Shown here piece by piece: positions 1-64,000 of a DNA stretch of 64,000 nucleotides (position 1 is the stretch's first letter; every line of letters begins with the position of its first letter). Source of the stretch: an uncultured Prevotella sp. GTDB taxonomy: Bacteria > Bacteroidota > Bacteroidia > Bacteroidales > Bacteroidaceae. The position numbers and the translations under genes are program-made. The notes under the pieces were generated by a model, which saw nothing but the letters and a program-made list of their open reading frames with translations, searched no databases and had not been told where the DNA came from. The stretch lies in NCBI GenBank assembly GCA_934120735.1, contig CAKOVA010000001.1:1-64000 (forward strand), read 5' to 3'.

Positions 1-961
1 CTTGTGTAGGAACAACTTCCGGGGCGTTGATACCTAATGAATCTGCTTTGGCTTTCTTTGAGGAGTTGGACATTTTAACCCAACGGTCAGCGTCTGTTCC
101 AGACAAATCGCGTGCTTTCTTCAGGTCGTAAGCAATACCTAAACCATTGCGTGTGAATCCGTCTTCAGAAACATCTCCGCCCCATGCTACGGTATAACCA
201 TTGTTGATGGCGTTATCAATGATGTTGCAAATCTCTTCAATAGGAACGTTCCAGCTCAAAGGCCAACGCCAGTTGTCTTGTACCTCAACAGCAAATTGAG
301 TCCAGAAAGGATGATGCGTGTAGCTGGTGAAGTGTACATAGTCGTTCATATCCAAGCCCAAGCTTGCCGCAAACGATTGTGGAGTATAAGTTTTTCCTTC
401 GTAAGTAAATGTTTCAGGAGTTTTGCCAAGGTAAGCATCAAGAATACCTACCAATCCATTTTTCCATGTAGAAGAAATTTTCTTTTGCTTACTTTTTGCG
501 ATCGTTTCAACGTATGGTGTCAATAGATCAAAGAACTCGCCAAAGTTAGCCAACGAGTCACCTGTCATTGTGCCAGGCAATGGCATTGCTGTTTCGGGTA
601 CCATACCATAGTGTTGCCAACAATAGATAGGGTCGTATGCACTACCTCCTTGTGCGAAACTTACATCACCGTGCATGCGTACAGCCTTTTCAGCTCGGTC
701 TTGGTATGTTTTGTGTGCTACGAACATCTCGCACAGGTCGTACGTTTTCCCTGTCTTCTTCAAGATTTCACTTTCCAAGAAGCTCAAGGTAGAATAAGCC
801 CAGCACGTACCACTACGGTTTTGGTCTTTAATACTCGTAATCTTGTTTTGCTTAACAACAGTAAATACTGGCTTGTTGTTTTTTGGGGCAGTCTTTTTCT
901 TAGCTGCCTGTGCGCCCGTTGCCATGATGGCCAAGAGGGCGAACGTTAAAATTTTCTTCAT
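1..961 (-). CDS. C1 family cysteine peptidase (aminopeptidase C / bleomycin hydrolase-like), partial
   Basis: The gene runs off the left edge, so only the N-terminal ~320 residues are visible. The product starts with a clear signal peptide (MKKILTFALLAIMATGAQA), so it acts outside the cytoplasm, unlike classical cytosolic PepC. After a short Lys-rich linker comes the papain-fold active-site region: Gln in IKDQNRSG followed by GTCWAYSTLSFLESE, where Cys is the nucleophile. The catalytic His and Asn would lie in the missing part. The family trims or cleaves peptides. It is preceded by a 22-bp gap from the Xaa-Pro aminopeptidase on the same strand, so both may form a peptide-degrading unit. The family call is firm; whether it is an amino- or endopeptidase cannot be told. 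Confidence 0.85.
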   Translation of the reverse strand, partial: MKKILTFALLAIMATGAQAAKKKTAPKNNKPVFTVVKQNKITSIKDQNRSGTCWAYSTLSFLESEILKKTGKTYDLCEMFVAHKTYQDRAEKAVRMHGDVSFAQGGSAYDPIYCWQHYGMVPETAMPLPGTMTGDSLANFGEFFDLLTPYVETIAKSKQKKISSTWKNGLVGILDAYLGKTPETFTYEGKTYTPQSFAASLGLDMNDYVHFTSYTHHPFWTQFAVEVQDNWRWPLSWNVPIEEICNIIDNAINNGYTVAWGGDVSEDGFTRNGLGIAYDLKKARDLSGTDADRWVKMSNSSKKAKADSLGINAPEVVPTQ

Positions 962-983
962 GTTTTTGAATAGTTTTAATAAA

Positions 984-2393
984 TTATTTAGTTGAATTGT
1001 TAGCCATAAATGCTTCTACATCTTTGGGATGATAGGGTATGCGGTCTTTTCCAAGGAAGCGGCATCCGTCTTTGGTAATTAGGATATCGTCTTCAATACG
1101 AATACCTCCAAAATCTTTGTAGGTTTCCAAAAGTTCAAAATTCAAGAACTCTTTACAGTGTCCAGATGCTCTCCAGTCATCGATGAGGGCAGGAATAAAG
1201 TAAATGCCCGGTTCGTCTGTCACCACAAATCCTTCTTCCAGGCGGCGTCCCATGCGCAGGGCATTGGTGCCGAACTGTTCGAGATTGGGACGAGTCTCAT
1301 CGTCAAATCCCACATAGATTTGTCCCAAGGCTTCCATGTCGTGTACGTCCATGCCCATCATGTGGCCCAGTCCGTGCGGCAAGAACATGGCATGAGCGCC
1401 AGCTCTGACAGCCTCTTCGGTGTCACCTTTCATCAGTCCCAGTTCTTTCAGTCGCTCTGTCATGAGCTTGCATACAGAGAAATGCACGTCCATGTACTTC
1501 ACTCCTGGTTTTGCAATTTCGAGTGCATGGTCGTGGCAAGCCTCTACAATGCTGTAAATCTCCAGCTGTCGTTGCGTAAATTTGCCACTAACGGGATATG
1601 TTCGAGTGTTGTCCGAACAATAATTGTTCACCGTTTCAGCTCCGGCATCACACAGTGCCAGCCTTCCGGCTTCGAGCTTGGCCAGTGAGGGATTGCCGTG
1701 CATGATTTCGCCGTGCTGCGAGAAGATGGTTGGGAAGCTCACCATGGCACCATACGAGTTGGCGATGCCGTCTACCTGACCGCCTACATACTTCTCGGTT
1801 ACACCGGGTTTGGTCAGGCGCATGGCAGTGGTGTGCATCAGATAGCCAATCTTCGCCGCACGTTCCAGTTCTTCAATCTCCTGCGGTTCCTTGGTGGAAC
1901 GCATCTTTACGACAGCCTTGATGAGATCGAGTGAGGCGCTTTCTTTCTGCTGACTGGGATGAATGCCCAGCAAGTCGTATATCTGCAGCTTGATGTCGTG
2001 GCGGTAAGGCGGCAGAAAATGTATCTTGCGCTTGCTGCCGATGGCTGCGTTGCAGAGGGTTTTGAGATGCTTCATCGGGGCCGAGTTCTTCACTCCAACT
2101 TGTTCGGCCATGTCCTTGACGCTGTCTACAGAGCCAAACCAAACGATGTCTTCTATGTCGATGTCGTCGCCAATCAAGGTTTCGGTGTCGTTGTCGATGT
2201 CGATGACGCCCACCAATCCGTCTCTGTTCTGTCCAAAATAATACAGAAACGACGAGTCTTGGCGAAAAGGATGATACCCGTTAAAGGGTCCGTTGGCAGG
2301 CGATTCGTTGTTGCCAAACAGGATGATGAGGCCTTGGCCCACTTCTTTTTTCAGTTGGGCGCGGCGTCTTATGTAAGTTTGTTGGTCGAACAT
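984..2393 (-). CDS. pepP: Xaa-Pro aminopeptidase (M24B metallopeptidase)
   Basis: This 469-residue protein removes the N-terminal amino acid from peptides whose second residue is proline. An AMP_N domain covers about residues 1-135 and the creatinase/methionine-aminopeptidase ('pita-bread') fold covers about 165-455. All five expected dinuclear metal ligands are visible: Asp249 in CDAGAE, Asp261 in SDNTRT, His340 in LPHGLGH, Glu394 in VTDEPGIY and Glu434 in GIRIEDD. There is no signal peptide, so it is cytoplasmic. It lies directly upstream of the secreted C1 peptidase on the same strand. Length and motifs fit the family fully. Confidence 0.93.
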   Translation of the reverse strand: MFDQQTYIRRRAQLKKEVGQGLIILFGNNESPANGPFNGYHPFRQDSSFLYYFGQNRDGLVGVIDIDNDTETLIGDDIDIEDIVWFGSVDSVKDMAEQVGVKNSAPMKHLKTLCNAAIGSKRKIHFLPPYRHDIKLQIYDLLGIHPSQQKESASLDLIKAVVKMRSTKEPQEIEELERAAKIGYLMHTTAMRLTKPGVTEKYVGGQVDGIANSYGAMVSFPTIFSQHGEIMHGNPSLAKLEAGRLALCDAGAETVNNYCSDNTRTYPVSGKFTQRQLEIYSIVEACHDHALEIAKPGVKYMDVHFSVCKLMTERLKELGLMKGDTEEAVRAGAHAMFLPHGLGHMMGMDVHDMEALGQIYVGFDDETRPNLEQFGTNALRMGRRLEEGFVVTDEPGIYFIPALIDDWRASGHCKEFLNFELLETYKDFGGIRIEDDILITKDGCRFLGKDRIPYHPKDVEAFMANNSTK

Positions 2394-2515
2394 GATAATA
2401 ATTTTTGTTAGTGTAGTAATCTGTTGCGGCTTGTCATGGATATTACAAAACGGTGATTTGTCGTCCGCGACAACCTTATTCTCGGCAAAGATAATAAAAA
2501 GTGATTGAAAAATTG

Positions 2516-2523
2516 TAACTTTG
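2516..2523 (+). promoter_or_regulatory. -7 box of patatin gene promoter
   Basis: TAACTTTG matches the Bacteroidota -7 consensus TAnnTTTG, 22 bp before the start codon at 2546. No convincing TTTG -33 box lies at the usual spacing. Confidence 0.55.
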
Positions 2524-2545
2524 TGGCAATAAATAACTTGTTTTT

Positions 2546-3388
2546 ATGCATATTGAGAGGAATACAGGACTGGTGTTGGAAGGTGGCGGCATGCGTGGCG
2601 TGTTTACCAGTGGTGTTCTGGATGCTTTCATGAAGCATGGTGTATATTTCCGTCATGTCGTCGCCGTGTCGGCCGGTGCGTGTAATGGCATGTCGTACAT
2701 CAGCAGGCAACCGCGCAGGGCGCGCTTGTCTAACATCGACTTTTTGACTCAATATGGCTACATTGGTTGGCGACATTTACTCAGACAGGGTTGCATCTTT
2801 GATCAAGAATTGTTGTATGATAAATTTCCAAACGAATATGTCCCATTCGATTTTGATACGTATTTTCAGTGGTCAGCGACCTTCGAAATGGTGACAACCA
2901 ACTGTCTGACGGGACAAGCGGAATACCTCACGGAGTCGAAAGACCGGCAGCGTTCGCTGGACATTGTGCGCGCTTCGAGCAGTTTGCCGTATGTTAGCAA
3001 AATCGTAAGGGTAGATGGCATACCCATGCTCGATGGCGGTATCGTCGACTCTATTCCTGTGATGCGGGCCATAGAGACGGGGCATCCGCAGAACGTGGTG
3101 ATTTTGACGCGCAACAAAGGCTACCGCAGCAAGGAACGCGACCGTAAGATACCTGCCTTTATCTATAAGAAATATCCCCGTCTGCGCGTGGCCCTGAGCC
3201 GCCGAGTGGCCGCTTACAACGAGCAACTGGAACTGGTGGAGCGGCTCGAGGAGTTGGGGAAGGTTGTGTGTATCAGGCCCCAAAGACCCATGGAGGTGGG
3301 ACGGATGGAGAAAGATATAGGCAGGCTGGAGCGGTTGTATCAAGAGGGCTTCATGCTGGGCAATGCCTTCTGCGAAACCTTATCATGA
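2546..3388 (+). CDS. Patatin-like phospholipase (YjjU-type)
   Basis: A 280-residue patatin-fold acyl hydrolase without a signal peptide. The oxyanion-hole loop GGGMRG is at about residues 13-18, the nucleophile Ser42 sits in AVSAGA (GxSxG-like with Ala in the first position), and the dyad aspartate Asp163 sits in LDGGIVDSIP. The region after 170 resembles the C-terminal part of E. coli YjjU-like proteins. Such proteins cleave acyl chains from phospholipids or other esters; the substrate here is unknown. It is a monocistronic gene transcribed divergently from pepP and followed by the short tandem-repeat array at 3467-3554. Confidence 0.88.
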   Translation: MHIERNTGLVLEGGGMRGVFTSGVLDAFMKHGVYFRHVVAVSAGACNGMSYISRQPRRARLSNIDFLTQYGYIGWRHLLRQGCIFDQELLYDKFPNEYVPFDFDTYFQWSATFEMVTTNCLTGQAEYLTESKDRQRSLDIVRASSSLPYVSKIVRVDGIPMLDGGIVDSIPVMRAIETGHPQNVVILTRNKGYRSKERDRKIPAFIYKKYPRLRVALSRRVAAYNEQLELVERLEELGKVVCIRPQRPMEVGRMEKDIGRLERLYQEGFMLGNAFCETLS

Positions 3389-3466
3389 TTTGTTTCTACA
3401 CGAGCTGTCGCTTGAGGACGATGGTGAACTCGGTAGATTGATTTGATTTGCCGTGGCCTCGTAACG

Positions 3467-3554
3467 CAAACGCATTGAGTTTAGCGTCCAATCTCATTGA
3501 CATTGCCGTGTAAAAGCATTGAGTTTGGCACCCAAAGGCAATGCATTTGCAGGG
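3467..3554 (+). repeat. Four-unit 22-nt tandem array (core-only copy G of the dispersed element)
   Basis: Four consecutive 22-nt units start at 3467, 3489, 3511 and 3533. Each begins CAA or TAA and carries a word related to GCATTGAG or GCAATGCA at the same offset. Units 1 and 3 share GCATTGAGTTT. The array matches the core of the larger elements at 9.5, 16.1, 23.9, 37.0, 48.0 and 58.2 kb, but the flanking conserved parts are not recognisable here. It lies between convergent genes. Confidence 0.7.
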
Positions 3555-3583
3555 AATGTCGCATCTTGCTGATAAACAACTGC

Positions 3584-4138
3584 TTATGCTGTTGCTTCAA
3601 GATGCTGTTCGTGTGTCGTTTCTTCTTGGATGATGTATTTGGGTGAGGGGCCGTACTTATTAGGCTGGGGTTTTCCATCCAGCAAGCAAAGCACGAACGT
3701 TACCAGACCTGTAATCATGACGACGATCAGCGAGATGATGAAGATGGGGTCGGTGAGCACGCTCATGCTGACTGCTGGACTGGCATTGACACTCATCAAT
3801 TCTTCGCCAATTCCTGTTCCATAAATATATAGTGTGTAGACAACTGTTGATGCATAGTTTGCGAAAACCCACCATTTGCTGGCACCACGGTCTTGCAATC
3901 GGCGCACAGTGATGGCAAGGGCAAGCGATAAGACAGCAAGGTCACAGATGGCGGCAGCCAGTAGTGGCAGGAAAGCCTTACAGATATTGGTTAGGATGAA
4001 ATAGCATACCATGTAGGCTAACATAAACCACCAGAAGTCTGAACGACGTGTGCGGCCATGGAAGTCGAAAAGTCGGTTGCATCCTTTTCTTACAGCTTCT
4101 GGAAATGAGGGTTGTGGTTTCTCAATAAATTTAGTCAT
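3584..4138 (-). CDS. DUF805 family inner-membrane protein
   Basis: A 184-residue protein with the hallmark DUF805 N-terminus: a short soluble segment with FDFHGRTRRSDFWWF, then four hydrophobic segments (about residues 35-55, 58-76, 90-110 and 130-155). The second segment is followed by ALAITVRRLQDRGASKWW, the conserved arginine/aspartate motif of this family (YhaH-like). Family members are integral membrane proteins of unknown function. The gene ends close to the tandem array and starts 33 bp downstream of trmD on the same strand, so it may be co-transcribed with trmD. Confidence 0.85.
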   Translation of the reverse strand: MTKFIEKPQPSFPEAVRKGCNRLFDFHGRTRRSDFWWFMLAYMVCYFILTNICKAFLPLLAAAICDLAVLSLALAITVRRLQDRGASKWWVFANYASTVVYTLYIYGTGIGEELMSVNASPAVSMSVLTDPIFIISLIVVMITGLVTFVLCLLDGKPQPNKYGPSPKYIIQEETTHEQHLEATA

Positions 4139-4171
4139 AGGTTTTAAAGATAATATAGTTTTAATTGTTTG

Positions 4172-4876
4172 TCAATCATGTTCTTGAGGATTGTGGGGCG
4201 TGTCTTCCAGCAGGTCGGGGCGCAGTCTGCGGGTACGTTCCATGGCCTGTTCCATTTCCCAGTTCTTGATTTTCGCCTCGTTGCCGCTGAGCAATATCTC
4301 GGGAACCTTCCACCCTTTGTAGTCGGCCGGGCGTGTGTAGATGGGGGCGGAGAGCATGTTGTCTTGGAACGAGTCACTCAGTGCGCTCTGCTCATCACTG
4401 ATTACTCCTGGGACAAGGCGTATGATGGCATCGGCCATCACAGCCGCAGCCAGCTCGCCACCCGTTAAGACGTAGTCGCCAATGCTAATCTCACGAGTGA
4501 TTAGATGGTCGCGAATGCGCTGGTCTATGCCTTTGTAGTGGCCGCAAAGAATGATGATGTTGCCCTTCATGGATAGGTCATTGGCCACCTGTTGGTTGAA
4601 CTGTTCACCGTCGGGAGATGTGAAAATTACCTCATCGTATTCCCTTTCGGCCTTCAAGGCGGTGATACAGCGGTCAATAGGCTCGCACTGCATCACCATA
4701 CCGGCAAAGCCACCGTACGGATAATCGTCCACGCGTCGCCACTTGTCGGTGGTGTAATCGCGCAAATGGTGTAGGTGTATCTCGGCTAATCCCTTCTTTT
4801 GTGCTCGCAATAGAATGGATTCGTTGACGAATCCCTCGAGCATTTCGGGCAAAACTGTAATGATGTCTATTCGCAT
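4172..4876 (-). CDS. trmD: tRNA (guanine(37)-N1)-methyltransferase TrmD
   Basis: The enzyme transfers a methyl group from S-adenosylmethionine to N1 of G37 next to the anticodon, which prevents +1 frameshifting. The 234-residue protein has the SPOUT trefoil-knot signature: [12 protein letters not shown] at about 113-124 and [15 protein letters not shown] at about 133-147, followed by RLVPGVI. The N-terminal [13 protein letters not shown] and the [12 protein letters not shown] loop are typical, although the second glycine of the usual GGG is Phe here. In many bacteria trmD sits with rpsP/rplS; here it is separate, followed by the DUF805 gene. Confidence 0.95.
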
Positions 4877-5123
4877 ATTGTGACAAAAGTAAGAAAAAAG
4901 CGTTAATGAATATGGAACTCAATCATTAAATTATGTGAAATAAGAGAATAATAGAGAGAATGAAAAGATGTAAAAAACGCTTTTTCTTCCTGTGCCCTAT
5001 GTGTGCGAAGAGTCTTTGTCTGATGGGATGGAATGGTGCACAGAGGTAGTCGTTTGCAGGTGTATTTGCAAACAAATGCTATGATTTGTGAAAAAATAGG
5101 GCATGAAACTCCATCTGTTTTCG

Positions 5124-5131
5124 TAACTTTG
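5124..5131 (+). promoter_or_regulatory. -7 box of the DUF5020 gene promoter, with upstream module
   Basis: TAACTTTG lies 38 bp before the start at 5169. Just upstream are AAAATAGG (5093-5100) and TCTGTTTTCG (5114-5123), words that also occur in the duplicated promoter region of the pantothenate kinase gene at 8467-8585. Confidence 0.5.
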
Positions 5132-5168
5132 CGGCCGACAATATATCACAAAACACGATTTTATCGAT

Positions 5169-5909
5169 ATGAAAACAAAAATCATCACCATGCTTTTGGC
5201 GGGTCTAAGCCTGTCGGCAGTAGCGCAAAACGTACAGTTTCATTACGATTTAGGCCACAACATCTACAGCGAGTTGAGTGGGCGTCCGTCGGTAACAACA
5301 ACCGTGGAAATGTTCAAAGCAGACAAGTGGGGGAGTACTTACATGTTTACTGACCTCGATTACCAGCGTGATGGCGTGGCTGGTGCTTATTGGGAGATAT
5401 CCCGTGAGTTCAATCTGACGCCCAACAAGCAGTGGGCCGCACACGTTGAGTATAACGGTGGACTGTCTTCTAATGAGAAAACTTGGAACGCAACCCGCTT
5501 TCAACATGCTGCATTGCTGGGTGGTGCGTGGAACTGGCACAACGACAATTTCTCAAAAACCTTCTCGGTTCAATTGTTGTATAAGCAGTTTTTCAAGAGT
5601 AGGCACATGGGTGCGAAGGCTTTCAGCAGTGTGCAACTCACGGAAGTGTGGAGCATTAACTTCGCCAACAACCTGATGTCGTTCAGCGGTTTTTGTGATC
5701 TTTGGTACGATTCGAATGTAAACGGTAATTTCATCTTTTTGTCTGAACCACAGTTGTGGGTCAACCTTAATGCCATCAAGGGTTGGGAAGGGGTTAACCT
5801 GAGCATCGGTTCAGAGGTGGAACTCAGCAATAATTTCGTTTGGAATGACCATGGAAAAAACAATAAGTTCTATGCCATTCCAACTTTAGCTGCAAAGTGG
5901 ACGTTCTAA
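5169..5909 (+). CDS. DUF5020 family outer-membrane protein
   Basis: A 246-residue protein with a cleavable signal peptide (MKTKIITMLLAGLSLSAVAQ) and a mature part of alternating aromatic and polar residues that ends in TLAAKWTF. A C-terminal aromatic residue is usual for beta-barrel outer-membrane proteins. I recognise it as DUF5020, a Bacteroidota family distantly similar to the Tsx nucleoside channel. Conserved-looking segments are VQFHYDLGHNIYSELSGRPSVTT near the mature N-terminus (written here in part) and YWEISREFNL. Function beyond a barrel or channel is inference. It is monocistronic, convergent with the DNA ligase gene. Confidence 0.75.
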   Translation: MKTKIITMLLAGLSLSAVAQNVQFHYDLGHNIYSELSGRPSVTTTVEMFKADKWGSTYMFTDLDYQRDGVAGAYWEISREFNLTPNKQWAAHVEYNGGLSSNEKTWNATRFQHAALLGGAWNWHNDNFSKTFSVQLLYKQFFKSRHMGAKAFSSVQLTEVWSINFANNLMSFSGFCDLWYDSNVNGNFIFLSEPQLWVNLNAIKGWEGVNLSIGSEVELSNNFVWNDHGKNNKFYAIPTLAAKWTF

Positions 5910-6023
5910 CTGACATCCATCACCCCGCAACATGCGTCCTGTTTGTGCTGGTTTATCAAGGTGTTTGACGTGATGAACTCAGTAGTCAATGCGACGGATG
6001 TTGCGGGATGAAAAAGAAAAAAC

Positions 6024-7997
6024 TCAGGTGAATTGTTCTCTGAATTGATCTTCTGATATAATCTCTATCCCCAATTCTTTTGCTTTTTTATTCTTTCCGG
6101 AGGTAGAATTCACATCATTATTAATAAGGTAGTTGGTCGACTTGCTCACGCTTCCTGTCACATGTCCGCCTTGACTCTCGATGTAATCCTTGAGTTCAGC
6201 GCGGTTTTTGTAGTGATGTACGTCGCCTGTGATGACGAAAGTGAAGCCTTCGCACCTCGCACCTGTAGGTTGTGTGGACGGCTGTTCAATGTTTAACATC
6301 TTCAACAGGTCATCCACCACGTTTCTGTTTGCTTCCACTTGGAACCATTTTACAACCGAAGCCGATGTCTCCGGACCAATTCCGGGGATGTTAGCAAACG
6401 CCTCTGGCGTGGCTGCCTCAATGGCTTTGCGGATGAGTTCGTGCAAAGAATAAGCGTCCAACAAACGCTTGCAAGCGTCAACACCACACATGGGAATGGT
6501 CAAGGCATAAAGGAATTTGCGCGCTTCCACAGTCCTTGACTTCTCAATGGAGCGCATCATGTTGCCCGCTGACTTGTTTCCAAATCCTTCCAATGACGCG
6601 ATTTGTTGGGCATAATTGGGTAAACGGTAGATGTCAGCGTAGGTGTTGAGCCATCCTAAGTTGATGAATTTGGCCAACGTTTGCTCAGAAATGCCATCAA
6701 TGTCCATGCCGTTTTTCGACACAAAGCGATTGAATTTCTTCAATTGTTTAGCCGGACAGGCGTCGTTGGTGCAGTGAAGGGTGCGTGTACCGCTTGCCTG
6801 GCTGATGTCGATGCGTGTTTGATGATGGCAAACGGGGCATTCGTGCGGTATCTCCAAGGCCCCAATGGTTTGCACAACCTTAATCACTTTCGGGATAATC
6901 TTGTTGGCCTTGATCACTGACAGCACGCTGCCGGGGCCGCCAATGCCCAACCTTTCGCATTCACTGATATTGCACAGCGATGCCTTTTTCACGGTTGTTC
7001 CCTCCAATTCTACAGGCTTGAACACTGCAACGGGTGAGATGGTAGACGCTGCGCACGACCATTCAATGTACTCAAGTTCGGTGGTAGCCGCTTCATCTTG
7101 CCACTTAAAGGCCAGTCCGGCGCGTGTGGCATGATGGCCAGTGATAGACCCTGTGGCGGCAAAGGCAGTGTCATCGAACGTGATAACCAAGCCATCGACG
7201 GGGAAGGGACATTGGTTGTGGGTCACCAGGTTGGTCCATTGTTCAATGGCTTGGTTCACGTTGTGGATGGAAGGGTCGCTGATGCGTTCGTGTTTCACCA
7301 CGTTGAAGCCCATTTCTCTAAGCCAATCCAAGCGTTCTCCCCAAGAGTTTATCGTCTCATCTGTGTGCACCAGCGTGAACGGAATCCACTGTATTTTGCG
7401 CCGTTTCACCTCTTCGACATCCTTCAACGTAAGCGATCCCGATGCGAGGTTGCGAGGGTTGGCGTATGCTTCGTCTGCTTCCATGTTGAATACTTCAAAG
7501 TCTGCATACGAAATCACAGCCTCTCCGCGAATCACAAGATGCCCACTGTTCTTGATGGTAGCAGGAATTCCCTGGATGGCAGGAGCCAGATGGGTGATGT
7601 TGGTGCCCACGTGTCCGTTGCCACGCGTTACCACTTTGGTGAGTTTTCCATTGTCATAGGTCACCACGAGGGTCAAACCGTCCAGCTTCCACGACAGCCA
7701 TATCGGTCGTCCTTCAGCCCATTTTACCAGTTCTTCGGGCTTCTTGGTCTTCGCCAGTGACAGCATTGGAAACTCGTGTGCCTCTTTCTGTCCGGTGATT
7801 GTGCCGTCAGAAACATTCGTGGTGGGACTGTCTGGCAGCACCAATCCACTTTCTTGTTCCAGTCGTTTCAGCTCATCGAACTTGGCATCCCATTCAAAGT
7901 CGGTCATCGACTCTGTGCGTCCACTATAATAATTGTCTGATGCACGGTTGAGCTCTTCAACCAACTGCTGCATCTTTTGCCGTAAATCGTTTGTCAT
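6024..7997 (-). CDS. ligA: NAD-dependent DNA ligase, divergent LigA type
   Basis: The enzyme seals nicks using NAD+. The 657-residue protein keeps the full LigA layout: a shortened Ia-like N-terminus with DNYYSGRTESMTDFEWD, a nucleotidyltransferase domain with Lys104 in SWKLDG as the adenylated residue, an OB fold, a four-Cys zinc finger (CPVC...CTNDAC), HhH repeats (GIGPETSASV) and a C-terminal BRCT domain (from about 585). Several strongly conserved motifs are altered: TRGNGHVG instead of TRGDGxxG, and KANKIIP instead of RAGDVIP. This suggests a paralogue next to a standard LigA elsewhere in the genome. It overlaps the NUDIX gene start or stop region by one base and is probably co-transcribed with it. 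Confidence 0.87.
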   Translation of the reverse strand: MTNDLRQKMQQLVEELNRASDNYYSGRTESMTDFEWDAKFDELKRLEQESGLVLPDSPTTNVSDGTITGQKEAHEFPMLSLAKTKKPEELVKWAEGRPIWLSWKLDGLTLVVTYDNGKLTKVVTRGNGHVGTNITHLAPAIQGIPATIKNSGHLVIRGEAVISYADFEVFNMEADEAYANPRNLASGSLTLKDVEEVKRRKIQWIPFTLVHTDETINSWGERLDWLREMGFNVVKHERISDPSIHNVNQAIEQWTNLVTHNQCPFPVDGLVITFDDTAFAATGSITGHHATRAGLAFKWQDEAATTELEYIEWSCAASTISPVAVFKPVELEGTTVKKASLCNISECERLGIGGPGSVLSVIKANKIIPKVIKVVQTIGALEIPHECPVCHHQTRIDISQASGTRTLHCTNDACPAKQLKKFNRFVSKNGMDIDGISEQTLAKFINLGWLNTYADIYRLPNYAQQIASLEGFGNKSAGNMMRSIEKSRTVEARKFLYALTIPMCGVDACKRLLDAYSLHELIRKAIEAATPEAFANIPGIGPETSASVVKWFQVEANRNVVDDLLKMLNIEQPSTQPTGARCEGFTFVITGDVHHYKNRAELKDYIESQGGHVTGSVSKSTNYLINNDVNSTSGKNKKAKELGIEIISEDQFREQFT

Positions 7998-8401
7998 CAG
8001 ATTGAATTTGACTTGAGAATTTCTATCAGTTTTCTGTCAGCCTCCGTCCATTTCAGGTCATTCAACTCATCTATGGTGAGCCATTTGTAGTCCAAGTGTT
8101 CCAACATCTTGAACTCTCCGTCACCGCCTTTGCAAAGGTAAGCCGTGAGATGCATGTTGAAATCGGGATAGTGGAATTTCACTGTTCCCACTTTTCTGCC
8201 TACAAATACATCCCAATCCATCTCTTCCTTGATTTCTCTCACCAGTGCTTCGTGGTCAGATTCACCCTCTTCAACCTTTCCACCAGGAAACTCCCAGTGT
8301 TCTGAAATGTACGCATAGCGAGAGCGTCCACGCTGCATGCACAAGTATTTGTCGCCGTCCTTGATGATGGCAGCTACCACATGATATGTCTTTTCTTCCA
8401 T
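7997..8401 (-). CDS. NUDIX hydrolase, MutT-like (8-oxo-dGTP diphosphatase type)
   Basis: A 134-residue NUDIX protein. The full NUDIX box is present: GKVEEGESDHEALVREIKEE (G, x5, E, x7, REUxEE). WEFPGG before it is typical of MutT/CTP-type pyrophosphohydrolases that clean oxidised nucleotides. I chose the ATG at 8401 (MEEKTYHV...) rather than the one at 8428, because the family begins just before the VVAAII strand. The stop codon overlaps the ligase start by one base, so repair ligase and nucleotide sanitation enzyme are likely co-expressed. The true substrate is not certain. Confidence 0.88.
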   Translation of the reverse strand: MEEKTYHVVAAIIKDGDKYLCMQRGRSRYAYISEHWEFPGGKVEEGESDHEALVREIKEEMDWDVFVGRKVGTVKFHYPDFNMHLTAYLCKGGDGEFKMLEHLDYKWLTIDELNDLKWTEADRKLIEILKSNSI

Positions 8402-8455
8402 GATTGCTTGGTTTTTATTTTGCTTCAAATGTACAAATAATTATTGATAATGTTG

Positions 8456-8595
8456 TAATTTTGCAGAAAATAGGCTGCACCTTAACATAGAAAGTGAACT
8501 TTCTCTGTTTTCGGTTTGCACTAATTGTGCATAAAATAGGCTGCACCTTAACATAGAAAGTGAACTTTCTCTGTTTTCGGTTTGCGCTATTTTTG
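8456..8595 (+). repeat. 66-bp tandem duplication carrying three -7 promoter boxes
   Basis: A 53-base block (8467-8519) is repeated without change at 8533-8585, a period of 66 bp. TAnnTTTG-like boxes precede, separate and follow the copies: TAATTTTG 8456-8463, TAATTGTG 8522-8529 and TATTTTTG 8588-8595, exactly 66 bp apart. Each block also contains the inverted repeat AGAAAGT-GA-ACTTTCT. The last box is 20 bp before the pantothenate kinase start, so the duplication multiplies the promoter of that gene. Confidence 0.85.
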
Positions 8596-8615
8596 CAAGC
8601 AATAAAACAGTAATT

Positions 8616-9449
8616 ATGGCTATTGTAATAGGAATTGATGTAGGAATCAGTACGACAAAAATTGTGGGAATTAATGATGATGGCACCGTGGTGGCCCCCA
8701 TTCGCATCAAGGCTACCGACCCGGTGACCTCTCTTTATGGTGCGTTTGGCAAGTATTTGCACGACAACAAGATTGCTCTTGGCGAGGTAGAGCAGGTGAT
8801 GCTCACCGGTGTTGGTGCGGCTTACGTTGATGATCCTGTGTATGGATTGCCCACGGCCAAGGCAGAAGAGTTTATCTGCAATGGTCTTGGAGCACAATTT
8901 GAGACCGAGTTAGACGACATGATCGTTGTGAGTATGGGCACCGGAACCAGTCTTATTCAATGCTTAGGCGATGACATCCGCCACATTGGCGGCATGGGAT
9001 TGGGAGGAGGAACGCTCATCGGACTGTCGCGCATCATGCTCAAGACCGACGATATCAAGCAGATTTCCATGTTGGCCATGCAAGGTGACGGTTCGAACAT
9101 CGACGTGCGCATTGGCGACATCAGTCCCAATCCGCTGCCCAACCTACCCAAAACTGCCACTGCCTCACTCTTTGGCAACGCCAAGAGCAATGCCTCGCGC
9201 GAAGACATTGCACTGGGCATCATCACCATGGTGCTACAAACCATCGGAAGCAGCACCATCCTGGCGTCGTTAGGGTCGGGCATTAAGAACTTTGTCCTCA
9301 TCGGCAACCTCACGCTTCTGCCTCAGTGCAAGTCCATATTCGGTGGCTTGGAGAAGTTGTATGGCGTGAATTTCATCATTCCCAAGTACAGTGAATTCTG
9401 CACAGCCATTGGTGCTGCACTGTGTTTTATCGATAAAAAACGAAAATAA
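8616..9449 (+). CDS. coaW: Type II pantothenate kinase
   Basis: It phosphorylates pantothenate, the first step of coenzyme A synthesis. The 277-residue protein belongs to the ASKHA superfamily: phosphate-1 loop GIDVGISTTKIVGI at the N-terminus, phosphate-2/adenosine motifs VSMGTGTSL (about 108-116) and IGGMGLGGGTLIGLS (about 124-138), and a C-terminal GAALCFI helix. Fumble-type (type II) kinases have this length and these motifs. The related BadF/BadG activator family is less likely, because the GGGT loop follows the PanK-II pattern. It is monocistronic behind a duplicated promoter region. Confidence 0.82.
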   Translation: MAIVIGIDVGISTTKIVGINDDGTVVAPIRIKATDPVTSLYGAFGKYLHDNKIALGEVEQVMLTGVGAAYVDDPVYGLPTAKAEEFICNGLGAQFETELDDMIVVSMGTGTSLIQCLGDDIRHIGGMGLGGGTLIGLSRIMLKTDDIKQISMLAMQGDGSNIDVRIGDISPNPLPNLPKTATASLFGNAKSNASREDIALGIITMVLQTIGSSTILASLGSGIKNFVLIGNLTLLPQCKSIFGGLEKLYGVNFIIPKYSEFCTAIGAALCFIDKKRK

Positions 9450-9496
9450 GCCATCGGTCTTTCACGCTGTCGGATAGGGAATCAGGCTTGTTCATG

Positions 9497-9900
9497 GATG
9501 TAATTTTTCTTAACAACAAGCCTTCTTATATTGGACGTATTTGCGAACAAAGCAGACTTGGGCGCAAATACGCCAAATATGAGCGATTTTTGTATATAGT
9601 TGATATATAAAGAATTACGTCTATATATAACCCTTGTCCCATCTTTTTCCACCCATTTTTTAGGCAAAAGCATTGCTTTTGGCCGCCAATTCACATGACT
9701 TTGCAGCGCAAAAGCATGTGGATAGACCGCCAAAGTGCTGCATTTTGTGGTGAAAAATCATTGTTTTTGCGCAAAAAATCAATATTTCCATCCAAATTAT
9801 TCCTTGTTTACATCCTCCGAGCCTATTGATTTTTTCCAGATTAAAAGATTTGAAGAGCCGTTTTAGGGGCGTTTTTCACACAAAAAACTTAACATTTTGC
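9497..9900 (+). repeat. Dispersed intergenic element, copy A
   Basis: Entry sequence TTTTTCTTAACAACAAGCC near 9501, then an imperfect inverted repeat around GACGTATTTGCG / CGCAAATACGCC, an AT-rich stretch, and five exact 22-nt units (starts 9665, 9687, 9709, 9731, 9753). The exit sequence contains CCTATTGATTTTTTCCAGA, GATTTGAAGAGCCG and TTTTAGGGGCG. It fills most of the gap between coaW and the exporter operon. Confidence 0.8.
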
Positions 9901-10090
9901 GTTGTAATAATGGGCTGACCTGCTTCATCAGGTTCTGTGCATACAATGCCGTTTTTGGCATTCAATGACATAGTGAAAAGCAACATCATAATTACGATTA
10001 ATGCTCGTTTTAACCTTTTTATCTTATACAATCGTACAAAAAGAACATATTTAAAGCATAAAGGGTAAGAGCAGTTACAGCAAAATATTG

Positions 10091-10098
10091 TATTTTTG
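10091..10098 (+). promoter_or_regulatory. -7 box of the ABC exporter operon
   Basis: TATTTTTG, 23 bp before the start codon of the TolC-like gene, matches TAnnTTTG. No clear TTTG -33 box is seen. Confidence 0.5.
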
Positions 10099-10121
10099 CA
10101 AACATAACTAACACAAAGTAT

Positions 10122-11369
10122 ATGAAACAACGAATCATAATGCTGCTGTTGTCTGTCGTTGCCGTGCAAGGCTTTGCCCAGCTTACGTTGGAGCGTTGCC
10201 ATGAGTTGGCACGCAGACAGTATCCCGTCATCAAGCAATACGAGTTGGTTAGGCAGAGCAAGAACTACACGGTCTCCAACGCTTCAAAGGCCTATTTGCC
10301 ACAAGTGAAGGTTAGTTTGGGAGCCAATGGGTTCACCGATCCGCTCGATTTGCCTGAACAAATGAAGGCTACGGGCATGGCAGATATGAAGAACTACCTG
10401 CTCAATGGAAGCGTACAGGTTAACCAGGTGATTTACGATGGAGGTGGTATCGCCGCTCGTAAGCAGCTGGCTAAGGCGCAAGCCGAGGTTGACGAAAACC
10501 AGCTGAACGTGCGTTTGTACGACATCAACCAACGAGTGGATCAGCTATATTTCGGCATTCTGATGCTGGATGAACAGCTCAAGCAAGTAAAACTCTTACA
10601 AAACGACTTGCAGTTGAGCCGCACTACTGTTGAAGCCATGCTGAAAGGTGGCGTTGCCAACCAGTCTGATTTGGATGCAGTGGCCGTAGAACAGGTTCGT
10701 GCCGAGCAGCAAGAGGGTAGTCTTCGTGCCTCACGACGCTCGTATGCGCGGATGCTGGGACTGTTCATTGGACAGGAGGTGGATGAGAAAACCCAACTGG
10801 CGAAGCCTGTCATGCCGGAAGTTTTACCGGACAGCACGTCGCATCGTCCCGAATTATCGTACTTCGCAGCGCAGTCAAAATTGCTCGATACGCAGCGCAA
10901 GGCATTGAACAGTCAGCTCAATCCCACGATAAGTGCTTTCGCCATGGGCATGTATCATAACAAAGTGATGGACATGATGCGTCCGGGTATGATTGCAGGT
11001 GGCATTACGTTGTCATGGAACGTGGCACCTTTTTATACGCGTAAGAACGATTTGAGGAATCTGGAAACCAAGAAAAGGCAGATTGAAAGCGAGCGTGAAA
11101 CTTTCCTTTTCAACACACGTTTGCAAAACCAGCAGTCGGCTGGGGTGGTGGATGACCTGCGTAAGAAGCTGGAACAAGACACGCGCATCATCACTTTGCG
11201 TGAGCGCATCCATGACACGTCGGTGAAAAAGGTGCAGAATGGCATTGAGAGCGTCAACGAAATGCTGCGCGATGTCAATGCGGTGAGCGAGGCACGGCAG
11301 CAGAAAACCATTCACGAAATACAGCTCTTGCAAGCAATTTATCAACTAAAAAACATCAATAACAACTGA
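10122..11369 (+). CDS. TolC family outer-membrane efflux protein
   Basis: A 415-residue protein with a signal peptide (cleavage after GFAQ) and the duplicated helical pattern of outer-membrane efflux proteins: LTLERCHELARRQYPVIKQYELVRQS at the mature N-terminus (given in part) and long coiled-coil segments at about 95-215 and 310-400. Such proteins form the outer-membrane tunnel of tripartite exporters. It is the first gene of a five-gene operon with a 1-bp gap to the HlyD-type adaptor, so it is the dedicated exit duct of this ABC exporter. Confidence 0.9.
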   Translation: MKQRIIMLLLSVVAVQGFAQLTLERCHELARRQYPVIKQYELVRQSKNYTVSNASKAYLPQVKVSLGANGFTDPLDLPEQMKATGMADMKNYLLNGSVQVNQVIYDGGGIAARKQLAKAQAEVDENQLNVRLYDINQRVDQLYFGILMLDEQLKQVKLLQNDLQLSRTTVEAMLKGGVANQSDLDAVAVEQVRAEQQEGSLRASRRSYARMLGLFIGQEVDEKTQLAKPVMPEVLPDSTSHRPELSYFAAQSKLLDTQRKALNSQLNPTISAFAMGMYHNKVMDMMRPGMIAGGITLSWNVAPFYTRKNDLRNLETKKRQIESERETFLFNTRLQNQQSAGVVDDLRKKLEQDTRIITLRERIHDTSVKKVQNGIESVNEMLRDVNAVSEARQQKTIHEIQLLQAIYQLKNINNN

Positions 11370-11370
11370 T

Positions 11371-12264
11371 ATGAAAACGATAAAGATAGTGATGGTCGGG
11401 CTTGTTGGCATCTTGTCAGCATGTTCGTCACACGAGAATAAATACGATGCGACTGGTCTTTTTGAAGCGACGGAGGTCGTTGTGTCGGCCGAACAGAACG
11501 GCAGACTGTTGCAACTGGGGGTTACCGAAGGCTCTGAAGTGAGTGAAGGGCAGCAGGTAGGTTTGATAGATACGGTTCAATTGACCTTGAAAGCCCGTCA
11601 GGTAGGGGCCAACTCCAAGTCAATTGCCAGTCAGAAACCGGATGTGAACGCGCAGATAGCCGTGCTCAGACAGCAGCTCAAGCAGGCCGAACAGGAGCGT
11701 CAACGATTTGAAGGACTGGTGAATGATGGGGCTGCCAACCGCAAACAATTGGACGATGCCACGTCGGCCGTTCGGGTGTTGAAACGTCAATTGGCTGCAC
11801 AGCAGTCTTCTTTGAACAATAGTACGCGTGCACTGAATTCCCAAATCAGTGCGAACGACATCCAAAAACATCAGGTACTTGACCAACTGAAGAAGTGTCA
11901 TGTCACCTCACCGCTTACGGGTACCGTGCTTGAGAAATATGCTGAAGAAGGCGAGTTTGCCTCTATCGGCAAGCCATTGTTCAAAGTTGCTGATACCAAG
12001 AACCTCTTCTTGCGCGCCTATATTACCAGTCGGCAGTTGGAAAAGGTGAAGATTGGGCAGCAAGTGACCGTCTTTAGCGATTACGGAGATGACACCAGCA
12101 AGGAGTACAAGGGAAAGGTGGTTTGGATATCGCCACGCTCTGAATTCACCCCCAAAACCATCTTGACCGATGACGAACGTGCCGATCAGGTGTATGCCGT
12201 GAAGATTGCCGTGCAAAATGACGGTCACATCAAGATTGGTATGTATGGTGGGATGAAGTTGTAA
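11371..12264 (+). CDS. HlyD family periplasmic adaptor lipoprotein
   Basis: This 297-residue protein links the inner-membrane ABC pump to the TolC duct. It has a lipoprotein signal (VGILSAC, lipid-anchored Cys), a split biotinyl-lipoyl-like domain (EQNGRLLQLGVTEGSEVSEGQQVG at about 41-64, in part; TSPLTGTVLEKYAEEGEF at about 180-197), an alpha-helical hairpin between them (about 85-170) and a beta-barrel domain (LFLRAYITSRQLEKVKIGQ). The length and layout fit the YbhG/YhiI-type adaptors that work with double-ATPase ABC-2 systems, which is what follows. Confidence 0.9.
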   Translation: MKTIKIVMVGLVGILSACSSHENKYDATGLFEATEVVVSAEQNGRLLQLGVTEGSEVSEGQQVGLIDTVQLTLKARQVGANSKSIASQKPDVNAQIAVLRQQLKQAEQERQRFEGLVNDGAANRKQLDDATSAVRVLKRQLAAQQSSLNNSTRALNSQISANDIQKHQVLDQLKKCHVTSPLTGTVLEKYAEEGEFASIGKPLFKVADTKNLFLRAYITSRQLEKVKIGQQVTVFSDYGDDTSKEYKGKVVWISPRSEFTPKTILTDDERADQVYAVKIAVQNDGHIKIGMYGGMKL

Positions 12265-12271
12265 GATAAGA

Positions 12272-13765
12272 ATGAACGCGATAGAAGTAAGTCATATCAC
12301 CAAAAGTTACGATGATGTTCAGGCGCTGGATGATGTTTCTTTCAGCGTGAAGCAAGGAGAAGTGTTCGGACTTATTGGCCCCGATGGTGCCGGCAAGACA
12401 TCTCTGTTTCGCATTATGGCATCACTTTTGCTGGCAGATGCGGGCACTGTAAGTGTTGAAGGCTATGACGTGGTGAGGCAATATAAAGAAATTCGCCAGC
12501 GTGTGGGCTACATGCCGGGCAAGTTTTCGTTGTATCAAGATTTGACAGTTGAGGAGAATCTCAAGTTTTTTGCTGATCTTTTTGGCACCACCATCGCTGC
12601 CGGATATGATGGAATCAAAGCCATTTACTCGCAGATAGAGCCTTTCAAAAATCGCAAGGCAGGTGCGTTGTCGGGTGGTATGAAACAGAAATTGGCTCTT
12701 TCTTGTGCGCTTGTTCATCAACCCAGCGTGCTGTTTTTGGATGAACCCACCACGGGTGTCGATCCTGTTTCGCGCAAAGAATTGTGGCAGATGCTGGGAA
12801 TGCTGAAGGAAAGGAATATCACCATCGTGGCCGCAACGCCCTACTTGGACGAGATTCGCTGCTGTGAGCGGGTGGCTTTTCTGGACAATGGACGGGTGAG
12901 AGCTATCGATGGTCCCGATGAAATCTTAACGCAATTTGCCGAAATCTTCAATCCTGAAGGACTGAAGCATGAGGATAAGTCTGCCCAGGTGCAGCAAGGA
13001 ATGATGGAAAAGGGGCAGCAAGAGAAGGCGGAAGACGTGATACAGGTTGAACATCTGGTCAAGGCTTTCGGCTCGTTCCATGCCGTTGACGACATTTCTT
13101 TCAGCGTTCATCGTGGCGAAATCTTTGGCTTTTTAGGCGCAAACGGTGCTGGAAAGACCACTGCCATGCACATGCTCACTGGATTGAACAAGCCCACAAG
13201 CGGCAAAGGGAAGGTGGCTGGATTTGACATACGCAAGCATTCGGAGCAGATTAAGAAGCACATTGGCTACATGAGTCAACGCTTTTCTCTGTATGAAGAC
13301 ATGACCGTGGCCCAGAATATCAAGCTTTTTGGCGGCATCTATGGCATGGGTAAGCAAGCCATTGCCAGCAAGATGGACGACATGCTCAAGCAGTTGCATT
13401 TTGAAGAGCATCGTGATTCGCTGGTCAAGTCGCTGCCATTGGGGTGGAAACAGAAGCTCGCCTTCTCGGTAAGTATCTTCCATGAACCCGAAGTGGTGTT
13501 CCTTGATGAGCCTACTGGGGGCGTGGATCCGGCCACGAGGCGACAGTTTTGGGAACTCATCTATGCTGCCTCGGCGCGCGGAATCACCGTGTTTGTCACC
13601 ACGCACTATATGGATGAGGCCGAATATTGTGACCGTATCTCCATCATGGTGGATGGAAAGATTCGTGCCATGGGTACACCCAACGAGCTGAAACGCACGT
13701 ACCGATGCAACGACATGGACGAGGTGTTTACGCTGTTGGCACGCCAAGCCACCCGTGGAGAATAA
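12272..13765 (+). CDS. ABC exporter ATPase with two nucleotide-binding domains (YbhF-like)
   Basis: One 497-residue chain holds two ABC domains. Domain 1: Walker A GPDGAGKTS (about 35), signature LSGGMKQKL, Walker B VLFLDEPTTGVDP. Domain 2 starts near 250: Walker A GANGAGKTT, a degenerate signature SLPLGWKQKLAF, Walker B VVFLDEPTGGVDP and the H-loop TTHYMDEAEYC. In domain 1 the H-loop histidine is replaced (AATPYLDEI), so the two sites are probably unequal, as is common in this family. It powers the two permeases encoded next. Confidence 0.92.
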   Translation: MNAIEVSHITKSYDDVQALDDVSFSVKQGEVFGLIGPDGAGKTSLFRIMASLLLADAGTVSVEGYDVVRQYKEIRQRVGYMPGKFSLYQDLTVEENLKFFADLFGTTIAAGYDGIKAIYSQIEPFKNRKAGALSGGMKQKLALSCALVHQPSVLFLDEPTTGVDPVSRKELWQMLGMLKERNITIVAATPYLDEIRCCERVAFLDNGRVRAIDGPDEILTQFAEIFNPEGLKHEDKSAQVQQGMMEKGQQEKAEDVIQVEHLVKAFGSFHAVDDISFSVHRGEIFGFLGANGAGKTTAMHMLTGLNKPTSGKGKVAGFDIRKHSEQIKKHIGYMSQRFSLYEDMTVAQNIKLFGGIYGMGKQAIASKMDDMLKQLHFEEHRDSLVKSLPLGWKQKLAFSVSIFHEPEVVFLDEPTGGVDPATRRQFWELIYAASARGITVFVTTHYMDEAEYCDRISIMVDGKIRAMGTPNELKRTYRCNDMDEVFTLLARQATRGE

Positions 13766-13783
13766 TGTTTAGCGAGAAAAAGA

Positions 13784-14878
13784 ATGAATCAGTTTAACTC
13801 ATTTGTCATCAAAGAGACGAAACACATCATGAGAGATCGGCGCACCATGCTGATTCTTTTTGGCATGCCGGTAGTGATGATGCTTGTTTTTGGCTTCGCT
13901 ATCACCACCGACATCAAGGATGTGAAGGTGGCCATTGTCACTTCTTCGATGGATAGTCGTACGCAACAAGTGGTAAACAGTCTGGATGCGTCGGGAAATT
14001 TCATCGTCACTCATACGGTTGGAACGACGAAAGAGGCCAAACAACTGCTGTCAGACAACAAGGTGAACATGGCCATCGCCTTCTCTCCCGATTTCGGAAA
14101 CAATCGGTACAGCGGGCAGGCTGGCGTTCAATTTATCGCTGATTACACGGATCCGAACATCGCTGAACAGCAAGTGTCGTATGCCCAACAAATCGTGATG
14201 GACGAACTGACGAGGGAAATGCATGGAGAAAGCAGGCCTGCCGTCAACACCCAACTGCTGTATAATCCACAGATGAAGAGTGCATATAACTTTGTTCCTG
14301 GCACCATGGGTATGCTCATGATGCTCATTTGCGCCATGATGACCTCGGTGAGCATCGTCCGTGAGAAAGAAAGAGGTACGATGGAGGTGCTCCTGGTATC
14401 GCCCGTCAAGCCGCTGTATATCATGATAGCCAAGGCTGTGCCTTACTTTGTGCTGTCCATCATGATACTCATCAGCATCCTACTCATCTCGAAGTTTATC
14501 CTGGCCGTGCCCATTGCGGGCAACGTGGCACTCATCTTTGGTGTTTCGTTGCTGTACATTCTGCTGTCGTTGGCATTGGGATTGCTCATCAGTGTGGTTG
14601 CCAACACGCAAGTAGTGGCCTTGTTGATGTCGGGTATGTTGCTCATGATGCCTAGCACGATGCTCTCTGGAATGATTTATCCCATCGAGAGTATGCCGGC
14701 CATTCTGCGTTATCTCTCGGCTATCATCCCAGCCAGATGGTATGTGTCGGCCATGAAGAAACTGATGATTATGGGCGTTGATGTGCAGATGGTGTACAAA
14801 GAACTGGCTGTACTCACAGCCATGGCCGTTGTATTGTTAGCCGTTGCGTTGAAGAAATTTAAAATCAGACTGTCATGA
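13784..14878 (+). CDS. ABC-2 type permease (YbhS-like)
   Basis: A 364-residue ABC-2 membrane subunit: one N-terminal transmembrane helix (about 25-43, MLILFGMPVVMMLVFGFAI), a large extracytoplasmic domain (about 45-165), then five hydrophobic segments to the C-terminus. The conserved REKERGTMEVLLVSPV motif before the second membrane block is diagnostic. Its stop overlaps the start of the second permease (ATGA at 14875-14878), implying translational coupling and a 1:1 heterodimer. Confidence 0.92.
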   Translation: MNQFNSFVIKETKHIMRDRRTMLILFGMPVVMMLVFGFAITTDIKDVKVAIVTSSMDSRTQQVVNSLDASGNFIVTHTVGTTKEAKQLLSDNKVNMAIAFSPDFGNNRYSGQAGVQFIADYTDPNIAEQQVSYAQQIVMDELTREMHGESRPAVNTQLLYNPQMKSAYNFVPGTMGMLMMLICAMMTSVSIVREKERGTMEVLLVSPVKPLYIMIAKAVPYFVLSIMILISILLISKFILAVPIAGNVALIFGVSLLYILLSLALGLLISVVANTQVVALLMSGMLLMMPSTMLSGMIYPIESMPAILRYLSAIIPARWYVSAMKKLMIMGVDVQMVYKELAVLTAMAVVLLAVALKKFKIRLS

Positions 14879-15963
14879 CACTGTCCTATCTCATCGAGAA
14901 AGAATTCATCCAGATTCGGCACAATCCATTCATACCCAAGCTGATACTGTTTTTTCCAATCGCCATCATGCTGGTGTTTCCGTGGATTACCAGTATGGAG
15001 GTGAAAAACATCTATATCACCGTGGTTGACAACGATCACAGTACGCTGTCGCAACGCTTGGTGCAGCGCATCCAATCATCGCCCTATTTTAAGTTCTCCG
15101 GAATGGCTCAGACCAATGAAGAGGCTATGCAGGCCATCAAGAGGAATGATGCCGACGTGGTACTCACCATCCCTCACGACTACGAGCGTGACCATGTGAA
15201 CGGACAACAGCCACAGGTACTCATCTCAGCCAATGCCGTGGATGGTACCAAAGGCGGTATGGGATCGGCATATTTGGCCCAGATTGTGAACCAAAACTTA
15301 CAAGACGGACAAGTCAAACCGATGGAGTCGCCGTTCTCTACCGTGGCACTGTTCAATCCTCACAAGAGCTACAAGCTGTTCATGATTCCTGCCCTGATGT
15401 CGTTGGTGGTCATCATGCTGTGTGGTTTTCTCTTGGCCTTGAACATTGTCAGCGAAAAAGAAGCCGGCACGATTGAGCAGATGAACGTGACGCCTGTGAG
15501 CAAACTCCAGTTTATTCTCTCCAAAATGATTCCCTATTGGCTCATATCTGCTGTCGTCATCATAGAGTGCATCTTCCTGGCTTGGCTGGTTTTTGGCATT
15601 TTTCCGGCAGGCAACATCGTGTTGATATTCCTGTTGTCCATGCTCCTGGCCTTGATATTCAGCGGCATCGGACTCATCATTTCCAACTATAGTGATGCCA
15701 TGCAGGAAGCCATGTTCGTGATGTTTTTCATCATTATGTTTGTCATGATGCTCAGTGGATTGTTCACTCCCGTATCCAGTATGCCCGATTGGGCGCAAAA
15801 GTTGACGCTGGCTAACCCCGTGACCTACTTCATCGAGGGCATGCGAACGGTGTTTATTCGAGGGGGCAACTTGGCTTCCATAGCCCAAGACCTGCTCATC
15901 TTGCTTCTGTTCGCCATCGTCATCGATGTGTGGGCGGTGTTCAGTTACAAGAAAATACAGTAA
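14875..15963 (+). CDS. ABC-2 type permease (YbhR-like)
   Basis: A 362-residue second membrane subunit with the same layout as the preceding gene: an N-terminal helix (LILFFPIAIMLVFPW), a periplasmic domain and five C-terminal membrane segments. The coupling motif reads VSEKEAGTIEQMNVTPVSK. It ends the exporter operon. Homologous systems export drugs or other amphipathic compounds; the substrate here cannot be read from sequence. Confidence 0.92.
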   Translation: MTLSYLIEKEFIQIRHNPFIPKLILFFPIAIMLVFPWITSMEVKNIYITVVDNDHSTLSQRLVQRIQSSPYFKFSGMAQTNEEAMQAIKRNDADVVLTIPHDYERDHVNGQQPQVLISANAVDGTKGGMGSAYLAQIVNQNLQDGQVKPMESPFSTVALFNPHKSYKLFMIPALMSLVVIMLCGFLLALNIVSEKEAGTIEQMNVTPVSKLQFILSKMIPYWLISAVVIIECIFLAWLVFGIFPAGNIVLIFLLSMLLALIFSGIGLIISNYSDAMQEAMFVMFFIIMFVMMLSGLFTPVSSMPDWAQKLTLANPVTYFIEGMRTVFIRGGNLASIAQDLLILLLFAIVIDVWAVFSYKKIQ

Positions 15964-16140
15964 ACGTTTGTCCCGTCATCCATTTGGATGTCCAAAAAAT
16001 CGACTGCAGTTGAATCGCTTAACTGGGACCGATGACGTTTGCATATATGACAAATGGACTGGATGGATGACATACTTTCATCCGCAGCCGTTATTCGTTT
16101 AAGTAGAGAGCAGTGGGTGGAAGATGGCGCATGTCGTTGA

Positions 16141-16535
16141 CTTTTTTTACCAAATAATACCCCAAAAACGATACTTCAAATCTTTCAATCTAGAAAAATT
16201 CAATAGGCAAACAGGATGCAAATAAGAGATAAGCGTGGCTGAAAATGCGAATTTTACCTTCAGCGCGTAGCTTTTATTAGCTTATATGCATCACTTTGGT
16301 GCTCAATTTACATGCTCTTGCTTTGCAAAAGCATGTAGATTGCAGCCTTAAAGCAATGCTTTTAATGAAGAAAAGCTTGAAAAACAACCCCCTGAGTGTG
16401 ATTATTAACCATAACGTATTGGCTCACAGGTACATCTGAAAGCCGCTTCATATTTGGCTTATTTGCAACGAAACGATTGTTGTTTGTAAATAAGCCAAAT
16501 ATGAAGCGGCTGCTTGTCAAGAATATTCACACCCA
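16141..16535 (-). repeat. Dispersed intergenic element, copy B (best hairpin)
   Basis: This copy is on the minus strand: entry TTCTTGACAAG near 16522, then a near-perfect inverted repeat with arms 16441-16468 and 16484-16511 (28 bp, one mismatch, 15-nt loop). Five 22-nt units fill 16255-16364. The exit TTTTTCTAGATTGAAAGATT lies near 16200-16180. It fills the gap between two convergent genes, and the 28-bp hairpin could also stop transcription from either side. Confidence 0.85.
16441..16511. repeat. 28-bp inverted repeat inside element B
   Basis: The arms start AGCCGCTTCATATTTGGC and differ at one base in 28 (G or A near the loop). The corresponding arms in the other element copies are much more degenerate. 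Since base pairing is best kept here, this may be the youngest copy, or the hairpin may be under selection as a terminator between the convergent genes. Confidence 0.85.
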
Positions 16536-16589
16536 TGATACCGCTGGATTAGGATGCTCACAGCGGGTCGTGGTGTTCAATTCGCTATG

Positions 16590-18062
16590 TTACAGCAAAT
16601 GGGTCTCGCCAATAAAGAACAGGAGTGCGTAACCCAATATCATGCTGATGATACCCACAGTTAAGCCCACCTTGAGCATGTCGTTCTGCTTGACCAGTCC
16701 TGTTGAATAGGCGATGGCGTTTGGTGGCGTTGAGATAGGCAAGCACATGGCTGAAGAAGCAGCGATGGCAATACCGATCAATATCGTAGATGTGCCGCCA
16801 ATGGAATTGAGGGTGTCGCCCATGCCTGCACATACAACGCTCAATATCGGAACCAGCAAGGCTGCTGTTGCGGTGTTGGAGATGAAGTTGGACAAGAAAT
16901 AACAAATCAATCCCGACAAAATCAGTATGATTACCGGACTAAATTCCTTGAAAGGAATGCTCTCAATGGCACGGTCGGCCAAGCCTGAACCGTTCATGCC
17001 GAGGCCTAAGGCGAATCCGCCGGCCACCATCCAGATAACACTCCAGTTGATTTCTTGCAGATCTTTTCCTGTAATGACGCCCGTAATGGCGAAAATACCC
17101 ATGGGTACCATGGCCACGGTGTTAGAGTCCATGCCGGTAATCTTACCCGGGATGAGCCAGAGAAGAATGGTGATGATGAAGGTTCCGCTTACTACCCACA
17201 TGCGCCATCCACTCTGTATGCGCCCTTTGATTTCCAACTCAATGGTCTTCTGGGTAAAGGGGAAGAATTTCAGGATAATGCGCCACGAAATGAACAGCAG
17301 GACGATGACTAATGGAAACATGAAGGCCATCCAGTTACCAAAGCCGATACCCATGTTCAGTCCTTCAGGGTCGTTGAGGGCTTGTAGTGCGATTGCGTTC
17401 GGTGGTGTGCCGATGGGCGTGGCCATACCTCCAAGGTTGGCGGCTACAGGGATGCTCATAGTCAGTGCGATGCGACCCTTACCGTTGGGTGGAAGGGCTG
17501 CGAATACAGGGGTGAGGAAGGTGAGCATCATGGCTGCCGTGGCGGTATTGCTGACAAACATGGAGAAAATACCGGTGATGAGGAGGAATCCTAAAAGTAC
17601 ATTCTCACTCTTGCGTCCGAACGGTTTGATAAGGTTACGAGCCAAAAGGACATCCAATCCCGATTTTGTCGCTGCGATGGCGAGGATGAATCCGCCCAAG
17701 AACAGGATGATAACGGGGTTGGCAAAGGTAGCCATGATATCCTTTGATTTGAGCAAGGTGCCGAATACTTCATTCTCTTCGCCCTTGAACATGGCAAGAC
17801 TGTTGTTTGAAACAGTTAAGCACATCACGGTGATGATGGCTAATGAGGTGGCCCACGAAGGCACGGCTTCGGTGATCCACGACAGGGTGGCGAATACAAA
17901 AATGGCGATGATTCGCTGTTGAATGACGGTCAATCCGTCGATGCCAAAGGTGTCAATGGGTAGGTTCCACACGATAGCGGTCACGGCTATGATTCCTAAG
18001 AAGGTAAACAGCTTCTTGAAGTCCAGCTGACCGCTCATGACGTTTTCTTTTTCTTCTTCCAT
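16590..18062 (-). CDS. SLC13/DASS family sodium-coupled anion symporter
   Basis: A 490-residue polytopic inner-membrane protein with about a dozen hydrophobic segments. It shows both family signatures twice, as expected from the inverted repeat: SNTATAAMM and GTPPNAIAL in the first half, SNTATAALL and STPPNAIAYSTG in the second half, the latter inside the long Na+/sulfate symporter signature. These clusters bind Na+ and the carboxylate or sulfate substrate. Dicarboxylates are the commonest substrates of this length class. It is monocistronic and divergent from the binding lipoprotein gene. Confidence 0.9.
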   Translation of the reverse strand: MEEEKENVMSGQLDFKKLFTFLGIIAVTAIVWNLPIDTFGIDGLTVIQQRIIAIFVFATLSWITEAVPSWATSLAIITVMCLTVSNNSLAMFKGEENEVFGTLLKSKDIMATFANPVIILFLGGFILAIAATKSGLDVLLARNLIKPFGRKSENVLLGFLLITGIFSMFVSNTATAAMMLTFLTPVFAALPPNGKGRIALTMSIPVAANLGGMATPIGTPPNAIALQALNDPEGLNMGIGFGNWMAFMFPLVIVLLFISWRIILKFFPFTQKTIELEIKGRIQSGWRMWVVSGTFIITILLWLIPGKITGMDSNTVAMVPMGIFAITGVITGKDLQEINWSVIWMVAGGFALGLGMNGSGLADRAIESIPFKEFSPVIILILSGLICYFLSNFISNTATAALLVPILSVVCAGMGDTLNSIGGTSTILIGIAIAASSAMCLPISTPPNAIAYSTGLVKQNDMLKVGLTVGIISMILGYALLFFIGETHLL

Positions 18063-18236
18063 GGTTAATTGAGTGTTTAGTTATAGTTATATTGGGCAAA
18101 GGTATGATTTTTTTGGAATAAACAAAAATTATGACACAAAATAGTAGGAAAACATTCTTTTTCCTTCTCATATTTCATGCGAACATAATGGTAGAAAGAT
18201 GAAAAATCGTGGCACTTCATTGTAGCTTTTGTTCGA

Positions 18237-18252
18237 TAATTTTGTATTTTTG
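18237..18252 (+). promoter_or_regulatory. Two adjacent -7 boxes before the binding lipoprotein gene
   Basis: TAATTTTG and TATTTTTG stand back to back and both match TAnnTTTG, about 50 bp before the start codon at 18301. Confidence 0.5.
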
Positions 18253-18300
18253 TATCGTGTTTTGGCATGGTATGTTGCATCATGTATAGAACAAAAAGAC

Positions 18301-19449
18301 ATGAAGAATAAATTTATTTTGCGTTGGTTTGGAGCTTTTGTCCTCTTAACGGTCATCTTGTTGGCGGGTTGCCGACATGGCAGTGGGTCGACAAGTTCGG
18401 GCGATGGGGAGCCATTGGCATTCAAGTATGCCCAACATATTAAGGTGGTGAAGCACCAATTGTATACGGTTGTTACACTGGTTGACCCATGGCAGGAGGG
18501 CAAGACGCTGCATACTTATGTGCTGGTGGATAGGAAAGATTCGGCTCGAATGGATCATTTGCCCGAAGGAACGTTGGTTTATACGCCTCTAATGCGCAGC
18601 GTTGTCTTCACAACAGCTCACTGCAAACTGCTCGAATATTTAGGTTGTTTGAATCAAATCGTTGGTGTTGCCGACTTGAAGTACATCCTTATTCCCTCTA
18701 TTCATGAGCGGGTACGATTGGGAAAGATTGTGGATTGTGGTGAAGGCATGGCACCCCAGTTAGAAAAAATCATCGAATTGAGGCCGCAGGCGTTGTTCTT
18801 GTCACCTTTTGAAAACAGCGGTGGTTATGGAAAGTTGGCGCAATTGGGGGCGCCCATCATTGAGATGGCCGATTATATGGAAACTTCTCCGTTGGGTAGA
18901 GCCGAGTGGATGAAATTTTATGGCATGTTGTTCGGTCAGGAAAAGCGTGCCGATTCGCTATTTAATGTTGTGGACAGTCTTTATCAAGGCTTGAAGGCGA
19001 CGGCGCAAGCGTGGCACACTGGGCGTTCAATCTTAACGGAACGCAAGACCGGTAGCGTTTGGTACTGCCCCGGAGGGATGAGTACGATGGGGCAAATGAT
19101 AGCCGATGCCAACGGAACATACGCCTTTTCGGGTGATAAGCATAGCGGTAGCCTGCCTTTATCGTTTGAGGAAGTGCTGGAAAAGGCTGGAGATAGTGAC
19201 GTGTGGGCATTCAAATTCAACGGCGAAAGGCTCATGACGAAGAAAGATTTGTTGGCCGAATATCATGGTTATGATGGATTGAAAGCGTTCAAGATGGGCC
19301 AGATTTATCAGTGTAATGGCAGTGTTAAACCTTATTTTGAGGAGACTCCTTTCCGTCCCGACCTATTATTAAGGGATCTTATCATCATGTTACATCCCGA
19401 AGCAACGGCCTTAGGCGCATTGAGATACTATGAGAAAATAGAACAATAG
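18301..19449 (+). CDS. ABC transporter substrate-binding lipoprotein (TroA/BtuF-like)
   Basis: A 382-residue periplasmic binding protein. I start it at the ATG at 18301, which gives a proper lipoprotein signal (FVLLTVILLAGC); an upstream in-frame ATG would bury that signal. TPLMRSVVFTTAHCKLLEYLG and ALFLSPFENSGGYGKL resemble class III binding proteins for iron-siderophore, haem or cobalamin. PFRPDLLLRDLIIMLHPE near the C-terminus is the usual closing helix. No permease or ATPase gene is adjacent, so it either works with a transporter encoded elsewhere or is an orphan. The ligand is unknown. Confidence 0.8.
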   Translation: MKNKFILRWFGAFVLLTVILLAGCRHGSGSTSSGDGEPLAFKYAQHIKVVKHQLYTVVTLVDPWQEGKTLHTYVLVDRKDSARMDHLPEGTLVYTPLMRSVVFTTAHCKLLEYLGCLNQIVGVADLKYILIPSIHERVRLGKIVDCGEGMAPQLEKIIELRPQALFLSPFENSGGYGKLAQLGAPIIEMADYMETSPLGRAEWMKFYGMLFGQEKRADSLFNVVDSLYQGLKATAQAWHTGRSILTERKTGSVWYCPGGMSTMGQMIADANGTYAFSGDKHSGSLPLSFEEVLEKAGDSDVWAFKFNGERLMTKKDLLAEYHGYDGLKAFKMGQIYQCNGSVKPYFEETPFRPDLLLRDLIIMLHPEATALGALRYYEKIEQ

Positions 19450-19508
19450 GTGTGATATGGACGATTCGGCATCACGCTTTCGACAGTAAAGTATCGTGCA
19501 CAAACACA

Positions 19509-19538
19509 AAAAAGACAATCCGTATGGACTGTCTTTTT
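19509..19538. terminator. Bidirectional terminator between the binding lipoprotein gene and pheS
   Basis: AAAAAGACAATCC and GGACTGTCTTTTT form a 13-bp stem (one mismatch) with a GTAT loop. A-run and U-run flank the stem on both strands, which suits the two convergent genes. Confidence 0.8.
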
Positions 19539-19595
19539 GTAGTTATTTGATGGCACAGGCAGGTGATATCAGCTTACTGTCCGTGTCTTTTGTCA

Positions 19596-20633
19596 TTAAT
19601 AGGCTGCCTCGAACTCCTTCAAGAAGCGCAGGTCATTCTCTGAGAACATGCGCAAGTCGCTTACACGATACTTCAGATTGGTGATGCGTTCCACGCCCAT
19701 TCCGAAGGCATAGCCGCTGTATACCTTACTATCTATGCCGCAAGATTCCAGCACGTTGGGGTCAACCATGCCGCAACCGAGTATCTCTACCCAACCTGTG
19801 TGCTTGCAGAAGGCACAACCATCACCACCACAAATGAAACAAGAGATATCCATTTCGGCACTTGGCTCGGTGAAAGGGAAGTAGCTGGGGCGCAGTCTGA
19901 TGTCGGTATCCGGACCGAACATCTCACGTGCAAAGGTCAACAATACCTGCTTGAGGTCGGTAAACGACACGTTCTTGTCAATATATAGACCCTCTACTTG
20001 ATGGAAGAAGCAGTGCGCGCGGGCCGAGATGGCCTCGTTGCGGTAAACTCTTCCCGGGCAGATGATACGGATAGGAGGTTGATGGGTCTCCATATAGTGC
20101 GACTGGTCACCTGATGTATGTGAGCGCAGCAATATGTTTTTGGTCACGTCATTGGGATGTTTGCTCACGAAGAATGTGTCTTGCATGTCGCGGGCAGGAT
20201 GATCTGACGCAAAATTAAGCTTGGTAAAAACGTGCAAATCGTCATCAATCTCTGGTCCATCAGCCAACACAAAGCCCATGCGTTGAAAGATATCGCAGAT
20301 TTGATTCTTCACGATGGTCAGTGGATGTCGTGTCCCCAAGCGGATAGGATAGGGTGTACGAGTCAAGTCAATGTCATCAGAAGCATCGGCGGTAGTCTGT
20401 ACTTCCTCTTTCAAGGCATTGATTTTGTCCAACGCCATCTGCTTCAATTCATTGATTTTCATGCCTACTGTTTTCTTCTCATCAGCGGCCACGTTGCGGA
20501 AATCGGCCATCAAAGCATTGATTTCACCTTTCTTACTGAGGTATTTCAGGCGCAACCGTTCAACTTCTTCCGCGTTCTTGGCTGAAAGATTGCTTACTTC
20601 GTGCAGAAGCTCATCTATTTTATCAAGTATCAT
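19596..20633 (-). CDS. pheS: Phenylalanine--tRNA ligase alpha subunit
   Basis: It is the catalytic subunit of the heterotetrameric enzyme that charges tRNA-Phe. The 345-residue protein has an N-terminal coiled coil (about 1-85), then class II motifs: HPLTIVKNQICDIF, the motif 2 region LLRSHTSGDQSHYM with ICPGRVYRNEAISARAHCFFHQVEGL, and motif 3 YAFGMGVERITNLKY. SYFPFTEPSAEMDISC is the phenylalanine pocket region. The beta subunit gene is not adjacent, which is common in Bacteroidales. Confidence 0.96.
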   Translation of the reverse strand: MILDKIDELLHEVSNLSAKNAEEVERLRLKYLSKKGEINALMADFRNVAADEKKTVGMKINELKQMALDKINALKEEVQTTADASDDIDLTRTPYPIRLGTRHPLTIVKNQICDIFQRMGFVLADGPEIDDDLHVFTKLNFASDHPARDMQDTFFVSKHPNDVTKNILLRSHTSGDQSHYMETHQPPIRIICPGRVYRNEAISARAHCFFHQVEGLYIDKNVSFTDLKQVLLTFAREMFGPDTDIRLRPSYFPFTEPSAEMDISCFICGGDGCAFCKHTGWVEILGCGMVDPNVLESCGIDSKVYSGYAFGMGVERITNLKYRVSDLRMFSENDLRFLKEFEAAY

Positions 20634-20707
20634 ACTTTATAATAATTTCCTACTGCAAAGGTACTATTTTTTAAGTTAAAAAGAAGACTTATATCAAAAT
20701 TAAGTCG

Positions 20708-20715
20708 TAATTTTG
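20708..20715 (+). promoter_or_regulatory. -7 box of the DUF4348 lipoprotein gene
   Basis: TAATTTTG, followed by GCATAAAATA and, nine bases on, ACCTT. The same TGCATAAAATA...ACCTT arrangement follows the middle -7 box of the pantothenate kinase gene (8522-8550). It lies about 105 bp before the start codon. Confidence 0.5.
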
Positions 20716-20819
20716 CATAAAATAAATGGTACCTTCGTCCAAAAATGCCGTGTATTCATTGGAATGAGAAGGGGTATGTTAGTAAAAAATGAGAGGATTT
20801 TATAAGCAAAAGCGTTCGT

Positions 20820-21677
20820 ATGAGAAAATTTACTTTCTTCGTTTTGGCATTGATGATGTTGATATCGGTCCTGTTTTCCACAACGGGATGTGTTGATAAA
20901 AAGCCTCAAGCTGTTGATACCTTGGCGGTTGATTCCATTGAAGAGGATAGTGTTGACGAGGATACGCTGTCAAACATGATTGCTGAATCACCCATGTCGA
21001 AGTCAGCCGACGAGCTGTTTGACGACTTTATCTTTAATTTTGCCGCGAACAGAAAGCTGCAGCTCAAGCGTGTGAAGTTTCCACTTCCTGTGATGAAGCA
21101 TGGAGAACAGGCCGATGAAATCAAGAAAGAGCAGTGGAAGATGGACTACTTTTTCATGAAACAAGGCTATTTTACGCTCATTTTTGACAACCTCAAACAG
21201 ATGGAAGTGATGAAAGACACGTCGGTGAACCAGGTGACTGTTGAAAAGATATTGTTCAAAAACAAAACCGTCAAGCAGTATGTTTTCAACCGAATCAATG
21301 GTGAGTTTATGCTAACTTCGATTGTTTACCAGCCAATACACGAGAGTGTCAACGGCTCTTTTTTGCAGTTTTACCAACGATTTGCTGTCGACAGTGCTTT
21401 TCAGGTGCGTAGTATGAACGAAACTGTTGAGTTTACAGCTCCCGATCCCGATGACGATTTTGGTACCATCACGGGTTCTATTGTTCCCGAACAGTGGTCG
21501 GCGTTCAAGCCACCCATCATCCCCAAAGGAAATATTTACAATATAGTTTATGGTCAGAAGCATAAACGAGGGAATCAAAAAATCTTTGTTGTGCGTGGCA
21601 TTGCTACCGATTTGGAGAATATCATGGTGTTCCGTCGGCAGAAGTCTGAATGGAAATTGATGAAATTTAATAGCTGA
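20820..21677 (+). CDS. DUF4348 family lipoprotein
   Basis: A 285-residue secreted lipoprotein: signal LMMLISVLFSTTGC with the lipid-anchored Cys near residue 24, then an acidic low-complexity linker rich in D, E and S (about 35-60). The folded part begins at SADELFDDFIFNFAANRKLQ and continues with LKRVKFPLPV, which I recognise as DUF4348, a Bacteroidota family of unknown function. It is followed by a 10-bp gap and murB, so it may be part of that operon, but no functional link is evident. Confidence 0.75.
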   Translation: MRKFTFFVLALMMLISVLFSTTGCVDKKPQAVDTLAVDSIEEDSVDEDTLSNMIAESPMSKSADELFDDFIFNFAANRKLQLKRVKFPLPVMKHGEQADEIKKEQWKMDYFFMKQGYFTLIFDNLKQMEVMKDTSVNQVTVEKILFKNKTVKQYVFNRINGEFMLTSIVYQPIHESVNGSFLQFYQRFAVDSAFQVRSMNETVEFTAPDPDDDFGTITGSIVPEQWSAFKPPIIPKGNIYNIVYGQKHKRGNQKIFVVRGIATDLENIMVFRRQKSEWKLMKFNS

Positions 21678-21687
21678 TAGAGTAGGG

Positions 21688-22701
21688 ATGAGAGATATAC
21701 ACAACCATAGTTTGCTGCATCACAATACGTTCGGCATCGATGTTTCGTGCCGTCGTTTCATCGAGTTTGATACGAAAGCCGAACTTCTCGAAGCGCTTTT
21801 ACGGCTCACCGAGGCCGATTATCCCATCATGTCATTGGGAAAAGGCAGCAACCTGTTGTTGACAAAAGATTTTGATGGCACCGTTTTGTGTTCGAACATC
21901 CGTTCGGTAGACATCGCGATTAATAACCATCAGGCTGTCATCAAGAGCGGCAGTGGCGTGGTGTGGGACGATTTAGTCGCCACTTGTGTTGAGCAAGGAG
22001 CTTACGGTCTGGAAAATCTTTCTTTGATTCCCGGCACGGTAGGCGCTGCGGCCGTGCAGAACATCGGTGCTTACGGCAGCGAGGTCAATCACTTCATCCA
22101 CTCCGTAACGGCTGTAGAAATCGCCACGGGACATGAGGTAACCTTCGCTCGCGCTGATTGTCAATACGCCTACCGATACAGCAAGTTCAAGGATGAGTGG
22201 AAAAATAGGTTTGTCATCACCCATGTTGAGTTCCGTTTTGACTGCACCTACCGTCCCCATTTAGATTATGGTAACATTCGAGCAGCATTGCAGCGACAGG
22301 GAATAGAACACCCCACGCCACAGCAATTGCGCCAAACCATCATTGCCATTCGTCAGGCCAAACTGCCCGATCCACAGGTGCAAGGCAACGCAGGCAGCTT
22401 CTTTATGAACCCCATTGTTGACCGAAAGGTGTATGAACACCTGGCCATGCAATATCCTCAGATGCCCCATTATACCATAGATGATGAACATGAGAAGATT
22501 CCAGCCGGTTGGTTGATTGACCAATGTGGGTGGAAAGGCCGTTCCATGGGGCCCGCCGGCGTGCACGACAAGCAAGCACTTGTGCTGGTGAATCGTGGTG
22601 GAGCCACCGGAAGCGATATTGTAAAGTTGTGTGAGGCCATACGGCATGATGTTTTCCAACGCTTCGGCATCATCATCAAACCGGAGGTAAACATCTTATG
22701 A
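21688..22701 (+). CDS. murB: UDP-N-acetylenolpyruvoylglucosamine reductase
   Basis: The FAD enzyme reduces the enolpyruvyl group to give UDP-N-acetylmuramic acid for peptidoglycan. The 337-residue protein is of E. coli type: FAD-binding motifs LGKGSNLLL (about 51-59) and GLENLSLIPGTVGAAAVQNIGAYG (about 111-134, in part), YRYSKFK, the catalytic Ser in GNAGSFFMNP and the late Glu in IIIKPEV. Its stop overlaps the MBL hydrolase start (ATGA at 22698-22701). Confidence 0.96.
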   Translation: MRDIHNHSLLHHNTFGIDVSCRRFIEFDTKAELLEALLRLTEADYPIMSLGKGSNLLLTKDFDGTVLCSNIRSVDIAINNHQAVIKSGSGVVWDDLVATCVEQGAYGLENLSLIPGTVGAAAVQNIGAYGSEVNHFIHSVTAVEIATGHEVTFARADCQYAYRYSKFKDEWKNRFVITHVEFRFDCTYRPHLDYGNIRAALQRQGIEHPTPQQLRQTIIAIRQAKLPDPQVQGNAGSFFMNPIVDRKVYEHLAMQYPQMPHYTIDDEHEKIPAGWLIDQCGWKGRSMGPAGVHDKQALVLVNRGGATGSDIVKLCEAIRHDVFQRFGIIIKPEVNIL

Positions 22702-23459
22702 GATTAACATTCTTGGGTACCGGCACGTCGGGTGGCGTCCCTTCTTTGGGATGTCATTGTGCGGTATGTGAGAGCACTGACCCACATGATAAGCGTTTGC
22801 GAACGGCTGCTTTGCTGGAAACGCAAACGACGAGGATTCTCATTGACTGTGGCCCTGACATCCGTCAACAGCTTATGCCCTTCGCTTTTACTCCGTTAGA
22901 TGGTGTGTTGCTCACGCATGTTCATTATGACCATGTGGCCGGCATCGACGATTTGCGACCCTTCTGCGTGTTCGGTTCCGTACATGTTTTTGCTGACCAA
23001 CAAACGGTAGATCAGCTGCATCAGACCATGCCTTATTGTTTTACGGAGAAACTTTATCCCGGTGTGCCACGGCTCGACTTAACCCCTGTGGTCCCACATC
23101 AACCCCTAATCGTCGGGGATGTCGAGGTGTTGCCTTTCCAGGTGATGCATGACAAGCTGCCTATCTTGGGTTATCGGTTTGGCACCCTTGCCTATATCAC
23201 GGACATGAAGACCATCGATGAGGCCGAATATGCCTATCTTGAAGGCATCGACACGCTCGTTGTGAATGCGCTGAGGTATCAGCCGCAACACCATTCGCAC
23301 ATGACGGTAGATGAGGCAGTGGCCTTTGCCAAGCGCATTGAAGCCCACCGAACCTATTTTGTACACATGAACCACGACGTGGGTTTTCATGAAGAAGTGA
23401 ACAAACGGCTGCCCGCTGGCATGCAATTGGCTTATGATGGATTGCAGATAGATGTGTAA
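22698..23459 (+). CDS. MBL-fold metallo-hydrolase (PhnP-like)
   Basis: A 253-residue metallo-beta-lactamase-fold phosphodiesterase-type enzyme. N-terminal LTFLGTGTSGGVPSLGCHC, the metal motif LTHVHYDHVAGIDDLRPF (HxHxDH, about 72-89), His in VMHDKLPILGYRFG, Asp in AYITDM, and a late HMNHD histidine. The PhnP/Lipoate-like branch hydrolyses cyclic phosphodiesters; the physiological substrate is unknown. It is translationally coupled to murB, an arrangement I believe is common in Bacteroidales. Confidence 0.88.
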   Translation: MRLTFLGTGTSGGVPSLGCHCAVCESTDPHDKRLRTAALLETQTTRILIDCGPDIRQQLMPFAFTPLDGVLLTHVHYDHVAGIDDLRPFCVFGSVHVFADQQTVDQLHQTMPYCFTEKLYPGVPRLDLTPVVPHQPLIVGDVEVLPFQVMHDKLPILGYRFGTLAYITDMKTIDEAEYAYLEGIDTLVVNALRYQPQHHSHMTVDEAVAFAKRIEAHRTYFVHMNHDVGFHEEVNKRLPAGMQLAYDGLQIDV

Positions 23460-23573
23460 AAAGTACGTCGTTTGCATTCGTCAACAATTTATGGGCAAAT
23501 TGTGTCTTCTTGTCAAAAATACCTTTAGTTCGATTAAAAATAGTTATAAAAAGTCCAAATTCATGGCCAAATC

Positions 23574-23673
23574 TTGCAGATACGATATCATTTCGTATCT
23601 TTGCAATGTGTTTTTCATAGTATTAGATTTAAGGTTAATAAGATTGAGAGTACGGCGGTACTCTTTTTTTTTT
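23574..23673 (+). ncRNA. Candidate small RNA with own promoter and terminator
   Basis: A compact unit without a gene: TTG (23574-23576), a 19-bp spacer, TATCTTTG (23596-23603), then about 65 nt ending in an intrinsic terminator (AGAGTAC 23647-23653, loop GGCG, GTACTCT 23658-23664, ten T residues to 23673). The transcribed part has GTGTTTTTCATAGTATTAG followed by ATTTAAGGTTAA. From memory, this leader-like sequence recurs in Bacteroidales genomes, sometimes ahead of genes, but I cannot name an Rfam family. It may be a free small RNA or an attenuated leader of a lost gene. Confidence 0.55.
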
Positions 23674-23851
23674 GCTCATAAATCATTAAAATTACGACAC
23701 ATACCTTGCTCGTTGGCAGCATGAACACAGCTTTCCAGCAGCGACTGTCAGTGCCTACCACCCCGAAACCAATACAGAAGTCACACCATTTTGAAAGCTC
23801 TACTTTATCACTCACCGTATCGTCATGAATAAGATTTCGGAGAAAAGTGCA
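23674..23851. other. Gap with no recognised gene after the small RNA candidate
   Basis: A 35-codon ATG frame at 23721-23828 (begins MNTAFQQRLSVPT) is the only thing that could follow the leader-like RNA. I recognise no family and no ribosome-binding site. It may be a remnant. Confidence 0.3.
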
Positions 23852-24232
23852 GATGAATTTTCTTGACAACCGACCTTTTCATGCTTGGCGAATTTGCAAA
23901 CAACCATCCGTCTTGTCACAAATACGCCCAAAATGAGCGATTTTTATATATCATTCATACACAGGTATTTATAAATATATGATGCTGTTTCGTGCCAATT
24001 TGATAAGTCTTTATATTCCAAAAGCAATGCTTTTAGGGTGCAATATGCATGCTTTTACTGCTCAAAAGCATGTTGATTGGTAGCCAAAGTGATGCTTTTT
24101 TGCGCATAAAGTCAATACTTTAGTGATAAAATTCGATTTTTCTGGCTCCAAAATCTCTGTTTTGCATCCTCCAAGCCTATCGTTTTTTTTCTAGTTTGAA
24201 AGTTTACAGGTGCCGTTTTAGGGGTGATAATT
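23852..24232 (+). repeat. Dispersed intergenic element, copy C
   Basis: Entry GATGAATTTTCTTGACAAC at 23852, a degenerate inverted repeat around GGCGAATTTGCAA / ACAAATACGCCC, an AT-rich part with ATATAT words, five exact 22-nt units (starts 24019, 24041, 24063, 24085, 24107), then GCATCCTCCAAGCCTATCG, TTTTTTCTAG and GCCGTTTTAGGGG. Units 2 and 3 together form the hairpin CATGCTTTT / AAAAGCATG. It lies between convergent genes. Confidence 0.85.
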
Positions 24233-24475
24233 GTTGAATAAACACAACAAAAATTGCAACTTGTATTTAAGTTGGTCAATCGGCAATAATATTGTCAGCG
24301 GGTGGGTTTTCTATCGCTTTTTCAGGAGAGGTTCATCTGGTAAACTAACTATCAACAACGATACGGGTTATGTAGTCGTCAGCTCAGTTTACGAATGGAA
24401 ACTTGATTTTAGAGCCAGACTTAAGCTTGATGAAGATCGTGTCAATGCTTTTGAACGGCAATACCAGTGGGGGCG
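24233..24475. other. Gap with no supported gene
   Basis: A 94-codon frame crosses this stretch (24231-24515) but ends inside the terminator of the opposite gene, has no recognisable domain and no promoter; I do not call it. Nothing else is evident. Confidence 0.3.
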
Positions 24476-24508
24476 CAAAAAAAATGACAACCGTCAATCG
24501 GTTGTCAT
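24476..24508 (-). terminator. Terminator of the YtxH/holin-like operon
   Basis: ATGACAACCG and CGGTTGTCAT form a perfect 10-bp stem with a 5-nt loop. On the minus strand it is followed by eight T residues, 21 bp after the last gene of the operon. Confidence 0.85.
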
Positions 24509-24529
24509 AGTTTAGTTTCTGAAAAAAAA

Positions 24530-24796
24530 TTATCTTCTTTTCTTGAATTTTCTGTACAATTTCCAGGCCAACAGCACGCCGTCGAAGATGCCAGTCCCAG
24601 TGTTCATCAACCCCGATATACGTTTCGAGGGCAGCTTTGATGTCAGCGTGGCTGGCTTGTTGAACATGCTGTTCCAAAGATGCCGCATGCCTTCGTCATC
24701 CTTCCTGATGCTTTTCAAAATCTGGTCTTTGCGTATCCTGATTTCTGTGAGCGACTTATATTGTGCGGGAGCGTTATTATCTGTATTGTTTGTCAT
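24530..24796 (-). CDS. Small basic protein of the YtxH/holin-like operon
   Basis: An 88-residue protein with a polar N-terminus (MTNNTDNNAPAQYKSLTEI), a middle rich in Lys and Arg (IRIRKDQILKSIRKDDEG), one moderately hydrophobic segment (GTGIFDGVLLAWKLYRKF) and a very basic end (KKRR). I do not recognise a named domain. It is the last gene of a three-gene operon, separated by one base from the holin-like gene. By position it matches the third small gene (YqjK-like) of YqjD-YqjE-YqjK-type operons, but this is inference from context only. Confidence 0.7.
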   Translation of the reverse strand: MTNNTDNNAPAQYKSLTEIRIRKDQILKSIRKDDEGMRHLWNSMFNKPATLTSKLPSKRISGLMNTGTGIFDGVLLAWKLYRKFKKRR

Positions 24797-24797
24797 G

Positions 24798-25148
24798 TCA
24801 CTTCTCCATTAATAGGCTTGCCAGAAACCTGACAAGTGGTCGCTCTATCCACTGTTTGCGGAAGAGGAAGAACAACAAAAAGATGAATAAATAGCCTCCA
24901 GCCACAATCAGGAAGCCAAAAGGCAGGCCCACGTGCGGTTCGAGCGCGTATGCTGCTGCGAACGACACGTAGATGAGTGCCAATATCATGATGATGGAAA
25001 GCGCTGTGACCAAGGTGATAACTGTGATGAGACGTACCACCTTCTCAATCACATCGAGCTTCGCATATTCTGTCTGAAGCCCGATGTAATGTTTGAATAT
25101 ATCGACCAAACGGCCGATGGTCTCAACGTTCTGATCGTTTGAAAACAT
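24798..25148 (-). CDS. Phage-holin-superfamily (DUF1469/YqjE-like) membrane protein
   Basis: A 116-residue protein with an N-terminal amphipathic helix (IGRLVDIFKHYIGLQTEYAK) and two strong transmembrane segments (about 45-66 and 75-98), the layout of the actinobacterial holin-X/YqjE superfamily. Despite the family name it is not a phage gene. Related proteins sit in the inner membrane and are linked to stationary phase or stress. It lies 10 bp downstream of the YtxH gene. Confidence 0.8.
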   Translation of the reverse strand: MFSNDQNVETIGRLVDIFKHYIGLQTEYAKLDVIEKVVRLITVITLVTALSIIMILALIYVSFAAAYALEPHVGLPFGFLIVAGGYLFIFLLFFLFRKQWIERPLVRFLASLLMEK

Positions 25149-25158
25149 ATACTAATGT

Positions 25159-25377
25159 TTACTCTACGATGTCTGATGCAGCCTCTTTGATGTCGTCAAC
25201 CAAATTGTCAACATCTTTCTTTGACAGTTTGATGTCGTGTTTCTTGCAGAAATCATCAACCGTGTCAGAAATCTTGTTGCGTGTTCTTTTACCCTCTTGT
25301 GGAGCTATCAATAACCCAACCACTGCACCTGCGATGGCGCCACCTAAGAATGCGCCGATATAACCTACTGTTCTCAT
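25159..25377 (-). CDS. YtxH domain protein
   Basis: A 72-residue protein with an N-terminal Gly/Ala-rich membrane helix (YIGAFLGGAIAGAVVGLLIAP), the diagnostic QEGKRTRNKI turn and a charged helical C-terminus. YtxH/GvpP-like proteins are small membrane-anchored stress proteins. It is the first gene of the operon with the holin-like protein and the small basic protein. Confidence 0.85.
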   Translation of the reverse strand: MRTVGYIGAFLGGAIAGAVVGLLIAPQEGKRTRNKISDTVDDFCKKHDIKLSKKDVDNLVDDIKEAASDIVE

Positions 25378-25633
25378 TGTTTAATTGTTTTTAAAGTTGT
25401 TACTAAATCAGTTCTTTATAACGTTATAAGTGTTCGAATGTTTCGAACTATCGCAAATATAAGAAAAGTTTTGCAGATAGATAGTTAAAGCATTGCATAT
25501 TTTTGTTAAAAAACATGAGTTTTGAGCATTTAACAAACTTTATGCGGCCCTTTTGTTCCATTTTAGCGGATATTTTGTACCTTCGCCAAGTATAATGAAT
25601 CAACAGGTTTAATTAATAATATCTTACAGAATT

Positions 25634-26116
25634 ATGAAAAAAAGTATTTTTTTGTGCGCGGGCTTGTGTGTAGCACTGGCTTTTACCGGTTGTAAATCAA
25701 GTGAAAGCGCTTATAAGAAAGCATACGAAAAGGCAAAGGCACAGGAAAACGCACAGGCATCGGCACAGACCGAGGCTCCGGTGGTTGCTCCTTTGACCCC
25801 AGCCCCTGTAACACAGACACAGGTTGTAGATAATGTTGACAATGCAACGGTACGTACCGAAGCCGTGACCGTGGTGAGCGGCAGTGGCTTGAGCGCATTC
25901 AGCGTGGTTGTAGGTTCGTTCGGATTGAAGGCCAACGCAGAGGGATTGCAGCGTACGTTGCAGGCAGCGGGCTATGGAGCACAAATCGCTTACAACTCTG
26001 AACGCAACATGTACCGCGTTGTTGCCACAACTCATGCCGACAAAGCTTCGGCTGTAGCATCGCGCAACCAGTTCCGTTCTAAGTATCCTGACGCTTGGTT
26101 GCTGTACAAGAAATAA
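25634..26116 (+). CDS. SPOR domain lipoprotein
   Basis: A 160-residue secreted lipoprotein (LCVALAFTGC) with a Lys/Ala-rich helix (about 22-45), a Pro/Val/Thr-rich linker, and a C-terminal SPOR domain (about 88-160): FSVVVGSFGLKANAEGLQRTL, then RVVATTHADKASA. SPOR domains bind peptidoglycan strands stripped of stem peptides, mainly at the division septum, so it likely sits at the cell wall. It is monocistronic, with a weak -7-like TACCTTCG at about 25577. Confidence 0.88.
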   Translation: MKKSIFLCAGLCVALAFTGCKSSESAYKKAYEKAKAQENAQASAQTEAPVVAPLTPAPVTQTQVVDNVDNATVRTEAVTVVSGSGLSAFSVVVGSFGLKANAEGLQRTLQAAGYGAQIAYNSERNMYRVVATTHADKASAVASRNQFRSKYPDAWLLYKK

Positions 26117-26274
26117 GAGGATGATGGTAAATGGTGTGAGCTAAAGAGGTGCTGGTAAGTGCCAGCAAAAGATAGTTACGCACGAGTTCACCAGCAAGGG
26201 TTTGATTTTGTTACTCAGATTCTATCCGGGTGAACTCCCAGTTAACTCTCGCTCCAATACCATTTACAGATACT

Positions 26275-26691
26275 ATGCGTATCCTTTCGATAGATTACGG
26301 AAAGAAACGTACGGGCATAGCAGTTACCGACCCATTGCAAATCATTGCCAATGGATTGGCAACTGTTTCTACATCTACACTCTTCGATTATCTCAAAGAC
26401 TATGTAGCGCGCGAGGAGGTGGAACGGATTGTCATTGGAAAGCCCATGCAAACCAATGGCAAACCCAGTGAGAACATGGCCAGGGTGGAGCAGTTTGTAA
26501 ACCGATGGCGAAAGGCCATGCCACAGATACCCATCGAATATTACGACGAGCGTTTTACGTCCGTGTTGGCTCATAAGGCCATGCTCGCAAGTGGCATCGG
26601 CAAGAAAGCCCGGCAAAACAAAGCATTGGTAGACGAGATATCGGCTACCATCATTCTGCAAAGTTATATGGAGTCGAAACGACTAAGGTAA
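26275..26691 (+). CDS. ruvX: Holliday junction resolvase-like RNase YqgF/RuvX
   Basis: A 138-residue RNase H-fold protein involved in 16S rRNA 5'-end maturation and related to RuvC. The first acidic residue is in ILSIDYGKKRTGIAVTD, followed by IVIGKPMQTNGKPSE, the second acidic site in YYDERFTSV and the late Asp in ALVDEISATIILQ. I start at the ATG at 26275 because the family begins right at MRILSIDYG; an ATG 45 bases upstream adds an unrelated extension. It is followed by def. Confidence 0.92.
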   Translation: MRILSIDYGKKRTGIAVTDPLQIIANGLATVSTSTLFDYLKDYVAREEVERIVIGKPMQTNGKPSENMARVEQFVNRWRKAMPQIPIEYYDERFTSVLAHKAMLASGIGKKARQNKALVDEISATIILQSYMESKRLR

Positions 26692-26822
26692 ACGACGTTG
26701 TAACAGGTTTGATATGTGTTTGCATGGATATGGCTGCGAGTAGGCAAGTTCATGGTTCGCTCATCACATGAAAATAGAATTTTGTCAGTTTGTCAGCCAC
26801 AGAACAAGCACCACGTCAGCGA

Positions 26823-26880
26823 TCAACTTGTAAACTATCACCTCGTAAACTCGTCAACTTGTAAACTTGTAAACTAAAAA
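26823..26880 (+). repeat. Low-complexity TCAACTTGTAAACT words before def
   Basis: The words TCAACTTGTAAACT, CTCGTAAAC and TCGTCAACTTGTAAAC follow each other directly up to the def start codon. A similar run (CTCATCAACTAATAAACT...) precedes the LpxA-like gene at 54636-54672. Confidence 0.6.
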
Positions 26881-27444
26881 ATGATATTACCTATATATAT
26901 ATATGGTCAACCCGTGCTTCGCAAAGTGGCACAGGACATCACGCCCGAGTATGAAGGACTGGGACAGTTGATACAAGACATGTTTGAAACACTCGATTCG
27001 TCAGATGGTATTGGCCTAGCCGCACCGCAGATAGGAAAATCCATCCGCGTGGTAGTTATCGACCTCAACGTGTTGAGTGACGACTTTCCCGAATACAAAG
27101 ATTTTAGGCGTGCATACATCAATCCGCATATCATAGAGATTGACGAGAACGCACCCAAGGAGTCGATGGACGAGGGATGCCTCTCCATTCCCAGCATTCA
27201 TGAAGCCGTTTCAAGAACCACGCGCATTCGTGTGCAGTACATGGATGAAGACTTTACACCGCATGATGAATGGATAGAGGGCTATTTGGCCCGGGTGATG
27301 CAGCATGAGTTCGACCATCTGGACGGTAAAATGTTTGTTGATCGCATCTCGCCGTTCCGTAAACAAATGATCAAAAACAAACTGAAGGGTATGACGCAGG
27401 GCAAGTACGAGTGTCACTACCGCACCAAACCCGTTCGCAGATGA
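26881..27444 (+). CDS. def: Peptide deformylase
   Basis: It removes the formyl group from the N-terminal methionine of new proteins. The 187-residue protein shows all three deformylase motifs: GIGLAAPQIG (about 41-50), EGCLSIP with the metal-binding Cys (about 98-104), and QHEFDHLDGK with the two His ligands and catalytic Glu (about 140-149). The N-terminus ILPIYIYGQPVLRKVAQDI is typical. It is followed at 50 bp by the TPR protein gene, so both are probably in one transcript with ruvX upstream. Confidence 0.96.
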   Translation: MILPIYIYGQPVLRKVAQDITPEYEGLGQLIQDMFETLDSSDGIGLAAPQIGKSIRVVVIDLNVLSDDFPEYKDFRRAYINPHIIEIDENAPKESMDEGCLSIPSIHEAVSRTTRIRVQYMDEDFTPHDEWIEGYLARVMQHEFDHLDGKMFVDRISPFRKQMIKNKLKGMTQGKYECHYRTKPVRR

Positions 27445-27493
27445 GGCATCAACAGTGCACCTGCGCGCTAAAATAGGTGCACAAGTAGAATGT

Positions 27494-29467
27494 ATGTATC
27501 GGCATGTAGTCATCATATTCATGGCTTGTTTGTCGCTCGTGACACGAGCACAATACAATATCGACAAGCTGCTTAGGAATGGTCAGGTGGCCCTTCACTA
27601 TGAAGACTATGTGCTATCGATACAGTATTTCAATCAAATCATCGCCTTAAAACCCTATCTTTACGAGCCATGGCAATACCGAGCTGTGGCAAAATTCTAT
27701 TTGGATGACTTTACAGGTGCCGAAGCTGACATCTCTAAAGCCATCGAACTGAACCCTTACATCCATCAGTTTTTTGACCTGAGGGCCATCACCAAGATCA
27801 GACAAGAGCGATATGATGAGGCTATCGCCGACTATAATAGGGCCATCAGGCTGCAACCCAGACAGCAAAGTTATTGGTTTAATCGGGCTGTCTGCCTGAT
27901 GAACGAAAAGAAATACGACGAGGCGTTGCTGCAGACTGATACCATCGTGCAGAAATGGGCTAACGCAGCCAATGCCTATTCGCTGAAAGCCGAAATCTAT
28001 CTGCATCAGAAAGATACCACGCAAGCAGCCAAATCTTTGGACAAGAGTTTGAAGATAGATCCTTACGACGGCAACACATGGACCACACGCGCCTATATCA
28101 GTCTGGCTCGCAGGAAGTGGAAAGACGCCGACGAGGAACTCTCTAAGGCCATCCACCTGAAGCCCAACGTGGCCAACAACTATGTGAACCGTGCCTTGGC
28201 CCGACTTAATTACAACAATCTTCGTGGGGCAATGGCCGATTATGACTTGGCACTCGATTTGGCACCGAACGACTTTTTGGCTCACTACAATCGGGGATTG
28301 CTGCGTATGCAGCTGGGTGATGACAACCGGGCGATAGAAGATTTCGACTTTGTTATCAAGATGGAGCCGAAAAACGTGATGGCCATTTTTAACCGAGCAC
28401 TGCTACACGACAGAACTGGCGACTTGCGTGCGGCCATTCGTGACTATTCAGCAGTGATAGATCAGTTCCCTAATTTCTGGACTGGATTGTCCTATCGTGC
28501 CAACTGTTACCGCCGGTTGGGCATGACGGCAAAAGCTGAAATGGACGAATTTCGTATCTTCAAGGCGCAGATGGACAAGCGCAGTGGCGTTCAAAAACGC
28601 TGGAGCAACAACAAATTGAAGGCCATGCGCAAGCGCAGCGAGATTGATCCCGAGAAGTATAATCAAATCGTTGTGGCCGACGAGAACACGGTAGAGCGCG
28701 AATACGAGAGTGAGTATCGGGGACAAATCCAGCATCGCAAGGTGGATGTCGCACGCATGCCGATGTTTGAGGTGTCGTATCTGCCGTATCATAATGGCAT
28801 GAATACCTATCAGGCTTTCAACAAAGAAATAGAAGACTTTAATGATCTTCACCCCCTGAAATATCCGCTTAACATCACTTGTAACCCCGCCCAGCTGACC
28901 GAAGAGCAGTCAAAGGCGTTTCTTTCTCTCATTGATCAGCTGTCGGCTTCTATCCAAGATGCGAGGGATATGAAGGCTGTGCATGCTTGGTTGTTGCAAC
29001 GTGCCGTAGCATATAGCGTTACGCAGAACTTTGACGAGGCTATCAACGACCTGAATGTCTATCTCGATCAAGACAGTACTTCGGCCATCGCCTACTGGCA
29101 GAGAGCCGTATGTCAGTTCATGATGAACGATTTCAATGCCTCGCATGGCGTTGACATCCAGTTGAAGGCAGCCAAGACGCTCGATGATTTCAATCAAGCC
29201 ATCAAGCTGGATGGGCAGAATGCCTACCTATATTATAATCGCGGCAACTTCCATGCGGCGCGCAAAGACTATCAGTTGGCTATCGACGATTATACCAAGG
29301 CCATCGAATTAGACAGTCGATTGGCTGAGGCTTATTACAACCGAGGAATCATTCGGTTGGAAAACACGCATACCAAGAATGCCGGAATCGCTGACTTGAG
29401 TAAGGCGGGAGAACTCGGTATTTACGACGCTTATGGCGTTATCAAACGAAAAACGGCGAAAAAATAA
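27494..29467 (+). CDS. Secreted tetratricopeptide-repeat protein
   Basis: A 657-residue protein that starts, at the ATG at 27494, with a signal peptide (MYRHVVIIFMACLSLVTRAQ); an upstream in-frame ATG at 27455 would mask it. From about residue 20 to 360 there are at least nine 34-residue TPR units (for example YDEAIADYNRAIRLQPRQ and RAIEDFDFVIKMEPKN). A less regular middle (about 360-480) is followed by three more TPRs (FDEAINDLNVYLDQD, YQLAIDDYTKAIELD). TPR scaffolds mediate protein contacts, here at the cell envelope. No enzymatic domain is seen. The position after def is not informative about function. Confidence 0.88.
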   Translation: MYRHVVIIFMACLSLVTRAQYNIDKLLRNGQVALHYEDYVLSIQYFNQIIALKPYLYEPWQYRAVAKFYLDDFTGAEADISKAIELNPYIHQFFDLRAITKIRQERYDEAIADYNRAIRLQPRQQSYWFNRAVCLMNEKKYDEALLQTDTIVQKWANAANAYSLKAEIYLHQKDTTQAAKSLDKSLKIDPYDGNTWTTRAYISLARRKWKDADEELSKAIHLKPNVANNYVNRALARLNYNNLRGAMADYDLALDLAPNDFLAHYNRGLLRMQLGDDNRAIEDFDFVIKMEPKNVMAIFNRALLHDRTGDLRAAIRDYSAVIDQFPNFWTGLSYRANCYRRLGMTAKAEMDEFRIFKAQMDKRSGVQKRWSNNKLKAMRKRSEIDPEKYNQIVVADENTVEREYESEYRGQIQHRKVDVARMPMFEVSYLPYHNGMNTYQAFNKEIEDFNDLHPLKYPLNITCNPAQLTEEQSKAFLSLIDQLSASIQDARDMKAVHAWLLQRAVAYSVTQNFDEAINDLNVYLDQDSTSAIAYWQRAVCQFMMNDFNASHGVDIQLKAAKTLDDFNQAIKLDGQNAYLYYNRGNFHAARKDYQLAIDDYTKAIELDSRLAEAYYNRGIIRLENTHTKNAGIADLSKAGELGIYDAYGVIKRKTAKK

Positions 29468-29568
29468 GCTGTCGTATTAGGTTTCAGCTATGTTTCCCCT
29501 TTGGTATTAAACTCCTTTTTTATAGGAATAAACAAACCAAATCGTTGTTTTATCTCAAAATAAAGCAT

Positions 29569-29576
29569 TACTTTTG
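29569..29576 (+). promoter_or_regulatory. -7 box of thrS promoter
   Basis: TACTTTTG, 30 bp before the thrS start codon, matches TAnnTTTG; a T-rich GTTGTTTTAT stretch lies at the -33 region. Confidence 0.5.
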
Positions 29577-29606
29577 TGTCGATTAAGATAAATAAACTAA
29601 TTTGTT

Positions 29607-31571
29607 ATGGTTAAAATCACATTTCCAGATGGCTCGGTACGTGAGTACGAAAAGGGCGTAACTGGGTTACAAATCGCCGAGAGCATCTCACCGGCTCTCG
29701 CTCGCAACGTTGTATCTTGCGGTGTTAATGGTGAGACAGTTGAGTTGAATCGGCCCATCAACGAAGATGCTACTATCGCATTGTATCGCTTTGAGGACGA
29801 AGAAGGCAAGCATACTTTTTGGCACTCTTCGGCTCATTTGTTGGCTGAAGCATTGAAAGAACTGTATCCAGGCATCCAGTTTGGCTTTGGTCCTGCGATA
29901 GAAAACGGGTTCTTCTATGATGTTCAAACGGCCGATGGCACTCCTATCTCAGAGAATGACTTCCCTAAGATTGAACAAAAAATGATGGAATTGGCCAAGA
30001 AAAACCAGCCAATTGTTCGACGTGAGCTTTCCAAGGCCGACGCTGTCAATGAGTTTACGGCAGACGGACAGACGTACAAGGTTGAACACATCGTTGAAGA
30101 TTTGGAAGATGGAAATATCTCAACCTATACGCAAGGCAATTTTACAGACCTTTGTCGTGGGCCGCATTTGATGTCCACTGGTTTGATTAAGGCTGTTAAA
30201 ATAACAAGTGTCGCAGGTGCTTTCTGGCGTGGTGACGCCAAAAATACGCAGCTCACCCGTATTTACGGCATTACTTTCCCTAAGAAGAAGATGCTGGATG
30301 AGTACCTGTTGATGCTGGAAGAAGCCAAGAAACGTGACCATCGAAAGATTGGAAAGGAAATGGAACTCTTCATGTTCTCTGACCGTGTGGGCAAGGGTAT
30401 GCCTATTTGGTTGCCAAAAGGAACAGAACTTCGCTTGCGTTTGCAAGAGATGCTGCGCAAAATACAGAAGCGTTTTGGCTATCAAGAGGTCATCACCCCG
30501 CATATTGGCAGCAAGAATTTGTATGTCACCAGTGGACACTATGCTCACTATGGTAAAGACTCTTTCCAACCCATCCATACACCCGAGGATGACGAGGAGT
30601 ACATGTTGAAGCCCATGAACTGTCCCCATCATTGTGAAGTATTTGCGTGCAAGCCTCGTTCGTATAAAGACCTTCCACTGCGTATCGCTGAGTTTGGTAC
30701 GGTTTATCGTTATGAGAAGAGTGGCGAACTGCATGGACTAACGCGCGTTCGTTCGTTCACACAAGACGATGCGCACATCTTCTGTCGTCCTGATCAGGTT
30801 AAGAATGAATTCCTTCGCGTGATGGATATCATCCAAGCGGTATTCACTATTTTCAATTTCGATAACTTTGAAGCGCAGATTAGTCTGCGCGATCCTAACG
30901 ATAAAGAGAAATACATCGGTTCTGATGAGGTGTGGGCAGAAAGTGAACAGGCCATCATCGAGGCTTGCAAGGAGAAGGGATTGGATGCTAAGGTGGCCTA
31001 TGGTGAAGCTGCATTCTATGGCCCTAAGCTCGACTTCATGGTGAAAGATGCCATTGGAAGACGCTGGCAGTTGGGTACCATTCAGGTGGATTACAACCTG
31101 CCACAACGTTTCAAGCTCGAATATACGGCGGAAGACAACACCAAACAGACACCTGTGATGGTACACCGAGCACCATTTGGTTCGCTTGAACGATTCACGG
31201 CTGTGCTCATTGAGCATACAGCTGGTCACTTCCCCCTGTGGCTTACACCCGAGCAGGTGGCCATTCTTCCTATCTCAGAGAAGTTTAATGGGTATGCTCA
31301 GCAAGTAGTTAAGTACTTCACGGAGCAAGATATTCGGGCAACTATCGATGACCGTAACGAGAAAATAGGCCGTAAAATCCGCGACAACGAGTTGAAGCGT
31401 GTGCCTTACATGGTTATTGTTGGGGAGAAAGAAGCTGCTGAAGGACTTGTTTCCATGCGTAAACAGGGTGGCGGTGAGCAAGCTACCATGAAGATGGAAG
31501 ACTTCGCTGCGCGCATAAACAATGAAGTGTCCGAAATGCTTGAGGCAACCAATATCCATCCAAAAGATTAA
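29607..31571 (+). CDS. thrS: Threonine--tRNA ligase
   Basis: A full-length 654-residue class II synthetase: TGS domain (about 1-62), the editing domain with [11 protein letters not shown] (His pair of the HxxxH zinc/editing site, about 72-82), the catalytic core with [12 protein letters not shown] (zinc-ligand Cys), [34 protein letters not shown] (motif 2, in part), and motif 3 near [11 protein letters not shown], then the anticodon-binding domain (from about 550, [10 protein letters not shown]). It is followed by infC, as in many bacteria. Confidence 0.97.
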
Positions 31572-31600
31572 AAATTGGCTTGAATAATCTGTGAGCAGGA

Positions 31601-31660
31601 TTGACGAGTAAACAAGAATATAACCTTTGAAAGAAGATCATTTCCTTGTTTTCTCGTCAA
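31601..31660 (+). promoter_or_regulatory. 16-bp hairpin between thrS and infC
   Basis: Arm TTGACGAGTAAACAAG (31601-31616) pairs with CTTGTTTTCTCGTCAA (31645-31660) with one mismatch and a 28-nt loop. No U-run follows, so it is not a standard terminator; it could protect the thrS 3' end or act with a factor. The infC promoter lies 39 bp downstream. Confidence 0.65.
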
Positions 31661-31698
31661 TTTGTATCTATAGCTACAATAAAAACTCATCTAAATAT

Positions 31699-31729
31699 TT
31701 TGCTAATTGTGGTAAAATCAGTAACTTTG
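31699..31729 (+). promoter_or_regulatory. Promoter of the infC-rpmI-rplT operon
   Basis: TTTG at 31699-31702 and TAACTTTG at 31722-31729, with the ideal 19-bp spacer of Bacteroidota sigma-ABfr promoters. It is the best promoter in the window. Confidence 0.8.
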
Positions 31730-31767
31730 CAGCCGTTTAGCGAAAGTAAAAACATTAATATAGTTGA

Positions 31768-32466
31768 ATGAAGAATGACAAATTAAGTAATCAGTACCGC
31801 GTGAATGAACAGATTCGCGTAAGGGAAGTGCGTGTTGTAGGTGACGATGGATCGCAGGTAATGCCGACAAAGAAAGCTCTGGATTTAGCTCGTCAGCAAG
31901 GAGTTGACCTCGTTGAAATATCTCCTAAAGCCCAACCGCCAGTTTGTCGTTTGGTCGACTATAGTAAGTTTCTCTACCAACAGAAAAAGCGTGCTAAGGA
32001 AATGAAGCAGAAGCAAGTGAAGGTAGAGGTGAAGGAAATACGTTTCGGGCCGCAGACTGACGAGCACGACTATCAGTTCAAGCTGAAACATGCACAAGGG
32101 TTTCTCAATGAAGGCAACAAGGTTCGCGCCTATGTCTTCTTCCGTGGACGCTCCATTTTGTTTAAAGAGCAGGGAGAAGTGTTGCTTCTTCGCTTCGCCA
32201 ACGACTTGGAAGAATACGGAAAAGTTGAGCAGATGCCGAAGCTGGAGGGCAAGAAAATGTTCTTGTATCTTGCGCCTAAAAAAGTTGGTGTAGAGAAGAA
32301 AAGCCAGCAAAAGCGTGACCGTGAACAGGCAATAGCTGAAGCTAAGGCCGCTAAAAAGGTTGTTCCTACTGACGGTACGTCAGCAGATGACAAACCAAAG
32401 GGAGGCTTGTTCGACAATGCCAAGAATGGTTCGGATGCATTGAAGAAACTCCAAAACGAAGAATAA
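31768..32466 (+). CDS. infC: Translation initiation factor IF-3
   Basis: IF-3 binds the 30S subunit, keeps it apart from 50S and checks the initiator tRNA. The 232-residue protein has the N-domain ([21 protein letters not shown]... [29 protein letters not shown]), the Lys-rich linker ([11 protein letters not shown]) and the C-domain ([15 protein letters not shown] to [14 protein letters not shown]). The last ~45 residues are an extra Lys/Ala-rich tail not found in E. coli. First gene of the infC-rpmI-rplT operon. Confidence 0.96.
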
Positions 32467-32543
32467 ACATTGGAATGTGCGTAACGTCTTGGTATATACG
32501 TTGCCACAGAAGTAAATAAATAACCATTTAAAATTAACAAAAA

Positions 32544-32741
32544 ATGCCAAAATTAAAGACAAACTCCGGTGCGAAGAAGAGATTCAGCTTTACCGGAACT
32601 GGTAAGATTAAGCGTAATCATGCTTACCATAGTCATATCTTGACTAAGAAAACAAAGAAACAAAAGAGAAACTTAGTAGGTTACACCCTCGTTGACTCTG
32701 CAAATGTTAAGCAGGTTCGCGACTTGCTCAACCTGCGTTAA
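32544..32741 (+). CDS. rpmI: 50S ribosomal protein L35
   Basis: A 65-residue, highly basic ribosomal protein: [20 protein letters not shown] and [19 protein letters not shown] are the conserved L35 halves. It sits between infC and rplT, the universal order. Confidence 0.96.
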
Positions 32742-32778
32742 TTAACTTTTAGTCAAACAATTTAAAAGGAGAAAAACT

Positions 32779-33123
32779 ATGCCAAGATCAGTAAATCATG
32801 TAGCATCAAAAGCAAGAAGGACCCGAATACTGAAGCAGACTAAAGGTTATTTCGGAGCAAGAAAGAATGTTTGGACCGTAGCTAAGAATACTTGGGAAAA
32901 GGGACTTACCTACGCTTACCGCGACCGTCGTAACAAGAAGCGCACTTTCCGCTCACTGTGGATACAGCGTATCAATGCTGCTGCGCGCTTGGAAGGTATG
33001 ACCTATTCAACCTTGATGGGCGCTTTGAACAAAGCAGGTATTGAAATCAACCGTAAAGTTCTCGCAGATCTCGCTGTTAATAACCCTGAAGCATTCAAGG
33101 CTATCGTAGACAAAGTGAAGTAA
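32779..33123 (+). CDS. rplT: 50S ribosomal protein L20
   Basis: A 114-residue protein that binds 23S rRNA early in 50S assembly: [20 protein letters not shown] at the N-terminus, then [21 protein letters not shown], and [18 protein letters not shown] in the globular C-domain. In other phyla L20 represses its own operon by binding the mRNA; no obvious rRNA mimic was identified in the leader here. A strong terminator follows. Confidence 0.97.
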
Positions 33124-33151
33124 AGCGAATTGGAATTAAAAACATAAAAAG

Positions 33152-33185
33152 AGTTGCATCTCATTTGAGGTGCAACTTTTTTTTT
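33152..33185 (+). terminator. Terminator of infC-rpmI-rplT
   Basis: AGTTGCATCTCA pairs with TGAGGTGCAACT (one G-U pair), directly followed by nine T residues, 29 bp after the rplT stop. Confidence 0.92.
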
Positions 33186-33261
33186 GTGCCATGCCACCAA
33201 CTTCAACTGGTATTGCAACAGAATTTATTCAGAAAGGTTAGCTCATCTCAGAGCAAGACCA

Positions 33262-34746
33262 TTACCAGTGTGGATGTTTGCGAACATCCTGCGTGCGTTG
33301 GTCGGCACTGGAGAGGCAAAGTAAGATGTCGCCTTCTTCCAGTGGTAATTGTCCATTGGGAACCAAAATGGTCTTCCCGCGTTTCACCATCATGACGAGC
33401 GTACCCTGAGGAACATCCATCTGCGAGAGCAAGTTGCCATTTTCGAGCATGGCCTCTGTAAGTGTCACCTCGCGCAACTTCGACCCCAGCTCTTCTGGTA
33501 TCTCCACCCCAAACTCGTTTCCTGTTTTTTCTTCGGGCATGTCAAGGTTGAGCTTCTTGGCGGAGAGCGAGATGGTAGTTCCCTGGATGGTAAGCGACAG
33601 CAACGTGATGAAGAACACAATGTTGAACAAGATGTCAGCACCCTCCACGCCATTGATTAGCGGATAGGTGGCAAAGATAATGGGAACGGCACCGCGCAGG
33701 CCCACCCAGGAGAGGAAGGCCTTAGCCTTGAAGGGTATGTTGCGATAGGGCAGCAAGCAGAGGTATACACTCAGCGGTCGTGCGACGAGCATCATGAAGA
33801 CGGCAATGGCTAGGGCGAACAGACTCACGCCAATGAGTTCAGACGGATTGACTAGCAGACCGAGCGTAAGGAACAACACAATTTGCAGCAGCCAGGTAAG
33901 GCCTTCCATGAAGGTGGTCATCTCGCGGCGATACGACAGACGACAGTTGCCCACCACAAGTCCTGCTATGTACACCGCCAGGTAGCCGTTTCCGTTCAGC
34001 AGGTCGGTCAGGGTGAAGGTGATGAACACCATGCTCAGCAGCAAAACAGGATAGAGTGATGGGTTCGGTAGGTTGATACGATTGGCCAGCCACACGGCCA
34101 GTCGCCCGGTACCGTAGCCCAACGCGCTGCCCAGAACGAACTGTTCGCCCACATCGAACAACAGGTCTGTGAAAGAAAGTTCGCCTCCCGACAGTGCCAC
34201 ATTCATCAGTGCGATGGTGAGCATGTAGGCCATCGGGTCGTTACTACCGCTCTCCAGCTCGAGCATTGGGCGCAGCTTGTGCTTCAGGCCAATGCGTTGT
34301 GTGCGCAACAGACTGAAGACTGATGCCGAGTCGGTGGATGACATGGTGGCCGCCAGCAGCATCGACACGATGAGCGACAGCCTGATATCCATCCCTGCCC
34401 ACTGTGAGAGGCCAAAGATAAATCCGCCAGTGAGGACGGTGGTCATGATGACACCCAGTGTGGAGAGCAGCACACCAGGGCCGATAATGGGCTTGATTTC
34501 CTTGAACTTGGTGTCCATTCCTCCAGAAAAGAGAATAACACTCAAGGCTATCATGCCAATCATCTGTGTGTCTTTCGGACTGTCGAATGTCATGCCCAGT
34601 CCCTCGCTGCCAAAGCCCATGCCGGTGAAAAGGAATAACAGCAGGGTGGGGATGCCGAACCTATAGCCCGTCTTGCTGATGAGGATGCTGACCAAAACGA
34701 GAAATGAGCCAATTAGGAATATGTTTTCTGTTGTAAAGGTAATCAT
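33262..34746 (-). CDS. CPA1-type cation/proton antiporter with TrkA_C domain (NhaP2-like)
   Basis: A 494-residue antiporter. Residues about 1-385 form a 12-13 helix Na+/H+-exchanger core with the ND-type motif in LELESGSNDPMAYML and LLAATMSSTDSASVFSLLR. Residues about 405-485 form an RCK_C/TrkA_C domain (LREVTLTEAMLENGNLLSQ, LVPNGQLPLEEGDILLCL) that in related K+/H+ antiporters binds a nucleotide or ion ligand for gating. Likely role: K+ or Na+ efflux for pH and osmotic control. It is divergent from the SLC13 permease gene. Confidence 0.9.
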   Translation of the reverse strand: MITFTTENIFLIGSFLVLVSILISKTGYRFGIPTLLLFLFTGMGFGSEGLGMTFDSPKDTQMIGMIALSVILFSGGMDTKFKEIKPIIGPGVLLSTLGVIMTTVLTGGFIFGLSQWAGMDIRLSLIVSMLLAATMSSTDSASVFSLLRTQRIGLKHKLRPMLELESGSNDPMAYMLTIALMNVALSGGELSFTDLLFDVGEQFVLGSALGYGTGRLAVWLANRINLPNPSLYPVLLLSMVFITFTLTDLLNGNGYLAVYIAGLVVGNCRLSYRREMTTFMEGLTWLLQIVLFLTLGLLVNPSELIGVSLFALAIAVFMMLVARPLSVYLCLLPYRNIPFKAKAFLSWVGLRGAVPIIFATYPLINGVEGADILFNIVFFITLLSLTIQGTTISLSAKKLNLDMPEEKTGNEFGVEIPEELGSKLREVTLTEAMLENGNLLSQMDVPQGTLVMMVKRGKTILVPNGQLPLEEGDILLCLSSADQRTQDVRKHPHW

Positions 34747-34963
34747 TGTGGGTAAGGCAAGGAATTTAATTGTATGTTACTTTGAACGGATTTGTCACCT
34801 ACAAATTTACCTATAATTATTAGATTATATGTCTTTTTGAGCGAGATAAGCGCTTCTTCTTGCTGCGAAAGTTATAAAGCTGTCATCTCATGACGGTGCG
34901 TCTCCGTGCCAGAGTAAGCTGTCTTTTTCCGCACATGTCAGCCTGATTGTCATTTTTTTTTCG

Positions 34964-34971
34964 TATATTTG
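34964..34971 (+). promoter_or_regulatory. -7 box of the SLC13-RCK permease gene
   Basis: TATATTTG, about 70 bp before the start codon at 35042, matches TAnnTTTG. The 295-bp gap between the divergent transporter genes shows no other clear element. Confidence 0.5.
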
Positions 34972-35041
34972 CAAGTGGTTATCATGAAATAACCATTGTT
35001 CACGCTATTTTATTTACAACCAGAAATATATTTGTTTTAAT

Positions 35042-36874
35042 ATGATTCTTACACTCATTGTACTTCTCGTCACGGTCATCATGTTTGTCGTTGGTCGTCT
35101 GCGTGCCGATATTGTGGCCTTGTGCGCCCTGTCAGTATTGCTTTTGGCTGGTATTCTAACGCCTGAAGAGGCTCTCTCTGGCTTTTCTTCCAAGGTAGTC
35201 ATCATGATGATTGGTTTGTTTGTGGTGGGCGGTGCCATTCTGCAAACAGGTTTGGCCAAGGTGGCCAGCCAGCGCATCATACGCTTATCCAAGGGCAATG
35301 ACATCAAACTTTTCTTGTTGGTTATTCTCACCACCTCTTTCATTGGGGCCTTTGTCAGCAACACAGGCACCGTGGCACTGATGATGCCCATCGTGGTGAG
35401 CATGGCGGCACAATCAAATACCAGTCCCGGCAAGCTGCTTATGCCACTGGCCTTTGCCAGTAGTCTAGGCGGAATGCTCACACTTATTGGTACGCCGCCT
35501 AACCTTGTCATTCAGGAAGCACTCACCGACGCAGGTTTTGAACCATTGTCGTTCTTCTCGTTCTTTCCCGTTGGCATCGTATGTATTGCCGTTGGTATCA
35601 TGGTGTTGTTGCCGCTGAGCCGTATCTTCCTTGGCAAGGACAAGAAAGAAGGAAGGCGCAGGAAGTCCAAGAGCAAGAGTATGGACGAACTGGTGTCCGA
35701 ATATCAGTTGCAAAGCTATACGGAGGCTTATCGCATTGGCAGTCATTCGCCACTGGTGGGAAAGACGGTAGCCCAGCTTGACCTGCGCAACAGGTATGGA
35801 CTGTCGATTATCGAAATCAGGAAAGAACTAACCAATACCAATCGTATTATGCGGCAGGTTAAGCAAAATGTGCCAAAGCCATCTACCGTGCTGCGCGTTG
35901 GTAACCTGCTGTACCTTGCGGGTGACACCGACAAGATGGAAACCTTTGCAGCAGAAAATGGGTTGGCTAAGCTCGATGACAGTTCGGTTGACTTCTATGA
36001 CATTGGTATGGCTGAGCTGGTATTGATGCCCAATTCACGCATCAACGGCATACGGCTTAAGGATTCGGGCATTGGCGAACAGTACAACATCAATGTGGTG
36101 GGAATCCGCCGCCATGGCGATTATATGTTGAAGAACCTCTCCGATCAGAAGTTATTGGCTGGCGACGTGCTGCTGGTGCAAGGCTTGTGGAGCAACATCG
36201 ACAAGTTGGACATGGATGAAAGCGACTGGGTAGTGTTGGGCAGGCCCATCGAACAAGCCAGCAAGGTAACGCTCAACTACAAGGCACCCGTTGCTGCGCT
36301 CATCATGTTGCTGATGGTGTGCATGATGGTATTCGACTTTATTCCCGTTGAACCGGTTACTGCGGTCATCGTGGCGGGATTGCTTATGGTGCTCACAGGT
36401 TGTTTCCGAAATGTCGAGGCGGCCTACAAAACCATCAAATGGGAGAGCATCGTACTCATCGCTGCCATGATGCCCATGTCCATTGCCTTGGAGAAGACGG
36501 GTGTTTCGACTCTTATATCCAGCTCGTTGGTCAATGCCTTGGGTAACATGGGCCCCATGGTGCTGCTGGCAGGCGTTTATTATACCACCACACTCTTAAC
36601 CATGTTCATCAGCAACACCGCTACGGCCGTACTCATGGCACCCATTGCCATGTCGGCGGCCTCACAGGTAGGAGTAAGCCCATACGCATTCCTTTTTGCC
36701 GTGACGTTGGGTGCCAGCATGTGTTTCGCATCGCCATTCTCCACGCCACCCAATGCGCTGGTGATGAAGGCAGGGCAATACCAGTTCATGGACTATATCA
36801 AGGTAGGCTTGCCCCTTCAGCTGCTTATCGGTTTGGTGATGACGTTTGTGCTGCCCTTGCTGTTCCCGTTCTAA
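35042..36874 (+). CDS. SLC13 family permease with two central RCK_C domains
   Basis: A 610-residue membrane protein. The two SLC13 halves (about 1-185 and 410-610) carry the paired signatures SNTGTVALMM / GTPPNLVIQEA and SNTATAVLMAP / STPPNALVMKAG. Between them lie two RCK_C (TrkA_C) domains (about 215-300 and 305-390; GNLLYLAGDTDKMETFA and GIRLKDSGIGEQYN, with LAGDVLLVQG). This three-part layout is known from the YfbS/SAC1-type anion transporters, often sulfate. The RCK domains are probably regulatory. It shares an upstream region with the TrkA_C antiporter. Confidence 0.9.
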   Translation: MILTLIVLLVTVIMFVVGRLRADIVALCALSVLLLAGILTPEEALSGFSSKVVIMMIGLFVVGGAILQTGLAKVASQRIIRLSKGNDIKLFLLVILTTSFIGAFVSNTGTVALMMPIVVSMAAQSNTSPGKLLMPLAFASSLGGMLTLIGTPPNLVIQEALTDAGFEPLSFFSFFPVGIVCIAVGIMVLLPLSRIFLGKDKKEGRRRKSKSKSMDELVSEYQLQSYTEAYRIGSHSPLVGKTVAQLDLRNRYGLSIIEIRKELTNTNRIMRQVKQNVPKPSTVLRVGNLLYLAGDTDKMETFAAENGLAKLDDSSVDFYDIGMAELVLMPNSRINGIRLKDSGIGEQYNINVVGIRRHGDYMLKNLSDQKLLAGDVLLVQGLWSNIDKLDMDESDWVVLGRPIEQASKVTLNYKAPVAALIMLLMVCMMVFDFIPVEPVTAVIVAGLLMVLTGCFRNVEAAYKTIKWESIVLIAAMMPMSIALEKTGVSTLISSSLVNALGNMGPMVLLAGVYYTTTLLTMFISNTATAVLMAPIAMSAASQVGVSPYAFLFAVTLGASMCFASPFSTPPNALVMKAGQYQFMDYIKVGLPLQLLIGLVMTFVLPLLFPF

Positions 36875-36996
36875 AGACTCTGCATGCTTTTCATGAGGCA
36901 TGTTTAACCCTCATAACGCCCAATTTTATTGTTTTGACAACAGCATGGGCAAATGGGTTTGAAAGGTTGTGTGTGGAAATCACGATGCTCAACTAT

Positions 36997-37398
36997 GATG
37001 AATTTTCTTGACAACGAACCTCTTCATATTTGGCGTATTTCCCAACAACCTTTCCAGTCGTTGCAAATACGGCCTGTATGCGAAAGTTTTGTAAGTGGTT
37101 TTGATACAATTGGTTACAGATATGATTGTTTCTATGCCACTTTTTTTTCATGCATTTTTAAGCCAATAGCAATGCTTTAAGGGTGCAATTCGCATGCTTT
37201 TGTACTGTTAACCCATGCCTATTGACCGCTAATAAGATGCATTTGTGCGCATGAAAGCATTGCTTTATTGGTAAAAATAGAATTTTCTGACCCACCAATC
37301 ATTTGATTTGCACCCTGCGTGCCTACCATTTTTTTCTAGATGATCAACATTGATGAGCTGTTTTAGGCCCGTTTTTCGGGTAAAATTTTCAACATTTA
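36997..37398 (+). repeat. Dispersed intergenic element, copy D
   Basis: Entry GATGAATTTTCTTGACAAC identical to copy C, then TTCATATTTGGCGTATTTCCC and a partial return arm TTGCAAATACGGCC. Five 22-nt units start at 37164, 37186, 37208, 37230 and 37252. Exit: TGCACCCTGCGTGCCTACC, TTTTTTTCTAGA, GCTGTTTTAGGCCCG. It lies between two co-directional genes. Confidence 0.85.
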
Positions 37399-37662
37399 CC
37401 AGGTCGTGATGTGGTTCATAACATTTTGCTTTGATGAATAATGGTGTTGCATTCAGTATGACCATTGATTGTTGCGAGGTTGACTGACAATGAAAAAAAT
37501 ATAGCATGTGGCTATTGGATTTGCTGACAGACTGGGCGTGCGCCCCTACATTATTCTCATGGCTGATTCACAAGAGGCTACATTTGTTGGCGCATAAGCA
37601 TTTGATTTTGTAGTGAGAACGACTTTTCTTGTATTTTTATAAGGATAGATAAAATTATTTTG
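37399..37662. other. Gap with no gene recognised, before the endonuclease
   Basis: No supported coding region. A GGGCGTGCGCCC palindrome lies near 37536. A minus-strand frame (37265-37507) crosses the repeat element and is not called. Confidence 0.3.
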
Positions 37663-37670
37663 TACTTTTG
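37663..37670 (+). promoter_or_regulatory. -7 box of the endonuclease gene
   Basis: TACTTTTG, 28 bp before the start codon at 37699, matches TAnnTTTG. Confidence 0.5.
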
Positions 37671-37698
37671 TCAAACCATCAAATTGAAATTATTTTTT

Positions 37699-39249
37699 AT
37701 GCTGAAATCATCTAATCTACGACATATCTTCTTGTCAACGCTCATGTTAGGAACTGCCACTTTGTGGGCTCAAGGTCCCAACCAAACGGGAACCTATTAC
37801 GAACGTACGAATGGAAAAACGGGTGCTGCGTTGAAGACAGCCTTTTTTCACGTCATTTCCGGTTCCATTCACGGTTCTTACGATGGTCTTTGGGCGATTT
37901 ATCATACGTCCGATCGGCGTGCTGACGGCAAACTTTACGACATCTATTCCAATACCACCAATTATGTCATTGGCAGTAGTGCGCAAGGACATTCCTATTC
38001 AGGTGAAGGCGACGGCTACAACCGAGAGCACACGGTGCCTAAGAGTTGGTTCTTTAAAGCCGAGCCGATGGTGTATGATGCTCATCACATCCTGCCCGCT
38101 GATGGCTATGTGAACAATCGAAGAAGCAATTTCCCTTATGGCGAAACCAAGGGTGAGAAGTACCAGTCGAACAATGGATTCAGCAAACTTGGAAGATGTA
38201 CGTTGCCTGGTTACGGTGGAACTGTGTTTGAACCCAACGATGAATATAAGGGCGATTTGGCTCGAATTTATTTCTACATGGTTACTTGTTATGAGAGTAA
38301 TGTGTCAAACTGGTCGAGCGGAAATGGGGGCGCCAACATCTTTACGGGGAATGCCTACAAGCCGTTTGTCAAGTGGCAGATGGATATGCTGCTGCGTTGG
38401 GCGAAGAAAGATCCTGTGAGTGACAAGGAGATCAAGCGCAATGAGGCGGTGGCAAAGGCTCAAGGCAACAGAAATCCGTTTGTTGATTATCCTGGTTTGG
38501 AGGATTATATCTGGGGCGATTCTGTGAATGTAGCATTTAGTTATGACCATTACCGCAGTGGTGGTAGCGTTGTGGTGCCTGATCCTACACCCGACCCAAC
38601 ACCCCAACCGGGTGTGGATGGCGTGGTTTTCAATGAGTCGTTTGCATCGGGCAAGGGGATGTTCACTGCCGACAACAAGCAATTGTCAAACGGCATGTCT
38701 TACGTTTGGTCCAGTTATGCGAACGACAAAGTGCAGTGTATGAAGGCATCTGCCTATGTCAATCGTTCAAACAAGGCTGCTGAAAGTTGGTTGGTATCGC
38801 CTGTCATCGATCTGACTGCGTATGAAAAAGCACACATGAGCTTTGAGCAGGCCTGCAACTTTCTTAAGAATTACAGAAATAGGGGAGGAGAATTCTTGTC
38901 TGTGATGGTTCGAGAGGTAGGACAATCGACATGGACGAATTTGAATGTTGAAATCCCCGGGCTTGAAAATTGGACGTTTGTACAGACCAACCCCATCAAC
39001 TTGAGTGCCTATGCGGGCAAGAAAATACAAGTGGCTTTCGTCTACAAGAGTACCACTTCGTGTGCGCCAACATGGGAAATCAGAAACTTGAAGGTGACAG
39101 GAAGTGTGCCTACGGGCATCTCCCGAGTAATTACCGATTGGAATAAGCTGGACCCTGCGGCACCGATGTATGATTTGTCTGGACAGCGGGTGCAGGAAAA
39201 TTACAAAGGAGTGGTGATTCAACATGGCAGAAAACATCTCAAGAGATAA
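37699..39249 (+). CDS. Secreted endonuclease I family nuclease with anchor-J-like and C-terminal sorting regions
   Basis: A 516-residue secreted nuclease. The start at 37699 gives a signal peptide ending in LWAQ; an in-frame TTG upstream lies on the promoter. Residues about 25-270 are Endonuclease_1 (EndA/Vvn): YNREHTVPKSWF with the catalytic His, and DAHHILPADGYVNNRRSNFPYGE. A Pro/Asp/Thr linker (VPDPTPDPTPQPG) leads to a beta-rich domain with SWLVSPVIDLTAYEKAHMSF (choice-of-anchor-J-like). The end, MYDLSGQRVQENYKGVVIQ and RKHLKR, resembles a type IX secretion CTD. Probable role: degrading extracellular DNA. Confidence 0.88.
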   Translation: MLKSSNLRHIFLSTLMLGTATLWAQGPNQTGTYYERTNGKTGAALKTAFFHVISGSIHGSYDGLWAIYHTSDRRADGKLYDIYSNTTNYVIGSSAQGHSYSGEGDGYNREHTVPKSWFFKAEPMVYDAHHILPADGYVNNRRSNFPYGETKGEKYQSNNGFSKLGRCTLPGYGGTVFEPNDEYKGDLARIYFYMVTCYESNVSNWSSGNGGANIFTGNAYKPFVKWQMDMLLRWAKKDPVSDKEIKRNEAVAKAQGNRNPFVDYPGLEDYIWGDSVNVAFSYDHYRSGGSVVVPDPTPDPTPQPGVDGVVFNESFASGKGMFTADNKQLSNGMSYVWSSYANDKVQCMKASAYVNRSNKAAESWLVSPVIDLTAYEKAHMSFEQACNFLKNYRNRGGEFLSVMVREVGQSTWTNLNVEIPGLENWTFVQTNPINLSAYAGKKIQVAFVYKSTTSCAPTWEIRNLKVTGSVPTGISRVITDWNKLDPAAPMYDLSGQRVQENYKGVVIQHGRKHLKR

Positions 39250-39321
39250 CGGCCTTTAGTTGGGACAAATGGTGTGATACTGCTGAAAAAAATGTATATT
39301 AGCAGAAAATTGGAGGCCGAC

Positions 39322-39828
39322 ATGAGAAATAAGTTTTTTTTATGTAGTGTGTTTGCTCTTTTGGTGGGATGCTCATCAAGCCGTTTGACACCACAGCAGA
39401 AGGCCGTGAAGTCGGCTTGGACGGCGCAAAAGGTTCACGAAGCCATTGAAAATAAAAAGATGGCAGTGGAAATTAATTATGTCATTCCTTTCCGTGCGGG
39501 TATGAAACATCTGAACTACGGGTATGACATTCGCCTGTCTGGCGACACGCTTTATTCATATCTTCCCTACTATGGGCGTGCCTACAATATCCCATACGGG
39601 GGCGGAAAGGGCTTGGTGTTCGACGCTCCTATTCAAGATTATGCTGTCAGTAGCCCTAAAAAAGGGTTGACAAAAATGGATATTTATGTGGAAAACGATG
39701 AAGATCGATACGCCTATATGATGGAAATTTTTGATAACGGACAGGTTGACCTGCTGGTAAGGGCGCAGAAACGAGAGCAAATTTTGTTCAGAGGAAAACT
39801 TGTTATCAAGGATGAAAACAAGCAATAG
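39322..39828 (+). CDS. DUF4251 family lipoprotein
   Basis: A 168-residue lipoprotein (signal FFLCSVFALLVGC). The start at 39322 places the lipobox at the right distance; an upstream ATG at 39274 would add 16 polar residues. The mature part has YSYLPYYGRAYNIPYGGGKGLVF and DAPIQDY, the core of DUF4251, a Bacteroidota family of unknown function with a compact beta-rich fold. It is monocistronic or trails the endonuclease gene by 72 bp. Confidence 0.8.
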   Translation: MRNKFFLCSVFALLVGCSSSRLTPQQKAVKSAWTAQKVHEAIENKKMAVEINYVIPFRAGMKHLNYGYDIRLSGDTLYSYLPYYGRAYNIPYGGGKGLVFDAPIQDYAVSSPKKGLTKMDIYVENDEDRYAYMMEIFDNGQVDLLVRAQKREQILFRGKLVIKDENKQ

Positions 39829-39953
39829 CAGACGTATCGACCTTCTTGCAGCCTGTGTTGGATGCGCATGGACAGGTGGATTGATGCCAGATGGCTTGTC
39901 CTATGATTTGATATGTCTTTAAAAAAATGTGCCAATCCATAGCTGTTTAAATC

Positions 39954-40799
39954 ATGACCAACCAACGTTCACATCACTATCGGCACCACCATCATCGCCA
40001 TCACCACCACGGTTCAAGGTGGAAGAAAAGGCTGAAGGCCGTGAGTATTGTGGTGTCTGTTTTGTTTTTTGTGTTCTGTTCGGTGGTTATCTTTTTCCCA
40101 GAGCAGTACAAAAGTTTTCTTTCAGGTTTGCAAACTACGGCTTGGCAAAGCGGTTTGCTGCCTCATCCCCGGAGCAAATATCATTATGACGGTATCGATG
40201 TTTCGCATCATCAAGGGCTTATCGATTGGCCTTTGGTGGCCAGCGACACATGCATTCAGTTTGTATACATCAAAGCTACCGAGGGAAGTACGCACGTCGA
40301 TACACTTTATCAGTACAATATACGAGAGGCCAAGCGTGCGGGATTGTTGGTTGGGTCGTATCATTTTTTGACCTCTTCCAGTTCTATGCGTTCTCAATTC
40401 AACAACTTTATCACCCAAGTTGACAGTACATCTCAGCATCTTTTGCCCATGGTTGATGTGGAATGGTCGGGGGTAAAAGGGTGGAATAAGCGTCAAATAC
40501 AGGATAGTTTGGCCGTTTTTGTAGGGTTAGTGAAGCAACATTACGGTTCGTATCCGCTACTTTATGCGGATAGTCGTTTCTATAACGACCATCTTTCGCC
40601 CCGTTTTGACAAGCTGCCCCTATTCATTGCCCATTATAGTGATGAGGCTCCCGTGGTGAAGGGCGCTCATCGGCACTATATATGGCAGCGCGATCAGCAT
40701 GGATGGGTGAGTGGTATCAATCGTGAAGTGGATTTGGATGCGTTTGCATCCGGCACGACAATCGCTGATATCCTGCTTCCATTAAAATCGAATGAATAA
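39954..40799 (+). CDS. GH25 lysozyme with His-rich N-terminus
   Basis: A 281-residue muramidase of glycoside hydrolase family 25. The catalytic region includes YDGIDVSHHQGLIDW (about 77), the DxE pair in PMVDVEWSG (about 166-170), LLYADSRFYND and YIWQRDQHGWVSGINREVDLD. It is anchored by one N-terminal transmembrane helix (about 28-46). Ahead of it lies an unusual cytoplasmic tail with ten His in residues 7-19 (HHYRHHHHRHHHHG). It likely cleaves the MurNAc-GlcNAc bonds of peptidoglycan during growth or scavenging. Confidence 0.9.
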   Translation: MTNQRSHHYRHHHHRHHHHGSRWKKRLKAVSIVVSVLFFVFCSVVIFFPEQYKSFLSGLQTTAWQSGLLPHPRSKYHYDGIDVSHHQGLIDWPLVASDTCIQFVYIKATEGSTHVDTLYQYNIREAKRAGLLVGSYHFLTSSSSMRSQFNNFITQVDSTSQHLLPMVDVEWSGVKGWNKRQIQDSLAVFVGLVKQHYGSYPLLYADSRFYNDHLSPRFDKLPLFIAHYSDEAPVVKGAHRHYIWQRDQHGWVSGINREVDLDAFASGTTIADILLPLKSNE

Positions 40800-40922
40800 T
40801 GACTCCTGGCAGGAAAATGATTTTCTAAGAGGTTAAAATCTGTCTGCCGAAGCCATTCATTGTGGTTTATTCTCGAAAGGAATAATTGTATTTATTTTGA
40901 TAGTGGTAGGAGCGGGGAGGGT

Positions 40923-41672
40923 TTATAGTAACTCCAATTCCACGGGACAGTGGTCGCTTCCTAAAATCTCAGTGTGTATTTTGGCATCAACGAGTCGTTC
41001 TTTGAGCCGTTCTGAAATGAGAAAATAGTCGATACGCCAGCCGGCATTCTTTTCTCTTGCACGGAATCTGTACGACCACCACGAGTATGTTACTTGCTCA
41101 GGATAGAGATGACGAAAGGTATCTACAAAGCCATTGTTAAGCAAAATGGTCATCTTTTCACGCTCTTCGTCCGTAAAACCAGCATTACGGCGATTGGTCT
41201 TCGGGTTCTTCAGGTCGATTTCTTCATGGGCAACGTTCAGGTCTCCGCAGATAATCACTGGTTTGATGGCATCCAGTTGCTTGACGTAAGTTCGGAAATC
41301 GTCTTCCCATTGCATGCGATAGTCAAGTCGGCGAAGCTCATCTTGCGAGTTGGGAACATAAACGGTGATGAGGAAAAAGTCCTCCATCTCCAAGGTTATC
41401 ACCCGTCCTTCGTGGTCGTGTTCGTCTATTCCCAAGCCATATGTCACGTTCAGCGGTGTGTGTTTGGTGTAGATGGCGGTACCCGAATAGCCTTTCTTGT
41501 CGGCATAATTCCAGTACGATTGGTAGCCTTCGAACTGCAAGTCCAATTGGCCTGCCTGCATTTTGGTTTCTTGCAGGCAAAAAAAATCAGCGTCCAAATG
41601 ATGGAATGATGCTTCAAAATCCTTCTTCACACAGGCCCTCAGCCCGTTAACGTTCCATGAGATAAACTTCAT
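40923..41672 (-). CDS. xth: Exodeoxyribonuclease III
   Basis: A 249-residue AP endonuclease/3'-5' exonuclease for base excision repair. I start at 41672 ([13 protein letters not shown]), the exact N-terminus of the family; an ATG 36 bases upstream adds a non-homologous stretch. Active-site motifs: WNVNGLR (Asn), LQETKM (Glu, metal), the Tyr in [20 protein letters not shown] (Asp/Asn), and [10 protein letters not shown] (final Asp-His). Confidence 0.96.
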
Positions 41673-41831
41673 ATACTTAGCTTGATCGTAAATAATTGTG
41701 TTTGGCAATCCTCAAGTTGCCGTCTTATGCAAACTTTGAGATGGCCGAATTGTCGCCCAATTGCTTGGTGATAGTGAGGAGATAGCGCAATGAAAGAGGA
41801 CGGATGCCAAACACTATTGGTGAAAATGTAT

Positions 41832-42425
41832 TTATATTCTCTTTGATTCCCCACGCAGAAGATTCATGAACTCCTCACGAGTTTTAGCCTGATTGAAGGC
41901 ACCACTAAATGCACTGGTGGTGGTGATGGAGTTTTGTTTCTCCACTCCGCGCATCTGCATGCACATGTGTTTGGCCTCAATCACCACCATCACTCCCAAG
42001 GGTTTGAGTGCACTTTGGATGCAATCTCCAATTTGTTGTGTCAAACGTTCTTGCACTTGCAGACGGTGACTGTATATGTCTACCACGCGAGCTATTTTGC
42101 TTAATCCGGTGATGTGGCCGTTGGGGATGTAGGCTACATGCACTTTTCCGTAGAAAGGCAGCATGTGGTGCTCGCACATGGAGAAGAAATCAATGTCTTT
42201 GACGATGACCATTTGATTGTACTTCTCATCAAACAGCGCATCGAGAAGCACTTGCTTGGCGTCTTGTGCGTAACCTCTTGTCAGCACTTGCATGGCTTTT
42301 GCCACACGCATGGGGGTCTTTTGCAGGCCTTCGCGCTGTGGGTCTTCGCCGAGAAGTGATAATATTTTTTCGTAATGTGAGGCCAGTTCGTCCAGACCTT
42401 CACGAAATTCAGTATCTGAATTCAT
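41832..42425 (-). CDS. folE: GTP cyclohydrolase I
   Basis: It converts GTP into dihydroneopterin triphosphate, the first step of folate (and queuosine or pterin) synthesis. The 197-residue protein has the zinc-ligand Cys and catalytic residues in [40 protein letters not shown] (given as two motif parts), [10 protein letters not shown], and the second Cys/His zone in [12 protein letters not shown]. Length and motifs match the type I (FolE) enzyme. It lies 21 bp downstream of the SPOR protein gene on the same strand. Confidence 0.96.
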
Positions 42426-42446
42426 GTCTTTATTCGTTCCTATTGT

Positions 42447-43130
42447 TTAATATTGTACAGTAATTTTGCCGCGTACAATGCTGGCTTGGTTGTATCCTAG
42501 ACCTTTCACTTGCTTGAGAATGTGTGCCGCTTCTTCGTAACTTCGATAGTTACCTACGCGGCAAATCCACCTGGGAGAATAGAAATGAACGTAAACTGGC
42601 TCATTAGGAAACGTCTGTTTGATTTTGTCTCTGGCGGCTTCTGCTCGTTGTCTGTCGGCTCGTGAGTTGCCTCCAGCATAGACTTGCACACGGTATCCAT
42701 TGATTTTATACCCCTTCCGCATCACTTTTTTGCGCATGTCGATGGTGGGAATCTCCATCTCATTGGTCGAAGTCTCTTCGTTTTGCAGTCGTTTTTCTTC
42801 ATGCTTAGCCGTGGAATCATGTTTCGTTTCAGCTCCCTCTTTAGGTTTCTGACCATTCTTCTCCGCCGGGTTTGTTGTTACTGCAGGTGAGTTTTGATTC
42901 TTTGTTGATGTGACATTTTTTACGTCTTGCGCTTTGTTTTCAGTCCTACCGGTCTGTGTTGTAGCGGTTTTCGCTTTTCCGTTAACCAATTCGTCGATAT
43001 CCTTACTCTGGCTAACTTTGACAGATGCTTTTCCTGGCTCCTTCTTCTGAAGATGCTCAAGGAAAGTCTGTGCATCAGCAAATGTTACTGAACAAATGAT
43101 GATGATGAATAAAGTGACGAATTTCTTCAT
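42447..43130 (-). CDS. Secreted SPOR domain protein
   Basis: A 227-residue protein with a signal peptide (LFIIIICSVTFADA), a long charged and Gln/Asn/Lys-rich low-complexity linker (about 30-130) and a C-terminal SPOR domain (about 145-225): INGYRVQVYAGGNSRADRQRAE and VHFYSPRWICRVGNYRSYEEA. Unlike the SPOR lipoprotein at 25.6 kb it lacks a lipobox, so it would be periplasmic. It binds denuded peptidoglycan and likely acts in division or envelope maintenance. Located between tpiA and folE. Confidence 0.87.
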   Translation of the reverse strand: MKKFVTLFIIIICSVTFADAQTFLEHLQKKEPGKASVKVSQSKDIDELVNGKAKTATTQTGRTENKAQDVKNVTSTKNQNSPAVTTNPAEKNGQKPKEGAETKHDSTAKHEEKRLQNEETSTNEMEIPTIDMRKKVMRKGYKINGYRVQVYAGGNSRADRQRAEAARDKIKQTFPNEPVYVHFYSPRWICRVGNYRSYEEAAHILKQVKGLGYNQASIVRGKITVQY

Positions 43131-43158
43131 TTTTCTTTGGTGTTAATTCAAAAATGTC

Positions 43159-43201
43159 GAGTGAGACAAAGGCTCACTACTGTACGGGCCTTGCCTCACT
43201 C
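43159..43201 (-). terminator. Hairpin after tpiA
   Basis: GAGTGAGACAAAGGC pairs with GCCTTGCCTCACTC (one bulge, one mismatch, 14-nt loop). On the minus strand it is followed by CGACATTTTTG, a short T-run, so it may end or attenuate tpiA transcription before the SPOR gene. Confidence 0.5.
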
Positions 43202-43216
43202 AACATGAGTGGAGTC

Positions 43217-43978
43217 TTATTTCTTCCAAGCGTCAATGATGCCCTTGAAGTCGGCACATTTAAGTGATGCGCCACCAATCAGACCGCCATCGATGTTTTC
43301 TTTAGCGAATAATTCAGGTGCGTTGCTGGCTTTGCAGCTGCCTCCATACAAGATAGTGGTGTTCTGAGCCACTTCGTTACCATATTTTTCAGCAACGATT
43401 GAACGGATATAGGCATGAATCTCTTCAGCTTGATCAGCTGTTGCAGTCTTTCCAGTACCAATAGCCCAGATGGGTTCGTAGGCGATAATGATGTTCTTGA
43501 ACTCATCTTCAGAAAGGTTAAATACAGAACCTTCGAGTTCTGCCTTTACCACTTCGTTCTGCTTGGTGGCCTCGCGCTCTTCCAAAGTCTCGCCAATACA
43601 GAAGATAACCTTTAGGCCATTCTTCAATGCCAACTGCACTTTCTCCTTCAAGATTTCTGGAGTTTCCTTGTAATATTGACGTCTTTCAGAGTGTCCAAGA
43701 ATGACATATTGTGCTCCGGTGCTCTTTACCATCTCTGCAGAAACCTCACCTGTGTAGGCTCCTTTTTCCTTATCGGCACAGTTCTCTGCACCCAGACCAA
43801 CCAAGTTTTTATCCAATACGTCTGCTACACATGCCAAGTGAATGAACGGTGTGCAGATGATAACGCCGCAGTTGGGCTTCTCTGCTACTAATGCTTCATT
43901 GATTTCTTTTGCCAAAGCAACACCTTCTTGCAGGTTCAGATTCATCTTCCAGTTGCCTGCTACGATTTTTTTTCTCAT
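43217..43978 (-). CDS. tpiA: Triose-phosphate isomerase
   Basis: It interconverts dihydroxyacetone phosphate and glyceraldehyde 3-phosphate. The 253-residue TIM barrel has [10 protein letters not shown] (Asn, catalytic Lys), [13 protein letters not shown] (catalytic His), [16 protein letters not shown] (catalytic Glu, loop 6) and [11 protein letters not shown] / [10 protein letters not shown] for phosphate binding. It is the last of a run with the DoxX-like and DUF1599 genes, 4 bp after the DoxX-like stop. Confidence 0.97.
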
Positions 43979-43982
43979 TTTA

Positions 43983-45326
43983 TTATTCTTTTTTTAGAGT
44001 TGATTTATTATCTTTTTCTTGCTTTTGATAGCGTTCTTCTTTCTTTTTCTTGAACTTCAACCACTGGCTCCAGGCCCAAAGACGGTCGGCAATGGTCAGC
44101 AACATCAGCGGCAGGATGAACCACAAGAAGATTTCAGTAATCCTGGTTGGCACGCTGTTGGCCGGCATTTGCCCAATCACTTCTTCGTTCAGCGGGCGTT
44201 GCATGTCGACTTCTTTCGGCAAGTCGTTGTGGCTCCATTTCCTAATGATGGTTCCTTTCTTCAGTAAAAGCAGCCCAGGATTACTCCTGATGATGGTCTT
44301 CAACGTGGTTTCGTCAGTCATGTAGAACGGATATTCGGCACCTGTTAGGTCCTGCCAACGCTTGATGTGCGGCTCGGTACTTGACGTGAGACAATAAAAA
44401 GGATAATTGTACGTCTGTGCATACTCGTAAATCCTGTCAATATCACCAAAGTTTGAGTCGTCCGCATATTCCAGATGAGGCGAGATGAGCAAGAAGGTGT
44501 AACTCGTATCGTTCAACACTTCTTGGGTGAGGTCATCTCCCTGCTGGGTTTGTATGCTGAAGTCGTGTATGGGAGGCACGTACCCTTGCGCCGTCTGAAC
44601 GGTCTTGCTGTCCAAGAATGTCCAAGTGGAGTCAGGATAATTGTCCAATGTAAACTCCTTCGTTACGCCATTTTTTTTCAGCAAGAACGTCGTTTCAAAC
44701 TTGGGTTGCTCCGCTCCTTCAGGAATCACCATGCCCTGTTGAATGTTGGCTCCCACGTGATAAGGCCTGAAATCGAACAGCGGCAGTTTGTACAGACAAT
44801 ACAGACTGGACACGATGATGAAGAAGATGGTATAGTTGAACACAATCCATTGGTTGGGTCTTGATATGAAACGCCACATGCGTGTCGGCCAAATGGCCAA
44901 GACAATGGCGCAACCCAGCAGCACAATGTTCTTCAACAATGTCTCCGTATTGCTCAGTTTGATGGCGTCACCAAAACACCCACAGTCGCTGATGGGATTG
45001 GCGATGGCCAACCACAGCGTCACAACTGTCATGATTGCCATGAAAACCAGCGTGATTTTCGACACCACTCGCCGCCTGATGGCCAGCAGGATGAACACGC
45101 CTAAGCAGAATTCCAAAGCTGACAAAACTACCGAAGCTCCCAACGTCATCCAGTCGGGAACCATGCCTTGCCATGCCAATGCTTCCAGATAGTCTTCTAT
45201 CTTGTATTGTGTCCCCAGCGGGTCAATTGCCTTGACATATCCCGAAAGGATGAATGTCACCCCCAGGAGCAGGCGGCAAACGTTGGTCGATATCGTCTTG
45301 AGTTTATTCACTGAGCCTGATAACAC
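43983..45326 (-). CDS. DoxX/MauE-like redox-associated membrane protein (BT_3928-type)
   Basis: A 447-residue inner-membrane protein. The N-terminal ~150 residues form a four-helix DoxX/MauE-like unit with [23 protein letters not shown] and the cysteine motif [13 protein letters not shown], typical of redox-linked members. A further helix near 165-190, a periplasmic domain of about 180 residues without Cys pairs but thioredoxin-like in length and position, and a final helix (about 400-420) follow. I recognise the family as BT_3928-type. Function is probably envelope redox chemistry (inference). It overlaps DUF1599 by 23 bp. Confidence 0.8.
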
Positions 45327-45846
45327 CGAAGACAGCGTAGTTGATAATGTCCATCAAATTGGAGTCGATGCCCTCAGAAACGAGTGCCTGTCCATGGATG
45401 TCTTCCAGTTCTTTGATTCGTTGTATCTTTGTCAAGATAAAGTCTGTGTAGCTGCTCACCCGCATCGAGCGCCACGCCTCATCGTAGTCGTGGTTTTTTC
45501 TCACCATCAGTGTGAGCGCTTCGTTCGCATGTCGGTCGTACAGTGCCATGGCCTGCTCGGTGTTGATGTCAATTTCGTCAACGAATCCCATCTCCAGTTG
45601 AATCAGCCCCACGATGCCATAGTTAATCAAGGCCATGAATTCTGGGCGGATGCCTTCGTCTATCATGGCTTGTTTTTTGATTTCCAACGAGCGTATGCGC
45701 TTGGCTTTGATGAACAGCTGGTCTGTCAATGACGACGGACGCAGAATGCGCCACGACGCACTGTAATCGTGAAGTTTCTTCTCAAAGAGCGTGCGACATT
45801 CGGTCAGCACCTTCTTGAACTGTTCTTCTGTCTTCGTATTGTTCAT
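45304..45846 (-). CDS. DUF1599 protein (nucleotide-modification-associated domain)
   Basis: A 180-residue protein made of two similar halves, each with a motif of the type KKLHDYSASWRILRPSSLTDQL and KNHDYDEAWRSMRVSSYTDF. This duplicated (K/R)xxDY...WR.(M/L)R pattern defines DUF1599. I use the ATG at 45846 (MNNTKTEEQF). The family was linked to nucleotide modification by gene context in other genomes; here it lies upstream of the DoxX-like gene and tpiA. No exact activity is known. Confidence 0.85.
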   Translation of the reverse strand: MNNTKTEEQFKKVLTECRTLFEKKLHDYSASWRILRPSSLTDQLFIKAKRIRSLEIKKQAMIDEGIRPEFMALINYGIVGLIQLEMGFVDEIDINTEQAMALYDRHANEALTLMVRKNHDYDEAWRSMRVSSYTDFILTKIQRIKELEDIHGQALVSEGIDSNLMDIINYAVFGVIRLSE

Positions 45847-46056
45847 ATTTATTGTTTGCAAAATTAGTCAATTTTCATGAAATATCCAAAGGAAGTGGAT
45901 GTCGATTTTTCGCTGACAGACATGGGCTGAATGGGTTGACAGGCTCCAAACGAAAAAAATGAAGAATCGCTTTGCGGGGTTATCTCTCGCCAGTCGTTCT
46001 TCATTCTCTATCTTCTGCGCAACGCCTCAGGCTGCATGACATGTCTGAAACCTGTG

Positions 46057-46467
46057 CTACAGACCCTGTTTCTGCCGCATCCTAATCATTCGCACCACGC
46101 CGCACATGGCCTCGTAGCGCGCTTTCAGCGAATCGCGTTCCACCCTCATCATGTTGGCTTTGTACAGATTCGATTCCATGGGGATGCTTCTCAAGACAGT
46201 TTGTAGTGCCGAGTCGGTCTGGGCAATGTCTGCCTGTGCTTGCTTTAGGGAAGCATTTTGCCAAATACGAAGGGCTTCCTTGCGGCTCTCTATGGCTTTA
46301 GGAAACCGCATGCGCAGCGCCATAATGGAGTCGAGAGCTTCGTTATAGCAACCGTCCTTATATAAGGTCTTAATCTGGGAGAGTAATCTTGCTGCTTTTT
46401 CGTCTTCAGATGGTGCGCACGAACAGATGAGAAGCGTACACAGAATCAACCACATATATTTCTTCAT
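46057..46467 (-). CDS. Small helical lipoprotein
   Basis: A 136-residue lipoprotein (signal MWLILCTLLICSC). The mature part is mostly helical with a TPR-like stretch (LLSQIKTLYKDGCYNEALDSIMALRMRFP, shown in part) and a coiled-coil-like, Gln/Ala/Arg-rich second half. I do not recognise a named family. It is divergent from the CCA-adding enzyme gene and shares its upstream region. Confidence 0.7.
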   Translation of the reverse strand: MKKYMWLILCTLLICSCAPSEDEKAARLLSQIKTLYKDGCYNEALDSIMALRMRFPKAIESRKEALRIWQNASLKQAQADIAQTDSALQTVLRSIPMESNLYKANMMRVERDSLKARYEAMCGVVRMIRMRQKQGL

Positions 46468-46523
46468 GTCGCAAAAATACGATTTTTCTCTTTCATAGCA
46501 CCCAAAACATGGCTAATTTTTAG

Positions 46524-46531
46524 TAACTTTG
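46524..46531 (+). promoter_or_regulatory. -7 box of the CCA-adding enzyme gene
   Basis: TAACTTTG, 30 bp before the start at 46562, matches TAnnTTTG. Confidence 0.5.
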
Positions 46532-46561
46532 CAGCCACTTAAGAAGTTTTATAGTTTCAAC

Positions 46562-47998
46562 ATGCGTAATCTCTCCAATGCCGACTTGGCTCATCTTCTT
46601 GATCAACCTATCTTTCATCACCTATCCGCTGTGGCCGATGCCTTGCAGCTGGAATGCTATGTAGTGGGTGGCTATGTTCGCGACCTTTTTCTCGAACGAC
46701 CGTCCAACGACATCGACGTGGTGGTGGTGGGCAGCGGCATCAAAGTGGCCGAGGCCTTGAAGCAGCGGTTGGGCAAGCAAGCCCATCTGTCGGTATTCCG
46801 CAATTTTGGAACGGCTCAGGTGAAGTATCGGGGGCTGGAGGTGGAGTTCGTTGGTGCCCGAAAAGAAAGCTACAACCACGATTCACGCAAGCCCGTGGTG
46901 GAGGATGGCACCTTGGAGGACGACCAAAACCGACGTGATTTCACCATCAACGCCATGGCTGTCTGCCTCAACGAGGCGCGTTTTGGTGAGTTGGTTGATC
47001 CTTTTGACGGTCTTTTAGACCTGGAAGACGGCATCATTCGCACACCGCTCGACCCCGACATCACTTTCTCTGACGATCCATTGCGCATGATGCGCTGCGT
47101 GCGTTTCGCCACACAATTGAAGTTTTTCATCGAGGATGAAACCTTTGAGGCATTGCAGCGCAACCGGGAACGCATCAAGATTGTGAGTGGGGAACGTATC
47201 GCCGACGAGCTGAACAAAATCATGATGACCGACCAACCCAGTCGGGGATTCGTAGAACTGCATCGCTGTGGATTGCTCGAACTCATCTTGCCCGAGTTCA
47301 CCCTCATGGACATCGTGGAAACAAGGAACGGCAGAGCGCATAAAAACAATTTCTATCATACCCTGGAAGTGGTTGATAACATTTGCCAACATACCGACAA
47401 CTTGTGGCTTCGGTGGGCCGCTTTGTTCCATGACATCGGAAAACCACGCAGCAAAAGGTGGGACGTTCAGGCAGGATGGACGTTTCATAACCATAATTAC
47501 ATTGGCTCCAAGATGATTCCAGGCATCTTCAGACGACTCAAATTCCCCATGGACAGCAAGATGAAGTATGTGCAAAAAATGGTTGATATGCACATGCGTC
47601 CCATCGCCATCGCCGATGAAGAGGTGACCGATAGTGCCGTTCGTCGCTTGATGAACGATGCCGGTGACGACATCGACGGCCTCATGACGTTGTGCGAAGC
47701 CGACATTACCAGTAAAAACGCACAGCGCAAACAGCGGTTCTTGGACAACTTTCGCATGGTACGCGAGAAGCTGGATGACTTGAAAGAACGCGACTACAAG
47801 CGTCTGTTGCAGCCTTGCATCGACGGAAACGAAATCATGGAGATGTTCCACTTGCAGCCATCGCGCGAGGTGGGGACGCTGAAACAGACCTTAAAAGACG
47901 CGGTGCTTGATAATAAGGTGCCGAACGAACGCGAACCGTTGATGGCTCTTTTGATTGAAAAAGCCAAAAAAATGGGGTTGGACGTACCTCAAAAATAG
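46562..47998 (+). CDS. cca: CCA tRNA nucleotidyltransferase with HD domain
   Basis: It adds or repairs the 3' CCA end of tRNAs. The 478-residue protein starts at 46562 (MRNLSNADLA). It has the class II nucleotidyltransferase head (VGGYVRDLFLERPSNDIDVVVVG with the GG and DxD motifs), RRDFTINAMA, PLRMMRCVRFATQ and ERIADEL (motifs C-E), and an HD domain (about 255-380: LFHDIGKP). Whether it adds all of CCA or only part (A-adding or CC-adding) cannot be told from sequence alone. Confidence 0.93.
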   Translation: MRNLSNADLAHLLDQPIFHHLSAVADALQLECYVVGGYVRDLFLERPSNDIDVVVVGSGIKVAEALKQRLGKQAHLSVFRNFGTAQVKYRGLEVEFVGARKESYNHDSRKPVVEDGTLEDDQNRRDFTINAMAVCLNEARFGELVDPFDGLLDLEDGIIRTPLDPDITFSDDPLRMMRCVRFATQLKFFIEDETFEALQRNRERIKIVSGERIADELNKIMMTDQPSRGFVELHRCGLLELILPEFTLMDIVETRNGRAHKNNFYHTLEVVDNICQHTDNLWLRWAALFHDIGKPRSKRWDVQAGWTFHNHNYIGSKMIPGIFRRLKFPMDSKMKYVQKMVDMHMRPIAIADEEVTDSAVRRLMNDAGDDIDGLMTLCEADITSKNAQRKQRFLDNFRMVREKLDDLKERDYKRLLQPCIDGNEIMEMFHLQPSREVGTLKQTLKDAVLDNKVPNEREPLMALLIEKAKKMGLDVPQK

Positions 47999-48012
47999 GA
48001 GTGAAGGAACTG

Positions 48013-48352
48013 CGGTTTTGTCAATATTTTTGGTCGTTTCAAAACTTGCATTCTAGAAAAAATCCAGCCAATTTTAGCTTCAAAAATCACTTTCTGATGC
48101 CCTTGTTTGGCCAATAGCATTGACTTTGGTCTTCTATAGCATGCTTTTTGTTCCTGAAAAGCATATCCGTTGCAGGTCAATCTCAATGCTCTTAGCGTGT
48201 AATATGATTGCTTTTGAGATAACGTTCATAGGGAATTAAGCAGGAAGTTGCTGTGGGTGAGGCACATACAAAATTCGCGTATTTTCGACCACCGAGGCAG
48301 TTGCTTGCAAATACGCGAGTATTTGAGCGGGTTTGCAAGATTTTTCAACATC
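48013..48352 (-). repeat. Dispersed intergenic element, copy E
   Basis: Minus-strand copy. Entry near 48350 is degenerate (AAAATCTTGCAAACC); the return arms are CTCGCGTATTTGCAA / CGAAAATACGCG. Six 22-nt units fill 48085-48216. The exit TTTTTTCTAGAATGCAAGTTTT lies near 48060-48036. It is between two co-directional genes. Confidence 0.75.
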
Positions 48353-48571
48353 CCAGGCAACCCCTTTTTGACATCTTGGTTGGGGTAAGATGGCGTCGAT
48401 GCCGAGGCACATTTTCATCTTTCTCCTATCCGTTTGATGTGCGTGTTTTTGAATTTTGGATCATAGGTAAAATGTTTGTTCTCACTTGATGTAAATCCTC
48501 TATTTTCGTTATTTGCAGATAATATATGTTAAATGTAAGTGGTATTGATGCCATAGTGAGAAAAAATCATG
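48353..48571. other. Gap with no gene recognised
   Basis: No supported coding region; short frames here cross the repeat element on either strand and lack a promoter or domain. Confidence 0.3.
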
Positions 48572-48579
48572 TAAATTTG
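48572..48579 (+). promoter_or_regulatory. -7 box of the RND efflux operon
   Basis: TAAATTTG matches TAnnTTTG and lies about 95 bp before the adaptor start. No repressor gene or operator-like palindrome is adjacent. Confidence 0.5.
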
Positions 48580-48674
48580 CATGACAAAAACTTATAGACT
48601 TACAATAGTTTTCAAATGAATTCTTATTGTATGTTTTTTGAGAAAGAATGAAAAATAATAGATTATATAAAGGT

Positions 48675-49865
48675 ATGAGACAAAAAAGTATGTTTTTGTT
48701 TGCAGCCATGGCTGCACTCTTGGTTTCGTGTGGCGGTAGACCCAACATGAAATTCGGTGACGACGAATATCCTGTCACGCAAATCAAGTCGACGGGTTCT
48801 ACAACCCAGACCACTTATCCGGCCGTGATCAAGGGTATTCAAGATGTTGAGATTCGGCCGAAGGTGTCGGGATTCATTACAAAACTGAACGTGAAAGAGG
48901 GCCAAACAGTAGGCAAGGGCCAGGTGTTGTTCGTGATAGACAACAGTACTTATCAGGCATCGGTTCGCCAAGCGCAGGCTGCCGTGAACTCAGCCAAGTC
49001 GCAACTCAATACGGCTAAGTTGACCTACGAGAACAGTGAGCAGTTGTTCAAGAGCAATGTCATTGGCCAATACGAATTACAATCAGCTCAAAACACTTAC
49101 GCAACGGCCCAGGCAGCGGTGGCTCAGGCACAAGCTGCGCTGGCTTCGGCGAAGGAGATGCTGAGCTTTTGTTATGTGAAGAGTCCTGCGGCAGGTGTTG
49201 TTGGCAGCCTTCCCTTTAAGGTAGGAGCCTTGGTCAGCGCATCAAGTCCTACGCCGTTGACCACCGTTTCCAACAACAGTACCATGGAGGTTTACTTCTC
49301 CATGACAGAAAAAGACGTGCTGGAAATGACCAAGACATCGGGCAACGTGTCGGCTGTCATCGCGTCGATGCCAACGGTTAAATTGCAGATGGCCGATGGC
49401 ACCATCTATAACCAGCCTGGTAAGGTGGTGAAGATGAGTGGTGTGATAGACCAAACCACGGGTACCTTGACGCTGATAGCTCACTTCAATAATCCAGATA
49501 GATTGTTGAAGAGTGGCGGATCGGGTTCTATCATCGTGCCACGGGTAAGCAACCAAGCCATCGTTATTCCGCAGTCGTATACAACCGAGGTGCAGGATAA
49601 GATTTTTGTGTATACGGTTGGCAAGGACAACAAGGCCAAGTACACGGAAATTAAGGTGGCTCCGCAAAACGATGGACAAAACTACATCGTGACAGAGGGA
49701 CTGAAAGTGGGCGACCGCATCGTTACCAATGGCATCACAAAGTTGAGCGATGGCATGGAAATCAAGCCCATCACACAGGCGCAGTACGCCAAGAAAATAG
49801 CTGAAGCTGAGAAGCTTGGCGAGATTCAGGGTGACTACGGAAAGATGAAAGAGGCTTTTAAATAA
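48675..49865 (+). CDS. RND efflux periplasmic adaptor lipoprotein (AcrA-like)
   Basis: The adaptor bridges the RND pump and outer-membrane duct. From the ATG at 48675 (preceded by AAAGG) it is 396 residues with lipoprotein signal FAAMAALLVSC; an ATG at 48648 would lengthen the N-region by nine. Domains: biotinyl-lipoyl halves (VIKGIQDVEIRPKVSGFITKLNV, in part; YVKSPAAGVVGSLPFKVGALV), an Ala/Gln-rich helical hairpin between them (about 85-155), a beta-barrel and a membrane-proximal domain. First gene of adaptor-pump-duct operon. Confidence 0.93.
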   Translation: MRQKSMFLFAAMAALLVSCGGRPNMKFGDDEYPVTQIKSTGSTTQTTYPAVIKGIQDVEIRPKVSGFITKLNVKEGQTVGKGQVLFVIDNSTYQASVRQAQAAVNSAKSQLNTAKLTYENSEQLFKSNVIGQYELQSAQNTYATAQAAVAQAQAALASAKEMLSFCYVKSPAAGVVGSLPFKVGALVSASSPTPLTTVSNNSTMEVYFSMTEKDVLEMTKTSGNVSAVIASMPTVKLQMADGTIYNQPGKVVKMSGVIDQTTGTLTLIAHFNNPDRLLKSGGSGSIIVPRVSNQAIVIPQSYTTEVQDKIFVYTVGKDNKAKYTEIKVAPQNDGQNYIVTEGLKVGDRIVTNGITKLSDGMEIKPITQAQYAKKIAEAEKLGEIQGDYGKMKEAFK

Positions 49866-49942
49866 AGGCGCATGTGATGGGTTGGGGTAAGAACCGGCCT
49901 GTCATGAATGTTGAAAAGTAAGCGAGAAAACAACAACGAATT

Positions 49943-52900
49943 ATGACATTTACAAAATTTATCAAGCGACCGGTATTGTCAACGGTGATCTCCGTGGTCA
50001 TCGTGATCTTGGGATTCATCGGACTGTCCACGCTTCCCATCGAGCAATATCCGGATATAGCGCCACCTACCATTTCGGTATGGACCAGTTACATCGGCGC
50101 AGATGCTGAAACGGTGAAGAACTCTGTGCTCGCTCCTCTTGAGGAAAGCATCAACGGAGTGGAGAACATGGAGTACATGACCTCGCGGGCTACCAACGCT
50201 GGTGGGGCGCAAATTACCATTTATTTTCGTCAAGGAACCAACCCTGACATGTGTGCCGTCAACGTGCAGAACCGCGTTTCGCAGGCTCAGGCGTTGCTGC
50301 CGGCAGAGGTGAACCGCGTGGGTGTGACCGTATCCAAGCGTCAAACCTCGCAGGTGTTGATGTACACGCTGACGTCAGAGGGTGGCAAATACGATGATAG
50401 GTTTTTAACCAACTACAACAATATCAACATCATTCCAGCCATCAAGCGTGTTCAAGGCGTGGGTGACGTGCAGAGCCCCGGTATGAAGACCTACTCCATG
50501 CGTATCTGGTTGAAGCCTGATGTAATGAAACAGTATGGCTTGATGCCATCTGACATCGCTGGCGCGTTGGCCGAACAAAACGTGGAAGCTGCTCCTGGTT
50601 CGTTCGGTGAACAGAGCAACATGGCGTACGAGTATGTGATGCGCTATAAAGGTCGTCTGAAAACGGCTGACGAGTTTGGCAACATTATCTTGCACAGTAC
50701 GCAGACCGGACAGACCTTGAAGTTGAAAGATGTGGCAAAAATAGAACTTGGCGGATTGACTTATGCCGTGAGCATGCGCAACAACAACCAACCATCGTCC
50801 ATGGGTATGGTTCAACAAATTGCGGGTTCGAACGCCAACGACATTGCTAAAGCGGTGAAAGCAGAATTGGAAAATCAGGCAAAGAACTTCCCGCCGGGCA
50901 TGGAATACAAGATTAACTATGATGTGACCGAGTTCCTTTACGCCTCTATCGCTGAGGTTCTCAAGACATTGGTCATTACCTTGTTGCTGGTATTCTTGGT
51001 GGTTTACATCTTTTTACAGGACTTCCGTTCTACGTTGATTCCGCTGATTGCCGTGCCGGTGTCACTGATAGGAACCTTCTTCTTCTTGCAATTGTTCGGA
51101 TTCTCCATCAACTTGCTCACGCTGTCGGCCCTCTTGCTGGCGATAGCCATTGTGGTTGACGACGCCATCGTGGTGGTTGAGGCCGTGCATGCCAAGTTGG
51201 ATTTGGGGTATAAGAGTGCTTTGACGGCCAGCATTGATGCGATGAACGAAATTGCAGGCGCCATTATTTCCATCACGTTGGTGATGGCTGCGGTGTTCGT
51301 TCCGGTGTCGTTCATTGGTGGAACATCAGGAACGTTCTACCGAGAGTTTGGTGTGACCATGGCGGTGTCAATCATCATATCGGCTTTGAACGCCTTAACG
51401 CTCTCGCCAGCATTGTGTGCCATCTTCCTGAAACCAAAGAATGAGGATGGATCCGAACGCAGGATGAGTAGGATAGACCGTTTTCATGCGTCGTTTAATA
51501 CCAGTTATGAGAAGGTCTTGGGTAAATACAAAAATCGATTACAAAAGCTGGTTAGGAAGCCTGTTCTCACGGGTGTTTTCATCTTGGTGGGTGCAATAGC
51601 CTTGCTCTTGACCATGAAAACAACCAAAACAGGATTGGTTCCGGATGAAGATACGGGTACGCTGTTCTGTACGGTGTCTATGCCTCCGGCAACAAGTGCG
51701 GTGCGCACGCAGCAGGTAATCGACCAGGTTGATGCCATGTTGGCCAGCAATCCCGCTATTCAGAGCCGTGAACAGCTGCAAGGATACAACTTCATTGCTG
51801 GGCAAGGGTCTGACCAAGCCACCTTTATTATCAAGTTGAAGCCTTTTAGTGAGCGTAACATGGGACAAAGTGCCATGGCGGTTTTAGGCATGATATACAA
51901 GCAGACGGCTCAGATTAAGGATGCTCAAATCTTGGCATTCGCACCTCCTATGATTCCTGGTTTCGCCTTGAGCAACGGTGTTTCCTTGGTGTTGCAGGAC
52001 AAAACAGGTGGCGATTTGAATAAATTCTTCCAAGTAACCAAGGCTTATTTGGCCGAATTGAACAAACGTCCGGAGATACAAATGGCCATGACCTCGTACA
52101 ATCCAAACTATCCTCAGTATCTGATTGATGTGGATGTGGCTAAGTGTAAGCAGGCAGGTATATCTCCTGCCACCGTTTTGAGTACGCTTCAGGGATATTA
52201 CGGCGGCATGTACGCCTCTAACTTCAATGCATACGGCAAGCTGTATCGTGTCATGATTCAGGGCGATGTGTCCAGTCGTGAGCGTCCGGAAGGTCTGAAT
52301 GACATCTATGTCCGTACACCTGGCGGCATGGCACCCGTGCAAAGTTTCATTTCGATGAAGCGTGTTTTCGGCCCATCTAATATCAATCGGTTCAACATGT
52401 TTACGAGCATCAACGTACAAGTAACGCTGAATAGCGGTTATTCCACAGGTGAAGCCATTCAAGCCATCAAGGAAGTTGCCGCGACAGACTTGCCTCAGGG
52501 CTACGGATACGACTTCTCTGGCTTGTCAAGGTCAGAGAGTGAATCGAGCAACGTCACTGGCATAATATTTGTATTGTGCTTCTTATTCGTGTATTTGATA
52601 TTGGCAGCGCAGTACGAAAGTTACCTATTGCCCTTCGCAGTTATCCTCTCTATACCGTTTGGATTGGCGGGTGCTTTCCTCTTCACGCAGTTGTTTGGCC
52701 ACAACAATGACATCTATATGCAGATTTCTCTGATTATGTTGATAGGTTTGTTGGCCAAGAATGCCATCCTGATTGTGCAGTTTGCACTCGAAAGAAGACG
52801 CACGGGTATGGCCATCACATGGTCTGCCATTCTCGGATCGGGTGCTCGTTTGCGACCTATCTTGATGACTTCGTTAGCCATGGTTATCGGTTTGTTGCCA

Positions 52901-53152
52901 ATGATGTTTGCCATGGGCGTGGGAAAGAATGGTAATCAAACTCTGGGTGCGGCCGCTGTAGGAGGTATGTTGATAGGTACGCTCTGCCAGTTGTTTGTTG
53001 TTCCTGGGTTGTTTGTCATCTTCCAGGCATTGCAAGAGAGATTCACACCGATTAAGTTTGATGATGAAGAGAATTCTGAAGCAGAGGCTGAACTGCAGCA
53101 ATACGCACGCCGCCCGGTAGGAATCACAGTAGATGAGAATAATAAAGAATAG
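49943..53152 (+). CDS. RND multidrug efflux pump (AcrB/HAE1-like)
   Basis: A 1069-residue inner-membrane pump. TM1 (about 10-28) and eleven further helices flank two large periplasmic loops, the HAE1 layout. YMTSRATNAGGAQITIYF and NVQNRVSQAQALLP follow TM1; TM4 contains LLAIAIVVDDAIVVVEAV with the two proton-relay Asp residues. The second half has LILAAQYESYLLPFAVILSIPFGL and GLLAKNAILIVQFA. It exports drugs, bile salts or other amphipathic compounds by the proton gradient. No local regulator is encoded. Confidence 0.96.
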   Translation: MTFTKFIKRPVLSTVISVVIVILGFIGLSTLPIEQYPDIAPPTISVWTSYIGADAETVKNSVLAPLEESINGVENMEYMTSRATNAGGAQITIYFRQGTNPDMCAVNVQNRVSQAQALLPAEVNRVGVTVSKRQTSQVLMYTLTSEGGKYDDRFLTNYNNINIIPAIKRVQGVGDVQSPGMKTYSMRIWLKPDVMKQYGLMPSDIAGALAEQNVEAAPGSFGEQSNMAYEYVMRYKGRLKTADEFGNIILHSTQTGQTLKLKDVAKIELGGLTYAVSMRNNNQPSSMGMVQQIAGSNANDIAKAVKAELENQAKNFPPGMEYKINYDVTEFLYASIAEVLKTLVITLLLVFLVVYIFLQDFRSTLIPLIAVPVSLIGTFFFLQLFGFSINLLTLSALLLAIAIVVDDAIVVVEAVHAKLDLGYKSALTASIDAMNEIAGAIISITLVMAAVFVPVSFIGGTSGTFYREFGVTMAVSIIISALNALTLSPALCAIFLKPKNEDGSERRMSRIDRFHASFNTSYEKVLGKYKNRLQKLVRKPVLTGVFILVGAIALLLTMKTTKTGLVPDEDTGTLFCTVSMPPATSAVRTQQVIDQVDAMLASNPAIQSREQLQGYNFIAGQGSDQATFIIKLKPFSERNMGQSAMAVLGMIYKQTAQIKDAQILAFAPPMIPGFALSNGVSLVLQDKTGGDLNKFFQVTKAYLAELNKRPEIQMAMTSYNPNYPQYLIDVDVAKCKQAGISPATVLSTLQGYYGGMYASNFNAYGKLYRVMIQGDVSSRERPEGLNDIYVRTPGGMAPVQSFISMKRVFGPSNINRFNMFTSINVQVTLNSGYSTGEAIQAIKEVAATDLPQGYGYDFSGLSRSESESSNVTGIIFVLCFLFVYLILAAQYESYLLPFAVILSIPFGLAGAFLFTQLFGHNNDIYMQISLIMLIGLLAKNAILIVQFALERRRTGMAITWSAILGSGARLRPILMTSLAMVIGLLPMMFAMGVGKNGNQTLGAAAVGGMLIGTLCQLFVVPGLFVIFQALQERFTPIKFDDEENSEAEAELQQYARRPVGITVDENNKE

Positions 53153-53154
53153 TG

Positions 53155-54549
53155 ATGAAAATACAAAATATAATGATTATGGGACTTGCAGCATTGGCGT
53201 TGACCAGCTGCAAGAGCCTCTATGGAACGTACCAACGCCCCAATGTGAACACCAAGGGCATCGTTCGCGATTCGCTTTCGATGACAGATACGTTGGTTGT
53301 GACGGACACAACGAGCTTTGGTAACATGTCTTGGCGCAGTGTGTTCACCGATCCACAATTGCAAATGCATATAGAAAGGGCATTGACCAACAATGTAGAT
53401 CTGCTGAATGCTGCGCTGAACGTGAAGATGGCTGAAGCACAATTGAAGGCAGCCAGGTTGTCTTTTCTGCCTTCTTTCACGTTCGCTCCCCAGGGAACCA
53501 TCGCTTCTTGGGATGGTGGAAAGGCCATTTCAACTTATCAATTGCCCATTGCTGCCAGCTGGAATGTTGACCTATTTGGCAATTTGCTCAGTCAGAAACG
53601 TGCCGCACAGGTAGCGTTGTTGGCCACAAAGGACTATCAGACGTTGGTTAAAGCCAATATCATCAGTGGGGTAGCGAATATGTATTACACCCTCTTGATG
53701 CTCGACAAGCAGCTCGAAATCGTCAACAACATGCACGAATTGACCAAGGAAACGTGGGACAAGATGAAGGTATTGAAAGATCTTGGACGTGGTATTCGGT
53801 CGACAGGTGTGCAGAGTGCCGAAGCAAACTACTATGCAGTGGAGGCCAAAAAGACCGATTTGGTGCGCCAGATACGTGAGACAGAGAACGCTTTGTCGCT
53901 CTTAATGGGACAACCGGCACAGAGTATTTCGCGCGGAAGGCTTGAGAATCAGACTCTGCCCACCAACTTATCTACCGGCATCGGCATCCAGTTGCTGGCC
54001 AATCGTCCCGACGTTCATGCGGCAGAGATGCAATTAGCCGAATGTTTCTATGGCGTAGAAACCGCTCGAAGCCGTTTTTATCCAAGTCTAACGATTGCTC
54101 CTACCGGCATGTTTACCAACAGTGCGGGTGCTGCGGTCATCAATCCTGGCAAATGGATGCTGTCGGCTGTCGGCAGTTTGGTGCAGCCTATTTTCCAAAA
54201 GGGAAAGATTATTGCAGGCCTACGCGTTGCTGAAGCGCAATACGAAAAGGCCTACAACACATGGCAGAACAGTATATTGAAGGCTGGAAATGAAGTGAGT
54301 AACGCACTTGTTCTTTATCATTCGTCAGATGAAAAGAGCAAGATTGAGGCTAAACAAATACAAACTCTGCAACAAAATGTGGAGGATACCAAGCTTCTTT
54401 TAAGTCAGTCGAGCAGTACATACCTTGAGGTAATCACTGCTCAGCAAACCCTTCTCAATGCGCAGATGGCTAAGATTACGGACGATTTTCACAAGATGCA
54501 GGCTGTTGTAAACCTCTATCAGGCCCTCGGTGGCGGCGTGAAAGAATAG
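53155..54549 (+). CDS. RND efflux outer-membrane factor (NodT/OprM-like)
   Basis: A 464-residue outer-membrane lipoprotein duct: signal IMIMGLAALALTSC (start ATG at 53155, two bases after the pump stop; a GTG at 53152 is less likely). Two homologous OEP halves, each with long helices, are visible, and the typical ANRPDVHAAEMQLAECFYGVETARSRFYPSLTI (in part) begins the second half. Together with the two preceding genes it makes a self-contained tripartite pump. Confidence 0.94.
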   Translation: MKIQNIMIMGLAALALTSCKSLYGTYQRPNVNTKGIVRDSLSMTDTLVVTDTTSFGNMSWRSVFTDPQLQMHIERALTNNVDLLNAALNVKMAEAQLKAARLSFLPSFTFAPQGTIASWDGGKAISTYQLPIAASWNVDLFGNLLSQKRAAQVALLATKDYQTLVKANIISGVANMYYTLLMLDKQLEIVNNMHELTKETWDKMKVLKDLGRGIRSTGVQSAEANYYAVEAKKTDLVRQIRETENALSLLMGQPAQSISRGRLENQTLPTNLSTGIGIQLLANRPDVHAAEMQLAECFYGVETARSRFYPSLTIAPTGMFTNSAGAAVINPGKWMLSAVGSLVQPIFQKGKIIAGLRVAEAQYEKAYNTWQNSILKAGNEVSNALVLYHSSDEKSKIEAKQIQTLQQNVEDTKLLLSQSSSTYLEVITAQQTLLNAQMAKITDDFHKMQAVVNLYQALGGGVKE

Positions 54550-54635
54550 GGTAGGATGGTTGATAAGTTGATAAGGTAGAACCAATCAGACAAAATAGTC
54601 CTATGAGATAAGGTTCGACCCACATGATGTACCAA

Positions 54636-54675
54636 CTCATCAACTAATAAACTATAAACTAAAAAACTAAAAATT
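54636..54675 (+). repeat. Low-complexity ATCAACTAATAAACT words before the LpxA-like gene
   Basis: ATCAACTAATAAACTATAAAC and AAAAAACTAAAAA run up to the start codon (written here in parts), similar in vocabulary to the TCAACTTGTAAACT run before def at 26823-26880. Confidence 0.5.
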
Positions 54676-55458
54676 ATGGCATACGATATCAGTGAGAAAG
54701 CGGAAATATCACCCAAAGCGAAGATTGGAAACAATTGTAAAATTTACCCATTTGTCTATATCGAAGAAGATGTAGTGATAGGAGACAACTGTGTGATTTA
54801 TCCCTTTGTCAGCATTTTGAAGGGAACTCGCCTGGGAAGCAACAACACCGTGCATCAATGTTCGGTGGTGGGAGCCCTTCCACAGGACTTTGAATTCAAG
54901 GGAGAAGATACCGAATTGATTATTGGAAACAACAACATCATTCGCGAAAATGTCGTCATCAATCGGGCAACCCATGCGGGAGGACAGACCGTCATCGGCC
55001 ATGACAACTTCTTGATGGAAGGAGCTCACATCTCACATGATACCAAAGTGGGTAATCAATGTGTGTTTGGATATGGAACAAAGATTGCCGGTGACTGTGA
55101 AATTGGCAACGGAGTGATTTTCAGTTCGAGTGTCATCGAGAATGCGAACACGCGCGTTGGCGATTACGCCATGATACAAGCTGGTACCACGTTCTATAAA
55201 GACGTGCCGCCATACATCATTGCCGGCGGTGTGCCAGTAAGCTATGGAGGTCCCAATAAGACGATGTTGGAAACGTATGGCATCACAGAAAAGGTTCAGA
55301 GTCACATAGCCAATGCTTACCGCCTTATATTCCATGGCCAAACAAGTGTGTTCGATGCGGTGCTGCAAGTAAAGGAACAAGTTCCCGGCAGTCCTGAAAT
55401 TGAAAACATCATACGGTTCATTCAGGCTACAAAAGCAGGAATCATCGGTAAACTTTAG
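54676..55458 (+). CDS. LpxA-like UDP-GlcNAc O-acyltransferase paralogue
   Basis: A 260-residue left-handed beta-helix acyltransferase. Hexapeptide repeats run to about 190 (IGNNCKIYPF, IGDNCVIYPF). The catalytic His aligns in GAHISHDTKVGN (E. coli His125 in AHDC). The usual C-terminal GLNxxGLRRxGF is replaced by YGGPNKTMLETYGI, and GSVLVHQF-type motif by SSSVIENANT. These changes suggest a second LpxA-type enzyme, not the main lipid A enzyme. It could act on a different sugar or acyl donor. It stands alone after the RND operon. Confidence 0.8.
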   Translation: MAYDISEKAEISPKAKIGNNCKIYPFVYIEEDVVIGDNCVIYPFVSILKGTRLGSNNTVHQCSVVGALPQDFEFKGEDTELIIGNNNIIRENVVINRATHAGGQTVIGHDNFLMEGAHISHDTKVGNQCVFGYGTKIAGDCEIGNGVIFSSSVIENANTRVGDYAMIQAGTTFYKDVPPYIIAGGVPVSYGGPNKTMLETYGITEKVQSHIANAYRLIFHGQTSVFDAVLQVKEQVPGSPEIENIIRFIQATKAGIIGKL

Positions 55459-55487
55459 TTCGCATCGAACACATTTATATATAGAAG

Positions 55488-55524
55488 AGGATAGGTTGGC
55501 ACAAAAGCTTTCCTATCCTTTTTT
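55488..55524 (+). terminator. Terminator of the LpxA-like gene
   Basis: AGGATAGG pairs with CCTATCCT (16-nt loop) and is followed by a T-run. It overlaps the last codons of the convergent pdxT gene. Confidence 0.7.
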
Positions 55525-56085
55525 AATGCTGTCAACAAAATACTTGTGTATGCTTACGTCCTCATCCAGCTCGGGATGGAAGGCCGTGACCAGCTGATGA
55601 CCTTGCCGAGCGGCTACAATGTGGCCGTTTACCGTTGCCAACGCCTCAGCCTCGCCATATACTTGATTGATGTAAGGGGCACGGATGAAGGTCATGGGGA
55701 TATCGTTTTCAATGCCTTCGAATGATGATACGGTACGAAAACTGCCCAACTGTCTGCCATAAGCGTTGCGGCAAACGTCAATATCCATCGTGGAAATGCG
55801 TGAAGCCGCTTGCCCATTCTCTTGTTTAGCCAGCAAGATAAGTCCTGCGCAAGTGCCAAACACCGGCAATCCCTCATGGATTTCACGCTGTATGGATGTC
55901 AGTAAATCGAGGTCATGCAGCAACTTCACCATCGTGGTGCTCTCTCCACCGGGAATAATCAGACCGTCTTTCGGCTGCTGCCAGTCGTCTTTATTCCTTA
56001 CTTCAAACGTTTCTACGCCCAAAGAACGGAGCATTCGTTCGTGTTCGACGAATGCTCCTTGTAATGCCAATATAGCTATTTTCAT
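55513..56085 (-). CDS. pdxT: Pyridoxal 5'-phosphate synthase glutaminase subunit
   Basis: It releases ammonia from glutamine and passes it to PdxS. The 190-residue class I amidotransferase has IGILALQGAFVEHERML-like N-terminus, LIIPGGESTTM, the nucleophile in FGTCAGLILLA and the His/Glu pair in VTAFHPELDED. It is encoded 4 bp after pdxS, the usual order. Confidence 0.96.
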   Translation of the reverse strand: MKIAILALQGAFVEHERMLRSLGVETFEVRNKDDWQQPKDGLIIPGGESTTMVKLLHDLDLLTSIQREIHEGLPVFGTCAGLILLAKQENGQAASRISTMDIDVCRNAYGRQLGSFRTVSSFEGIENDIPMTFIRAPYINQVYGEAEALATVNGHIVAARQGHQLVTAFHPELDEDVSIHKYFVDSIKKG

Positions 56086-56089
56086 CTGT

Positions 56090-56968
56090 TTACTTTCCTC
56101 TTTCTGCCATCAGCACTTCAATCTCGTGTTCGTTGATGCCCACCATGGCCTCACCAAGGTCTTCTGACAGCTCAGCCAACCGCTTCGCATCGTTGTAGTT
56201 GGTCACAGCCTGAACGATGGCAGCTGCGCGCTTGGCAGGATTGCCCGATTTGAATATGCCCGAACCCACGAACACTCCTTCAGCTCCAAGTTGCATCATC
56301 AGGGCTGCATCGGCAGGAGTTGCTACGCCACCAGCGGCAAAGTTCACCACAGGCAGCTTGCCGTTTTCGTGTACATACTGCACCAGTTCGTAGGGAACCT
56401 GCAATTGTTTGGCAGCCTCGTACAGCTCATCTTCAGCCATTGAGGTAAGCCTTCTGATTTCAGCCTGCATCATGCGCATGTGCGTCACAGCCTGAACCAC
56501 GTCGCCCGTACCCGGTTCTCCCTTGGTTCTGATCATGGTAGCACCTTCAGCAATGCGTCTGAGCGCCTCACCAAGGTTCTTTGCACCGCACACAAAAGGT
56601 ACGTCAAACTTGGTCTTGTCAATGTGATAGACATTGTCTGCGGGTGAGAGTACCTCGCTCTCGTCGATGTAATCAATCTCAATGGCCTGCAGAATCTGGG
56701 CTTCAACGAAGTGTCCGATGCGGCATTTGGCCATCACCGGTATGCTTACGGCCTTCTGAATACCCTTGATCATGTGCGGGTCGCTCATGCGCGAAACGCC
56801 ACCTGCCGCGCGAATGTCGGCCGGTATGCGCTCGAGAGCCATCACCGCACAGGCTCCGGCTTGTTCTGCGATACGTGCTTGCTCGGGTGTTGTAACGTCC
56901 ATGATGACGCCTCCCTTGAGCATTTGTGCTAAATTACGATTCAGTGTTTGTCTTTCAGTTGTTTTCAT
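56090..56968 (-). CDS. pdxS: Pyridoxal 5'-phosphate synthase lyase subunit
   Basis: It builds PLP from ribose 5-phosphate, glyceraldehyde 3-phosphate and ammonia from PdxT. The 292-residue TIM barrel has [50 protein letters not shown] with the catalytic Lys, the second Lys in the [11 protein letters not shown] area, and [20 protein letters not shown] for phosphate binding. It overlaps the upstream fusion gene by four bases (ATGA). Confidence 0.97.
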
Positions 56969-58038
56969 TTTATTTGTTTTTGTCGGTAAATACTTGGTGT
57001 TGAGTTTCCCATCTTCTTGAAAAACTTCGTGAAATGCGACTGCGAGTTAAACCCTAACGCATACGCTATCTCTTGTACGGTTTTGCTGGTGGTGTCCAAC
57101 AAGAACTTGCTTTCGTGAAAAACGTGTTCGTCGATGAGGGTCTTCGGCGTTTTCTGTACGATGCGTTTGGTCACCTGTCCCAGGTAACGGGGACTCACGT
57201 TCAGCATGTCGGCATAAAACCGCACATCGTTGTTGGTGGCATAATGTGTCGACACGGCATTCATGAATGCGTTGAGCAGCTCGCTTCCCCGTCCTTTCAG
57301 TTCGCCCATCTCGCTCATCTGCTGATGAATGTAAGCGTTGCCTCTGCTGATGGCCTCTCTGAAATCATCTGTTTCGCCCAGAAAATAGGCGATGGCCGAG
57401 GTCAGATTGCTGCCCAGTCCGTGTGCGTTGGTTTGCCAAAGGGTGGGCGAGGGCTCTACATGTATGTCGCCATCTTGCTGCCATGCGATGAAATCGTGGT
57501 CGTCGCCGCTGTGCAACAGCACGGCCCGGCACCCCATGTCCAATAGTTTTCTCATGCCGTTGGCGATGTCGTCGTGAGTCTTGAGCTGACTGTTCAGCAA
57601 GTAGACTGCGTCGTTTTGCTTTAGGATAACCAGCGAGCACAGCGGCAGCAGCTTGGTCTTGACGCTGTCAATCATCTCTGGCGGCATCAGCAGGTCGCCC
57701 TGGCTTGACGTCACCACCGGGTCGTAGATGAGTTGCGGTGGACGCCGTTTCGCCAAAATGCTCACCATATTCTCCAGCGTCTTCACGTTGCGAACCATGC
57801 CAACCTTCACCACCGAGGGCTTGATGTCGTCGACAAGAGCTTCCACCTGCTCTGCCACTACATCGGCCGGGATGTCGTAAAAGCGCTGGATGCCAAGCGT
57901 GTTCTGCATGGTGATTGACGTGATGACCGACACGGCGTATCCGCCCAAGGACGTGATGACCTTGATGTCGGCCTGGATTCCGGCTCCCCCAGAACCGTCA
58001 GAACCGGTGATTGTCAATATCGTGTTGCGCTGTTTCAT
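56965..58038 (-). CDS. ThiD/PdxK-like domain fused to AraC DNA-binding domain
   Basis: A 357-residue fusion. Residues 1-255 are a ThiD (hydroxymethylpyrimidine/pyridoxine kinase) fold: [20 protein letters not shown], the substrate Gln in TMQNT, and [11 protein letters not shown]. The catalytic GTGC motif is GLGS (Ser210, then Asn), and KGGH is replaced by HSGDD, so kinase activity is doubtful. Residues 268-357 are an AraC/XylS domain (HTH1 [21 protein letters not shown]2 [21 protein letters not shown]). Start at 58038 matches ThiD; an upstream ATG adds 27 residues. As first gene of the pdxST operon it is a likely vitamin B6 or HMP sensor-regulator (inference). Confidence 0.9.
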
Positions 58039-58116
58039 GCTATGTCGGCCCTTGATGGTGTGGAACCATGCGCGCCGATTGCCAGATACAAAGGAAAACA
58101 AAAAAAGCGAGTTGTA

Positions 58117-58124
58117 CAAATATA
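58117..58124 (-). promoter_or_regulatory. -7 box of the fusion-pdxS-pdxT operon
   Basis: TATATTTG on the minus strand, about 79 bp before the start at 58038, leaving a leader of about 70 nt. Confidence 0.5.
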
Positions 58125-58182
58125 GTTCTCATTATGACAATGAAAAGGTTGTTTTGTGCAAGTCGTGACCCTGCGAGCAATG

Positions 58183-58553
58183 CGAAATTTTCTTGACAAA
58201 GCCCTGTCCATAACTCGCGTATTCGCAGCCTCATGCCCCTTTGCTCGCAAATACGGCCAGGATTTCGCATGTTTGTAAGACGCTTGTGTTCAGTGAGTTG
58301 TCGCATTTTGTCAAGGCTTCTTACTTTCAATAGCTTTGCTTTTACCTTCCAATAGCATTGCTTTTGCCCGTCAAACCCATTGCTTTAATCACTCAATGGC
58401 ATGGCTATTTTCGATCAAAAGTGCATAAAAGTGGAGAAAAAGCATAAAGATTGGCCCTAAAAGACCATGGACAGCCTGCCAAAACTCTAATCACTGCATC
58501 TGAATCTCCCAATTCTTTTTCTAGAAGGAGCGTTCGTGAAGTGTTAAAAATCG
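58183..58553 (+). repeat. Dispersed intergenic element, copy F
   Basis: Entry GCGAAATTTTCTTGACAAA, then degenerate return arms (CTCGCGTATTCGCA / CTCGCAAATACGGCC). Four clear 22-nt units start at 58328, 58350, 58372 and 58394, and a weaker fifth at 58416. All four are of the unit-1 kind (CAATAGCATTGCTTTT). Exit TTCTTTTTCTAGAAGGAGCG. It separates two divergent operons. Confidence 0.8.
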
Positions 58554-58889
58554 GTTGGTTTTCTTGACAAAATCTGGTTTTAGAAAATTATAAATCAACA
58601 GGATCTAGTCGTTTTGTGGAAAACCATTTGTTTGGGTTGTGATGTTTATCAAGCAACAGATGTACAGTTTTGTTAATTAAAGTAACAAAGCTATTTTTCT
58701 TGTAGAAAATGATTTACCATATTCAACAGGAAGAAAGATATGTTGATTATTAGGAAGCAATCTGTGAGCTATGGGCTTACAGTACGATTGAGCGCAAGCA
58801 ATATCATTTGATTTCTACCGATAAATAGTGGCCAAAGGAGATTTAATTGTAAAAGAAAGTTAAAAACGATATTATACTTTTAAATCAAC
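58554..58889. other. AT-rich stretch upstream of the SusC/SusD pair
   Basis: No gene. TTTTCTTGACAAAATCTGG at about 58560 repeats the entry word of the dispersed element just after copy F, perhaps a remnant of a second copy. Confidence 0.35.
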
Positions 58890-58920
58890 TTGCGTTTATA
58901 GTTTTTTTAACTTATATTTG
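58890..58920 (+). promoter_or_regulatory. Promoter of the SusC/SusD operon
   Basis: TATATTTG (58913-58920) matches TAnnTTTG, and TTG at 58890-58892 lies 20 bp upstream. The leader would be about 135 nt. No ECF sigma/anti-sigma or hybrid two-component gene lies next to the pair inside the window. Confidence 0.55.
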
Positions 58921-59058
58921 TCGAAGATGTTTTAGTGACTATAACTCTTTTTTGTTATTATTTGTACTGTTTTTACTTTTAATTCATAATTTCATGTCGT
59001 GAGACAGGATGAAATACTCAATAATGATTAAAATGGGAGTAATCTTAACTTGAAAAAT

Positions 59059-62000
59059 ATGAAACAAAAATTAACGATTTTGCTTGTGGATTTGTTTCTC
59101 TGTATAGGAGTGGCAAATGCTCAGACGCTAATCAATGGTACCGTAACCTCTGCGGATGATGGCCAACCGGTGATTGGAGCATCTGTGTTGGTTGTAGGGA
59201 CAAAGACAGGCGTGGTGACGAATGTTGACGGTAAGTTTTCGCTTACTGCAACGAAGAGCAATCCTATGATTACGGTGACGTACATAGGTATGAAGACGCA
59301 GACCCTGCGCGGTACGCAAAACATGAAGATTGTGTTACAGTCGGATGCGCAGAAAGTAGAGGAAGTAGTGGTGACTGGTATGCAGAAGATAGACAAACGC
59401 CTCTTTACCGGTGCCTCCGCTAAAGTTAATGCCGCGGATGCGAAGATAGACGGTATGGCTGATATCAGTCGATCGTTAGAGGGTCGTGCTGCAGGTGTAT
59501 CCGTACAAAACGTGACGGGAACCTTTGGTACCGCGCCCAAGATTCGTGTACGTGGTGCCACCTCTATATATGGTAGCAGCAAGCCACTATGGGTGGTGGA
59601 TGGTGTCATCATGGAGGATGTAGAGAATGTCAGTGCAGATCAACTCTCCTCAGGTGATGCCAATACGCTGATTTCTTCGGCCATCGCCGGACTGAACGCC
59701 GATGACATCGAGAACTTCCAAATCTTGAAAGACGGATCGGCCACCTCTATTTATGGCGCACGCGCCATGGCTGGCGTGATTGTCGTTACCACCAAGAAAG
59801 GAAAGGCAGGGCAGGCACACATTAATTATAGTGGTGAGTACACCATGAGACTGGTACCTTCGTATGCTGAGTTCAACATCATGAACTCGCAGGATCAGAT
59901 GGCCGTGTACCAGGAGTTGTTCCTCAAGGGATATCTTCCTTATGCAGGAACTTCCAATGCCTCCGACTCGGGTGTCTATGGAAAAATGTACCAGATGCTG
60001 AGCCAGTATGACGTGCGGACTGGACAGTTTGCTTTGGAGAACACTCCGAAGGCCATTGCCGAATATCTTCGTGAGGCAGAGTATCGCAACACCGACTGGT
60101 TTGCCCAGCTGTTCTCAACCAATATCATGCACAACCATTCGGTTAGCATTTCTTCGGGAACGGACAAATCGCAGACGTATGCCTCGGTGAGTGCCATGTT
60201 TGACCCGGGCTGGACAGAGCAGAGCAAGGTGCAACGCTATACGGCTAATGTCAATTCGTCGTTCGACATTTTGAGAAAGGTGAACTTCAATTTGATAGCC
60301 AATGCCTCCTATCGTAAGCAGCGCGCACCGGGAACCCTCAGTTCATCGGTGGATGCCGTGATGGGTGAGGTGAAGCGCGACTTCGACATCAACCCTTACT
60401 CTTACGCTCTGAACACCTCGCGCGCATTGGATGCAAATACATTCTATACCCGCAACTATGCGCCGTTCAACATCATGCACGAGCTGGAGAACAATTATCT
60501 GGACCTGAATGTCATCAACTTCCGTGTTCAAGGGCGTTTGACCTATAAGCCCATCACCCCTGTTGAACTCACAGTGCTGGGGGCAGTGAAGTACGATGCG
60601 ACCTCAAACGAGCACAACATCCTTGATGCCTCGAATCAGGCTATGGCTTATAGGGCCATGGGTACGTCGACCATCCGTGACAAGAACCCGTTCTTGTACA
60701 GAGATCCCGAGAACCTAACGGCACTGCCCGTGACGGTTATGCCTTATGGCGGTATCATGGAACGCACGGACAACCGTATGTTTGGATTCGACTTCCGTGC
60801 CACTGCGGCCTACAACAATGTCTTTGCCGAGGATCACATCGTAAACCTGTATGGGGGATTGGAAACCAATAGTTATGACCGCCACAAGACATGGTTCCGC
60901 GGATGGGGCATGCAGTACCAAATGGGTGAAATCCCAAACTATGCCTATCAGGTGTTCAAGAAGAGCAAGGAAGAAGGCGCCGACTACTATTCGCTGCGTA
61001 ACACGCATGTGCGCAGTGCCGCTTTCTTTGCAAACGCCACCTATTCATGGAAAGGACGCTATACGCTGAATGGAACCTATCGATACGAAGGTACCAACGG
61101 ACTGGGTATGTCAAGACAGGCACGATGGCTCCCAACATGGAATATCTCTGGGGCTTGGAACGCACACGAAGAACCTTGGTTTGAGAAACTTAGACCGGCA
61201 TTAAGCCACCTCACTTTGAAAGCATCTTATTCACTGACGGCAGACCGCCCCTCGGTAACCAATGCACAGGCCGTCATAGGCAGCTTCACGCCGTGGAGAT
61301 ACATCACCAAGGACAGCGAGTCGGGACTGTATATAGACGATGCGGCCAACCCCAATCTTACCTATGAGAAGAAGAAGGAATGGAACTTTGGCTTGGAGGC
61401 AGGCTTCTTGTCAAACCGAATCAATTTTACAGTCGACGTGTATTCGCGTGACAATTACGACTTGATTGGGCTTGCTACTACGGCTGGTACCGATGGCTTT
61501 GTACGTAAATATGGAAATATCGCCTCGATGGAATCAAATGGTCTGGAGATAAGCTTGAGCACCACGAACATCAAGTCGAAAAACTTCTCGTGGACAACCA
61601 GTCTCATCTATTCGTACGTACACAATGAGGTGACTGATTTGGAAACCTCTACGCGTGTTATCGACCTGGTGAGTGGAGGCGGATTTGCACGCGAGGGCTA
61701 TCCCGTTAGGGCTCTGTTCTCCGTTCCATTTGCAGGATTGAATGGCGAGGGACTTCCCACGTTCACCAATTGGGACGGTACAACCACCGTGTCGGGCATC
61801 TATTTCCAGGACAGTAAGAAAGAGCAGCTTGACTTCTTGAAATACGAAGGACCTACAGATCCCACTACCACTGGCTCGTTGGGAAACATATTCCGATATA
61901 AGGGACTGAGCATGAATGTATTCATTACCTATTCCTTTGGAAACGTGGTAAGGCTGGATCCTGTGTTCAAGGCATATTACAATGACCTGACTTCAACCCC

Positions 62001-62376
62001 AAAAGAGTTCAAGAACCGATGGATGACGGCAGGCGAGGAGAAAACAACAGACATTCCAGCGATTGCTACACAGCGGCAGAACTGGAACGACACCGACCTG
62101 CGTATTGCCTACAACTCCTATAATTTCTCTACGGCGCGTATCGCCAAGGGCGACTTTATCCGCATGAAAGAGATATCTTTGGGATACGATTTCCCAAAGT
62201 CCCTGTACGGTGCTATCGGTTTGAACAACCTTTCCCTGAAGTTGCAGGCTACGAACCTCTTCTTGATTTATGCTGACAAGAAACTCAACGGACAAGATCC
62301 CGAGTTCTTCAATACGGGTGGTGTTGCCGTTCCCGTTCCGAAGCAGTTTACACTTACCTTGCGATTAGGAATTTAA
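59059..62376 (+). CDS. SusC/RagA family TonB-linked outer-membrane protein
   Basis: A 1105-residue TonB-dependent transporter. Signal peptide (FLCIGVANAQ), a carboxypeptidase-regulatory-like domain (about 25-105: ADDGQPVIGASVLVVGTKTGVV), the plug with SusC signature (VRGATSIYGSSKPLWVVDGV and LKDGSATSIYGARAMAGVIVVTTKKG, in parts) and a 22-strand barrel ending in FTLTLRLGI. The start ATG at 59059 follows a TTG at 59050 that is not used. Its SusD partner follows at 15 bp. The cargo (glycan or peptide) cannot be told. Confidence 0.93.
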   Translation: MKQKLTILLVDLFLCIGVANAQTLINGTVTSADDGQPVIGASVLVVGTKTGVVTNVDGKFSLTATKSNPMITVTYIGMKTQTLRGTQNMKIVLQSDAQKVEEVVVTGMQKIDKRLFTGASAKVNAADAKIDGMADISRSLEGRAAGVSVQNVTGTFGTAPKIRVRGATSIYGSSKPLWVVDGVIMEDVENVSADQLSSGDANTLISSAIAGLNADDIENFQILKDGSATSIYGARAMAGVIVVTTKKGKAGQAHINYSGEYTMRLVPSYAEFNIMNSQDQMAVYQELFLKGYLPYAGTSNASDSGVYGKMYQMLSQYDVRTGQFALENTPKAIAEYLREAEYRNTDWFAQLFSTNIMHNHSVSISSGTDKSQTYASVSAMFDPGWTEQSKVQRYTANVNSSFDILRKVNFNLIANASYRKQRAPGTLSSSVDAVMGEVKRDFDINPYSYALNTSRALDANTFYTRNYAPFNIMHELENNYLDLNVINFRVQGRLTYKPITPVELTVLGAVKYDATSNEHNILDASNQAMAYRAMGTSTIRDKNPFLYRDPENLTALPVTVMPYGGIMERTDNRMFGFDFRATAAYNNVFAEDHIVNLYGGLETNSYDRHKTWFRGWGMQYQMGEIPNYAYQVFKKSKEEGADYYSLRNTHVRSAAFFANATYSWKGRYTLNGTYRYEGTNGLGMSRQARWLPTWNISGAWNAHEEPWFEKLRPALSHLTLKASYSLTADRPSVTNAQAVIGSFTPWRYITKDSESGLYIDDAANPNLTYEKKKEWNFGLEAGFLSNRINFTVDVYSRDNYDLIGLATTAGTDGFVRKYGNIASMESNGLEISLSTTNIKSKNFSWTTSLIYSYVHNEVTDLETSTRVIDLVSGGGFAREGYPVRALFSVPFAGLNGEGLPTFTNWDGTTTVSGIYFQDSKKEQLDFLKYEGPTDPTTTGSLGNIFRYKGLSMNVFITYSFGNVVRLDPVFKAYYNDLTSTPKEFKNRWMTAGEEKTTDIPAIATQRQNWNDTDLRIAYNSYNFSTARIAKGDFIRMKEISLGYDFPKSLYGAIGLNNLSLKLQATNLFLIYADKKLNGQDPEFFNTGGVAVPVPKQFTLTLRLGI

Positions 62377-62390
62377 AAACATTTATCGAT

Positions 62391-63995
62391 ATGAGAACAA
62401 TGAGATCTATATACCATACGTTTATCCTGGCTTTGGGTGTTGCAGCACTCACAGGATGCGATAATTTTTTGGACGTGATGCCCGACAACCGTACTATTGT
62501 GGACGATGAGGTGAAGGTAAAGGACTTGCTCGTTTCGGCCTATCCTACCCACACCTATCAGATTTTTACGGAACTGATGTCTGACAATGTTGACGAGTAT
62601 CCCAATACTTATACTGACCGGTTCGTTGATGAGTTCTATGCTTGGAAAGATCCTACGGAAAACAATAATGAGTCGCCTGAAAACTATTGGCAGGATGCCT
62701 ACAATGCTATTACCACGGCCAACAATGCACTCGATGCTATTGACAAGCTGGGAGGTCCAACCACCCCTATATTGCGTGAGAGCATGGGTGAGGCATTGAT
62801 GGTTCGAGCATACGGACATTTCATGCTGGTGAACATCTTCTGCAAAAACTACAACGCAGCCACATCCGACAAGGATTTGGGTATCCCACTGATGTATGAA
62901 ACGGGATCGCTGATTGGCCAGGTTCCTGAAAGGGGAACGGTTGCCGATGTGTACAAGTCGATAGATGCAGATATCCAGAAAGCCCTTCCGCTGGTTGGCG
63001 ACAGTCATCTCAGTGTGCCTAAGTATCATTTCAACGTGGGTGCCGCTTATGCGTTTGCTGCACGTTTCTATCTTTATTATGAAAAATGGGACAAGGCCAT
63101 TGAGTATGCCAATAAGTGCTTGGGAGGCAATCCGGCGTCGTTACTCAGAGACTGGGCAAATGCGGCTAAGCTGCCCTCTAAATTTGATGTGCGTTCACAA
63201 CATTATGTTTCATCAGAACTGAATTGCAATCTTTTGTTGGCTACGGGATTTTCAAAAGGCGGGTTAGCGTTCGGACCATACAGGACTTGGAAGAAATACA
63301 CGCATGGCACCTATATCTCTACCAATGAACTTGGCGGAGCTCAAAACATTTGGGGTGGCAGCACGAGGCTCTACGATGCTCCTCATACCTATCCAGGAAC
63401 AGGCTATAGTTACGTGATTTACTGGCGCGTACCTTGTCTATTTGAGTATACTGACCCCGTGGCAGGAATAGGTTACAACAAGTCTATATTTACTTTGCTC
63501 ACCACAGACGAGTGTCTGTTGAATCGTGCTGAGGCCTACATTATGACCAAAAAGTTTGACCAAGCAGCAGCCGATCTGACCCTGTGGATGCAGAATGCCA
63601 CTAAGTCGAAGATGGAGCTCACGCCCAAAGAGATCGAGGAATTCTATAATAAGGCGAAGTACAGTTATGATGACAAGAAAAGTCCATTGGCCTCGACCAT
63701 CAAGAAGCATTTGCACCCTGCGTTCACAATCGATAAAGAAGGCAGCACGCAGGAAGCTATGTTGCAGTGTGTGCTGGGCTTCCGTCGGATGGAAACCATT
63801 CATCAAGGCATCCGTTGGTTCGACATCAAGCGTTACGGTATAGAATATCCGCGCCGCAAGATATCTATGGCAGGAGAGCCCGAAGAGAAGACAGATTTCC
63901 TTTCTAAGGACGATGACAGGCGGGCACTCCAGTTGCCATCCAAGGTAATTGATGCAGGTGTTAAGCCTAATCCGAGAAATACAACTAAAAAATAA
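62391..63995 (+). CDS. SusD/RagB family surface lipoprotein
   Basis: A 534-residue surface lipoprotein (signal ALGVAALTGC, then DNFLDVMPDNRT). TPR-like SusD fold: YWQDAYNAITTANNALDAIDKLGG (in part), a helical segment with EALMVRAYGHFMLVNIFCKNY, and the late FRRMETIHQGIRWFDIKRYGIEYPR typical of the family. SusD proteins form the lid over the SusC channel and catch the substrate. The operon may continue past the right edge, since only five bases remain. Confidence 0.93.
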   Translation: MRTMRSIYHTFILALGVAALTGCDNFLDVMPDNRTIVDDEVKVKDLLVSAYPTHTYQIFTELMSDNVDEYPNTYTDRFVDEFYAWKDPTENNNESPENYWQDAYNAITTANNALDAIDKLGGPTTPILRESMGEALMVRAYGHFMLVNIFCKNYNAATSDKDLGIPLMYETGSLIGQVPERGTVADVYKSIDADIQKALPLVGDSHLSVPKYHFNVGAAYAFAARFYLYYEKWDKAIEYANKCLGGNPASLLRDWANAAKLPSKFDVRSQHYVSSELNCNLLLATGFSKGGLAFGPYRTWKKYTHGTYISTNELGGAQNIWGGSTRLYDAPHTYPGTGYSYVIYWRVPCLFEYTDPVAGIGYNKSIFTLLTTDECLLNRAEAYIMTKKFDQAAADLTLWMQNATKSKMELTPKEIEEFYNKAKYSYDDKKSPLASTIKKHLHPAFTIDKEGSTQEAMLQCVLGFRRMETIHQGIRWFDIKRYGIEYPRRKISMAGEPEEKTDFLSKDDDRRALQLPSKVIDAGVKPNPRNTTKK

Positions 63996-64000
63996 TTTTC

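What the first reader, a model, noticed from the sequence alone, without database searches (positions are those of the whole stretch)
9665..9774. Exact 22-nt tandem units in seven dispersed intergenic arrays
Seven intergenic loci carry four to six consecutive units of exactly 22 nt: 3467-3554, 9665-9774, 16255-16364 (minus), 24019-24128, 37164-37273, 48085-48216 (minus) and 58328-58415. The consensus is CAAAAGCATTGCTTTT plus six variable bases. Sequence identity between units has decayed, but the period has not, which suggests selection on spacing. 22 bp is close to two helical turns, so a protein could bind each unit from the same face, or the array could be a structural spacer. Units are contiguous, without spacers.
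Basis: seen in the sequence. Interest (0 to 1): 0.85.

Follow-up and report, generated by a model that had tools for sequence, protein, structure and literature searches.

The report
Evenly spaced 22-base palindrome arrays
Chromosomes of Prevotella-type bacteria carry short arrays of 22-base palindromic units whose sequence differs between lineages but whose 22-base step does not, and which sit a few thousand bases apart more evenly than chance; they likely serve as docking points where a still unknown protein would organise the chromosome.

Summary
In detail: seven intergenic arrays of exact 22-nt units, far above chance. Each unit is a 17-bp palindrome (CAAAAGCAWTGCTTTTG) plus 5 free bases. 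Four of the seven lie inside a ~396-bp non-coding element (inverted pair, spacer, five units, conserved tail). In 44 ortholog pairs substitutions fall from ~0.22 at free columns to 0.034 at conserved ones, so copies are under selection where they stand. A motif-free lag-22 scan finds such arrays in eight of nine further genomes of the genus examined, most with another palindrome; one family profile hits 65 of 120 genomes of the genus and 0 of 79 of other genera. Arrays are spaced more evenly than random intergenic sites (one genome: mean 8.65 kb, CV 0.28 without two long gaps, both holding mobile DNA). They are not BrickBuilt-type MITEs. PINSR of P. intermedia (177-184 copies, function unknown) is probably a relative, untested. 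Best reading: binding arrays of an unknown dimeric protein that divides the chromosome into ~9-kb stretches. Protein and function are inferred.

The parts
3467..3554 (+). array of 4 units, no left module or tail
   Evidence: same site in G001; not covered by the G063 alignment
9501..9895 (+). full ~396-bp element
   Evidence: same site in G001 and G063
9665..9774 (+). its 5-unit array (the finding's coordinates)
16134..16529 (-). full ~396-bp element
   Evidence: same site in G001 and G063
16255..16364 (-). its 5-unit array
23854..24250 (+). full ~396-bp element, used as BLAST query
   Evidence: same site in G001 and G063
23880..23935 (+). left module: inverted pair, family core GGCGTATTTGC ... 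GCAAATACGCC (imperfect in this copy)
   Evidence: inverted-pair score 28.4; a null of 200 column shuffles reached 13.9
24019..24128 (+). its 5-unit array
24164..24247 (+). conserved tail (family consensus GCATCC..GCCTATTGATTTTTTCTAGATTGAAAG..GCCGTTTTAGGGGC)
36999..37395 (+). full ~396-bp element
   Evidence: same site in G001 and G063
37164..37273 (+). its 5-unit array
47990..48350 (-). variant element: left module and array, other right end; profile match 48038-48318; ends approximate
48085..48216 (-). its 6-unit array
   Evidence: same site in G063
58184..58558 (+). variant element: left end, module and array, other right end; profile match 58186-58446
58328..58415 (+). its 4-unit array

Best explanation
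Each array is a run of 17-bp palindromes set every 22 bp that is likely bound by a dimeric DNA-binding protein, and the arrays, spaced several kilobases apart along the ancestral chromosome, would act as anchors or boundaries that divide it into loops or supercoil domains of about 9 kb. Shown here: palindromic units, constant 22-bp step, mostly intergenic sites in either orientation, purifying selection in place, and spacing more even than random intergenic sites; three long array-free stretches of one genome hold mobile DNA. Inferred: that one protein binds each unit as a dimer, that neighbouring dimers co-operate on 4-6 contiguous units, that arrays bridge or insulate neighbouring stretches, and that the protein's specificity drifts between lineages with its sites following. 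The protein is not identified.
For: Palindrome and period. Selection in place: 44 one-to-one G001/G063 ortholog pairs (36 matched by both flanks), rate 0.21-0.25 at columns under 50% conserved, 0.034 at columns over 90%, the copy itself left out of the column count; window against G063, palindrome 44/510, free bases 35/150. Almost no conserved RNA fold. All four gene contexts occur: divergent 37, tandem 34 and 21, convergent 16, unclear 11 of 119. Even spacing against an intergenic null in six segments (ot299, G017, G092, G101, G001, window): CV at or below the observed value in 0, 13, 7, 33, 2 and 37 of 5000 draws. In 460 kb of G017 the two spacings over 25 kb hold an element with integrase, relaxase and type I RM genes, and a Mu-like prophage; the first 33 kb, also array-free by profile, hold a second Mu-like prophage beside host genes; the other 40 spacings have mean 8650 bp, CV 0.28. 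Same 22-bp step with other palindromes in other lineages. Ten genes beside six of the seven arrays show no common function.
Against: No binding protein found and no contact or binding data. The 26.5-kb array-free gap in ot299 is not mobile DNA by Pfam: it holds secDF, rhomboid, SusCD-type and GH85 genes. In G101 the count of short spacings is not unusual (1361 of 5000 null draws as low), only its CV is; for G001 and the window that count is as low in 142 and 75 of 5000. In ot299 three spacings are 1.2-1.9 kb. Array positions are not shared with distant G017 (3/19 same side, 3/19 opposite side), so sites come and go. G041, G011, G134 and G062 show few arrays or none. 45 of 120 genomes of the genus matched neither profile (strict filters, 11-12 candidates scored per genome). 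The palindrome/free-base contrast is weak against G001 (44/578, 19/170).
Confidence: 0.42

Rival explanations
1. A mobile, non-autonomous element family moved in trans by a transposase with target immunity; immunity would give the even spacing, and the copies are now mostly static.
For: Hundreds of bp conserved between copies, turnover of sites at genus depth, and few spacings under 5 kb in G017 (4 of 148), as immunity would give. L005 and L006 are near-alike including some flank, more like a segmental duplication.
Against: No target-site duplication (best excess over shuffled pairing 7 of 119) and at most a weak terminal inverted repeat (score 11.0; null 95th percentile 10.6, maximum 13.9). 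Window arrays are at the same sites in G001 (7 of 7) and G063 (6 of the 6 covered). Selection at conserved columns long after insertion is not expected of relics.
Confidence: 0.22
2. Operator arrays of a global transcription factor, or insulators between transcription units, acting on neighbouring genes.
For: Intergenic; 135 of 227 gene sides face a 5' end, and only 4 of those 135 distances to a start codon are under 100 bp.
Against: Convergent sites exist (16 of 119), ten neighbours share no function, and even spacing across unrelated genes is not expected of a regulon.
Confidence: 0.18
3. Lineage-specific self-marks read by a DNA repair, uptake or defence system, as Chi sites or uptake sequences are (recalled), which would explain differing palindromes and their absence from mobile DNA.
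For: Palindromes differ between lineages; three long array-free stretches in G017 hold mobile DNA; one element searched against the phage collection gave no match.
Against: Orientation-neutral multi-unit arrays with a 300-bp surround are far larger than any mark I know (recalled); mobile DNA lacks them also if it merely arrived late; the long ot299 gap is not mobile DNA.
Confidence: 0.1
4. A family of structured RNAs or bidirectional terminators.
For: MFE z of -2.5 and -2.7 on the two strands against -1.0 for upstream flanks; left module z -3.9, array -1.8, tail -0.1 (30 of 61 G001 elements). Arms of the left inverted pair change together in some copies (L016, L024).
Against: RNAalifold consensus energy -0.95 kcal/mol with 5 pairs and no compensatory change (22 of 29 copies); similar z on both strands, as DNA palindromes give; no Rfam match at the elements.
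Confidence: 0.05

Closest known systems
[quoted passage not shown] PMC4755523: abstract, one of five parts of the main section, and passages seen)
   Same: Intergenic, non-coding, no TIR, 177-184 copies on both chromosomes, about three quarters of sites shared between two strains, absent from most CTns/MTns, function unknown.
   Different: 188 bp against ~396 bp; '22-bp' and 'tandem repeat' do not occur in the main text, and no spacing analysis was seen in what I read; reported in four species only. Its consensus is in a figure, so kinship could not be tested.
BrickBuilt MITE (PMC4596501: abstract, sections 5 and 8, and part 1 of section 7 seen)
   Same: Contiguous tandem units between leader and tail, intergenic, dispersed.
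   Different: 23-nt unit, 1 to 22.8 units, IS5-type terminal inverted repeats, 19 copies, P. gingivalis and P. gulae only; here 22 nt, no clear TIR, no TSD.
MatP/matS (recalled)
   Same: Chromosomal palindromic sites that organise the nucleoid.
   Different: Single 13-bp sites, only in the terminus region; here 4-6-unit arrays over the chromosome.
Plasmid iterons and partition centromeres, e.g. R6K 22-bp iterons, pSK41 parC (recalled)
   Same: Contiguous ~20-22-bp units that load a protein side by side.
   Different: One site per replicon beside its own rep/par gene; here dozens to hundreds of sites.

Membership tests
BrickBuilt MITE | 23-nt direct repeat unit | tested here: not met
   22 nt in 34 units
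BrickBuilt MITE | terminal inverted repeats of GAGACCTTTGCA type | tested here: not met
   ends read AATTTTCTTGAC.../...AACA; general TIR score 11.0 against null 95% 10.6, maximum 13.9, so a weak TIR of another type is not excluded
BrickBuilt MITE | target-site duplication in some copies | tested here: not met
   no clear enrichment over shuffled pairing in 119 copies
PINSR | 188-bp length | tested here: not met
   395-399 bp in 29 copies
PINSR | consensus sequence | not testable with these tools
   printed only in a figure; primers in a supplement; one strain-17 record sought, not held
PINSR | intergenic, many copies | tested here: met
   139 of 153 array centres outside ORFs of 90 aa or more; at least 61 and 58 full copies
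PINSR | absent from mobile elements | tested here: inconclusive
   true of three mobile stretches in G017; other mobile DNA not examined
CRISPR | repeats separated by unique spacers of similar size | tested here: not met
   units contiguous, 5 free bases only
Rfam RNA families | match at gathering score | tested here: not met
   only FopS at 23608-23674, outside the elements
MatP/matS-like organiser | dedicated binding protein and effect on chromosome contacts | not tested
   no protein identified
REP/BIME | REP hairpin with RAYT transposase | not tested
   no RAYT search was made

The most novel reading that the evidence does not exclude
Prevotella chromosomes carry a built-in ruler: arrays of dimer-binding palindromes at a fixed 22-bp pitch, set every ~6-10 kb through the ancestral chromosome, each lineage with its own palindrome, that fold the chromosome into domains and mark old chromosome against newly arrived mobile DNA; PINSR is one dialect of this system.
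Probability: 0.3. Interest if true: 0.95.

Novelty: new variant of a known kind. Interest (0 to 1): 0.82.

Why it matters
I know of no bacterial chromosome shown to carry evenly spaced, selected, multi-unit binding arrays over long stretches. If confirmed, it gives a defined DNA handle on how Bacteroidota, which lack several well-studied nucleoid proteins (recalled), partition their chromosomes; it would explain PINSR, unexplained since 2015; and it offers a natural case of a DNA-binding specificity and very many sites changing together between lineages. Even spacing can be read off any new Prevotella genome, so the claim is directly testable.

Tried and rejected
Coding function: every frame of all 29 full elements holds at least one stop, nearly always several. 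RNA: almost no conserved fold. CRISPR, BrickBuilt: see membership. Intrinsic curvature as the common denominator: A-tracts recur about every 11 bp in the window's units, but the G134 units (TTCCAGCCCCTGGAA) have none. Fixed element length as proof of constraint: dropped, since indel rates are no lower in elements than in other non-coding DNA. Replication-oriented sites: strands in G017 look mixed (by eye only); sampled GC skew weak and dnaA at 2.59 Mb uninformative. G011 as P. intermedia: its arrays are too sparse (5 in 160 kb). 'All long gaps are mobile DNA': true of three stretches in G017, not of the ot299 gap. First lag-scan threshold was too high and gave almost nothing; the G001 line is void because its file had been overwritten (redone). 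Paper searches gave no hit; others gave listings in which no title or abstract start describes 22-bp arrays or even spacing in Prevotella (one listed paper, PMC5771137, was seen in passages); 67 led to PINSR, and 92 shows PINSR in no other of its ten listed papers.

Rows dropped: model R1 used 22 of 29 full-length elements and R2 used 17 of 28 G017 elements, partly to fit the column limit; 44 of 61 G001 elements had a paired ortholog among 58 G063 elements; genome searches scored only 150 candidates each and cut some lists, so copy numbers are lower bounds; 109 near-full-length matches were counted for length; spacing statistics use 148 match starts typed; of the profile loci, 63 of 70 (ot299), 42 of 43 (G017), 9 of 11 (G092), 12 of 13 (G101) and 6 of 9 (G001) were also seen by the lag scan, and all were used; hits nearer than 400 bp were merged.

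Full report
Observation. The seven arrays are real. A unit profile gives four-unit scores of 55-78 at them, against at most 8.8 in 30 simulated windows. Positions 1-17 of the unit form an odd palindrome, CAAAAGCAWTGCTTTTG; positions 18-22 carry little information.

The arrays are part of something larger. Aligned with flanks, the copies at 9665, 16255, 24019 and 37164 match over about 396 bp: AATTTTCTTGACAAC, an inverted pair (GGCGTATTTGC ... GCAAATACGCC), a weakly conserved spacer, five units, then a tail with GCCTATTGATTTTTTCTAGATTGAAAG and GTGCCGTTTTAGGGGC. Those at 48085 and 58328 share the left half with another right end; 3467 is array only. All frames hold stops.

Where it occurs. The window's own assembly is not held. 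The nearest, G001, has the contig sizes of Hoylesella buccalis ATCC 35310, and G063 those of Prevotella sp. BV3P1. Coding DNA of the window is 95.9% identical to G001 over the aligned 56 kb. From the fetched loci, 61 (G001) and 58 (G063) distinct full-length elements were read; 57 of 61 and 57 of 58 lie within 3 bp of the modelled length, four of the other five are longer by 21-22 bp and one is shorter by 42. Indels are rare in this lineage in general, so this is not by itself proof of constraint.

Selection. All seven arrays are at the same sites in G001, and six of six covered ones in G063 (the seventh lies off the end of the alignment). As wholes, the elements diverge about as other non-coding DNA does (87-97% against 93%). 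Within them the rate is uneven: in 44 G001/G063 ortholog pairs it is 0.25, 0.22, 0.21, 0.17, 0.15, 0.12, 0.07 and 0.03 for columns of rising family conservation, the copy itself left out. Neutral decay of relics should be uniform.

Not RNA, not coupled to particular genes. RNAalifold finds five pairs and no compensatory change; fold z-scores are moderately low on both strands alike, lowest in the left module. Around 119 elements the gene contexts were divergent 37, tandem 34 and 21, convergent 16, unclear 11 (simple ORF calls). Ten genes beside the window's arrays have unrelated functions.

Other lineages. Profile R1 found weak full-length matches in G017, a complete 3.17-Mb genome of the same genus in the tool's sense. 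Its own family has the same plan with another sequence: ends TTTACAA, inverted pair GCGTATT ... AATACGC, and units with TTTGCGTCAAA / TTTGATGCAAA. Of 109 near-full-length matches 52 are within 3 bp of 387 and 51 within 3 bp of 364, one unit apart. A motif-free scan at lag 22 gave 47 loci in 460 kb of G017 (mean of 12 control lags 0.67), 9 in 80 kb of G092, 12 in 80 kb of G101, 6 in 80 kb of G119 (at least two of them longer repeats by eye), 2 in G041, 2 and 3 in two 80-kb parts of G011 (one not array-like by eye), 2 in G134, 1 (not array-like by eye) in G062, and none in about 394 kb from seven genomes of other families; in 450 kb of NC_022111.1 (Prevotella sp. oral taxon 299, 'ot299') it gave 73 against a mean of 1.5 at six control lags. 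The palindromes differ between lineages (GTTTTGCAACGCAAAAC in G101, TTCCAGCCCCTGGAA in G134, CAAAAGGTNATCTTTT in G011), though ot299 has nearly that of the window. Profiles R1 and R2 hit 56 and 65 of 120 genomes of the genus, their source genomes included (union 75); R2 hit 0 of 79 genomes from 79 other genera of the order, and R1 was not run there.

Even spacing. Among 148 matches across G017, 4 spacings are under 5 kb against 30.5 expected at random (lowest of 2000 draws 16; only 150 candidates were scored). Profiles re-made for each segment gave 43 arrays in G017 1-460 kb, 70 in ot299, 11 in G092, 13 in G101 and 9 in G001. Against random choice of intergenic gaps the spacing CV is low in all: ot299 0.64 (0 of 5000 draws as low), G017 0.64 (13), G092 0.34 (7), G101 0.45 (33), G001 0.26 (2), window 0.27 (37). 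The window and G001 segments overlap and are not independent, and G101 is not unusual in its number of short spacings. The two G017 gaps over 25 kb hold an integrase/relaxase/type I RM element and a Mu-like prophage, each beside host genes, and the array-free first 33 kb hold a second Mu-like prophage beside host genes such as sprA; without the two gaps 40 spacings have mean 8650 bp and CV 0.28, range 3.4-15.4 kb. Against this, the 26.5-kb gap in ot299 holds secDF, SusCD-type and GH85 genes and no mobile-element family (nine ORFs). Site sharing with other species is partial in ot299 (11 of 23 orthologous neighbours on the same side, 5 of 23 on the opposite side) and not seen in G017 (3 and 3 of 19): sites turn over while density and evenness stay.

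Mechanism. A lineage-specific palindrome, a constant two-turn step, contiguous units, no orientation rule and even spacing point to a dimeric protein that loads side by side and does something per kilobase of chromosome, not per gene. Domain or loop anchoring is the reading I commit to; ~9 kb is near the size of supercoil domains in E. coli (recalled). Protein, binding and domain function are inferred. A mobile-element origin with target immunity could give the spacing and is the main rival; absence of TSDs and of a clear TIR, shared sites and selection speak against it as the whole story.

Known relatives. PINSR (PMC4755523) is the nearest published thing my searches found: an intergenic 188-bp repeat with 177-184 copies, no TIR, absent from most CTns/MTns, function unknown. 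Its PCR panel, as listed in the legend of Figure 4, does not include H. buccalis, and PCR by sequence would miss other dialects. Whether PINSR has a 22-bp step I could not test. BrickBuilt (PMC4596501) differs in unit, ends and host.

Noticed in passing
23608-23674 +: Rfam match to BTncRNA_FopS (family of paralogous sRNAs), 72.4 bits, just upstream of the element at 23854.
   Followed up: no
8456-8597: Tandem repeat of a 66-bp unit, 2.2 copies at 93%; 66 is three times 22, but the sequence is unlike the array units; it also shows in the lag-22 scan (8479).
   Followed up: no
56965-58119 -: ORF that joins a phosphomethylpyrimidine kinase domain to an AraC-type HTH domain.
   Followed up: no
24251-25633: About 1.4 kb without a convincing ORF, 93% identical to G001.
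   Followed up: no
26822-26875: Short 8/16-bp tandem array (CTCGTAAA-like) just upstream of the ORF at 26881.
   Followed up: no
   Followed up: no
L277 (G017 2880001-2900000): 20 kb at 26% G+C with many weak lag-22 peaks, unlike the other sampled stretches of that genome.
   Followed up: no
L259 1-19000 and L286-L287 (G017): Two Mu-like prophages with closely similar portal proteins lie within 160 kb of each other in G017.
   Followed up: no
NC_022111.1: A 1.77-Mb Prevotella replicon filed as a plasmid; by size, array density and genes such as secDF it looks like a chromosome.
   Followed up: partly
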